From Brasilonema bromeliae SPC951 (GTDB taxonomy: Bacteria > Cyanobacteriota > Cyanobacteriia > Cyanobacteriales > Nostocaceae): a stretch of 32,737 nucleotides of DNA. Positions 1 to 32,737 of this stretch are shown here, piece by piece. Under the pieces are notes generated by a model. It was given only the letters and a program-made list of their open reading frames with translations. It was not told the origin of the DNA and did no database searches. Each line of letters starts with the position of its first letter. Position 1 is the stretch's first letter. The translations under genes and the position numbers were made by a program. Location: assembly GCF_012912135.1 (NCBI RefSeq), contig NZ_QMEB01000037.1, positions 239-32,975 on the forward strand, read 5' to 3'.

Positions 1-938
1 CGTCCTGTTCAGAAAGAAAACCAAATCAACTCGTTTCAATCCCTAATAGGGAGAAAGAGAAATTTCAACCAAGTGCCAGGTCTACGAGCCGCAGCAATTA
101 CCGTGTTTCAATCCCTAATAGGGAGAAAGAGAAATTTCAACCTTGGGCTTGCTCCCTACTGGGACGAGGGGGAGTATGGTTTCAATCCCTAATAGGGAGA
201 AAGAGAAATTTCAACTCATTGGCAGTCATTCACCTAGAACAAGTAGGTTTCAGTTTCAATCCCTAATAGGGAGAAAGAGAAATTTCAACGTTATAGATCT
301 AGAGATAGTCACAAGTCTTATAGTTTCAATCCCTAATAGGGAGAAAGAGAAATTTCAACGCATGGTTTGCACCCGATGTCTCCCCTGCGAAACGTTTCAA
401 TCCCTAATAGGGAGAAAGAGAAATTTCAACTATTGTATCAGGCAATAAAAAAGCTGCCACTCGCTGTTTCAATCCCTAATAGGGAGAAAGAGAAATTTCA
501 ACTAAAGAAAAGTTAAGGCTTAAAGCTGAAGAGAAAGGTCAGGTTTCAATCCCTAATAGGGAGAAAGAGAAATTTCAACCATATCTGTCTCCCCAGGGGT
601 CGGTTTCAGTGAGGTGTTTCAATCCCTAATAGGGAGAAAGAGAAATTTCAACTTTCCCTTGCGCCGCGAGTCGATTATGAATTGGGTTTCAATCCCTAAT
701 AGGGAGAAAGAGAAATTTCAACAAAACTGCGAGTTTTGATTTTCAATCATTAAGTAGTTTCAATCCCTAATAGGGAGAAAGAGAAATTTCAACGACCTAT
801 TGTGGGCGGCTACCGAGGGCTTTAGAGATGTTTCAATCCCTAATAGGGAGAAAGAGAAATTTCAACTGGTTTAAGCAACAGTTGCTGCGGTTCGATGAGG
901 TGTTTCAATCCCTAATAGGGAGAAAGAGAAATTTCAAC
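1..938 (-). CRISPR. CRISPR array, 13 identical 37-bp repeats, left end cut by window
   Basis: Thirteen copies of a 37-bp repeat begin at 33, 105, 179, 253, 323, 394, 466, 543, 616, 686, 757, 830 and 902. All read identically by eye. Each starts GTTTCAATCCC and ends AAATTTCAAC on the + strand. The twelve complete spacers are 33 to 40 bp and show no similarity to each other; bases 1-32 look like a thirteenth spacer cut by the window edge. The inner TCCCTAATAGGGA segment can pair with itself. The reverse complement of the repeat ends in GGGATTGAAAC, resembling the usual 3-prime crRNA tag, so I infer transcription from right to left with the leader at 939-1242. That the right-most repeat is not degenerate agrees with this. 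No cas gene lies within 31 kb to the right. Subtype cannot be set from the repeat alone; cyanobacterial type I-D or III families are candidates. Confidence 0.97.
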
Positions 939-1242
939 GGAGGTACTCAGAAAACTGCACCATATAAAGTTTTCAAGGTTCTAAATCGCGGATGATCTAA
1001 TGATAGCATGAAAAAAGTAAATTGATTGACAGGCAAATCGCTAAAATCCAGTCTAGGCAAGGGGCGCGGATGGGTTATCATCGAATATTCTCCAAAATCC
1101 TTGTACTGTAAGCAATCCAACCATTTTTTTCTTAACCCTTTTTTCTACACCTACCCATCCGCGCTATCGGCAAAGAAAATCATGTTATCACGAGGTTATT
1201 GACCACCCATCTTTACCAAAACAGCAGGCGCACAGCATGGAA
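939..1242 (-). promoter_or_regulatory. Probable CRISPR leader with 12-bp inverted repeat
   Basis: This 304-bp gap between the last repeat and the stop of the RNase gene has no credible ORF. It is AT-rich apart from a perfect inverted repeat, GCGCGGATGGGT at 1064-1075 and its complement at 1153-1164, separated by 77 bp holding two T-runs (from about 1125 and 1139). The position next to an undegenerate repeat suggests a leader for leftward transcription. The upstream RNase gene is also leftward, so its transcript could run into the array. The inverted repeat might be an integration-factor site, a large hairpin or a barrier to read-through; none of these is proven. Confidence 0.5.
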
Positions 1243-3309
1243 TTACATTGAATTTGCCGTAGGTTGCGCTTCTTGATAAATAATTTCTTGAAACTGAATG
1301 ACGTCTCTAAGAGGATCAGCATGAAAGACTTTCACTAACATCTGTTCGCCCAACTTCACAGAACGTTTAAATAACATTGGCAACTGCAAGCCTAAATCTT
1401 CTAACAAAATCAGCGCTAAACCACTATCTTCTCTTAACCACATCAGCACTGTTGCTTCCCAAATTTCATCAGGCTGACGGCGCAGATACTCTAAAGCCCA
1501 ATATCTATTAGTTTGCCGTTCTACCATTGTCACTTCTTGGGTGATTGAAGATACGGTCATCATGACTTCTTTCAATTGTTCGGCTGAAAAGGGCAACACT
1601 TCACCACGCAAATGTGCTTTCAGTTGAAAGTGAGTCAGCAAATCGCTGTAGCGGCGGATAGGAGAAGTTGCTTGAGTATAAGTATCTAACCCTAAACCAG
1701 CATGTCTGACGGGGCTAATGCTCATTTCGCTCTTAGGCATACAACGACGCATAGCGCAAGCCCGGACAAATCCTGCTGGCAGCTGTAGCAATTCTTGCTC
1801 CGGAGGTAACTCTGGCTGTGGTTGACCGCGAAAGGGCAAGGGGATGTTATACTTTTGACCGTAGCGGGCTGCAACTTCGCCAGCAACAATCATCATCTCG
1901 GCGACTAATTGCCGTGATGTGGAGTCTTGTAATATATCGATGCTGATATTATCGCCTTTGACTTTAATCATTGCCTCGGGCATGTTGATGCTGATTGCTC
2001 CTTGAGCATAGCGCCAAGCTTTGCGTCGTCGTGCCCAGTTGGCGATCGCCGCAATTTCCGATTCTGCCTCCACTCCCAAATCCAACACTTCATCAACATC
2101 TTCGTAAGTCAGGCGATATGTTGGTTTAATAAAACTTGGATGGATGCTATAATCTTCTACTGCCCCAGTATCATCCAAAATAATCCCAAAACTCAAGGCA
2201 TAACAGACTTTTCCCTGCACCAGACTCATTGGTCCTGTTGCCAAAACTTCAGGGAACATAGGAACCATGCCTGTGGGCAAATATACTGTGCTGCCTCGCT
2301 TTCTTGCGTCTAAATCTAACTCATCTTCTGGTATCAACCAGCGCGTCGGATCAGCAATATGCACCCACAACCGCTCTTTGCCATCGGGAAGTAATTCCCA
2401 ACTTAGACCATCATCTATCTCGGTTGTACTTTCATCATCAATTGTGTACACCTTAAGATGGGTTAGATCCAGGCGGTTGACATCTCTGTCTGGTGGATGT
2501 GATTCCAATCGCTGTTGCGACACTTCTAATACCTTACTAGCGAACTGTACCGGAATTGACGAACGACGTAAAAATAAGTTTTCATGGGGACTCCAGCTAC
2601 CCAAGTCCACTAACAGTTGAAAAGCACCTTGGGGGGTTGCGGGACGTCCCAGCATATTCATCGTTTCCAAGACCAATGCTGGGGGAGGATAGGCACGAGC
2701 TAGGGAATCATAGTTTAACCCTACACGTACTATATCAGCAACTAGAGCTGCATATTTTTCTAGGGCTTCTAGGCGGTGGCGATCATAGCGTTGCCACTCT
2801 ACTGGTTCACCCTTAAGCGCCTGTTCTACTCTTGCCAGGAATTCTTGCTGTCCTTTAGCTTTGAGTGCCTCTACCTCTAGTTGGTGTTTGCGTTCTGCCA
2901 CTTGAGCTGCACTTCGCGGCTCGTAAGCATCTCCCTTCTGTTTGAAGTAAATTTTATCATCTGATAATAAATAATACGCTGCGTAGCAATGAGGCGGTTG
3001 TGATTCTGAAAACAGTAGATTTGCCATCTCACAAGGCGTCACTGTTTCCCCACCTTCTACGAGTAATTCCCAAGCGACTTCTAAACTGGTGGGTTCCAAA
3101 TAAGGCTTGACTTCCTCTAAGAATCCGGGGATTTGCGAAGATTTGTAGGTTTCCCCAGTCACTGTGTAGGTGATTTGCCGAGGTGCGAGACTGTGGGATT
3201 GACCACGTTCATCTACCACAAAGAAACGACTTTTGCCGTCTGGGCGGTCTACTACACCCAAACGGCGATCGCTACCAAGTCGAAATTCAACTAGCGTCCC
3301 CTTCTCCAC
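1243..3309 (-). CDS. rnr: RNB-domain exoribonuclease (RNase II/RNase R family)
   Basis: Hydrolytic, processive 3-prime to 5-prime exoribonuclease acting in the cytoplasm in RNA turnover and tRNA/rRNA maturation. The 688-residue protein has an N-terminal OB/cold-shock-like stretch, then the RNB domain from about residue 280. The metal-binding signature TIDDESTTEIDDGLSWE gives D291, D299 and D300 as expected ligands; one position usually Asp is Glu (E297). Further RNB hallmarks are RLWVHIADPTRWL, GMVPMFPEVL and the conserved TSPIRRYSDLLTH near residue 560. The C-terminus is a short S1-like region without the long basic tail of E. coli RNase R. The start is GTG with GAGG just upstream; no in-frame ATG lies close by. 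It follows rpmG-rpsR, an order common in cyanobacteria, which suggests co-transcription. Cyanobacterial copies are variously named rnb, rnr or vacB, so the symbol is less certain than the function. Confidence 0.93.
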   Translation of the reverse strand: MEKGTLVEFRLGSDRRLGVVDRPDGKSRFFVVDERGQSHSLAPRQITYTVTGETYKSSQIPGFLEEVKPYLEPTSLEVAWELLVEGGETVTPCEMANLLFSESQPPHCYAAYYLLSDDKIYFKQKGDAYEPRSAAQVAERKHQLEVEALKAKGQQEFLARVEQALKGEPVEWQRYDRHRLEALEKYAALVADIVRVGLNYDSLARAYPPPALVLETMNMLGRPATPQGAFQLLVDLGSWSPHENLFLRRSSIPVQFASKVLEVSQQRLESHPPDRDVNRLDLTHLKVYTIDDESTTEIDDGLSWELLPDGKERLWVHIADPTRWLIPEDELDLDARKRGSTVYLPTGMVPMFPEVLATGPMSLVQGKVCYALSFGIILDDTGAVEDYSIHPSFIKPTYRLTYEDVDEVLDLGVEAESEIAAIANWARRRKAWRYAQGAISINMPEAMIKVKGDNISIDILQDSTSRQLVAEMMIVAGEVAARYGQKYNIPLPFRGQPQPELPPEQELLQLPAGFVRACAMRRCMPKSEMSISPVRHAGLGLDTYTQATSPIRRYSDLLTHFQLKAHLRGEVLPFSAEQLKEVMMTVSSITQEVTMVERQTNRYWALEYLRRQPDEIWEATVLMWLREDSGLALILLEDLGLQLPMLFKRSVKLGEQMLVKVFHADPLRDVIQFQEIIYQEAQPTANSM

Positions 3310-3353
3310 AAGCCTCGCAATGATTTATATTCAGAATTTTTATTTTGGATTTT

Positions 3354-3374
3354 AGTTAGGAGTTAGGAGTTAGG
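3354..3374. repeat. Heptanucleotide tandem repeat, AGTTAGG x3
   Basis: Three perfect AGTTAGG units lie between the RNase gene and rpsR. They are followed at 3380-3414 by loosely heptameric ACTCATT/ACTCTTA-type sequence on the same strand. This is the short tandemly repeated repetitive (STRR) type known from heterocyst-forming cyanobacteria. Confidence 0.8.
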
Positions 3375-3417
3375 AGTCAATTACTCATTACTCTTAACTC
3401 ATCACTCTTAACTATTA

Positions 3418-3633
3418 TTAGCCTTCAGCATTGATAAACGGCAACAATGCCATAATACGAGCACGTTTAATCGATAATGTCAACTCTCGCTGTTGCTGAG
3501 ATGTCAGTCCAGTAATCCGTCGAGGTAATATCTTGCCTCGCTCAGTGATAAACTTACGCAGCAAATCAACATCTTTGTAATCGATTGGTTCTCCCGGCTT
3601 AATCGGAGATAGACGACGGCGATAATAGCTCAT
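3418..3633 (-). CDS. rpsR: 30S ribosomal protein S18
   Basis: Small-subunit ribosomal protein that binds on the platform as a partner of S6. At 71 residues it has the usual length. The family core is clear: a basic N-terminus ([15 protein letters not shown]), [19 protein letters not shown] at about 17-35, the LPRRITGL motif and the [14 protein letters not shown]-terminal helix. The ATG lies two bases after the rpmG stop, and its Shine-Dalgarno-like AAGGAA sits inside the last codons of rpmG, so the two genes are almost certainly one transcript with coupled translation. Confidence 0.98.
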
Positions 3634-3635
3634 TG

Positions 3636-3830
3636 TTACTTAATTTCCTTGTGAACGGTATGTCTGTTGCAGTTCGGGCAGAACTTTTTCAGTTCTAGTC
3701 GATTGGTGGTGTTACGACGGTTCTTAGTCGTTGTATAACGCGAAACTCCAGGAGAGCGCTTGTCTGAATTTGTACGACACTCAGTACATTCCAGTGTGAT
3801 TATTATCCGGGCACCTTTACTCTTGGCCAT
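3636..3830 (-). CDS. rpmG: 50S ribosomal protein L33
   Basis: Large-subunit ribosomal protein of 64 residues. It begins [18 protein letters not shown] and ends [14 protein letters not shown]. Two CXXC pairs (C15/C18 and about C51/C54) show the zinc-ribbon (C+) form, as in cyanobacteria and chloroplasts. It is the first gene of the leftward rpmG-rpsR-RNase group. Its promoter must lie in 3831-4021, a region occupied largely by two heptamer repeat arrays. The ribosome binding site is weak. Confidence 0.98.
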
Positions 3831-3864
3831 AATCTTACAAAACGTTGACTCTGACGAGAATTAG

Positions 3865-3926
3865 CAGTTATCAGTTATCAGTTATCAGTTATCAAGTACC
3901 AGCCGCAGTTATCAGTTACCAGTTAT
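3865..3926. repeat. Heptanucleotide tandem repeat, CAGTTAT
   Basis: Four perfect CAGTTAT units fill 3865-3892. After an interruption, two more perfect units and one CAGTTAC variant fill 3906-3926. STRR type, upstream of rpmG. Confidence 0.88.
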
Positions 3927-3953
3927 CAGGGAGGTTAAGAAATCGCTGACTCT

Positions 3954-4009
3954 GTTCCCTGTTCCCTGTTCCCTGTTCCCTGTTCCCTGTTCCCTGTTCA
4001 CTGATTTAA
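3954..4009. repeat. Heptanucleotide tandem repeat, GTTCCCT x7
   Basis: Seven perfect GTTCCCT units occupy 3954-4002, followed by one GTTCACT variant. The array ends 12 bp from the stop of the RDD gene, between it and rpmG. Same STRR class as the neighbouring CAGTTAT array but a different unit. Copy number is likely to vary between strains. Confidence 0.92.
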
Positions 4010-4021
4010 CACAAATGACTA

Positions 4022-4564
4022 TTATCTCATATTCCGCCGTGTTTTTTCAACTAACCGCTTAATTTTAATGTCAAGCGAATAGCCACGACGCGACGAAATG
4101 ATCATAGTCTTGGCATAGCGGTCATGCAAAGCTTGCCGCAGTTGGGTATCAGATAAAGCTGCACCACAGTCAATTGCCAACGGAATAAATAGCAGTATAG
4201 CAGTGGGATTACGTATGATGTTACTCAGAGCGATCGAAACCAGAAGTGCGCCAAGCCCAACTATTCCTTCTCGCTTCAAAAGAGATTGCAAATCAGGAAC
4301 TCTACCCCGTTCGATTTCTAACACCTTGATATCAAAAGCATAGCGCCCTAAACTTTGCCCCTGATTGTTGTAAGGTACAACAACCCGCAAAATTACCCAA
4401 GCAATAGCGAAAACTAGTATCTGAACAATTTGCACGCCGAGTTGAGAACTTCCTAATAAGGAACTCACTACCGAGACACAAAGGAAATCAATGCCTGATG
4501 CCATTCCTCTTCGCCCAAAATCAACCTTAGGATAGTGTTTGGGAGGAACTTGTTCAATAGACAT
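4022..4564 (-). CDS. RDD-family integral membrane protein
   Basis: A 180-residue protein of unknown substrate. The N-terminal FGRRGMASGIDFLCV carries the Arg...Asp pair that defines RDD proteins. It lies at the start of a first hydrophobic segment (about 24-42), followed by others at about 45-65, 100-120 and 120-137. YNNQGQSLGRYAFDIKVL is the conserved loop after the second segment. The C-terminal LRQALHDRYAKTMII resembles the family's final Asp-rich motif. The tail is basic and probably cytoplasmic. RDD proteins have been linked to ion or compatible-solute transport and membrane homeostasis, but nothing here fixes a role. It is separated from rpmG by the heptamer arrays and from the kinase gene by 70 bp. 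Confidence 0.85.
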   Translation of the reverse strand: MSIEQVPPKHYPKVDFGRRGMASGIDFLCVSVVSSLLGSSQLGVQIVQILVFAIAWVILRVVVPYNNQGQSLGRYAFDIKVLEIERGRVPDLQSLLKREGIVGLGALLVSIALSNIIRNPTAILLFIPLAIDCGAALSDTQLRQALHDRYAKTMIISSRRGYSLDIKIKRLVEKTRRNMR

Positions 4565-4634
4565 ATTTAAAATGCGTATTTATAGAGAGTTTGGAGGTTG
4601 GTTTTTTTTCCCTCTACTTTAATGTTAAAGTTAC

Positions 4635-6227
4635 TTACGCATTCTTTCCCGCAGAAAGCCGATGAGATTTGTGGTTCAAACTTTGTAAATCTGATCCACT
4701 TTCAATCAGTTCTAAGGACTGTGGACTTTGATGATTCAATGAAAGCTTGACTGTAAATGTTGTCCCGACTCCCACTTGGCTTTCTAAGCAGATCTGACCT
4801 TGATGCAGTTCGACACACTTTTTGACTATCGATAGCCCTAGTCCCGTTCCTGGAATACTACCCACATTGCTAGCACGATGGAAAGTTTCAAACAAAAGTT
4901 GTTGGTCTTTGATGGGGATACCAATACCAGAATCTTGGATTTGGAACGTGAGGGTATCATCTTGACAAATGACATCAAATTGAATTACGCCACCTTGAGG
5001 AGAATACTTGATGGCATTGGAAAGTAGATTAGTCAAAATGTAACGCAACAGATTTTCGTCCACAAGAACTGGAGTAGGTTTTCCCTGAAACCTAAAGATA
5101 ATTTGGTGTTTTCCATTTGCACTCAATTGCAAATTTTGTGTCAGTTCGCTACAGAAGTTTTGTAAATCTAGTAATGTAGGTTCGTATTGTAGTTTGCCTG
5201 CATCACTCTTGCCCCAAAATAAAACTTCATCTAATAATTGCTGCATCTGACGTATGGCAGTTTGAATTTTGCCAAAGTATTTACTCCTTTGCGGGTCAGA
5301 CAACTGATGGTTATATGATTCGAGTAATTCTATTGCTGTGCGAATCACGGACATCGGATTGCGGAACTCATGAGAAACCATTGAAACAAAGCTAGATTTC
5401 ATTTCGTTGAGTTCTCGTTCCTGTTGCCATGCTTTGATCATCTCTGCTTCAGCGCGTTTTTGCTCGCTAATATCCCAAGCTTCGACAATCAGTAGCACCA
5501 CTTTTCCAGTTTCATCTTTTAAGGGTCTGACGGAAAAGTCAATCCACAGCATCGCATCGTTTGCACCGCGTAAGTGCAATTCATGGCGGAGAGATTCACC
5601 ATCAGCAGCTTTGGCAATGATACTTTTCAACCACCCTGGATTTGCGGAAGATAAATTCCAGCTTTCAAGTTCCCACAACGGTTTGCCAACACAATCTTGT
5701 TGTTGAGTACCCCACAAATTTAGGGCAGATTGGTTCATTTCCACAATCATCCCCGAACATGTGACCAGCACTATCGATTGAGGTGTTTGTTTAAAAACTC
5801 CCCGCAAGCGATGCTGACATTCTTGTAGTTGATTAAGAATTTGTCCCCGCTCGATAGCATATCGAATAACATGCTCTAGTAACTTAGGCGTAATTTGTCC
5901 TTTTACCAGATAATCTTGTACACTATTAGCCACTGCTTGTAAAGCAATGTCTTCATCGTCAAACCCCGTTAGCACCACTATTGGGACGTTTGGTGCTGCT
6001 GTAGAAAATTTTGCTAAGGTTTTTAATCCTTGAGAATCTGGTAGAGAAAGGTCTAACAAAACTATATCAAAAACCCTTTTGCTACAGGCACTAAGCGCAT
6101 CACTGAGACGCTCCAAATGTACCACATGCCATTTTTCTTTGCCTAAATGCCAAAGCGTTTGCTGCAGCAACTTGGCATCGCTGGGATTATCTTCTACCAA
6201 AAGAATGTTAATTGATGCCTTATTCAT
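4635..6227 (-). CDS. Receiver-PAS-histidine kinase (hybrid sensor kinase)
   Basis: Cytoplasmic two-component kinase of 530 residues without membrane segments. Order: receiver domain at 5-125 (acidic pair E12/D13, phospho-acceptor D59 in VLLDLSLPD, Lys in DYLVKGQ); PAS domain at about 140-260; HisKA with H-box VSHEFRNPM (phospho-accepting H286); HATPase_c with N-box NLLSNAIKYSP, G1 DSGIGIP and G2 GTGLGLSIVKK. The H-box has Asn where Thr is usual. An N-terminal receiver followed by a kinase is a common cyanobacterial layout in which phosphotransfer into the receiver gates kinase output. No dedicated response regulator adjoins it, so the partner must be elsewhere. It ends with a polar tail. The kinase core resembles that of the scytonemin-locus kinase, suggesting common ancestry within the cyanobacterial PAS kinases. 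The signal is unknown. Confidence 0.93.
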   Translation of the reverse strand: MNKASINILLVEDNPSDAKLLQQTLWHLGKEKWHVVHLERLSDALSACSKRVFDIVLLDLSLPDSQGLKTLAKFSTAAPNVPIVVLTGFDDEDIALQAVANSVQDYLVKGQITPKLLEHVIRYAIERGQILNQLQECQHRLRGVFKQTPQSIVLVTCSGMIVEMNQSALNLWGTQQQDCVGKPLWELESWNLSSANPGWLKSIIAKAADGESLRHELHLRGANDAMLWIDFSVRPLKDETGKVVLLIVEAWDISEQKRAEAEMIKAWQQERELNEMKSSFVSMVSHEFRNPMSVIRTAIELLESYNHQLSDPQRSKYFGKIQTAIRQMQQLLDEVLFWGKSDAGKLQYEPTLLDLQNFCSELTQNLQLSANGKHQIIFRFQGKPTPVLVDENLLRYILTNLLSNAIKYSPQGGVIQFDVICQDDTLTFQIQDSGIGIPIKDQQLLFETFHRASNVGSIPGTGLGLSIVKKCVELHQGQICLESQVGVGTTFTVKLSLNHQSPQSLELIESGSDLQSLNHKSHRLSAGKNA

Positions 6228-6651
6228 AAAATAAAGTTATTTTACCGCTGTGAACTGAACTTGGGGTGGTTCTTCGCAGCGAAACATAATGACGACGTTA
6301 TTATAATGTTGAACTAGCTGTATGAATTGTGCTGTGTCAGTAGTCACTGTTGTTAAGGGTTTATCAGTAATAATGGCATTGCTTTATACAATCTTTATGG
6401 AAACTTTATTTAAAAATTCCTCCTCAGCAGCCGCAGTATAAAATAGTAATAAGTGAGAGAAAAGCTCTGAGGCTAGAACTCATTTAGTAATTAACCAGCA
6501 AGTAGTAAACTAATTGCTGCATCTACATTGACCTTTTCACAATGTAACTCATGTCGTCTAATGGGGTCGAGTTGAGACGATCTTGGTGTTTTGATAGTTT
6601 CAGTTTTGTGCTTGGAAAGTTTTTTGGTTAGGTTATTACGAGGGCAATATT
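6228..6651. other. Divergent intergenic region, kinase/moeA
   Basis: This 424-bp gap holds the promoters of the leftward kinase and of rightward moeA. It is AT-rich with no credible ORF. One short inverted repeat, TCGTCT at 6554-6559 and AGACGA at 6575-6580, lies about 70 bp before moeA. I see no known operator. Confidence 0.6.
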
Positions 6652-7920
6652 ATGCTATCAGTAAGCGATGCAGAAGGCATTATTTTCAATTTAGTACAAC
6701 CCCTGAATACTCAACAGGATACAGAATTGGTTGATTTGTTATTCGCAGGCGATAGCTTCGCTGCTGCGCTCTGCGCAGATCGCATTTTAGCATCTGAGGT
6801 GACTAGTCAACTAGATTTTCCCCACTGGGACAACTCAGCAATGGATGGCTATGCAGTGCGATACGAAGATGTACAGGATTGTAGCGAGGACAAGCCAGCA
6901 GTTTTAGAGATTGTTGAAGAAATTCCTGCTGGGGTTCAACCGAAATCTACTATTCAATCAGGGCAAGCGGCGCGAATTTTTACAGGTGCAGTCATGCCTG
7001 CGGGTGCAGATACAGTTGTGATGCAAGAAAAAACACGTAGGGAAGAAAATCGTGTGATTATCCTTACAGCCCCAAAACTGCAAGAATTTGTGAGAAAACG
7101 GGGAATGTACTACCGAGCAGGGACACAATTAGTACCAGCAGGGATTCCGTTGAAGGCTTCAGAAATTGCTGTATTAACTGCAGTTCAATGTACTCAACTG
7201 AAGGTTTTTCGCCGTCCTCGTGTTGCTATTTTCTCTACAGGAGATGAACTGGTGACACCTGACAAGCCGTTGCAACCTGGTCAAATTGTAGATTCAAATC
7301 AGTATGCCCTAGCAACTTTGATTCGACAGATTGGTGCCGAACCTATAATGTTAGGAATTGTTAAGGATAAACCAGAAGCACTCAAGGAAGCGATCGCTTA
7401 CGCTATTGCTCACGCTGATGTCGTAATCTCTTCGGGGGGTGTCTCTGTGGGAGATTATGATTATGTTGAGCAAATTCTAGAGTCACTGGGAGGCGAAATT
7501 CACGTTCGTGCTGTTGCGACCAAACCTGGTAAACCCCTGACAGTTGCTACATTTAAAAATGATCCACGTCCAATTTTGTACTTTGGTTTGCCAGGAAACC
7601 CTGTTGCTGCTTTGGTGACTTTTTGGCGGTTTGTACAACCAGCCATCAAAAAACTTTCAGGACTTGCTCATGGTTGGGAACCAGTGTTTCTCAAAGCGCT
7701 GACGCGTCAGGAGTTGTGTTCTGGTGGTAAGCGTGAAACTTATGTTTGGGGTCAGTTGTACGTCAAAAATGGAGTTTACGAATTTCAGCCAGCAGGTGGA
7801 CTTCAAAATTCTGGGAACTTAATTAATTTAGCTCAAACCAACGGCTTAGCTGTTCTACCAGTGGGTACGACACTTATTCCTGCTGGAGAAGAAGTGCAAG
7901 TCCTACAGGTAGGGTCGTAA
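6652..7920 (+). CDS. moeA: Molybdopterin molybdenumtransferase MoeA
   Basis: Inserts molybdate into adenylylated molybdopterin, the last common step of molybdenum cofactor synthesis, needed for example by nitrate reductase. The 422-residue protein has all MoeA blocks: FPHWDNSAMDGYAVRYEDV at about 58-76, PAGADTVVMQEK, FSTGDELV, the MPT-binding SSGGVSVGDYDYV at 260-272, KPGKPLTVA and GLPGNPVAALVTF from G312. The C-terminal beta-barrel domain IV is complete. The ATG has GAGGG 7 bases upstream. Oddity: residues 33-44 (GDSFAAALCADR) form an extra Ala-rich segment where relatives run directly from the preceding helix into a GRILA-type motif; it is encoded by a palindromic element (separate entry). 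moeA stands alone and converges with the phytase gene. Confidence 0.97.
   Translation: MLSVSDAEGIIFNLVQPLNTQQDTELVDLLFAGDSFAAALCADRILASEVTSQLDFPHWDNSAMDGYAVRYEDVQDCSEDKPAVLEIVEEIPAGVQPKSTIQSGQAARIFTGAVMPAGADTVVMQEKTRREENRVIILTAPKLQEFVRKRGMYYRAGTQLVPAGIPLKASEIAVLTAVQCTQLKVFRRPRVAIFSTGDELVTPDKPLQPGQIVDSNQYALATLIRQIGAEPIMLGIVKDKPEALKEAIAYAIAHADVVISSGGVSVGDYDYVEQILESLGGEIHVRAVATKPGKPLTVATFKNDPRPILYFGLPGNPVAALVTFWRFVQPAIKKLSGLAHGWEPVFLKALTRQELCSGGKRETYVWGQLYVKNGVYEFQPAGGLQNSGNLINLAQTNGLAVLPVGTTLIPAGEEVQVLQVGS
6749..6783. repeat. Palindromic element inserted in frame within moeA
   Basis: A 35-bp GC-rich stretch in an otherwise AT-leaning gene. It is bounded by GCGAT (6749-6753) and ATCGC (6779-6783) and contains a perfect CTGCGC-TCT-GCGCAG hairpin at 6764-6778. 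It resembles the small HIP1-related interspersed palindromes of Nostocales. It encodes MoeA residues 33-44, which interrupt a normally contiguous helix region. Insertion is inferred by comparison with the remembered family pattern; no alignment was run. Confidence 0.6.
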
Positions 7921-7930
7921 ACTCGTACAA

Positions 7931-7965
7931 AAAGACACAAAAACAGCAATACTCAATGTGTCTTT
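7931..7965 (-). terminator. Hairpin between convergent moeA and phytase genes
   Basis: AAAGACACA (7931-7939) and TGTGTCTTT (7957-7965) form a perfect 9-bp stem with a 17-base loop. Read on the minus strand, the stem runs into a short T-run, as expected for a terminator of the leftward phytase gene, though the gene's stop is 50 bp away. It may serve both converging genes. Confidence 0.5.
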
Positions 7966-8014
7966 GTGTCTACTCAACTTTACTGCTTGTGGCTAAATTC
8001 TAATGATGAAGTAC

Positions 8015-11000
8015 TCACCAAGTCACATCGCCAGTCAAATTATTATCTACCCGTAGAACAGAAGATGATTGGGTAATGTCGCTGCTAACACTGCCATTCA
8101 CGAGGTTAGTATTAGGATTGCGGGGGTTGTAGCTGCTGGTGTCAATTGTCAACGGGTTAGGGAAGGCGTAAGCAATGTTCTCCCAAGGAACAAACTTAAA
8201 GTTGGTGTTGACGTTTTCACCATCGACAATCTTAGCAGGCAAATTTCTGCCATCCTGAGTAATGAATACACCATACGGGAAGTTGGGACCCAACGGCACG
8301 TTGATAACATCTGCACCATCTGACTCTTGAACGCTGTCAATTCCTCCGTTGTTACCAACACCAAAACGACCTACGAAGTCATTTTGACCCTCACGAGTGT
8401 AGACTACAAAGGTGCTGTCACCTTGACTAGAAGCTAGCAGATAACCTGTACCATCTTTAGCATAATAGATGGAGAGTCCTTCCACATCGTCTTCCACATA
8501 GCTACCGCCTAAGTCTTTCACTTTGTCAATCAGCGTACCAGTTGTGCCTCCATTTGGTTCTGCTTGATACTTCCAAATCCCTACATCTTCTTGACCAATG
8601 TAAAGATAACCGAGTTCTTGGTCTGCTACTGTTCCCTCAAGTTGAGCATCACGTCCAGCAGTTGTAGGTACTGTGAAATTACGTACTCTTTCAGCACCAA
8701 TCTTACCATTTCCTGTGTCAATCAATTTGTACTGTGCAACATCTCCAGTTTCTCTACGATTGGCAAAGACGTAGTAATCATCTGTCACAGGACTATGGTA
8801 CAAAGCTATGCCATAAGCACTCCGCGATGATGGTGAGTAGGGAGGTTCAAAGGGTGATGATTGGAACAAAGTACCGATACTGCTATCTGTGATATCTTCC
8901 AGGTATTGACCCGAGGTGCTGGGAGAGGAATTGATTTTGAAGATAGCCAGCTTATCGTTGTTGCGGTCTGTCGCTACGGCAATATCAACAGAATCACCGC
9001 CTAACTTAAAGCCGTATTGCAGGTCAATGTTGTTGTAACGGATATTACCTGGATTGAACTCTTGTAAGAGATTACCAGACAAGTCATAAACTCGTAAGCC
9101 TGCATTTTTCACTGCTGTGAGTACTAGGCTTTGTTCTGGATTAGAGGAATTTACATAGATAGCCGGGTCATCCGCGTCTGCGCGTTGGTCGCGTGGTAAA
9201 TTTGGGTCATTCAACAAGTCAGGACGGGTTTCCACTGTAGGCGCGACGGTAGGAACTAAGTCTGCACCCAAAGCGAGAATTTGAGTAAATTGGGTCTGGC
9301 TAAAGTTGTTGTCACTCACCAAAACGATGGACTGACGACCATCATCCAGTTTTGGACCAAAGGCGATGCCTTCAATATTATCTGTACCTGTGGGTAGATT
9401 CAGCGAGTTGAGATTTAACACCAAACGCTTCTCGGCAGGTTTGATATCTGCTAGTTGTTCAGCACTTAAATTATTAAGAGAATCGTAATACTTGATGTCA
9501 GTTGCTCCTTGCAAGCTGACTTCGTAAATTTTGATGGTATTGCCAACTCCTGCGGAGAAAGAGCGTTCCAATGCTAGTAGTGTACCTCGGTTATCAAGTG
9601 CGAGTAAATCTACTAAGCCATTATCACCTGAACCTGTCGTGGGGTTTGGTAGAGTGGCGATCGCATCAGTCTTATAAAGATATTCCTTCTCTGGCTGTCC
9701 GCTCACCAAGTTATATTGTAAGATACGAGAACGGCTTCCATCAGTCAGTGTCGCAGTAGGACCATCTTGGAACAGGGCGTTTTCTGTTGCTGTGTACAAA
9801 GTCTTTTGGTCAGGCGTAATGGTGAGACTTTCAAATGCCAAGTTGTTGCGAACACCTGAAATCTGAGTATCGCCAGCATCGATAACACCATTTCCATTAG
9901 TATCTTGTACAACGGGAAGAAACTTACTAGGAACAGGTAAGGAACGTACTTGCTGTCCTGTGGTGAGAGAAAATTCATTGACGAAAGGATTTGTCACTCG
10001 ACCTGCACTGACGTTCACCTCTCCTTCAGAAGAGATGAATACCGTATTATTCTTGGTTAAAGCAATGCCTTCAGGGTCGAGACTGTTGAGTAGGAACTCC
10101 TTACCATTCTCATCTTTGAGGGTAGTCACATCTGTGAATGTGACACTCAAGTCGGTTTTTTGAGGAGATGCAGTTTCTAGGGTAAATGTGTAGAAGCGCG
10201 CGGGAGCAATTTGGGAGCGGTCATCTGAGATACTGTAGAAGCGATTATTTGCTGCATCGTATGTGACTCCGGACAATCCGCCAACAGGAGTTTCTTTTCC
10301 ATCCACGGTTCCAGCCGCACCATTCGGGATAAAGCCAGTGGGGAAGATTGTTTGTCCTGAGAAGTTTACATCCGGAATTGTCTTACCTGCTTCCGTGGGT
10401 GGTACCTGCAAATCAGCCCATACTAAACGATGGTCGGAACTGGGGAAACCACCAGATAAACTAGAGTCGTAAGTGCCTACCAGTGGAAACAGTGGGTCAG
10501 TATTGAGGGGCCAGAAAACGGCTGAGTTTGTGATGTTTAAGTCAGCAGAAGGTAATACGTAGTCTGTCCGCAAATTGCCAGGATTCGTATCCGAAAAGTC
10601 TGCTGTGTCAAAAGCAGAGTTACCGCGATGATTCAGATTTGCTCCACCCTGTAATATAGCTTGCTGTGAACCACCGGAACTAGAAGGGATGAAATTTGTA
10701 TTGATATTGGGGTTCAGCAATAATTGCCGGATAGCGTTGTTGTAGCTGTCGCCATCAAAGGGGTCTGCATTTTGGTCACCCATAATGACAAAGCGTGAAC
10801 CAGCAGCAAGACCACCTTTTTTACCCGCATCGTCGTAGATGTAGACACCTTTACCTGGAGTAATGTAATCTGAAAAGAAACGAATTTCGTCGTAGTTGCG
10901 TTTACCATTGCGGTCTTCCGGACCATCGAACGTCGGGGGTGTCGGATGGCTGACCAAAGCGTGAATTGTCTCGCCATTGACTGTAATTGGAACATCCCAA

Positions 11001-11578
11001 TGACTTTTGGAAGAAAGACGTAACACGGCTTGTTCTTCTTCTGAGTACCAAGGTGTCTGGGAGTCAGGAAGAGCAATAGTTGGCAAGAGTGACCCTGGTA
11101 TATCCTTCCACAGGAAGTTTTGGAACGTCCGTACATTAGCAGTGTCGATGGGGTACTTCGACAGCAGCAACAAGCCGTACTGACCAGGGAACTCGCCAAA
11201 GCCAAACGCATCGTCACCATATCCTCGTGTACCAGGAGTTGTGACGACTGTACCATCGTTATTCAAGTCAAATCCAGATGGGATACCAGTATTTGAGGGT
11301 GCGATGTAGACGTAAGGGTAGTCAACTACGTTTGCCCCGTTTTGACTGACACCTAAGTAATTTTTCTGGAAGAGTCGGACTGGCGAAAGAGGATCTGCCT
11401 GATTGTAATCAAACTCGTTAATCAGCAGCACATCTGGGTTATTACGCTGGATAATTTCAGCAACAGCTTTTGCTTGAGCATTATCAGGGGTAGACAAATC
11501 AGTGACTAACTGACCTTCTGCGCTGCGGTTTAGAGAAGCATTGAACTGTGAAAAGCGGACTGTATTAGTGGTTACCAT
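8015..11578 (-). CDS. Three-domain phosphatase: EEP nuclease/phosphatase, esterase-like, 3-phytase
   Basis: A giant phosphate-scavenging-type protein of 1187 residues. Residues about 5-395 are an endonuclease/exonuclease/phosphatase fold: DVLLINEFDYN (catalytic Glu), LVSHPTPPTFDG, VIMGDQNADPFDG and the terminal SSDHRLVWADLQ. Residues about 405-775 match the esterase-like activity of phytase domain (GGLSGVTYDAANNRFYSISD, LDPEGIALTKNNTVFISSEG). From about 790 to 1110 is a beta-propeller 3-phytase with the hallmark ADADDPAIYV, the DVEGLSIYYAKDG calcium/phosphate region and DFVGRFGVGNN. The start is taken at 11578, where the protein begins MVTTNTVRFSQFNASLN and AGGCGA lies upstream. An in-frame ATG at 11665 would add 29 residues that look unlike a signal peptide. 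No N-terminal export signal or C-terminal RTX repeats are evident, so secretion is unclear. Substrates are probably phytate and other organic phosphates. PHO-box-like repeats lie 175 bp upstream. Confidence 0.9.
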   Translation of the reverse strand: MVTTNTVRFSQFNASLNRSAEGQLVTDLSTPDNAQAKAVAEIIQRNNPDVLLINEFDYNQADPLSPVRLFQKNYLGVSQNGANVVDYPYVYIAPSNTGIPSGFDLNNDGTVVTTPGTRGYGDDAFGFGEFPGQYGLLLLSKYPIDTANVRTFQNFLWKDIPGSLLPTIALPDSQTPWYSEEEQAVLRLSSKSHWDVPITVNGETIHALVSHPTPPTFDGPEDRNGKRNYDEIRFFSDYITPGKGVYIYDDAGKKGGLAAGSRFVIMGDQNADPFDGDSYNNAIRQLLLNPNINTNFIPSSSGGSQQAILQGGANLNHRGNSAFDTADFSDTNPGNLRTDYVLPSADLNITNSAVFWPLNTDPLFPLVGTYDSSLSGGFPSSDHRLVWADLQVPPTEAGKTIPDVNFSGQTIFPTGFIPNGAAGTVDGKETPVGGLSGVTYDAANNRFYSISDDRSQIAPARFYTFTLETASPQKTDLSVTFTDVTTLKDENGKEFLLNSLDPEGIALTKNNTVFISSEGEVNVSAGRVTNPFVNEFSLTTGQQVRSLPVPSKFLPVVQDTNGNGVIDAGDTQISGVRNNLAFESLTITPDQKTLYTATENALFQDGPTATLTDGSRSRILQYNLVSGQPEKEYLYKTDAIATLPNPTTGSGDNGLVDLLALDNRGTLLALERSFSAGVGNTIKIYEVSLQGATDIKYYDSLNNLSAEQLADIKPAEKRLVLNLNSLNLPTGTDNIEGIAFGPKLDDGRQSIVLVSDNNFSQTQFTQILALGADLVPTVAPTVETRPDLLNDPNLPRDQRADADDPAIYVNSSNPEQSLVLTAVKNAGLRVYDLSGNLLQEFNPGNIRYNNIDLQYGFKLGGDSVDIAVATDRNNDKLAIFKINSSPSTSGQYLEDITDSSIGTLFQSSPFEPPYSPSSRSAYGIALYHSPVTDDYYVFANRRETGDVAQYKLIDTGNGKIGAERVRNFTVPTTAGRDAQLEGTVADQELGYLYIGQEDVGIWKYQAEPNGGTTGTLIDKVKDLGGSYVEDDVEGLSIYYAKDGTGYLLASSQGDSTFVVYTREGQNDFVGRFGVGNNGGIDSVQESDGADVINVPLGPNFPYGVFITQDGRNLPAKIVDGENVNTNFKFVPWENIAYAFPNPLTIDTSSYNPRNPNTNLVNGSVSSDITQSSSVLRVDNNLTGDVTW

Positions 11579-11752
11579 AATATTCGCCTGAATAAGTGTA
11601 TCAACTGCAAAGACAAGCTTTAGATTCGGGGCAATTCGTGATGTACAAACGACAATATTGCGCATTCCTTCTATGAAGAAGCGCAGATTCTGAAATGATC
11701 GTCATTGCTATTTGTATTAATTTGTATTCAGCATCATCAAATTATCTTAGTA

Positions 11753-11782
11753 ACATTAAGAAGTAGATAGCAAAAGGTTAAG
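11753..11782 (-). promoter_or_regulatory. PHO-box-like triplet upstream of phytase gene
   Basis: On the minus strand three octamers are spaced exactly 3 bp apart: CTTAACCT (11775-11782), GCTATCTA (11764-11771), CTTAATGT (11753-11760). The first matches the cyanobacterial PhoB/SphR half-site fully, the third at six of eight positions, the second at about four. A GATAAT hexamer follows six bases later (11741-11746), well placed as a -10 element for an activated promoter. This suggests induction by phosphate starvation. Confidence 0.5.
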
Positions 11783-11881
11783 ACATCAGTAAAACTTGTA
11801 ACGGTCTTTACCTCTTTTGTTAATTAACCTGCGGAATGTGGGATCTATCTATGCCTATCTATGCCGATGCGAAAAATACAG

Positions 11882-11911
11882 ATCCCCCACTTCGTAAGAG
11901 AAGTCGGGGAT
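11882..11911 (-). terminator. Strong hairpin, likely terminator of the scytonemin regulator operon
   Basis: ATCCCCCACTTC (11882-11893) and GAAGTCGGGGAT (11900-11911) pair over 12 positions with one mismatch and a 6-base loop. On the minus strand, the direction of the regulator genes, CTGTATTTTT follows; on the plus strand TTTTGTTTTGTTTTT follows, so it could act both ways. GGGGAT/GACTTC palindromes of this kind also recur as dispersed elements in Nostocales. Confidence 0.6.
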
Positions 11912-11959
11912 TTTGTTTTGTTTTTCACATTTTTTGTAGCGTGCGCGTAGGCTTATGAT

Positions 11960-12820
11960 TTAGGACTGCGATAGATTCAGTGAAGTTTTATAATCTCCGA
12001 CTTTGGAATTGCGAATCAGTTGATGCTCTTTTCTCCAGGTTTGAGGAGGGATACCGTGATGTTGACGAAACTGGCGGGAAAAATGACACGCATTTTGATA
12101 GCCGAGTGCTAAAGCAATTTGCTCGATTGTTTGGTTAGTATCTTGGAGTAAAGAACGTGCTGCTGACATCCGGCGCTTAACAATCCAGTTGTTGACTGTT
12201 TCTCCTGTGATTTTTCCAACTCTGTTAGTCAAGTAAGCCGAAGAGTAACCAACTGCTTCAGCTACGTCACACAGAGTGATACCTTGGTCATAATTTGCCT
12301 CTATATAGTCGAAAACTTCTTTAAGTTGCGGTACAGAAGGAAAGATAGATTCTGAGTCCACTGATGAAGCTGTGTCTGGTGCGACGGGTGCTGAAAAATT
12401 CTGGCAGCATGCAGTATACCAGTACTGCATAATTTTTACTTGCTTTTCTAATCTGACTGCTATAGCTCTGAGTAACTGCTGTACTGTACAAGGCTTGGTA
12501 AGATAGTCATCTGCTCCCAATTCCATACCTTTGCGAAGAGATTCGTTACTGGCGCTACCAGTTAGAAAAATAAACGGTATAATTGCAGTCACAGGATCTT
12601 GGCGCAGCATCCTGAGAACGCCAAAACCATCCATATCCGGCATCATAATATCGCAAATCACTAAATCGGGTAGATGCTCTTGTGCTTTTTGGATACCAAT
12701 AGTACCATTTTCAGCACCTATGGTGTCGAAACCTTCCGCCTCAAGACCGTCTAAAAAGATCTTACGGCTCATGGCATTATCTTCAATAATCAGAATTTTT
12801 TGTGACGATTTGTTTATCAT
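11960..12820 (-). CDS. AraC-type response regulator of the scytonemin locus (Npun_F1278-like)
   Basis: DNA-binding response regulator of 286 residues. The receiver domain (9-125) has the acidic pair E13/D14, phospho-acceptor D57 in LVICDIMMPDMDGF, the Thr of FLTGS and K109 in DYLTKP. A linker precedes an AraC/XylS domain at about 175-272 with two helix-turn-helices (LCDVAEAVGYSSAYLTNRV; IEQIALALGYQNACHFSRQF) ending HHGIPPQTWR. ATG at 12820 is preferred over TTG at 12826. It lies 37 bp after the sensor kinase gene on the same strand, so the two form an operon. Its counterpart next to scyA in Nostoc punctiforme, Npun_F1278, is reported to be essential for UVA-induced scytonemin synthesis. Likely target: the long region before scyA. 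Assignment rests on synteny and domain order. Confidence 0.93.
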   Translation of the reverse strand: MINKSSQKILIIEDNAMSRKIFLDGLEAEGFDTIGAENGTIGIQKAQEHLPDLVICDIMMPDMDGFGVLRMLRQDPVTAIIPFIFLTGSASNESLRKGMELGADDYLTKPCTVQQLLRAIAVRLEKQVKIMQYWYTACCQNFSAPVAPDTASSVDSESIFPSVPQLKEVFDYIEANYDQGITLCDVAEAVGYSSAYLTNRVGKITGETVNNWIVKRRMSAARSLLQDTNQTIEQIALALGYQNACHFSRQFRQHHGIPPQTWRKEHQLIRNSKVGDYKTSLNLSQS

Positions 12821-12857
12821 GTCCAATTGGTAGATGTTGATGTCTTTTAGCTAAGAG

Positions 12858-14813
12858 TTAAGAGCTAACCGTTGGTAGATTGACAGTAAAAGTCGTGCCA
12901 ACACCAACCACACTTTCCACGGTGATTTCACCGCCATGTAGATCTACGAGAGTTTTAACAATCGATAGACCCAATCCAGTTCCTGGTATATTGTCAATAT
13001 TGCTGCCACGATAAAATGGCTCGAATATTTGTTGTTGATCCACTACTGGAATACCAATACCTGAATCTTCAATTTGAAAAACGACTTGATTGTTTTGACA
13101 GTAAAGTCTAAAAGTCACCGTGCTACTAGTAGGTGAATACTTGATAGCATTCGAGAGTAAATTAGTTAATATATGCTGTAGCAGTTTTGGATCTAAATAA
13201 CCAGTAGAGCAGTTACCTTGGCTGACAAAGTTGATAGCTTTTTGGTTACCGCCTGCTATCTGTACCTGTGCTAGGATATCTGTGCAAAACCTCTCCAGGT
13301 TGAGTTGTCTTGGCTGACACTCCAATCTTGCAGATTCTGCCTGACCATACAATAGAATTTCGTCTAATAATTCACTAATTTGCTGAACAGCAACTGTAAT
13401 CAAATCCAGATACGAACGATTTTTTTCTTCAGTCCATTGGTGAATATGACGTTTGAGTAAATCAGCAGAGAATGAGACAATGTTGAGCGGAGTGCGGAAT
13501 TGATGGCAAAGCATAGAAACAAAACGTTCTCTGAGTTCGCTCAGTCGCTTTGCATGCTCAAGAGCTTGATGAAGCTCCGATTCTGCCTGCTTATAATCTG
13601 TAATATCAATGGCTGTCAGTAATTCGACTGGCTTTCTTGCGAAATCCAGCATTCCATCCAGTACTCCTACTGTACAGGCTAGCCAGCGCTCCACACCATT
13701 TTTTGTTCTAATCTGCATCTCCTGATATTCACTGTAGCCGGCTCCATTCTGCTTGTGAACCTGCCTAAGCTTTTTGCTTGTAATAAGTCGGTCTATATTA
13801 AAGTTATTGAACAATTCTTTTTTTGGATAGCCAGTGAGTACCTCTGCTGCAGAATTGGCATAGCAAATGCGACTGTCGCAAATTAGGAAAATACTAGCTT
13901 CTGTAGTTTCTGCCAAAGTACGAAATCTGGCTTCATTGAGCCTAAGTGCTTCTTCTGTTTTTCTGGACTCAGTAACGTCCCATATACTCCATACTCTACC
14001 GATAATTTTGTCTCCAAGCCGTTGTGGCTCAGAGTAATGTGCAAAGACTCTCCCATCCTTCAATTCCACCAAGTCATAGCTCTGTTTATCCGATTGACTA
14101 GGCATTTCCCAAACAGCCTGACGAAAAATCTCTGGATATTTAACTTGGTTCTCAAAAAAGCCTTTTGCTCGGTGAGATTTTTTAGACAGACTAACCGAGT
14201 TTGGGAATTGCCACATCTCCAGAAATTTCTGATTGTAGCAAAGAATTTCTCCTTCAAAATTCACTGCAACTATGCCATTTGCAGTGGATTCTAACGTCGA
14301 GCGAAGTAGGGAAAGAGATGTTTCTAGTTCTGTTTGTGTTCTTTGATATTCAATAACTTCTTGCTCGAACTCTTCTTTTGGATCAGAGGTTCTGTCAATA
14401 TACTGTTGTACGCTCAAGCCTACTAATTCATCACTACTATCACGAGCAAAGGCACAGCCAAATTCTTTGCCTTGGTACTCTATATAAGTAAGATTCATTT
14501 CTACTAGAAAGACTCGACCTGTTCTTGTTTGATATCTAAATTTAAAGGTGAGGGAACCTTTTTCCTTGAGTGCTATCCATTTGTCTGACCAATTGTGTGC
14601 CGAAAAGTCTACATCTATATCTTGCAGTGTCATCGAGAGTAGTTCCTCACGGGAATACTCACTCATACGGCACATGGCATCATTCACGTAGAGAATTTGT
14701 GCGTTTAATCCCACACTGAAAGCAGCATCCGCAACCTGGTTAATAAGAAATTGTGCTAGCTTCAATTCCTCTTCCGGCTGTAGCACCGATTGAGAACTAG
14801 TATCAAATAGCAT
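12858..14813 (-). CDS. Triple-PAS sensor histidine kinase of the scytonemin locus (Npun_F1277-like)
   Basis: Soluble sensor kinase of 651 residues, no membrane segments. Three PAS domains lie at about 25-140, 165-280 and 290-410. Then HisKA with H-box MLCHQFRTPLN (H437; Gln replaces the usual Glu after the His), N-box NLLSNAIKYSP, G1 EDSGIGIP and G2 GTGLGLSIVKT. ATG at 14813 with GGTGA five bases upstream is better than the TTG at 14825. The gene heads the leftward operon that includes the AraC-type regulator and is divergent from scyA, as in N. punctiforme. By position it should relay the light/UVA or redox cue for sunscreen production. No chromophore-binding Cys of LOV type is obvious in the PAS domains, so the sensing mechanism cannot be read from sequence. 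Confidence 0.93.
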   Translation of the reverse strand: MLFDTSSQSVLQPEEELKLAQFLINQVADAAFSVGLNAQILYVNDAMCRMSEYSREELLSMTLQDIDVDFSAHNWSDKWIALKEKGSLTFKFRYQTRTGRVFLVEMNLTYIEYQGKEFGCAFARDSSDELVGLSVQQYIDRTSDPKEEFEQEVIEYQRTQTELETSLSLLRSTLESTANGIVAVNFEGEILCYNQKFLEMWQFPNSVSLSKKSHRAKGFFENQVKYPEIFRQAVWEMPSQSDKQSYDLVELKDGRVFAHYSEPQRLGDKIIGRVWSIWDVTESRKTEEALRLNEARFRTLAETTEASIFLICDSRICYANSAAEVLTGYPKKELFNNFNIDRLITSKKLRQVHKQNGAGYSEYQEMQIRTKNGVERWLACTVGVLDGMLDFARKPVELLTAIDITDYKQAESELHQALEHAKRLSELRERFVSMLCHQFRTPLNIVSFSADLLKRHIHQWTEEKNRSYLDLITVAVQQISELLDEILLYGQAESARLECQPRQLNLERFCTDILAQVQIAGGNQKAINFVSQGNCSTGYLDPKLLQHILTNLLSNAIKYSPTSSTVTFRLYCQNNQVVFQIEDSGIGIPVVDQQQIFEPFYRGSNIDNIPGTGLGLSIVKTLVDLHGGEITVESVVGVGTTFTVNLPTVSS

Positions 14814-16055
14814 AATATTCACCAAAACTCATCACCCTCTACTGACCTGACAAAAAAAGTATAAATTAGCACTGTAGCGTTTTTGGGACTTGTTATCAAA
14901 ATTTCTGAAATTTGGTGTTACGTTTTATCTGTCGCCTAACTTTAACTTATGAAATCTATAAGTATCTTAATATAACTTAATGTAAAAGTCAAAAAAATTC
15001 ATTTTTATCACCCTGAAGCACGATAGCTGACAGTACCGCTGCTTAAACGCTCTGTTAAATGACAGTGGAAAAATCAAATACAGAAAACATTCAAGTATAA
15101 ATCTTAGCCTTTAACAACGATGAGCAGAATATTTCCTTTTGAACATTTTTACTAGTTTTACCTCGTATAAGTTTAAGCACTCATATCAGCTTCTTAGTTG
15201 CAAAATGAATAACTGTATTACTACTGTGTACTTTTCTAGAATATAGTGACTAAAAACACGCAATACAGTTAACTTACTTAATTTGAGTAAAGAGCAGACA
15301 AATTTATAGATTTTCATGGCTGAATTGTTTCTAGTTAACCTAATTTCTTTAATTTACTCTTCTATGAATTCAACTACAAAATATTTTACAAGATCATCTG
15401 TCAAAAGAAATACCCTAATCCTGGCAAAATATGTATAGGCTAATACTTATCTATCTTGAGATTGATTATAGTAGAACCGAAAGAAGTGTTTTTGATAAGC
15501 AAACTTCTACTTAAAGGGCGTTGTGCTGCAACAGCACTAGAATTTATTCCACTTTTCAAGCAGAATCAGGCAAAACATTAAAATTTTATTAAAAATACGA
15601 TGAACGCTATTTTTTGTGCTTATGTTCACTGGTTGTCCTTAGTTTTTCTTAGGTAACTCTACTTTCAAGTCATAATTAAGACATGTTAAAAAAGTAACTG
15701 AATGACCGATGTAAAGTACCAAAAGGTAGAGAAAAGTTGTTCAAAGAGTCGTACATATCATATTTAGTACAAACAAAAAATCTGACAACTCAATCAAAAG
15801 ATTTTTCATTGCAGTAAAGTATCTAGCTTTTGTAGTCTTGTTTCCATAAGCACAGCCTCAATTGTTTAACTTCTTCGCAACAAGTTTTTTTACTGACGAA
15901 AAAGCGATCACTCGCCTTTCCCAGTGTTCGTCAAACTGGGTCGTGAAAATGTAGAAAAAATGGTGACATAAGGGATACTTAAGGCTGTGTGTGCGAGTGC
16001 AGCCTGAGAAATATAACTGGTAGCCTCTCCAATAATCAGGGAATATGTAGACGCA
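14814..16055. promoter_or_regulatory. Long divergent control region between scytonemin regulators and scyA
   Basis: A 1,242-bp AT-rich region with no credible gene on either strand. It must hold the regulator-operon promoter (left) and the scyA promoter (right). Visible structure: a GTGCTG-CAA-CAGCAC hairpin at 15523-15537 and a set of overlapping hairpins at 15895-16004 just before scyA. The scyA ribosome site is weak (AGGGA, about 13 bases before the ATG). I cannot place -35/-10 boxes or the regulator's binding site with confidence. Confidence 0.7.
15895..16004 (+). promoter_or_regulatory. Potential structured scyA 5-prime leader
   Basis: Two mutually exclusive pairings are visible: CCCAGT (15920-15925) with ACTGGG (15935-15940), and GACGAA (15895-15900) with TTCGTC (15927-15932), which uses the loop of the first hairpin. 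A further stem, GGCTG (15983-15987) with CAGCC (16000-16004), lies 52 bases before the scyA ATG. This could be an attenuator-like leader if the transcript starts upstream of 15895, which is not known. Confidence 0.35.
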
Positions 16056-17927
16056 ATGAGCCAAAACTATACTCAGACAAACTCTCTAGTCGGCACTCAG
16101 CCATACGACGTGTACCAACCAACTGACTCTTCCAAAGACCAGACAAATGGTAGTTCCAATGGTCACTCAAATGGTGCAGCCGTTGCACAAAAGCGATCGC
16201 CAACTGTAGCAGATGCGATCGCGAATATGATGGAAGATTTGGGAGTCAGCTGCGCCTTTGGCGTCAATGGAGGTGCGATGGCTGGTCTTTGGGGCTCGCT
16301 ATCGAATAGCCTCTTACAAGTAATGAACTGCCGTCATGAAGCCGGAGCTGCTTTTGCAGCAGCTGAAGCGTACTTCGCGACTGGTCGTCCCACCGTAGTT
16401 TTTACAACCGCTGGACCAGGTATAACCAACGCTCTGACTGGGTTATTTGCTGCTCGGGGTGAGGGTGCAAAAGTGATTTTGCTGTCAGCTTGCACCTCCT
16501 CACCACAGCGCGGACGGTGGGCAATACAGGAAACCAGCAGCCACACTCTGCCAACTGAGGGAATTTTTACCTCAGGAACGCTGTTTAACTATGCTACCAC
16601 TGTGGAGAGTGGTGCACAACTCCCACAAATTTTTCGTAAACTGGCTCTGGGTTTGTCCCAACCAGGAGCCTTTGTCGCCCATTTGAGCATTCCCACTGCT
16701 GTGCAAACAAGTCCGCTTGATAGAATGCCATTGTTCCAAGGAATGGATTGTTCTTTGGTAGTGCCACATACTGAAGCAATTGTTAAATGTACACAGTTGC
16801 TATCAGAAGGACCGTTTGCCATTTGGGTTGGTTTTGGTGCCCGTGGCGCAGCAGAAGAAATTCTCCAACTCGCCGAGAGAACCGGGGCAGCAGTTATATG
16901 TTCACCCCGTGGTAAAGGTATCTTTCCCGAAGATCATCCTCAATTTGTTGGGGTGACAGGCTTGGGAGGTCATGGTTCCGTCATGACCTATATGCAACAG
17001 CAAACACCTTTACGAACACTTGTGCTGGGAACGCGCCTTAGCGAACCAACTTCCTTCTGGAATGAAGCATTGGTTCCCCCAGGAGGCTTCGTGCATGTCG
17101 ATATCGATCCAACAGTGCCAGGAGTTGCATATCCAGAAGCGGAAACCTTCGCTATCCAATCAGACATCAAAGCATTTTTGCAAGCGCTGTTGCAACATGA
17201 TGAGCATCTCGCCAGTGCATCCGTAACAGCTTTATCGCTCCCTCGTCCTGAAGGTCAGACAATTCAACCAGGTTCAGACTCTCCAGTCAGACCAGAGGTG
17301 TTGATGGAAGCTATTCAAAAGGTGATCATCGATGGCACTGATGCCATAGTCATGGCGGAGTGTGGTAACTCGTTCCTTTGGTCAACACATTTACTGCGAT
17401 TTGCAAACGCAAATCGTTACCGAATCAGCACCGGAGTTGGGGCTATGGGTCATGCTGCTGCGGGAGTTATCGGAGCAGCTGCTGCACGCAATGGCAAAGC
17501 AGTCGCCATCGTTGGGGATGGGGCAATGCTGATGAATAATGAAATCAGCACAGCTGTGAAATACGAAATTCCTGCCGTCTGGATTGTCCTCAACGATGCT
17601 CGTTACAACATGAGCCACCAGGGTATGGAAATGTTGGGACTCAAAGGTGCAGATGCATCAATTCCGCAAGCAGATTTTGCAGCGATTGCTCACGCTATGG
17701 GAGCCGAAGGAATCCGCATCAACAAAGAAATGGATCTTTTCTCAGCGTTAGAGCAAGCAATGGTAGCCACGGGTCCGATCGTTATCGATGTCGTGATTAA
17801 CCCAGATAGACGCGCACCTTCCAAAGGACGCAACGCCGGTCTGGCATCACAAGGAGTCAAGTCAACTCCGGCTCAAAAGACTGAATTGCACGTGTCATTT
17901 CCACAAGTATCATTTCCAAATGCCTAA
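16056..17927 (+). CDS. scyA: Scytonemin biosynthesis ThDP-dependent enzyme ScyA
   Basis: Acetolactate-synthase homologue that, in scytonemin synthesis, couples indole-3-pyruvate with p-hydroxyphenylpyruvate in a thiamin-diphosphate-dependent acyloin reaction. The 623 residues start with about 45 low-complexity Asn/Ser/Gly-rich residues. The PYR domain follows with the catalytic Glu in CRHEAGAAFAAAEAYF (E95), then the central domain (LVLGTRLSEPTSFWN). The PP domain has the ThDP/Mg motif GDGAMLMNNE (487-496) closing at N513-D514. The Asn/Ser-rich N-terminus may be a flexible extension. First gene of the scy operon. The next gene follows either by an 8-base overlap or after 73 bases, depending on its start. 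Synteny with scyB and scyC makes this assignment much safer than homology to acetolactate synthase alone. Confidence 0.97.
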   Translation: MSQNYTQTNSLVGTQPYDVYQPTDSSKDQTNGSSNGHSNGAAVAQKRSPTVADAIANMMEDLGVSCAFGVNGGAMAGLWGSLSNSLLQVMNCRHEAGAAFAAAEAYFATGRPTVVFTTAGPGITNALTGLFAARGEGAKVILLSACTSSPQRGRWAIQETSSHTLPTEGIFTSGTLFNYATTVESGAQLPQIFRKLALGLSQPGAFVAHLSIPTAVQTSPLDRMPLFQGMDCSLVVPHTEAIVKCTQLLSEGPFAIWVGFGARGAAEEILQLAERTGAAVICSPRGKGIFPEDHPQFVGVTGLGGHGSVMTYMQQQTPLRTLVLGTRLSEPTSFWNEALVPPGGFVHVDIDPTVPGVAYPEAETFAIQSDIKAFLQALLQHDEHLASASVTALSLPRPEGQTIQPGSDSPVRPEVLMEAIQKVIIDGTDAIVMAECGNSFLWSTHLLRFANANRYRISTGVGAMGHAAAGVIGAAAARNGKAVAIVGDGAMLMNNEISTAVKYEIPAVWIVLNDARYNMSHQGMEMLGLKGADASIPQADFAAIAHAMGAEGIRINKEMDLFSALEQAMVATGPIVIDVVINPDRRAPSKGRNAGLASQGVKSTPAQKTELHVSFPQVSFPNA

Positions 17928-18000
17928 TCAATTTGTAGTAAGCGCAAACGGCGTTTACTACAAACACATAGGTGATATATCGGTGAGCGAGGAGATAGTG

Positions 18001-19059
18001 GTGAACCTTTTTGAAACTGTTACAGAGATGGGTCATGAGCAGATTCTTTTCTGCCATGGAAAAGACCCAGATATTAAGGCAATCATTGCCATCCATGACA
18101 CGAGTCTGGGACCCGCAATGGGGGCGACACGATTGTGGCCTTATGCCAGTGAGGCTGCTGCGTTAAAAGACGCTCTTCGTCTCAGTCGTGGTATGACTTA
18201 CAAAGCTGCTTGTGCTAATATTCCAGTTGGTGGAGGCAAAGCAGTTATTATTGCTAATCCTGAAAATAAGACAGAAGACCTATTTAGAGCCTACGGACGT
18301 TTTGTCGAAAGTCTTAAAGGACGATTTATCACAGGTCAAGATGTGAATTTGACCCCGGAAGATGTCAGAACAATCAGCAAAGAAACCCAATATGTTGTAG
18401 GGGTAGAAGAGCGCTCAGGCGGACCAGCTCCTGTGACCGCATGGGGAGTTTTTCTAGGACTCAAGGCTGCTGTTGAATTTCGTTTACAAACCGAAAACCT
18501 CAAAGGGTTGAGGGTTGCAGTTCAAGGTTTGGGAAATGTCGGTCAAAATCTTTGCCGACACCTGCACGAACATGGAGCAAAACTATTTGTTACCGATATA
18601 AGTCCAGATAAAACAGAGCAAGTTAAACGTCTTTTTGGTGCCACAGTTGTGGAGCCAGATGAAATTTACTCTCTGGATGTCGATGTACTTTCCCCTTGTG
18701 CTCTAGGCGGAATTCTCAATAGTGAAACGATTCCTCGCATTAAAGCTTCAGTTATTGCTGGTGCTGCCAACAATCAGCTAGGAGTAGAAGTACTCCACGG
18801 TCAAATGCTTGCAGCACAAGAAATTCTTTATGCTCCAGATTACGTTATTAATGCAGGTGGGCTAATCAACGTTTACAACGAAATGATTGGCTACAACGAA
18901 CAAAGAGCTTTCAAGCAAGTGAATAACATCTACGACACGCTGCTTGAAATTTTTGATAGAGCGCAAAAGCAGGACATCACTACCAACGATGCTTCTAAGC
19001 AGTTGGCAGAAGACAGAATCCTCAAAGCCAGACATCTCAAGACCTTAGCTGTGGTCTAA
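18001..19059 (+). CDS. scyB: Scytonemin biosynthesis leucine-dehydrogenase-like enzyme ScyB
   Basis: NAD-dependent amino acid dehydrogenase that oxidatively deaminates tryptophan to indole-3-pyruvate, the substrate of ScyA. I place the start at GTG 18001 (352 residues), because AGGAG sits six bases upstream, the protein then begins NLFETVTEMGHEQ like leucine dehydrogenases, and the catalytic lysine of NIPVGGGKAVI falls at K80, the family's usual number. An in-frame ATG at 17920, overlapping the scyA stop by 8 bases, would add 27 residues but has no ribosome site. Other marks: LGPAMGATRLWPY (substrate pocket), TGQDVNLTPEDV, and the Rossmann motif GLGNVGQN from about residue 176. Second gene of the scy operon; only 11 bases separate it from scyC. 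Confidence 0.96.
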   Translation: MNLFETVTEMGHEQILFCHGKDPDIKAIIAIHDTSLGPAMGATRLWPYASEAAALKDALRLSRGMTYKAACANIPVGGGKAVIIANPENKTEDLFRAYGRFVESLKGRFITGQDVNLTPEDVRTISKETQYVVGVEERSGGPAPVTAWGVFLGLKAAVEFRLQTENLKGLRVAVQGLGNVGQNLCRHLHEHGAKLFVTDISPDKTEQVKRLFGATVVEPDEIYSLDVDVLSPCALGGILNSETIPRIKASVIAGAANNQLGVEVLHGQMLAAQEILYAPDYVINAGGLINVYNEMIGYNEQRAFKQVNNIYDTLLEIFDRAQKQDITTNDASKQLAEDRILKARHLKTLAVV

Positions 19060-19070
19060 AGGAGTGACAA

Positions 19071-20027
19071 ATGGTAACTGAAAGAAATACATTTGGAACA
19101 TCTGCCTACATCGAAACGACTCCAGAGAGTGCCTTTGAATACCTTGCCGAGCTAAAAAACTTAGGCGAGTGGACTCTCTATAGCCGCATGGAAGAGCAAA
19201 TCGACGAAGATACCTGGCTCGGAACTGCCTCTGGCTACCAGACAAAGCTCTATTATCATGTCGAAAGACTGGATCATCCCAATTTTTACGGCATTGAGTG
19301 GCACTGCGGGTTAGAGTATCAGAAATATTATCAGGTCTACCCTGTCCTCCTTTTTCCTGCTGACTACGTTGAGCCGGGAACCGATGAAAAGGGTGTGTAC
19401 TTACACTGGGTCAGCTTTGTTGATCCCAAGCGGCGCAGTCCCTTGATTATGGAGGGAATTCACACGGTACACACTTCCGAGTGTCGTTCTCTTAAAGGTA
19501 ATTTGGAACGCAAAGCTGGTCTTAAGACCGCAGCAAAAGGACGTTACTACGTTGACACCGACACCATCTATGTTAATGCCCCAATAGAAATGGGGATTGA
19601 GTATTTGTCAGACCTCAAAAACATGGATGATTGGGCACACCTACTGCGAGCCGATGGCGAAATTTCTGGTCAGTCTGGAGAGTTTCGCGATGAATATGGT
19701 CAAAAGGTGAAAGTCACTCAGCGCCTGCAAGCTGTTAACAAATCGTACTTGCTGGAGCACGAGTTCTTTTATCCAGACTACGGATTTTATCAGCGCTCTC
19801 CGGTGCTGCTAATCCCAACCTCCCATGCTTTCCGGGATCCAGAAGCTCCTGGTTTCATCCAGCATCGAATCACCTTCTGGAAAACAGGTGAGCAACTACC
19901 TCACGGTAAACTCCAAATCGAAGACTTTGGCTCTGAGAGCTTGAATATCAAGCGTATCTTGGAAGGCAAAGCTGGCAACCTTAATACATTAGCTCAAGGT
20001 TTGAGCTATATGCCGCAGGCTAAGTAG
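19071..20027 (+). CDS. scyC: Scytonemin cyclase ScyC
   Basis: Catalyses ring closure of the ScyA product to the cyclopenta[b]indole keto acid, the monomer skeleton of scytonemin. The 318-residue soluble protein has no signal peptide. It is an internal duplication: residues about 10-155 (ETTPESAFEYLAELKNLGEW, later YPVLLFPADY and LERKAG) repeat at about 163-310 (NAPIEMGIEYLSDLKNMDDW, SPVLLIPTSH, LEGKAG). The pattern looks like two SRPBCC/START-type cyclase folds in tandem, which is my inference. The ATG has AGGAGTG seven bases upstream, overlapping the scyB stop. The downstream gap of 165 bp holds two inverted repeats, so scyABC may form a unit partly separable from scyD-F. Confidence 0.96.
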   Translation: MVTERNTFGTSAYIETTPESAFEYLAELKNLGEWTLYSRMEEQIDEDTWLGTASGYQTKLYYHVERLDHPNFYGIEWHCGLEYQKYYQVYPVLLFPADYVEPGTDEKGVYLHWVSFVDPKRRSPLIMEGIHTVHTSECRSLKGNLERKAGLKTAAKGRYYVDTDTIYVNAPIEMGIEYLSDLKNMDDWAHLLRADGEISGQSGEFRDEYGQKVKVTQRLQAVNKSYLLEHEFFYPDYGFYQRSPVLLIPTSHAFRDPEAPGFIQHRITFWKTGEQLPHGKLQIEDFGSESLNIKRILEGKAGNLNTLAQGLSYMPQAK

Positions 20028-20033
20028 TGACTT

Positions 20034-20079
20034 GTTAGTAGTTAGTGGTTAATAAAACAACTAATTACTAACAACTAAC
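20034..20079. repeat. Imperfect inverted repeat after scyC, heptamer-like
   Basis: GTTAGTAGTTAGT (20034-20046) faces ACTAACAACTAAC (20067-20079), one mismatch in 13, with a 20-base loop. The arms are built of GTTAGT/CTAACAA units like the STRR heptamers elsewhere in the window. No T-run follows, so a terminator role is weak. Confidence 0.6.
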
Positions 20080-20126
20080 AACTAATAACAAATAAATAAC
20101 TTTATATATTCAGGGTGAAAACGCTG

Positions 20127-20149
20127 CCATTGCTTGTTATGAGCAATGG
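20127..20149 (+). promoter_or_regulatory. Perfect hairpin upstream of scyD
   Basis: CCATTGCT (20127-20134) and AGCAATGG (20142-20149) form an 8-bp stem with a 7-base loop, 43 bases before the scyD ATG. No T-run follows. It could be an RNA processing or stability element in the scy transcript. Confidence 0.45.
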
Positions 20150-20192
20150 GAGTTCTACACATAAAATCTAAAGCCGACCTCTGTTGTGACAC

Positions 20193-21314
20193 ATGAAACT
20201 GGAACAACTTACTATTACGTCTTTCACGGTACTTGCCGATGGTCTTGACAATCCGAAAGGTCTAAGCTTTGGTCCTGACGGTAGTCTCTATATTACAGAA
20301 GCAGGGACGGGGGGAGATGGAGCTAGCGTTCCATCACCTAGTGGTCAAGGTTCTTTACTTTTTGGCACAACTGGTGCTATTTTAAGAGTAAATAATGCTA
20401 CAATAGAACGTATAGTCACTGGACTCCCTTCCTTGGCATTTCCAGATGGTACTGGAGCCGCTGGTCCTCACGATATAAAATTTGATACTACAGGCAAGCC
20501 TTATGTTCTCGTTGGGTACGCTGCAAATCCTGCCTTACGCGACAGCACATTTGGTGAGACTGACTTAGGAAAAATTATCACTCCCGATTTCCAGACGAAT
20601 TCGTGGACTACTGTTGCCGATATAGCCAACTATGAACTGACTCATAATCCTGACGGAGGCGATGTCGTCAGTAATCCCCTGGCTTTTTTAATAGATGGCG
20701 ACAAGATTGTTGTTGTTGATCCGGGTGCAAACGATTTGCTGAGTGTAGGCACCGATGGAAGTCATTTGGAGGCGATCGCTGTACTTCCCCAACAGCCGGT
20801 TATTAATCCAATTTTTCCTGGTTTTAACTCGCAAAATTTTGACCGGGGACACGTACCACCTCCCAGCGCTTATCGTAATGCGACACCATCGCAAATAACG
20901 ATTCAATCTGTACCTACAGGAATTGCCAAAGGTCCAGATGGTGCTTATTACATCAGTACATTCACTGGTTTTCCTTTCCCAGAAGGTGGAGCAAAAATCT
21001 ACCGAGTGGATGCTGATGGTCAACTAACAGTTTATGCTGATGGCTTTACACAACTGATTGACTTGGCTTTCGATGCGCAAGGCAACTTGTATGCATTGCA
21101 ACACATGAATTCCTCTGGCTGGAAAGGAAATCTGGATGGAAGTCTGATCAAAATAGCACAGGATGGCACTCGCACAACTATTCTCAGTGGTGATGGATTA
21201 CAAGCACCAAGTGCACTGACTATTGGTCCTGATGATGCTCTTTATGTGATCAACCGAGGCGGTCTGCCAGGAAAAGGGCAAGTCATAAGAATTGAGAATC
21301 CAAGGTCTGTTTGA
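20193..21314 (+). CDS. scyD: ScyD/ScyE family protein (ScyD)
   Basis: A 373-residue beta-propeller-like protein of the scytonemin cluster; its exact step is unknown. Repeated NHL/SMP-30-like blades are visible: NPKGLSFGPDGSLYITEAG at about 19-37, GPHDIKFDTTGKPYVLVGY, SVPTGIAKGPDGAYYIST and SALTIGPDDALYVINRGG. It is clearly paralogous to the next gene (shared PTGI, ALQHMN and WKG motifs). Unlike that gene it has no signal peptide and no C-terminal anchor. An in-frame TGA at 20187-20189, directly before the ATG, rules out a hidden N-terminal extension. It ends cleanly at RIENPRSV. No good Shine-Dalgarno is present, so translation may depend on upstream coupling or leader structure. The order (third-to-last of scyA-F) fits N. 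punctiforme. Confidence 0.9.
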   Translation: MKLEQLTITSFTVLADGLDNPKGLSFGPDGSLYITEAGTGGDGASVPSPSGQGSLLFGTTGAILRVNNATIERIVTGLPSLAFPDGTGAAGPHDIKFDTTGKPYVLVGYAANPALRDSTFGETDLGKIITPDFQTNSWTTVADIANYELTHNPDGGDVVSNPLAFLIDGDKIVVVDPGANDLLSVGTDGSHLEAIAVLPQQPVINPIFPGFNSQNFDRGHVPPPSAYRNATPSQITIQSVPTGIAKGPDGAYYISTFTGFPFPEGGAKIYRVDADGQLTVYADGFTQLIDLAFDAQGNLYALQHMNSSGWKGNLDGSLIKIAQDGTRTTILSGDGLQAPSALTIGPDDALYVINRGGLPGKGQVIRIENPRSV

Positions 21315-21527
21315 TGAGTAAAAGACAATAGTCTGTGCTCAACACAAGAACGAGATTCCTGCAATTTTAACAACAAGTTTCAAGCGGGTGCAATACCAGT
21401 TCCTCTGAACTTGGAGGGACTGTCGCGGTAGATGCTTGATTTCCACATCCTAGTCACTGCGACTCTTTATCTCTAACACCGTACAACATTCCACAACTAC
21501 CAACACTCGATCTCAATCTAAATAACT

Positions 21528-22892
21528 ATGAAATTCAAGTCATTTGCTCTTACAGTTTTCTCCGTTTGTGCCGCTGTTGCTTGTGGAACCCAAGCTGCAC
21601 GAGCAGCATCGCTGTCAGTAGTTGCTGACCAGCTTAACAACCCACGGAATCTTGACTTTGCTCCTGACGGCAGTATTTATCTGACAGAGAGTGGTGCCGG
21701 AGGTGACGGAAAAGATGGAAGATGTATCGCATCACCTAGCGCGCAATACATCCCTTTATGTGCTGGGAGTAATGGTACCCTGGTCAAAATTGCTAAGGAC
21801 GGTACAAAAACAAATGTAATTTCAAACCTTACATCCATAGCGTTAGTTCCCTCTGGCGAACAAGCTGCCGGTCCTGCTGACTTCAAATTTGATTCCAAAG
21901 GCAACGCTTATCTTCTAACTGGCTTGGCTGGCAATCCGAACCAACGCGATACCGTCTTGCAAAGCCCCGATCTCGGAAAATTATACAAAGTAGACTTAAA
22001 AACCGGTTCGCTGACAACTCTTGCCGATTTTGCAAACTACGAAGCTAAATATAATCCTGATGGCACTGATTTGATTAGCAACCCCTATGCTTTTGCAATT
22101 AAGGGTGATAATGCTTACGTCGTTGATGGGGGTGGAAACTCGATATATTCCGTGGCACTGGATGGCAGCGGTATTAAGAATGTAGCAGCCATACCTCAGA
22201 AACGCATATCACCAGATCAACTGCAATTCCCAACTCTTCCTGAGGGAACAACAGACCCAACAGGAGGCGCAGCACCACCTCCAGGTTATACAATTGCTCC
22301 CAATGGTCTTCCAGTATCAAACCAATCAGTGCCAACAGGTATCGTAGTTGCCCCGGATGGAAGTTTGACTTTAAGTGAATACACTTATTTTCCTTATCCA
22401 GAAAATGAAGCACGTATCTTTAAAGTTGACCCCGATACTTTGCAAACACAAGTCCTTGCTGATGGCTTTACGCAGTTGACTGGCGTGACATACGACTCTG
22501 ATGGCAATTTGTATGCCTTGCAACACATCAATCAGTCAGAATGGAAGGGCATTCAACAGGGTGGTGTGATCACAGGTGATATCAGTGGTTCTATCATCAA
22601 AATAGCCAAGGATGGAACTCGCCAAACTATTTGGAGTGGTAATGGACTAGAGGCAGCTTCTGGTTTATTTTTCGGTCCTGATGGCGATTTATATACTTCA
22701 AACCGTACCAGACTCGTAGCTGGGGAACGAGGAGGACAGTTGATCAAGATTGATCCTAGATCTTCTGGTGGCGCGACAAAAGTTCCTGAACCCGCTTCTG
22801 TGATTGCTGTATTAGCAACTGCAGCTTTAGGCGCAAAAGCAATGAAGCGCAAGCGCCAAGAACAGGTGTTGGCTAAGGTAGAAACTATCTAA
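21528..22892 (+). CDS. scyE: ScyD/ScyE family protein with PEP-CTERM anchor (ScyE)
   Basis: Exported 454-residue relative of ScyD. A signal peptide spans residues 1 to about 27 (MKFKSFALTVFSVCAAVACG, Ala-rich cleavage region ending in ARA). Propeller-type repeats follow: NPRNLDFAPDGSIYLTESG, GPADFKFDSKGNAYLLTG, SVPTGIVVAPDGSLTLSEY and GLFFGPDGDLYTSNR. The C-terminus is a PEP-CTERM sorting signal: KVPEPASVIAVLATAALG, then a basic cluster (KAMKRKRQ). This predicts translocation and handling by an exosortase at the membrane/outer surface, fitting a role in extracytoplasmic oxidation or dimerisation of the scytonemin monomer. Function is unproven. The gap of 213 bp from scyD shows no terminator. 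No clear ribosome site precedes the ATG. Confidence 0.9.
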   Translation: MKFKSFALTVFSVCAAVACGTQAARAASLSVVADQLNNPRNLDFAPDGSIYLTESGAGGDGKDGRCIASPSAQYIPLCAGSNGTLVKIAKDGTKTNVISNLTSIALVPSGEQAAGPADFKFDSKGNAYLLTGLAGNPNQRDTVLQSPDLGKLYKVDLKTGSLTTLADFANYEAKYNPDGTDLISNPYAFAIKGDNAYVVDGGGNSIYSVALDGSGIKNVAAIPQKRISPDQLQFPTLPEGTTDPTGGAAPPPGYTIAPNGLPVSNQSVPTGIVVAPDGSLTLSEYTYFPYPENEARIFKVDPDTLQTQVLADGFTQLTGVTYDSDGNLYALQHINQSEWKGIQQGGVITGDISGSIIKIAKDGTRQTIWSGNGLEAASGLFFGPDGDLYTSNRTRLVAGERGGQLIKIDPRSSGGATKVPEPASVIAVLATAALGAKAMKRKRQEQVLAKVETI

Positions 22893-22959
22893 TTCCTTGT
22901 TTGTTTCTTGGGCTATACCAAAGAATGCTCAAGAAATAAGCTGCTACCTCAAATACAAA

Positions 22960-22980
22960 GCTGTCTTTCAAAAAGACAGC
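22960..22980 (+). promoter_or_regulatory. Perfect 9-bp hairpin between scyE and scyF
   Basis: GCTGTCTTT (22960-22968), loop CAA, AAAGACAGC (22972-22980). No T-run follows. It lies 67 bases after the scyE stop and pairs tightly, so it may protect the 3-prime end of upstream RNA or act as a processing site. Confidence 0.55.
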
Positions 22981-22993
22981 AACACAAAATTGA

Positions 22994-23018
22994 AGTTCCC
23001 AGACTAGGTCCGGGAACT
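22994..23018 (+). promoter_or_regulatory. Second hairpin upstream of scyF
   Basis: AGTTCCC (22994-23000) pairs with GGGAACT (23012-23018). Inside, GAC (23002-23004) pairs with GTC (23008-23010), leaving an A/C mismatch and a TAG loop. It lies 14 bases beyond the previous hairpin and 46 bases before the scyF ATG. Confidence 0.5.
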
Positions 23019-23064
23019 ACATAAACCTAGGTAAAAGTATAACTCATAACACAGAAGATTCACT

Positions 23065-24252
23065 ATGGGATTAGTCAAGAATTTGTCACTTGCCTTAATC
23101 GGTGCCAGCTTTCTGGTAGCGGGTGCAGCAGTCCAAGCGATGGCGTTAACCTTACAGTACGATCGCTCTATAGGTGAGCCTGGTTTCGGTCCTGGGCAAC
23201 TGTTTGTTCCCCAAGGCATAGCGGTAGATAGCCAAGGGAATACCCTCGTAGCTAACGGACGCGGTGTTAACCCGGTGACTGGTGCTCCTGACTACAGCCT
23301 CGGTAACAAAATTGAAAAATTTAGTCCTAGCGGTCAGTATATTGGAGCAATTGGCACAGGCGGCACAGGACCCGGACAGTTTGACGAGCCAACAACTGTA
23401 GACTTTAATCCAGTAACAGGGGATCTGTATGCAGGTGATGTTTACAACAACCGCATCAATCAATTCGATTCTCAGGGTAACTTTATTAGATCCTTTGGAA
23501 ATGGATCATTTACCCCTCTAGTAGAGGGTAGATTGTTCTTTGGACCATCTGGTGTGACATTTGACAAAGCTGGCAACGTGTACGTCGGTGATTTTAACGG
23601 CGAAAGGATTTTTAAATTCACACCAGACGGACAGCAAATTGGTGTCATTGGTGGCACCAATGGCACTGCACTTGGGGAGTTCCAAGGTGTAGCAGGTGTA
23701 AGAATTTCCCCAGTTAGTGGAAATATCTATATAGCTGACCAGTTTAACAACCGCGTTCAAGTACTCGATCCAAATGGTAAACCTCTGTTCACATTTGGTT
23801 CAGCAGGTAGCGGACCTGGACAGCTTCTTCAGCCAATTGGCATCGAAGTGGACGACCAAGAGAATGTCTATGTAGCTGATTCTATCAATAGCCGTGTTCA
23901 GGTATTCGATAAAAACGGTAAGTTCCTGACGAACTACGGTCAACCAGCCCTGGATGCATCAGGTAAGCCAGTCCCGCCTCCAGGATTAACTGACGGTCCC
24001 TTTGGCAATCCCCTTGACCTCACTCCAGGCAGATTTAACTGGACAGGTGGTACAGCCCTTAAAGATGGCAAGCTGTATGTTAGCGACTTCTTCCAAGGTC
24101 GCGTACAAGTGTTAAATGTCAACAGAAGTGGCAGCACTTCAGTACCTGAATCTAGCTCATTATTAGGTCTAGCAGTACTGGGAGTTGGCGCGACTGCTAC
24201 ACTGCGCAAGAAGCAGCAAAAATCACCGATTCTCGAAAAGACCTCTGTTTAA
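23065..24252 (+). CDS. scyF: NHL-repeat protein with PEP-CTERM anchor (ScyF)
   Basis: Exported six-bladed NHL-type beta-propeller of 395 residues, last gene of the scytonemin cluster. A signal peptide spans about 1-27 (MGLVKNLSLALIGASFLVAG, then an Ala-rich cleavage site). Blades repeat as GPGQLFVPQGIAVDSQGN, PGQFDEPTTVDFNP, GPSGVTFDKAGNVYVGDFN, VAGVRISPVSGNIYIADQFN, LLQPIGIEVDDQENVYVADS and LYVSDFFQGRVQV, with NNR/NSR turns typical of NHL repeats. A Pro/Gly loop interrupts the last two blades (residues about 295-320). The C-terminus is a PEP-CTERM signal (SVPESSSLLGLAVLGVG, then RKKQQK). The precise biochemical role is unknown; an export, scaffold or late-pathway function is plausible. ScyF is not closely related to ScyD/ScyE beyond the propeller fold. 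Confidence 0.9.
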   Translation: MGLVKNLSLALIGASFLVAGAAVQAMALTLQYDRSIGEPGFGPGQLFVPQGIAVDSQGNTLVANGRGVNPVTGAPDYSLGNKIEKFSPSGQYIGAIGTGGTGPGQFDEPTTVDFNPVTGDLYAGDVYNNRINQFDSQGNFIRSFGNGSFTPLVEGRLFFGPSGVTFDKAGNVYVGDFNGERIFKFTPDGQQIGVIGGTNGTALGEFQGVAGVRISPVSGNIYIADQFNNRVQVLDPNGKPLFTFGSAGSGPGQLLQPIGIEVDDQENVYVADSINSRVQVFDKNGKFLTNYGQPALDASGKPVPPPGLTDGPFGNPLDLTPGRFNWTGGTALKDGKLYVSDFFQGRVQVLNVNRSGSTSVPESSSLLGLAVLGVGATATLRKKQQKSPILEKTSV

Positions 24253-24411
24253 CAGGGCAAACGCATCTAAAGTGTAAGAATCCTTTTATTACAAGGGTTT
24301 CAGCATTTTATCTTCAAGCCTATTTTTTGAGCAAAATCCTTAGCCAGTAAGCATTTCACAAATCACGTGCGTTGTGGTCTATTTACTTGAAAATTGCTGT
24401 AATTAATTTTT

Positions 24412-24437
24412 TCATGGGATTTCATGAGATTTTTTTT
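24412..24437 (+). terminator. Possible weak terminator after scyF
   Basis: TCATG (24412-24416) pairs with CATGA (24423-24427) over a 6-base loop, followed by GA and eight T residues (24430-24437). The stem is short and AT-rich and lies 160 bp beyond the scyF stop; it is the only rightward terminator candidate before the converging hydrolase gene. Confidence 0.35.
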
Positions 24438-24471
24438 ACAATTTCGCACTGCGAACAAGTCTACTTACTAC

Positions 24472-25389
24472 TCACGCGATGCAGCGCTCAATTGTTGCTA
24501 AAACCGACTTAGAAAGAGTATCAAAATCGTAACCACCTTCCAAACCAAACAAAATTTTACGAGTTATTCCCAGACAATAATCTGTGAATAAGCCATAATC
24601 TTGCGGTTGCAAATTTATACTAGCCAACGGGTCATCAGCGTTGGCGTCGTAACCTGCACTCACAATCAGTAGATGTGGCTGAAAACTGGATAAAAAGGGT
24701 ACTACTTTTTTTTCAAACAAAGGTTGGTATATTTCGATATCGCCCCCAGGAGGAATTGGCAGATTCAGTACATTATGATGACAACCTTGCTCTGTATGAC
24801 GTCCAGTCCCTGGGTAGCAGGGGTACTGATGGAGAGAACAGTAGGCAATTTGTTCATACTTTTCTACTATTGCCTGCGTACCATTACCGTGATGCACATC
24901 CCAGTCAAGAATCGCAACACGGTTAATTTCTGGTTGTTGCAGGGCATAAAGACCAGCGATCGCCGCATTGGAAAACAAGCAAAACCCCATCCCCGCATCA
25001 CTTTCCGCGTGATGTCCTGGTGGACGCGCCAACACAAAAGCTGGTTCGCCAGTTTCCAGTACAACATCTACTCCATCCAACCAGGCACTTACTGCCAACA
25101 AAGCAACATCATAACTGCGTGGAGAAACAGGCGTATCTCCATCCAAATAACCACCGCCAGCAACAGCAATTTCTTGAACTTTCTTGATGTAGCGCCGGGT
25201 GTGTGCTTGTTCCAACACAGAGATGATAGGGCGCTTTTCTGGTAGAGTGGGCAAGCGCCATTCAATATGTGGTGCAAACTCAGCTTGTTTTAAGGCGGTG
25301 GCGATCGCTGTCAGACGTTCTGGTTTCTCTGGATGGAAAGATCCAGTTTCGTGATCCAGAAACTCGTCGGAATAAATCACTGGCAGCAT
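24472..25389 (-). CDS. Histone deacetylase/acetoin utilisation family hydrolase
   Basis: Zinc-dependent amidohydrolase of the class II HDAC-like family, 305 residues, cytoplasmic. All active-site elements are present: RPPGHHAE (H126/H127), DWDVHHGNGT with zinc ligands D164 and H166, SAGYDANADDPL with the third ligand D248, and the LEGGYD Tyr near the C-terminus. FHPEKPERL near the start is typical of bacterial members. Such enzymes in bacteria may deacetylate proteins (acetyl-lysine), polyamines or acetoin-related substrates; the true substrate here cannot be told. The gene converges with scyF and lies 48 bp downstream of a small acidic ORF on the same strand, with which it may be co-transcribed. 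No link to scytonemin is implied by the strand. Confidence 0.92.
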   Translation of the reverse strand: MLPVIYSDEFLDHETGSFHPEKPERLTAIATALKQAEFAPHIEWRLPTLPEKRPIISVLEQAHTRRYIKKVQEIAVAGGGYLDGDTPVSPRSYDVALLAVSAWLDGVDVVLETGEPAFVLARPPGHHAESDAGMGFCLFSNAAIAGLYALQQPEINRVAILDWDVHHGNGTQAIVEKYEQIAYCSLHQYPCYPGTGRHTEQGCHHNVLNLPIPPGGDIEIYQPLFEKKVVPFLSSFQPHLLIVSAGYDANADDPLASINLQPQDYGLFTDYCLGITRKILFGLEGGYDFDTLSKSVLATIERCIA

Positions 25390-25437
25390 AGGTCGAGTGA
25401 AGTAAGCAGTAAGATACAGATTTTAATTGTATCCTGA

Positions 25438-25659
25438 CTACTCTTGAGTGAACCCGGTAAATTCATCGTTTGGTTCATCCAGCATTTCTGGTGCTACAGC
25501 TGGGTTACTCCTACGTTCTTCTGGCGATTGACTCAGTATCACATCATCTATTCTTGGAGGATTTTTAATTTTGTCAAGCGTCTCAGGACTTAATTGGGAT
25601 TCATCGCTTTGTGGATTTGTTTTTTCAGCTTGATTAGGAGTTGTTTCATTACTGGACAT
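25438..25659 (-). CDS. Small acidic, probably disordered hypothetical protein
   Basis: A 73-residue protein I cannot assign. It is rich in Glu, Asp, Asn, Pro and Ser, with no hydrophobic segment and no Cys, so it is probably soluble and largely disordered. Recognisable blocks are SPETLDKIKNPPRIDDVILS in the middle and DEPNDEFTGFTQE at the end. The ATG has AAGGAAA about seven bases upstream, a good ribosome site that supports a real gene. It precedes the HDAC-family gene by 48 bp on the same strand. Reads like a lineage-specific cyanobacterial conserved hypothetical; function unknown. Confidence 0.65.
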   Translation of the reverse strand: MSSNETTPNQAEKTNPQSDESQLSPETLDKIKNPPRIDDVILSQSPEERRSNPAVAPEMLDEPNDEFTGFTQE

Positions 25660-25689
25660 AATTATTTCCTTAACCTTAGACGCCTCAGC

Positions 25690-25956
25690 TTAAGCTCTGC
25701 TGTGGTCGGTACACACTATCTTGGGGCGTGAAGTACCCACCACCAAAACGGAGTACCGTTTATAGTGGGGGCTTCCAGTTTCATTCGTCGATGCCACGTT
25801 AGGGATTTCTATTGCTAGAAATTCGTCACTCAAGACGATGATGGTCTTACTCGGCGTCCGGAGGTTTGAGCAGCAGCTCCTTACTCCCGTACACCCGTGT
25901 GTACCCTGGCAGCAACCCGCCTCCCGCAGGTTGTTTAATTGTTTTTCGTACAACAC
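25690..25956 (-). pseudogene. Possible 3-prime remnant of an IS200/IS605 tnpB with right-end hairpin
   Basis: An open frame of 88 codons whose central part reads ASTNETGSPHYKR. A (N/D)E(T/A)GSP tail is typical, from memory, of cyanobacterial TnpB C-termini that read through the element's right end. The DNA there contains a perfect stem, AAACGG (25746-25751) with CCGTTT (25756-25761), and then TATAGTGGGGGC, matching a second copy at 26379. The RuvC-like and zinc-finger parts of TnpB are missing. I take it as a decayed element end. It could instead be simple repeat sequence with no coding past. Confidence 0.4.
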
Positions 25957-26039
25957 AACTTGGTGTCTTTCTTACCGCACTTGGCGTGCCAGCGGTCGTG
26001 TTCTTTCCCGGAACTTTGATCTTTCTGCGGCAAGAGGAG

Positions 26040-26235
26040 GCAGTGCGTTGGGGAGGACAGTGCCGGGGTGAGCCAGCGCTGCGGGAGGGTTTCCCGACAG
26101 CCAGGCGACTGGCGAAAGGGTTTCCCGACTTGAGGCACCTGTCCGTTGAGCCAGTACTGGAGGAGGGTCTCCCGACCTAGGTATCTGGCGTCCGGGTTAA
26201 GCGACTTGTAGACGCCCTCCGGGCGGCTTCCCGCA
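26040..26235. repeat. Cluster of GGGTTTCCCGAC dispersed palindromic repeats
   Basis: GGGTTTCCCGAC occurs at 26087-26098 and 26118-26129, and as GGGTCTCCCGAC at 26165-26176, each preceded by GC-rich sequence with GAGCCAG or GGCGACTGGCG motifs. A further GGGCGGCTTCCCGC follows at about 26220. Composition is far more GC-rich than the flanks. Similar interspersed units are common in Nostocales intergenic DNA. Confidence 0.65.
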
Positions 26236-26378
26236 ATCTGCCGCACCTGCCGTTCGTACCTCTACTTTGATGTTTGCCTGTCTGTCTGCGACACAATCCG
26301 GCGGGTCAGCAACCAATAATATTATACAATGGCGATTCGTCTGATTCTGGAGAGATTAGCAACTCTCCCGGCACGCTC

Positions 26379-26404
26379 ACGGAGTACCGTTATAGTGCGG
26401 GACT
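26379..26404 (-). mobile_element. Second IS200/IS605-like end fragment
   Basis: ACGG-AGTA-CCGT (26379-26390) followed by TATAGTGCGGGAC nearly repeats 25748-25770 in the same orientation. The hairpin plus TTATAGTG flank is what remains of a second element end; no transposase gene accompanies it. Confidence 0.4.
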
Positions 26405-26550
26405 TACGGCGGGCAAGTTAAATTAAGAATAAGAGAAAGATTTCGGTACTCTCTCGTTTGTCAACTGTTAATTAACCCTAAGGTCATAAACAGAATATCG
26501 TCGCCTTCGATACAATTTAAGAAGTAGGGAGAGCCAAGGAGAACAGACGG

Positions 26551-27687
26551 GTGCTATTAAAAGGCTTTGAAATAGAGATGTACACTGGCACGCCCAGTGG
26601 TGATATCGTCGGACTCTCCGACAAGATTGTTGGATCTTTGGATGGATTTGTCCGAGAACCAGATAGTCGAAATGTAGAATACATCACTGCACCATTGCAG
26701 AATTACGAACAGCTTTTATGTGCCTTGTTGCGTCCTCGGCTTCAACTCAGGAATTTCATCAAGCAATTGGGTGATTACACGCTGATTCCAGGAAGCACTC
26801 TATCGTTAGGGGGCGGCGATCGCTTTTTTCGCTCTGACCCAACAAACCCTTATCATGACTACATTGAGCAAACATACGGTACCAAGGTTGTCACCGCCAG
26901 TGTTCACATTAATGTAGGCATTAGCGATCCAGAAGTCTTAATGCGCGCGTGTCGGGTTATAAGGGTAGAAGCACCTTTGTTCCTTGCCTTGAGTGCATCC
27001 TCTCCGTTTCTGAATGGTAAAGCAACTGGTTATCATTCCACACGCTGGGGTGTTTTTCCGCAAACGCCTCCTCAAGTACCTTTATTTGAAAGCCACGCCC
27101 ATCATATTCAATGGGTGGAAAACCAATTGATGGCTGGAACAATGCAAAATGTTCGTCATCTTTGGGTGTCAGTTCGACCAAATGGCGATCGCCGCCCTTA
27201 TGATTTAAATCGTTTAGAGCTACGAATTTGCGATTTAGTCACAGATCCAATAGCTTTACTGGGGATAGCAGCTTTAGTAGAGGCACGTTTATTACAAGTT
27301 ATCAATAATCCCTCTATCGATCCATTAACCCAAAGCACCTTCACCCCAGACGAACTTATTTCCCTAACCTATGCCAACGAAACTGCAGCAGCGACTTCCA
27401 GTCTCGATGCTCAACTCCAGCATTGGCAAGATGGTAGGAGTATTTTAGCCAGAGATTGGATTGGTGAAATATATCAAGATGTTTGGGCGATCGCTAAGCA
27501 GCATGGTTTTGCCTGTTTCCTTTCACCATTACAAAAAATCTTGCGTGAAGGTAACGAAGCTCAACAATGGTTACAACTGCACGCACTTGGCTTGAGTGAA
27601 AGACACGTTCTCACTCACGCTATTGACGTAACAAGAGAATGCGAAGTTCAATTAGAAGATAAATTGTGTTCGTCTTTGGTTGCTTAG
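26551..27687 (+). CDS. gshA: Glutamate-cysteine ligase, cyanobacterial type
   Basis: First enzyme of glutathione synthesis: ATP-dependent joining of L-glutamate and L-cysteine to gamma-glutamylcysteine, in the cytoplasm. At 378 residues it fits the cyanobacterial branch, which is distinct from the long E. coli GshA. Family marks are LLKGFEIEMYTGTPSGDIVG at the N-terminus, REPDSRNVEYITAPL (glutamate/metal site), PGSTLSLGGGDRFF, VVTASVHINVGISDP and NRLELRICDLVTDP. The start is GTG at 26551 with AAGGAG about ten bases upstream. The gene is monocistronic between two repeat-rich stretches. Neighbouring repeats may influence its expression but nothing shows this. Glutathione is relevant to photo-oxidative stress, as is scytonemin, but the genes do not share a transcript. 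Confidence 0.93.
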   Translation: MLLKGFEIEMYTGTPSGDIVGLSDKIVGSLDGFVREPDSRNVEYITAPLQNYEQLLCALLRPRLQLRNFIKQLGDYTLIPGSTLSLGGGDRFFRSDPTNPYHDYIEQTYGTKVVTASVHINVGISDPEVLMRACRVIRVEAPLFLALSASSPFLNGKATGYHSTRWGVFPQTPPQVPLFESHAHHIQWVENQLMAGTMQNVRHLWVSVRPNGDRRPYDLNRLELRICDLVTDPIALLGIAALVEARLLQVINNPSIDPLTQSTFTPDELISLTYANETAAATSSLDAQLQHWQDGRSILARDWIGEIYQDVWAIAKQHGFACFLSPLQKILREGNEAQQWLQLHALGLSERHVLTHAIDVTRECEVQLEDKLCSSLVA

Positions 27688-27689
27688 CA

Positions 27690-27862
27690 CACCTCACCCT
27701 CCGGGTATGCCTATGGCACGTCTATGTCCTTTGGACACGCTACGCGTACCCCTACCGGGGGCGCTTTGCGCGACCGACAACGGCAGTTTGCTGTAGCCTG
27801 ACCGAACCATGCACGGCAGTTCCTCTTGGGGAGGACTGCCTCACCACCGCAACTGCCTCACC
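27690..27862. repeat. GC-rich patch of small palindromes after gshA
   Basis: A run of short inverted repeats: TGTCC-TTT-GGACA (27725-27737), TACGCGTA, CCCC-TACC-GGGG, GCGC-TTT-GCGC, and a larger hairpin GGCAGTTCCTC...GAGGACTGCC (27815-27840). Composition departs sharply from the AT-rich downstream flank. A frame across 27666-27866 is open but repetitive and overlaps gshA, so I treat the patch as dispersed palindromic repeats. The last hairpin could act in 3-prime processing of the gshA mRNA. Confidence 0.6.
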
Positions 27863-28209
27863 ATAAATAGGGGTCGGAAATCTAAATGTGAACAAATCTG
27901 GACGATGATTTATCCCTTCAGTACATTCCGAACCCTTCTTATGGAAATGTGTACTTAGCATGAAAATTTTGTCTTTGTCAGCTGTAAGTGTTGTCCAATA
28001 CAGCTACACATAACTTAATAATCTGTTATTAATCTTAATATTTAGATCATAGAGTCTGGGACATACTTTATGTTTGTTTTAAATTTCTAATCAATAGATT
28101 GATTTTTTTATGATTAAGAATACTTATATATAATGTATATTAAGGTAGATTGAGAAAAGAAAAAAAAACTGCATTTTCCCAGATTTTCAATATATTTCTT
28201 CCTCCACAA
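27863..28209. other. AT-rich intergenic region before trmL
   Basis: About 350 bp without a gene. The last 150 bp are extremely AT-rich (for example ATACTTATATATAATGTATA near 28120-28139) and presumably hold the trmL promoter. No other structure seen. Confidence 0.5.
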
Positions 28210-28665
28210 ATGCCGCAGATCGTTTTAGTTAACCCCCTTATTCCTCCTAATACAGGTAACATTGCTCGCACTTGTGCTGCCACAGGTACTGAATTACATT
28301 TGGTAGGACCTTTGGGTTTTGAAATTAGCGATCGCTACCTCAAAAGAGCTGGCTTAGATTACTGGCCTTATGTCAAACTGCACTATCACGAATCTCTGGA
28401 AGCTTTTAAATCCGTACATCAGGCACGTGGCGGAAGATTATTAGGTTTTAGTGTTAAAGGTAGTTGCAACTACGTGGATTTTCAGTTTCAACCCCATGAT
28501 TGGTTGCTGTTTGGTAGTGAAACCACTGGCTTACCACTTGAGATAATATCAGCTTGCGATGTTACCCTCTACATTCCCATGAACGAACCAAATGTTCGCA
28601 GCTTAAATCTTTCTGTGAGTGTAGCAGTGGGTCTTTTTGAAGCTCGCCGTCAATTGGGGTTATAG
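28210..28665 (+). CDS. trmL: tRNA (cytidine(34)-2'-O)-methyltransferase TrmL
   Basis: SPOUT-class SAM-dependent methyltransferase that 2'-O-methylates the wobble base (C34 or cmnm5U34) of tRNA-Leu isoacceptors. The 151-residue protein begins MPQIVLVNPLIPPNTGNIAR (motif 1), continues with TELHLVGPLGF and the catalytic-knot motif WLLFGSETTGLP, and ends with the SAM-binding trefoil IPMNEPNVRSLNLSVSVAVG. ATG at 28210 gives the usual family length; an in-frame TTG at 28150 would add 20 Lys/Phe-rich residues that do not fit the family. No clear Shine-Dalgarno is seen. Stand-alone gene. Confidence 0.95.
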   Translation: MPQIVLVNPLIPPNTGNIARTCAATGTELHLVGPLGFEISDRYLKRAGLDYWPYVKLHYHESLEAFKSVHQARGGRLLGFSVKGSCNYVDFQFQPHDWLLFGSETTGLPLEIISACDVTLYIPMNEPNVRSLNLSVSVAVGLFEARRQLGL

Positions 28666-29730
28666 TAATTCAAGTCGTTTTAAAACAGTACCAATCGTCA
28701 ACTGTAGTCGTGCATACGTGTGGTGAGACGAGTGCTGGTTTGAGGGTAAGCCGAAGGCTGGTGACCAAGAAAGGGGTGTAGGGGTGTAAGGGTATAAGGG
28801 AGTGCTAAACTCCTACACCCCCCAAAGTCGAGTCCCCGACTTGAGTCGTGGAGAAAAAGAAATATTTGTTTTGAGCGGAAAATGCGGGTTTTAAAGTGTT
28901 TTCTACCGTGCTGTACGAAATGTTTTTTAGGTAAAAAAGAAATATTATACAGTAAATAAGAAAAATCTCTGATACGTTAGTAGTAAGGAGAACTGAATGG
29001 TGAGCGCAAATACACAGAAAACGAAACTATATTGAGTTTGTACTCACTCCCAGTACTCCTGATTCACCACTGTTGGAGTAAGAATGACTTACAGACTGGA
29101 AAAAAGCTATAAGAAATTTCTATAGTAATTTTGAAAAACAGTTGAGGTGGAATGATATATTTTCATAAATTTGAATTTTCTCTTGAGTAGGGTAAGAAAA
29201 CATCATAACCCAGTCAGTTCAAGAGTTTGAGGTAGTTTACCTCATGTGTTTTCTTCATCTGGGCTATATAATATGCGAGTTAATACGGTTGTTTTTGGGT
29301 AATAATCAACGTAGAGTCTCGTGTAATTGATACGGTTGATAGAAAAAAAATCTGAAAGATATTTACAGAAGGGTGTAGTGGTATTCCGTGGAGTAGCAGC
29401 ATCTGATTAGCTCAAAGCAAGAGAACATGCCAAATGTGTGATTGTCAGTCGTGCAGCAAAAGCAACAAAAGGCTCAAGTGTCAAAAAGAAAACTTATATG
29501 AACTATTAAGATGAAAGGTGTCAGATGTGAGCAGAACAAGTCAAGGCAAAAATTTAATATTTAAAATAACGATGTGAACTTGTCTAAATCAGAGAAGCAG
29601 GTTAATCTTGCGTAAGTATCTCTGGTGTATGTGGTGTTGATCTATTGCTTGTAGTGATCTAAATCATTGACTAGTACTCAGACTGGAGAATTGAGATCGG
29701 TTAAGCGCAAGTGATCATAGGAGGTCGTCT
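28666..29730. other. 1.1-kb non-coding region with structured segments
   Basis: No convincing gene. After trmL are GGGGTGTAGG (28773-28782) facing CCTACACCCC (28812-28821), and AAGTCG (28825-28830) facing CGACTT (28837-28842). A 12-codon ORF (MVSANTQKTKLY, 28997-29035) has a good AAGGAG site six bases upstream. A nested inverted repeat occupies 29194-29255. ATACGGTTG occurs twice (near 29284 and 29331). The right part presumably carries the promoter and long 5-prime leader of the peptidase gene. Confidence 0.55.
29194..29255 (+). other. Nested inverted repeat (possible RNA element)
   Basis: Outer arms AAGAAAACA (29194-29202) and TGTTTTCTT (29247-29255) enclose a perfect hairpin TGAGGTA-GTT-TACCTCA (29228-29244). 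CCCAG near 29209 and CTGGG near 29259 could add a crossing pairing. Direction is uncertain; it could be part of the leader of the downstream peptidase gene or a small RNA. Confidence 0.35.
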
Positions 29731-32055
29731 TTGAAACGAGCATTAAAAAACAGAGGGAGAGCTGAGTTGGAAAATACCCCAGGTGATGATGTTCCAGTAG
29801 AACCGATAGACACAGTTAATCCAAAGGTTAACCAATGTCGGATGCCAACAACAGCCGCGATGATTGGCTTGGCAATATCAATGGGAGCAACCAGCCTTTT
29901 GGTGACTCGACAAAGCGACCAAGCCACTGCAGCAGAGGCGTTAGGTTATCAAAATACAACCTCAACGATTCCTGCTTCTAATAATGTGGAGGTGAAATTT
30001 GCTTCTACTAAGAAACTAGGTTCGCAAGCTGTCTCATCAGTAAGCTTGCCAGAAACTGGAACAGTAGTAGAACCAACAGCAATTTCACAGCTAACTGAAC
30101 AAAGAGCAAAATGGCAAGTTGCAGCCAATAAAGTGTCAGTGCAAACTTCGCCATTAGTAGGAATTCCAAATTCGCTGACAACAGCACAACAAAGCATTGC
30201 TTGGGAAAAAAACAACTTCCAACAGTCCAGAAAGCAGGGAGTACAAAGACTCTCTCATGCTGATGGTATTGCTAGTGTGCAAACCGTGTCTTCTCCATCT
30301 GCGAAACCTTCAACAGTAGAAGTTAATAACACAGAAGAACCGGAAGTAAATGCTCAACTCAAAGCGCAGCAGGAATTTGCGCGAAATCAGTTACAGGAAA
30401 AATCAGACCGTCTCAGAAAAAGTTTAACTCAATGGCAGTCTGAACACACCAAAGATTTATCACAACTAGCTGCGACCAGGTTAGTACAGCCGATGACTGT
30501 GGCTGGGAAAATGTCCCAGACAAGTACTATCACTGGTACATCGCAGTCGAATATGACTAGCGATGTCAGCAGAGCAAGGCTCGTGTCAAAGTTAAAACAA
30601 GAATCAGAGGCACAGGTGGCAACAGTACCAGCTCCAACAGTACCAGCTTCAACAGTAGTTGCACCAATAGCAATAACACAAACAGCAACTGCAGTATATG
30701 AGGTCAAGCCAGGAGATACGATAGGGGCGATCGCCAACGATTATGGCATTTCAGTCCTAGAACTCATAAAGGCAAATAATCTTAACAATCCTCATCAGCT
30801 ACAAATCAGCCAAAAACTGTTTATTCCTGTGGCGGAAAACCCCACTACTGCCCAGCCAACTGTCGCAATGAATAAGAGTGCTGTTGCAGGTAGTGGTAGT
30901 AGCAACACTAGAGAAACAACAGGAAACTCACTCATTGCCGACAACAGGAATATTACTGTTCCAACATCAGTAGTTGGTAACACTCAGTTTCTGTCATACA
31001 TTCAATCAACAACTACTAACTTACCAGAAAATACTATTACAAATAGTCAGGCTTCCGATTCCATCACATCATATTATGGTGTTGGTGGTGACAGCCCAAT
31101 GCCACAAGTTGTTACAGAACCTCAATTGGCACAAATACCAACTGTTACAAAAACAAAACAGGTAAAAAATAATCAACGTCTACGCAGCTTGCAATTGGAA
31201 ATTGAAAGATTGCGGCAGAAATACCGTTCTCAGGAAGCTGGTAATACAGTTGTGCCAGACGAGAATGAAGCTAATGATGCCCCAGTAACAGTTCCCGATC
31301 CCAGTCGAAATGATGGTGCGGTGCCAATTGCTGTTCCCAGACCAAATAATCCAGCAGTGCAAATACCTGTCAGCGAACAGAACAAGGCTGGAATTCCCAT
31401 ACCCGTTCCCAGACCGATAGCGCCGAACTATGTTGGCAAACCAGGCAAACCCGTATTCGGCGCTAATCGAAGACCTACCAACGAACCCATTAATCCGGAA
31501 TTCTTACCAAATCAAGCAATAGTAACACCTCCTACAGGTATTGATGCTTCTCGCGCCCTTGGGCCTATGCAGGGAAGAACAGTTTCTCCACAGTTACCGC
31601 CTTTAGCAGCAGTGGATAGATACTTGCCAAGAGTCCTTGACGAAAATACACCTATCCCGTCTAGCTCATCCACAGCTTATATGTGGCCTGCAAAAGGTAC
31701 CCTGACCTCTGGTTATGGCTGGCGCTGGGGAAGAATGCACAAGGGAATTGATATTGCTAACTCAGTTGGCACCCCGATTTACGCATCAGCTGACGGTGTT
31801 GTAGAAAAGGCAGGTTGGAGCAGTGGTGGCTATGGTAATTTTGTTGATATCCGCCATCTTGATGGTAGCATGACTCGCTATGGTCACAATAGCAAGCTTT
31901 TGGTGCAGCGCGGTCAACAAGTACATCAAGGTCAAATCATAGCTAGCATGGGTAGCACTGGTTTCAGCACTGGTCCCCACAGTCACTTTGAAATCCATCC
32001 AAGTGGCAAGGACGCAGTTAACCCAATCGCCTTGCTGTCAACAGCACGTTTGTAG
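29731..32055 (+). CDS. LysM and M23 (LytM) peptidoglycan hydrolase-like protein
   Basis: Cell-wall protein of 774 residues. A short basic cytoplasmic N-terminus leads to one membrane segment at about 41-60 (AAMIGLAISMGATSLLV), placing the rest outside. Low-complexity and coiled regions follow (LKAQQEFARNQLQEKSDRL near 210; RLRSLQLEIERLRQKY near 485). One LysM lies at about 325-370 (YEVKPGDTIGAIANDYGIS), binding peptidoglycan. A Pro-rich linker with IPVPRP repeats leads to a C-terminal M23 domain with zinc ligands H670 and D674 (HKGID) and H750-S-H752. All ligands are present, so it is probably an active endopeptidase in septum or wall remodelling. The start is TTG, strongly supported by a perfect AGGAGGT five bases before it (29719-29725). 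Confidence 0.92.
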   Translation: MKRALKNRGRAELENTPGDDVPVEPIDTVNPKVNQCRMPTTAAMIGLAISMGATSLLVTRQSDQATAAEALGYQNTTSTIPASNNVEVKFASTKKLGSQAVSSVSLPETGTVVEPTAISQLTEQRAKWQVAANKVSVQTSPLVGIPNSLTTAQQSIAWEKNNFQQSRKQGVQRLSHADGIASVQTVSSPSAKPSTVEVNNTEEPEVNAQLKAQQEFARNQLQEKSDRLRKSLTQWQSEHTKDLSQLAATRLVQPMTVAGKMSQTSTITGTSQSNMTSDVSRARLVSKLKQESEAQVATVPAPTVPASTVVAPIAITQTATAVYEVKPGDTIGAIANDYGISVLELIKANNLNNPHQLQISQKLFIPVAENPTTAQPTVAMNKSAVAGSGSSNTRETTGNSLIADNRNITVPTSVVGNTQFLSYIQSTTTNLPENTITNSQASDSITSYYGVGGDSPMPQVVTEPQLAQIPTVTKTKQVKNNQRLRSLQLEIERLRQKYRSQEAGNTVVPDENEANDAPVTVPDPSRNDGAVPIAVPRPNNPAVQIPVSEQNKAGIPIPVPRPIAPNYVGKPGKPVFGANRRPTNEPINPEFLPNQAIVTPPTGIDASRALGPMQGRTVSPQLPPLAAVDRYLPRVLDENTPIPSSSSTAYMWPAKGTLTSGYGWRWGRMHKGIDIANSVGTPIYASADGVVEKAGWSSGGYGNFVDIRHLDGSMTRYGHNSKLLVQRGQQVHQGQIIASMGSTGFSTGPHSHFEIHPSGKDAVNPIALLSTARL

Positions 32056-32099
32056 TAGTTGGCAATCTCGTACACTGCTTATAGTGGGTGAGATGAAAA

Positions 32100-32195
32100 C
32101 CCTGTGGCTTTAGCCCAGGGACGCCACATGCCTCAACGGGGGGAACCCCCGCACGGCAGTGGCTCATGAAAGCCACGACGTAGCCTTTAGGCTAC
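32100..32195. repeat. Hairpin series at the left end of the IS605-type element
   Basis: Successive stems: CCCTG/CAGGG (32100-32120), a GGGGG/CCCCC run (32139-32150), GTGGCT-CATGAA-AGCCAC (32159-32176) and GTAGCC-TTTA-GGCTAC (32180-32195). The last lies 2 bases from the tnpA stop and is a good candidate for the TnpA-recognised subterminal hairpin. Confidence 0.6.
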
Positions 32196-32197
32196 CG

Positions 32198-32602
32198 TCA
32201 AGTTCTTTGTTGAGCAATATAGTTTTTGACCGCCTCTGTGGATATGTTTCCTGCCGTGCTAACAAAATAGCTAGGAGTCCACAAAGTTGGTAATTTCAAT
32301 AACTCTGGAAATTCTTTTCGCAAGAAATGTGATGCCCGACCTTTAATCTTGTTCATGACAGCCGCTGGGCAATCAGTTACTTTGACGTTGACAAATAGAT
32401 GAACGTGGTCAGGCATAATTTCCATCGCTACAATCTTCCACCGATTCTCGTTGCACACATCGCAGATGATTTCTTGTAATCTGTCGGCAACAGCATTGAC
32501 CAAAACTTTTTTACGGCGCTTAGGGATAAAGACAAAGTGATAGTTTAACAAAGCTATTGAGTTTCCCTCATGCCTATATTCGTCTGGAGTAAATTTCGCC
32601 AT
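32198..32602 (-). CDS. tnpA: IS200/IS605 family transposase TnpA (Y1 HUH)
   Basis: Single-strand DNA transposase of 134 residues, full length for the family. It has the HUH motif IMPDHVHLFV (H66, H68) and the catalytic tyrosine in VKNYIAQQ (Y128), followed by Gln at the expected helix position. Acts as a dimer, cutting and joining single-stranded ends at subterminal hairpins with a 5-prime phosphotyrosine link. The frame is intact, so the element may still be active. It is divergent from tnpB across 83 bp. Confidence 0.95.
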   Translation of the reverse strand: MAKFTPDEYRHEGNSIALLNYHFVFIPKRRKKVLVNAVADRLQEIICDVCNENRWKIVAMEIMPDHVHLFVNVKVTDCPAAVMNKIKGRASHFLRKEFPELLKLPTLWTPSYFVSTAGNISTEAVKNYIAQQRT

Positions 32603-32685
32603 ATTTCCGGAATTCCTGTTGCTGCGTTGTATACATATATTGTAGAAGAAACATAGCGCATAAACAAAGAGGAGGTGATTAAGTA
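32603..32685. promoter_or_regulatory. Divergent tnpA/tnpB promoter region
   Basis: 83 bp between the two transposase genes. It contains the palindrome GGAATTCC, an AT-rich TGTATACATATATTG segment and, at its end, AGGAGGTGAT (32670-32679), a near-perfect Shine-Dalgarno for tnpB. Confidence 0.5.
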
Positions 32686-32737
32686 GTGCTGGTACTGGAA
32701 TTAAAAGTTAAAGGAAATCGTCAACAATACAAAGCGA
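32686..32737 (+). CDS. tnpB: TnpB (IS605 OrfB), N-terminal fragment cut by window end
   Basis: Starts at GTG with AGGAGGTGAT six bases upstream. The 17 visible codons read VLVLELKVKGNRQQYKA, the usual beginning of cyanobacterial TnpB (the L-E-x-K-V-K-G pattern followed by a Tyr). TnpB is the RNA-guided, Cas12-like nuclease of IS605 elements that favours their retention. The rest, including the RuvC-like residues and the guide-RNA region, lies outside the window, so intactness cannot be judged. Confidence 0.8.
   Translation, partial: MLVLELKVKGNRQQYKA

What the first reader, a model, noticed from the sequence alone, without database searches (positions are those of the whole stretch)
20193..24252. 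Compartment mismatch: leaderless ScyD beside PEP-CTERM-anchored ScyE and ScyF
ScyD and ScyE are clear paralogues, yet ScyE and ScyF have signal peptides and C-terminal PEP-CTERM signals while ScyD has neither. An in-frame stop directly before the ScyD start excludes a missed leader. The late pathway may use one cytoplasmic and two exported propellers, perhaps handing the monomer across the membrane, and exosortase could be needed for sunscreen deposition.
Basis: partly seen in the sequence, partly recalled or inferred. Interest (0 to 1): 0.65.

Follow-up and report, generated by a model that had tools for sequence, protein, structure and literature searches.

The report
Sunscreen-pathway propeller moved into cytoplasm
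In one large branch of cyanobacteria, a protein of the scytonemin sunscreen operon has lost both its export signals and the disulfide of its exported relatives, so it has probably moved into the cytoplasm, and it is still kept intact by selection although it has been called a pseudogene.

Summary
Window ScyD (20193-21314) has no signal peptide and no PEP-CTERM tail; its neighbours ScyE and ScyF have both. This is not general to ScyD: the Nostoc, Anabaena, Fortiea and Trichocoleus ScyDs read here have a leader and a PEP-CTERM-like tail. The leaderless form is one clade of 30 orthologues (support 100/100; Scytonema, Brasilonema, Rhizonema, Hassallia, Calothrix, Rivularia and kin) nested inside exported ScyDs.

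It most simply arose by a 54-base in-frame deletion that removed the signal-peptide core and cleavage site but kept the start and n-region. An independent mark agrees: a cysteine pair is filled at 182 of 184 positions in exported relatives but 8 of 60 in leaderless ScyD. Exported domains have no other cysteine (0 of 92 rows); leaderless ones have 53. Selection is purifying (median dN/dS about 0.20), against the published value near 1 and 'pseudogene' label.

So a compartment switch is well supported by sequence. Handing the monomer across the membrane is untested; in N. punctiforme that needs Ebo proteins. The exosortase idea was confirmed in print in 2025 (N. punctiforme). I found no fractionation of leaderless ScyD, and its cytoplasmic role is inferred.

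The parts
16056..17927 (+). scyA (ThDP enzyme), first gene of the scy operon core
   Evidence: NF035923 TPP_ScyA 1165.1 bits, cut-off 1020
17920..19059 (+). scyB (tryptophan dehydrogenase)
   Evidence: NF035922 683.6 bits, cut-off 600
19071..20027 (+). scyC (cyclase/decarboxylase)
   Evidence: NF035924 586.1 bits, cut-off 400
20187..20189 (+). in-frame TGA two codons before the scyD ATG; closes the frame against a longer N-terminus
   Evidence: sequence
20193..21314 (+). scyD, leaderless and tailless propeller protein, probably cytoplasmic
   Evidence: ORF; NF033206 406.8 bits; clade of 30; AF2 pLDDT 89.2
20193..20218 (+). retained start and n-region of the former signal peptide (ATG...ACTATTAC)
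   Evidence: MKLEQLTIT against the SP-bearing ScyD consensus MKLKQLTIT; register and shuffle controls
20218..20219 (+). inferred junction of the 54-base in-frame deletion (placement uncertain by a few bases)
   Evidence: start offset -11 against -29; DNA of L038 and others
20325..20327 (+). Ser45 codon, where exported relatives have the first conserved Cys
   Evidence: alignment column 84
20358..20360 (+). Leu56 codon, where exported relatives have the second conserved Cys
   Evidence: alignment column 96
21528..22892 (+). scyE, exported paralogue
   Evidence: NF033206 386.8 bits; AF2 pLDDT 81.4
21528..21608 (+). ScyE signal peptide (MKFKSFALTVFSVCAAVACGTQAARAA; cleavage site estimated by eye)
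   Evidence: hydrophobic core 2.5 on the Kyte-Doolittle scale
21723..21725 (+). ScyE Cys66 codon, first Cys of the conserved pair
21759..21761 (+). ScyE Cys78 codon, second Cys of the pair, apparently opposite Cys66 in a predicted hairpin (strands 66-68 and 76-88)
22782..22856 (+). ScyE PEP-CTERM signal (VPEPAS, hydrophobic helix, KRKRQ)
   Evidence: TIGR02595 17.0 bits, cut-off 16, residues 419-443
23065..24252 (+). scyF, exported NHL-repeat propeller
   Evidence: NF035926 577.4 bits, cut-off 350
23065..23145 (+). ScyF signal peptide (read by eye; cleavage site estimated)
   Evidence: sequence MGLVKNLSLALIGASFLVAGAAVQAMA
24142..24216 (+). ScyF PEP-CTERM signal (VPESSS variant)
   Evidence: TIGR02595 19.9 bits, cut-off 16, residues 360-384

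Best explanation
ScyD of this lineage is an operon-encoded beta-propeller moved from the periplasm to the cytoplasm. Step 1 (shown by the tree): ScyD and ScyE are paralogues, and the other branches keep a leader. Step 2 (inferred from DNA): in one ancestor an in-frame deletion of about 54 bases cut out the signal-peptide core and cleavage site and left the start codon and n-region. Step 3 (shown as an outcome, order inferred): the PEP-CTERM tail was lost; Hassallia and Spirirestis keep a VPEPASAL remnant without a membrane helix. Step 4 (shown): the cross-hairpin cysteine pair decayed and lone cysteines appeared elsewhere, as expected of a protein folding in a reducing compartment. Step 5 (shown): the gene stayed under purifying selection in its place after scyC. 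Step 6 (inferred, weak): beside the cytoplasmic enzymes ScyA, ScyB and ScyC it most likely binds or acts on the ScyC product or scytonemin monomer before Ebo-dependent export, while ScyE does the periplasmic dimerisation.
For: Leaderless rows form one clade, 30 of 30, support 100/100, sister to SP-bearing Trichocoleus (97/85) and nested among SP-bearing ScyDs, with SP-bearing ScyE as outgroup (same clade). Residues before the domain: 11 in 23 of 30 leaderless rows, 29 in 24 of 33 SP-bearing ScyDs and in 48 of 60 ScyEs, so 18 residues or 54 bases are missing. In those 23 leaderless rows the first residues match the SP n-region: register 0 gives a mean of 6.22 of 11 identities, the next best register 2.26, and 6 of 20000 shuffles reach the observed n-region match. 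Cys pair: ScyE 118 of 118 positions, SP-ScyD 64 of 66, leaderless 8 of 60; other Cys in the domain: 0 in 92 exported rows, 53 in 30 leaderless rows, 23 of which have at least one. All 14 columns with such other Cys are filled by leaderless rows only and need 22 parsimony changes, in a clade that holds 3.30 of 10.88 tree length. Compartment controls: exported ScyF has no Cys in 62 of 65 cores; cytoplasmic ScyC has 1-6 in 78 rows and ScyB 3-6 in 33 (cores trimmed roughly). Selection: median dN/dS 0.203 for leaderless scyD (176 of 435 pairs with dS 0.05-1; largest 0.336), 0.193 for SP-bearing scyD (243 of 528), 0.257 for scyE (302 of 1711); 10 of 10 close leaderless pairs that I picked reject pN = pS, p from 4e-28 to 2.7e-4. 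The model folds well, and 41 columns are at least 93% the same residue in each of ScyE, SP-ScyD and leaderless ScyD.
Against: I found no experiment that places leaderless ScyD in any compartment. Deletion of scyD in N. punctiforme has no scytonemin phenotype (PMC4870267, passages), though that strain's ScyD is the exported kind. L016 is leaderless yet keeps both cysteines, L006 has the first one and L014 and L017-L020 the second, so the pair is not strictly tied to export. Loss of the pair needs only 2-3 changes within the clade, so the 30 rows are not 30 independent events. The n-region match varies: 2 to 7 of 8 residues, mean 5.09, and the 7 leaderless rows with other offsets were not in that test. 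The loss of the tail cannot be dated relative to the loss of the leader. Signal peptides were scored by hydrophobicity and start offset, not by SignalP, and rare start codons were not considered. Tails of exported ScyDs are themselves weak PEP-CTERMs: of three scanned, L038 scores 16.1, L026 15.0 (cut-off 16) and L030 gives no match. The cytoplasmic role in step 6 has no direct support.
Confidence: 0.85

Rival explanations
1. scyD is a pseudogene kept only by its place in the operon, and the loss of the leader, tail and cysteines is simple decay (the published view of scyD).
For: Published dN/dS 0.90-1.15 and no phenotype of the N. punctiforme deletion (PMC4870267, passages and section 12); repeated as 'characteristics of a pseudogene' in PMC6529634 (passages).
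Against: Each of the 39 loci gives one long unsplit ScyD frame, 29 of them leaderless; dN/dS is about 0.20, the same as in SP-bearing scyD and below scyE; 10 of 10 close pairs reject neutrality; the model folds with pLDDT 89.
Confidence: 0.05
2. Leaderless ScyD is still exported, by hitch-hiking on a partner or by a non-classical route.
For: Its operon partners ScyE and ScyF are exported in N. punctiforme; absence of a leader does not prove absence from the periplasm.
Against: The window's ScyE leader has no twin-arginine pair (sequence), ScyE of N. punctiforme was read as Sec-exported, and Sec does not carry folded partners (established knowledge). Lone cysteines appear only in the leaderless clade, which argues against an oxidising compartment.
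Confidence: 0.08
3. The leaderless form is ancestral, and Nostoc and Anabaena ScyDs later acquired both signals.
For: Leaderless rows are numerous in the collected set (30 of 63 ScyD rows).
Against: The clade is nested within SP-bearing ScyDs with SP-bearing ScyE as outgroup; leaderless N-termini carry the n-region of the signal peptide; two rows carry a PEP remnant; all leaderless rows but the window came, whose patterns favoured the window's own N-terminus, and in the scyC-based survey leaderless scyD is the minority (5 against 24).
Confidence: 0.02

Closest known systems
ScyD of Nostoc punctiforme (Npun_R1273) and scyC-linked Nostoc/Anabaena orthologues
   Same: Same operon place after scyC, same ScyD/ScyE-family propeller.
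   Different: Those have a signal peptide, a PEP-CTERM-like tail and (in the rows read here) the cysteine pair; in the window's clade these are lost or reduced to remnants.
ScyE (periplasmic scytonemin dimerisation protein)
   Same: Paralogue; the window pair is about 50% identical, with 41 columns conserved across all three groups.
   Different: ScyE is exported and essential in N. punctiforme (literature). Tyr290 of ScyE (59 of 59 rows) is Phe in 30 of 30 leaderless and 31 of 33 SP-bearing ScyDs.
Protein subcellular relocalization (neolocalization) of gene duplicates
   Same: A duplicate changes compartment through its targeting sequence and is retained (for example PMC4202327 and PMC2790464; search listing and abstract starts only).
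   Different: Most of the ten papers listed (of 24 found) concern eukaryotes; here it is a bacterial biosynthetic operon, with loss of two sorting signals and of a cysteine pair.
Six-bladed propeller lactonase/SMP-30-like proteins (PDB 2p4o, 8djf) and Cj1041c (22gv)
   Same: Fold: VIA-align Z 26.5-28.1, rmsd 2.2-2.8 over 253-263 residues.
   Different: 15-22% identity; no shared function is shown.

Membership tests
ScyD/ScyE family (NCBIfam NF033206) | Score above the curated cut-off of 80 bits | tested here: met
   406.8 bits, residues 12-367
ScyD orthologue group | Groups with ScyD rather than ScyE, directly after scyC | tested here: met
   Tree: ScyD side of 63 rows, SH-aLRT 94, midpoint root; scyC ends at 20027, scyD starts at 20193
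PEP-CTERM/exosortase substrates | N-terminal signal peptide | tested here: not met
   ScyD: 11 residues before the domain, in-frame stop upstream. ScyE and ScyF have hydrophobic leaders.
PEP-CTERM/exosortase substrates | C-terminal PEP motif, hydrophobic helix, basic end | tested here: not met
   ScyD tail after the domain is PRSV only; no TIGR02595 match reported at E up to 10, while ScyE 17.0 and ScyF 19.9 bits pass 16
PEP-CTERM/exosortase substrates | Exosortase encoded in the genome | tested here: met
   One exosortase match, C213:9299-10057, beside the cyanosortase B-associated protein, C213:8525-9202, in an assembly about 90% complete; relevant to ScyE and ScyF
Pseudogene | dN/dS near 1, broken frames | tested here: not met
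   Median 0.203; 10 of 10 close pairs reject neutrality; one unsplit ScyD frame in each of 39 loci
Protein subcellular relocalization of duplicates | Duplicate with changed targeting signals | tested here: met
Protein subcellular relocalization of duplicates | New location shown for the protein itself | not testable with these tools
   Only the indirect cysteine signature was available
SMP-30/gluconolactonase-like enzymes | Metal-site and catalytic residues | not tested
   Only overall fold compared; Pfam SGL for window ScyD 21.6 bits, under its cut-off of 26.3

The most novel reading that the evidence does not exclude
In the Scytonema-Calothrix-Rivularia lineage, ScyD is a working cytoplasmic scytonemin protein: a former periplasmic propeller redeployed by excision of its signal peptide to act on the ScyC product or the monomer before export, so these organisms run a different late pathway from N. 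punctiforme.
Probability: 0.4. Interest if true: 0.75.

Novelty: new variant of a known kind. Interest (0 to 1): 0.58.

Why it matters
The working model published in 2025 shows ScyD as an exported PEP-CTERM protein, and earlier papers call scyD a pseudogene; the model and the deletion result come from N. punctiforme. Here a whole clade has a leaderless ScyD that is under purifying selection and carries the cysteine signature of a cytoplasmic protein. That makes the old puzzle of why a seemingly useless scyD is kept directly testable, warns against carrying N. punctiforme's null phenotype over to Scytonema, Calothrix or Rivularia, and offers a natural experiment in how an exported propeller adapts to the cytoplasm. 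It may also bear on engineering scytonemin in other hosts.

Tried and rejected
Looked for a longer N-terminus in raw DNA of all 30 leaderless rows: L012, L013, L016 and L044 have earlier ATG/GTG/TTG codons, none leading into a hydrophobic stretch (at most 0.62 on the Kyte-Doolittle scale, against at least 1.78 in SP-bearing ScyDs); L023 has a hydrophobic open stretch (2.48) but no ATG/GTG/TTG in it. Suspected that Rhizonema had lost ScyE, because scyF follows scyD there; rejected, since whole-genome search finds ScyE-like frames elsewhere (G388, G390, G391; only a 63-residue piece at a contig end in G389). IQ-TREE codon models were run to get a maximum-likelihood omega, but no value could be read from the reports, so dN/dS rests on Nei-Gojobori counts. 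A PDB sequence search with the ScyD profile gave mainly designed Pizza propellers, with PknD, 2p4o and quinoprotein glucose dehydrogenases, no functional lead. No active site of ScyD was identified. The literature search on relocalization by leader loss was too loose to judge bacterial precedent. Whether leaderless ScyD goes with a ScyE subtype was looked at only by eye on the tree: ScyEs of leaderless taxa fall in the 34-row ScyE clade, but so do those of some SP-bearing taxa, so it is not diagnostic.

Rows dropped: six duplicate loci (L076, L077, L078, L087, L098, L100), judged by equal contig lengths and frame coordinates; one broken ScyE frame of L044 from tree and alignment, so ScyE counts are 60 and 59 later; L040 from the careful tree for its long branch, and only 5 of 59 ScyEs were used in that tree. 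Frames were taken stop to stop and kept at 200 bits or more, so split copies would drop out: G358 (L110) has a ScyD/E-like gene in two pieces, and the own genome a broken copy at C330. The hydrophobicity cut-offs (1.7 for the leader, 1.4 for the tail) and the loose PEP pattern were chosen after seeing the values; the leader gap is wide (leaderless at most 0.85, SP-bearing ScyD at least 1.78), but two of 60 ScyE tails fall under 1.4. scyC and scyF in the dN/dS count were untrimmed stop-to-stop frames from the leaderless loci only. The output was cut, so repeats its start-codon check.


Full report
WHAT IS THERE. The window carries a scytonemin core operon scyABCDEF (16056-24252, + strand), with the scytonemin sensor kinase on the opposite strand upstream (12858-14825); ScyA, ScyB, ScyC and ScyF match their own NCBIfam models, and ScyD and ScyE the shared ScyD/ScyE-family model, above cut-off. 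ScyD (20193-21314, 373 aa) starts 11 residues before its propeller domain and ends four residues after the domain boundary I used; an in-frame TGA lies two codons upstream of its ATG. ScyE (454 aa) and ScyF (395 aa) carry hydrophobic leaders and PEP-CTERM tails above the TIGR02595 cut-off.

IT IS A CLADE, NOT A STRAIN. I collected ScyD/ScyE-family frames from raw DNA: 39 loci found with ScyD peptide patterns in named genomes (biased towards the window's N-terminus, since MKLEQLTI was one pattern), 51 regions beside scyC in genomes of the same order (scyC was found in 52 of 388 genomes, own included), the window, and a second locus of its genome. After dropping six duplicates there were 63 ScyD and 60 ScyE frames. 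Thirty ScyDs are leaderless without a membrane-type tail, 32 have a leader and a hydrophobic tail with a PEP-like motif, and one (L040) has a leader only. The PEP-CTERM model itself is weak on exported ScyDs: of three scanned, L038 scores 16.1 bits, L026 15.0 (cut-off 16) and L030 gives no match. In the scyC-based survey, which does not select on scyD, the 52 genomes split into 5 leaderless scyD, 24 scyD with both signals, 9 in which a ScyE-type gene is the next Scy gene after scyC, 5 cut by contig or region ends, and 9 others. So the leaderless state is the minority state in that sample.

ORIGIN. In a careful tree of the domain only (62 ScyD, 5 ScyE), the 30 leaderless rows are one clade with 100/100 support, sister to Trichocoleus ScyD (97/85), inside SP-bearing ScyDs. 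The start lies 11 residues before the domain in 23 of 30 leaderless rows (others 10, 12 and 2) and 29 residues before it in 24 of 33 SP-bearing ScyDs: 18 residues, 54 bases. In those 23 rows the N-terminus (consensus MKLEQLTIT) resembles the n-region of the signal peptide (consensus MKLKQLTIT), in register 0 only (mean 6.22 of 11 identities; next best 2.26); single rows match at 2 to 7 of 8 positions. The DNA on both sides of the gap lines up: window ...ACTATTAC|GTCTTTC, L038 ...ACTATTAC[54 bases]ATCTTTT. The simplest history is one in-frame deletion of the leader's core and cleavage site. The tail is gone too; L018 and L020 keep a VPEPASAL remnant with no membrane helix.

COMPARTMENT SIGNATURE. 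Every ScyE domain (59 of 59) and 32 of 33 SP-bearing ScyD domains have exactly two cysteines, at the same two places (the exception, L117, has none); in the ScyE model these fall on strands 66-68 and 76-88, which look like a hairpin, so a disulfide is likely (inferred from DSSP, no distance was available). Leaderless ScyDs keep 8 of 60 of these cysteines: L016 both, L006 the first, L014 and L017-L020 the second. They have 53 other cysteines in 23 of 30 rows; exported relatives have none in 92 rows. Those 14 columns need 22 changes on the 67-row tree, all in leaderless rows, although the leaderless clade is 3.30 of 10.88 of tree length; if changes fell in proportion to length the chance would be about 4e-12 by my arithmetic (1e-11 if the stem branch is counted), taking parsimony changes as independent. 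Controls from the same operons behave as expected: exported ScyF cores have no cysteine in 62 of 65, cytoplasmic ScyC has 1-6 (78 rows) and ScyB 3-6 (33 rows). This is the strongest evidence, independent of the missing leader, that leaderless ScyD lives in a reducing compartment.

NOT A PSEUDOGENE. Ferreira and Garcia-Pichel reported dN/dS of 0.90-1.15 for scyD and suggested a pseudogene (PMC4870267; passages and section 12 read); a later paper repeats it (PMC6529634, passages). Here Nei-Gojobori medians over pairs with dS 0.05-1 are 0.203 (leaderless scyD, 176 of 435 pairs), 0.193 (SP-bearing scyD, 243 of 528), 0.257 (scyE, 302 of 1711), 0.113 (scyC, 88 of 435) and 0.282 (scyF, 93 of 406); the mean over all finite leaderless pairs with dS above 0.05 is 0.186. 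Ten close leaderless pairs, picked as separate twigs of the tree, all reject equality. Each of the 39 loci holds one long unsplit ScyD frame. I did not reanalyse that paper's alignment. Its strain list mixes Calothrix, Rivularia, Scytonema and Tolypothrix, whose relatives here are leaderless, with Nostoc, Anabaena, Nodularia and Lyngbya.

WHAT IT MAY DO. The ScyD model is a confident propeller (pLDDT 89.2, pTM 0.90), with solved look-alikes among lactonase/SMP-30-like, sugar-dehydrogenase, NHL and designed propellers (VIA-align Z about 26-28), which does not name a function. Forty-one columns are shared at 93% or more by ScyE, exported ScyD and leaderless ScyD; ScyE Tyr290 (59 of 59) is Phe in 30 of 30 leaderless and 31 of 33 SP-bearing ScyDs, so that change came before the move. 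In N. [quoted passage not shown] This genome encodes EboE and one cyanoexosortase with its partner, so the exported half of the pathway is presumably present. A cytoplasmic ScyD would sit with ScyA-C; binding or processing of the ScyC product before export is my preferred but weakly supported role.

RELATION TO PRINT. The exosortase question is answered for N. punctiforme: a crtB deletion makes no scytonemin and, unlike the scyE deletion, does not clearly accumulate monomer; that paper's model shows ScyD as exported (PMC12188702, passages). In the searches (open-licence PMC only), the listings and the passages I read do not describe a leaderless ScyD clade; PMC2726228 states that ScyD, ScyE and ScyF each have a signal peptide (passages). 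Sorrels et al. 2009 was not held, so I cannot exclude a remark there.

VERDICT. Observation confirmed; interpretation partly supported. It is a lineage-wide compartment switch of a paralogue by loss of both sorting signals, with matching cysteine evolution and continuing purifying selection. The location itself and the function remain to be shown at the bench.

Noticed in passing
L075:5324-7564 (own genome contig C330, about 32.3-34.6 kb): A second ScyD/ScyE-family locus outside the scy operon: an intact exported copy (leader, PEP-CTERM-like tail, two Cys) and a broken copy split over two frames, among sugar ABC-transporter-like genes.
   Followed up: partly
L012, L013, L014, L015: In three Rhizonema genomes and one uncultured Scytonema, no scyE lies between scyD and scyF; ScyE-like frames lie elsewhere in the genomes of L012, L014 and L015, and only a short piece was found in that of L013.
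   Followed up: partly
L030, L031, L033, L034, L035: Nostoc genomes carry an SP-bearing ScyD-like gene with no ScyB, ScyC, ScyE or ScyF frame detected in the fetched flanks.
   Followed up: no
tree: ScyE itself falls in two deep clades (25 and 34 rows) that cut across families, so ScyE may have been replaced or duplicated anciently.
   Followed up: no
L110 (G358): Besides an intact ScyE-type frame, a ScyD/E-like gene appears in two pieces before scyF.
   Followed up: no
L068 (G306): The scyC match is flagged with one TAG inside by the genome search, though its open frame is 323 aa.
   Followed up: no
window 32198-32602: IS200-like Y1 transposase gene near the window's right end.
   Followed up: no
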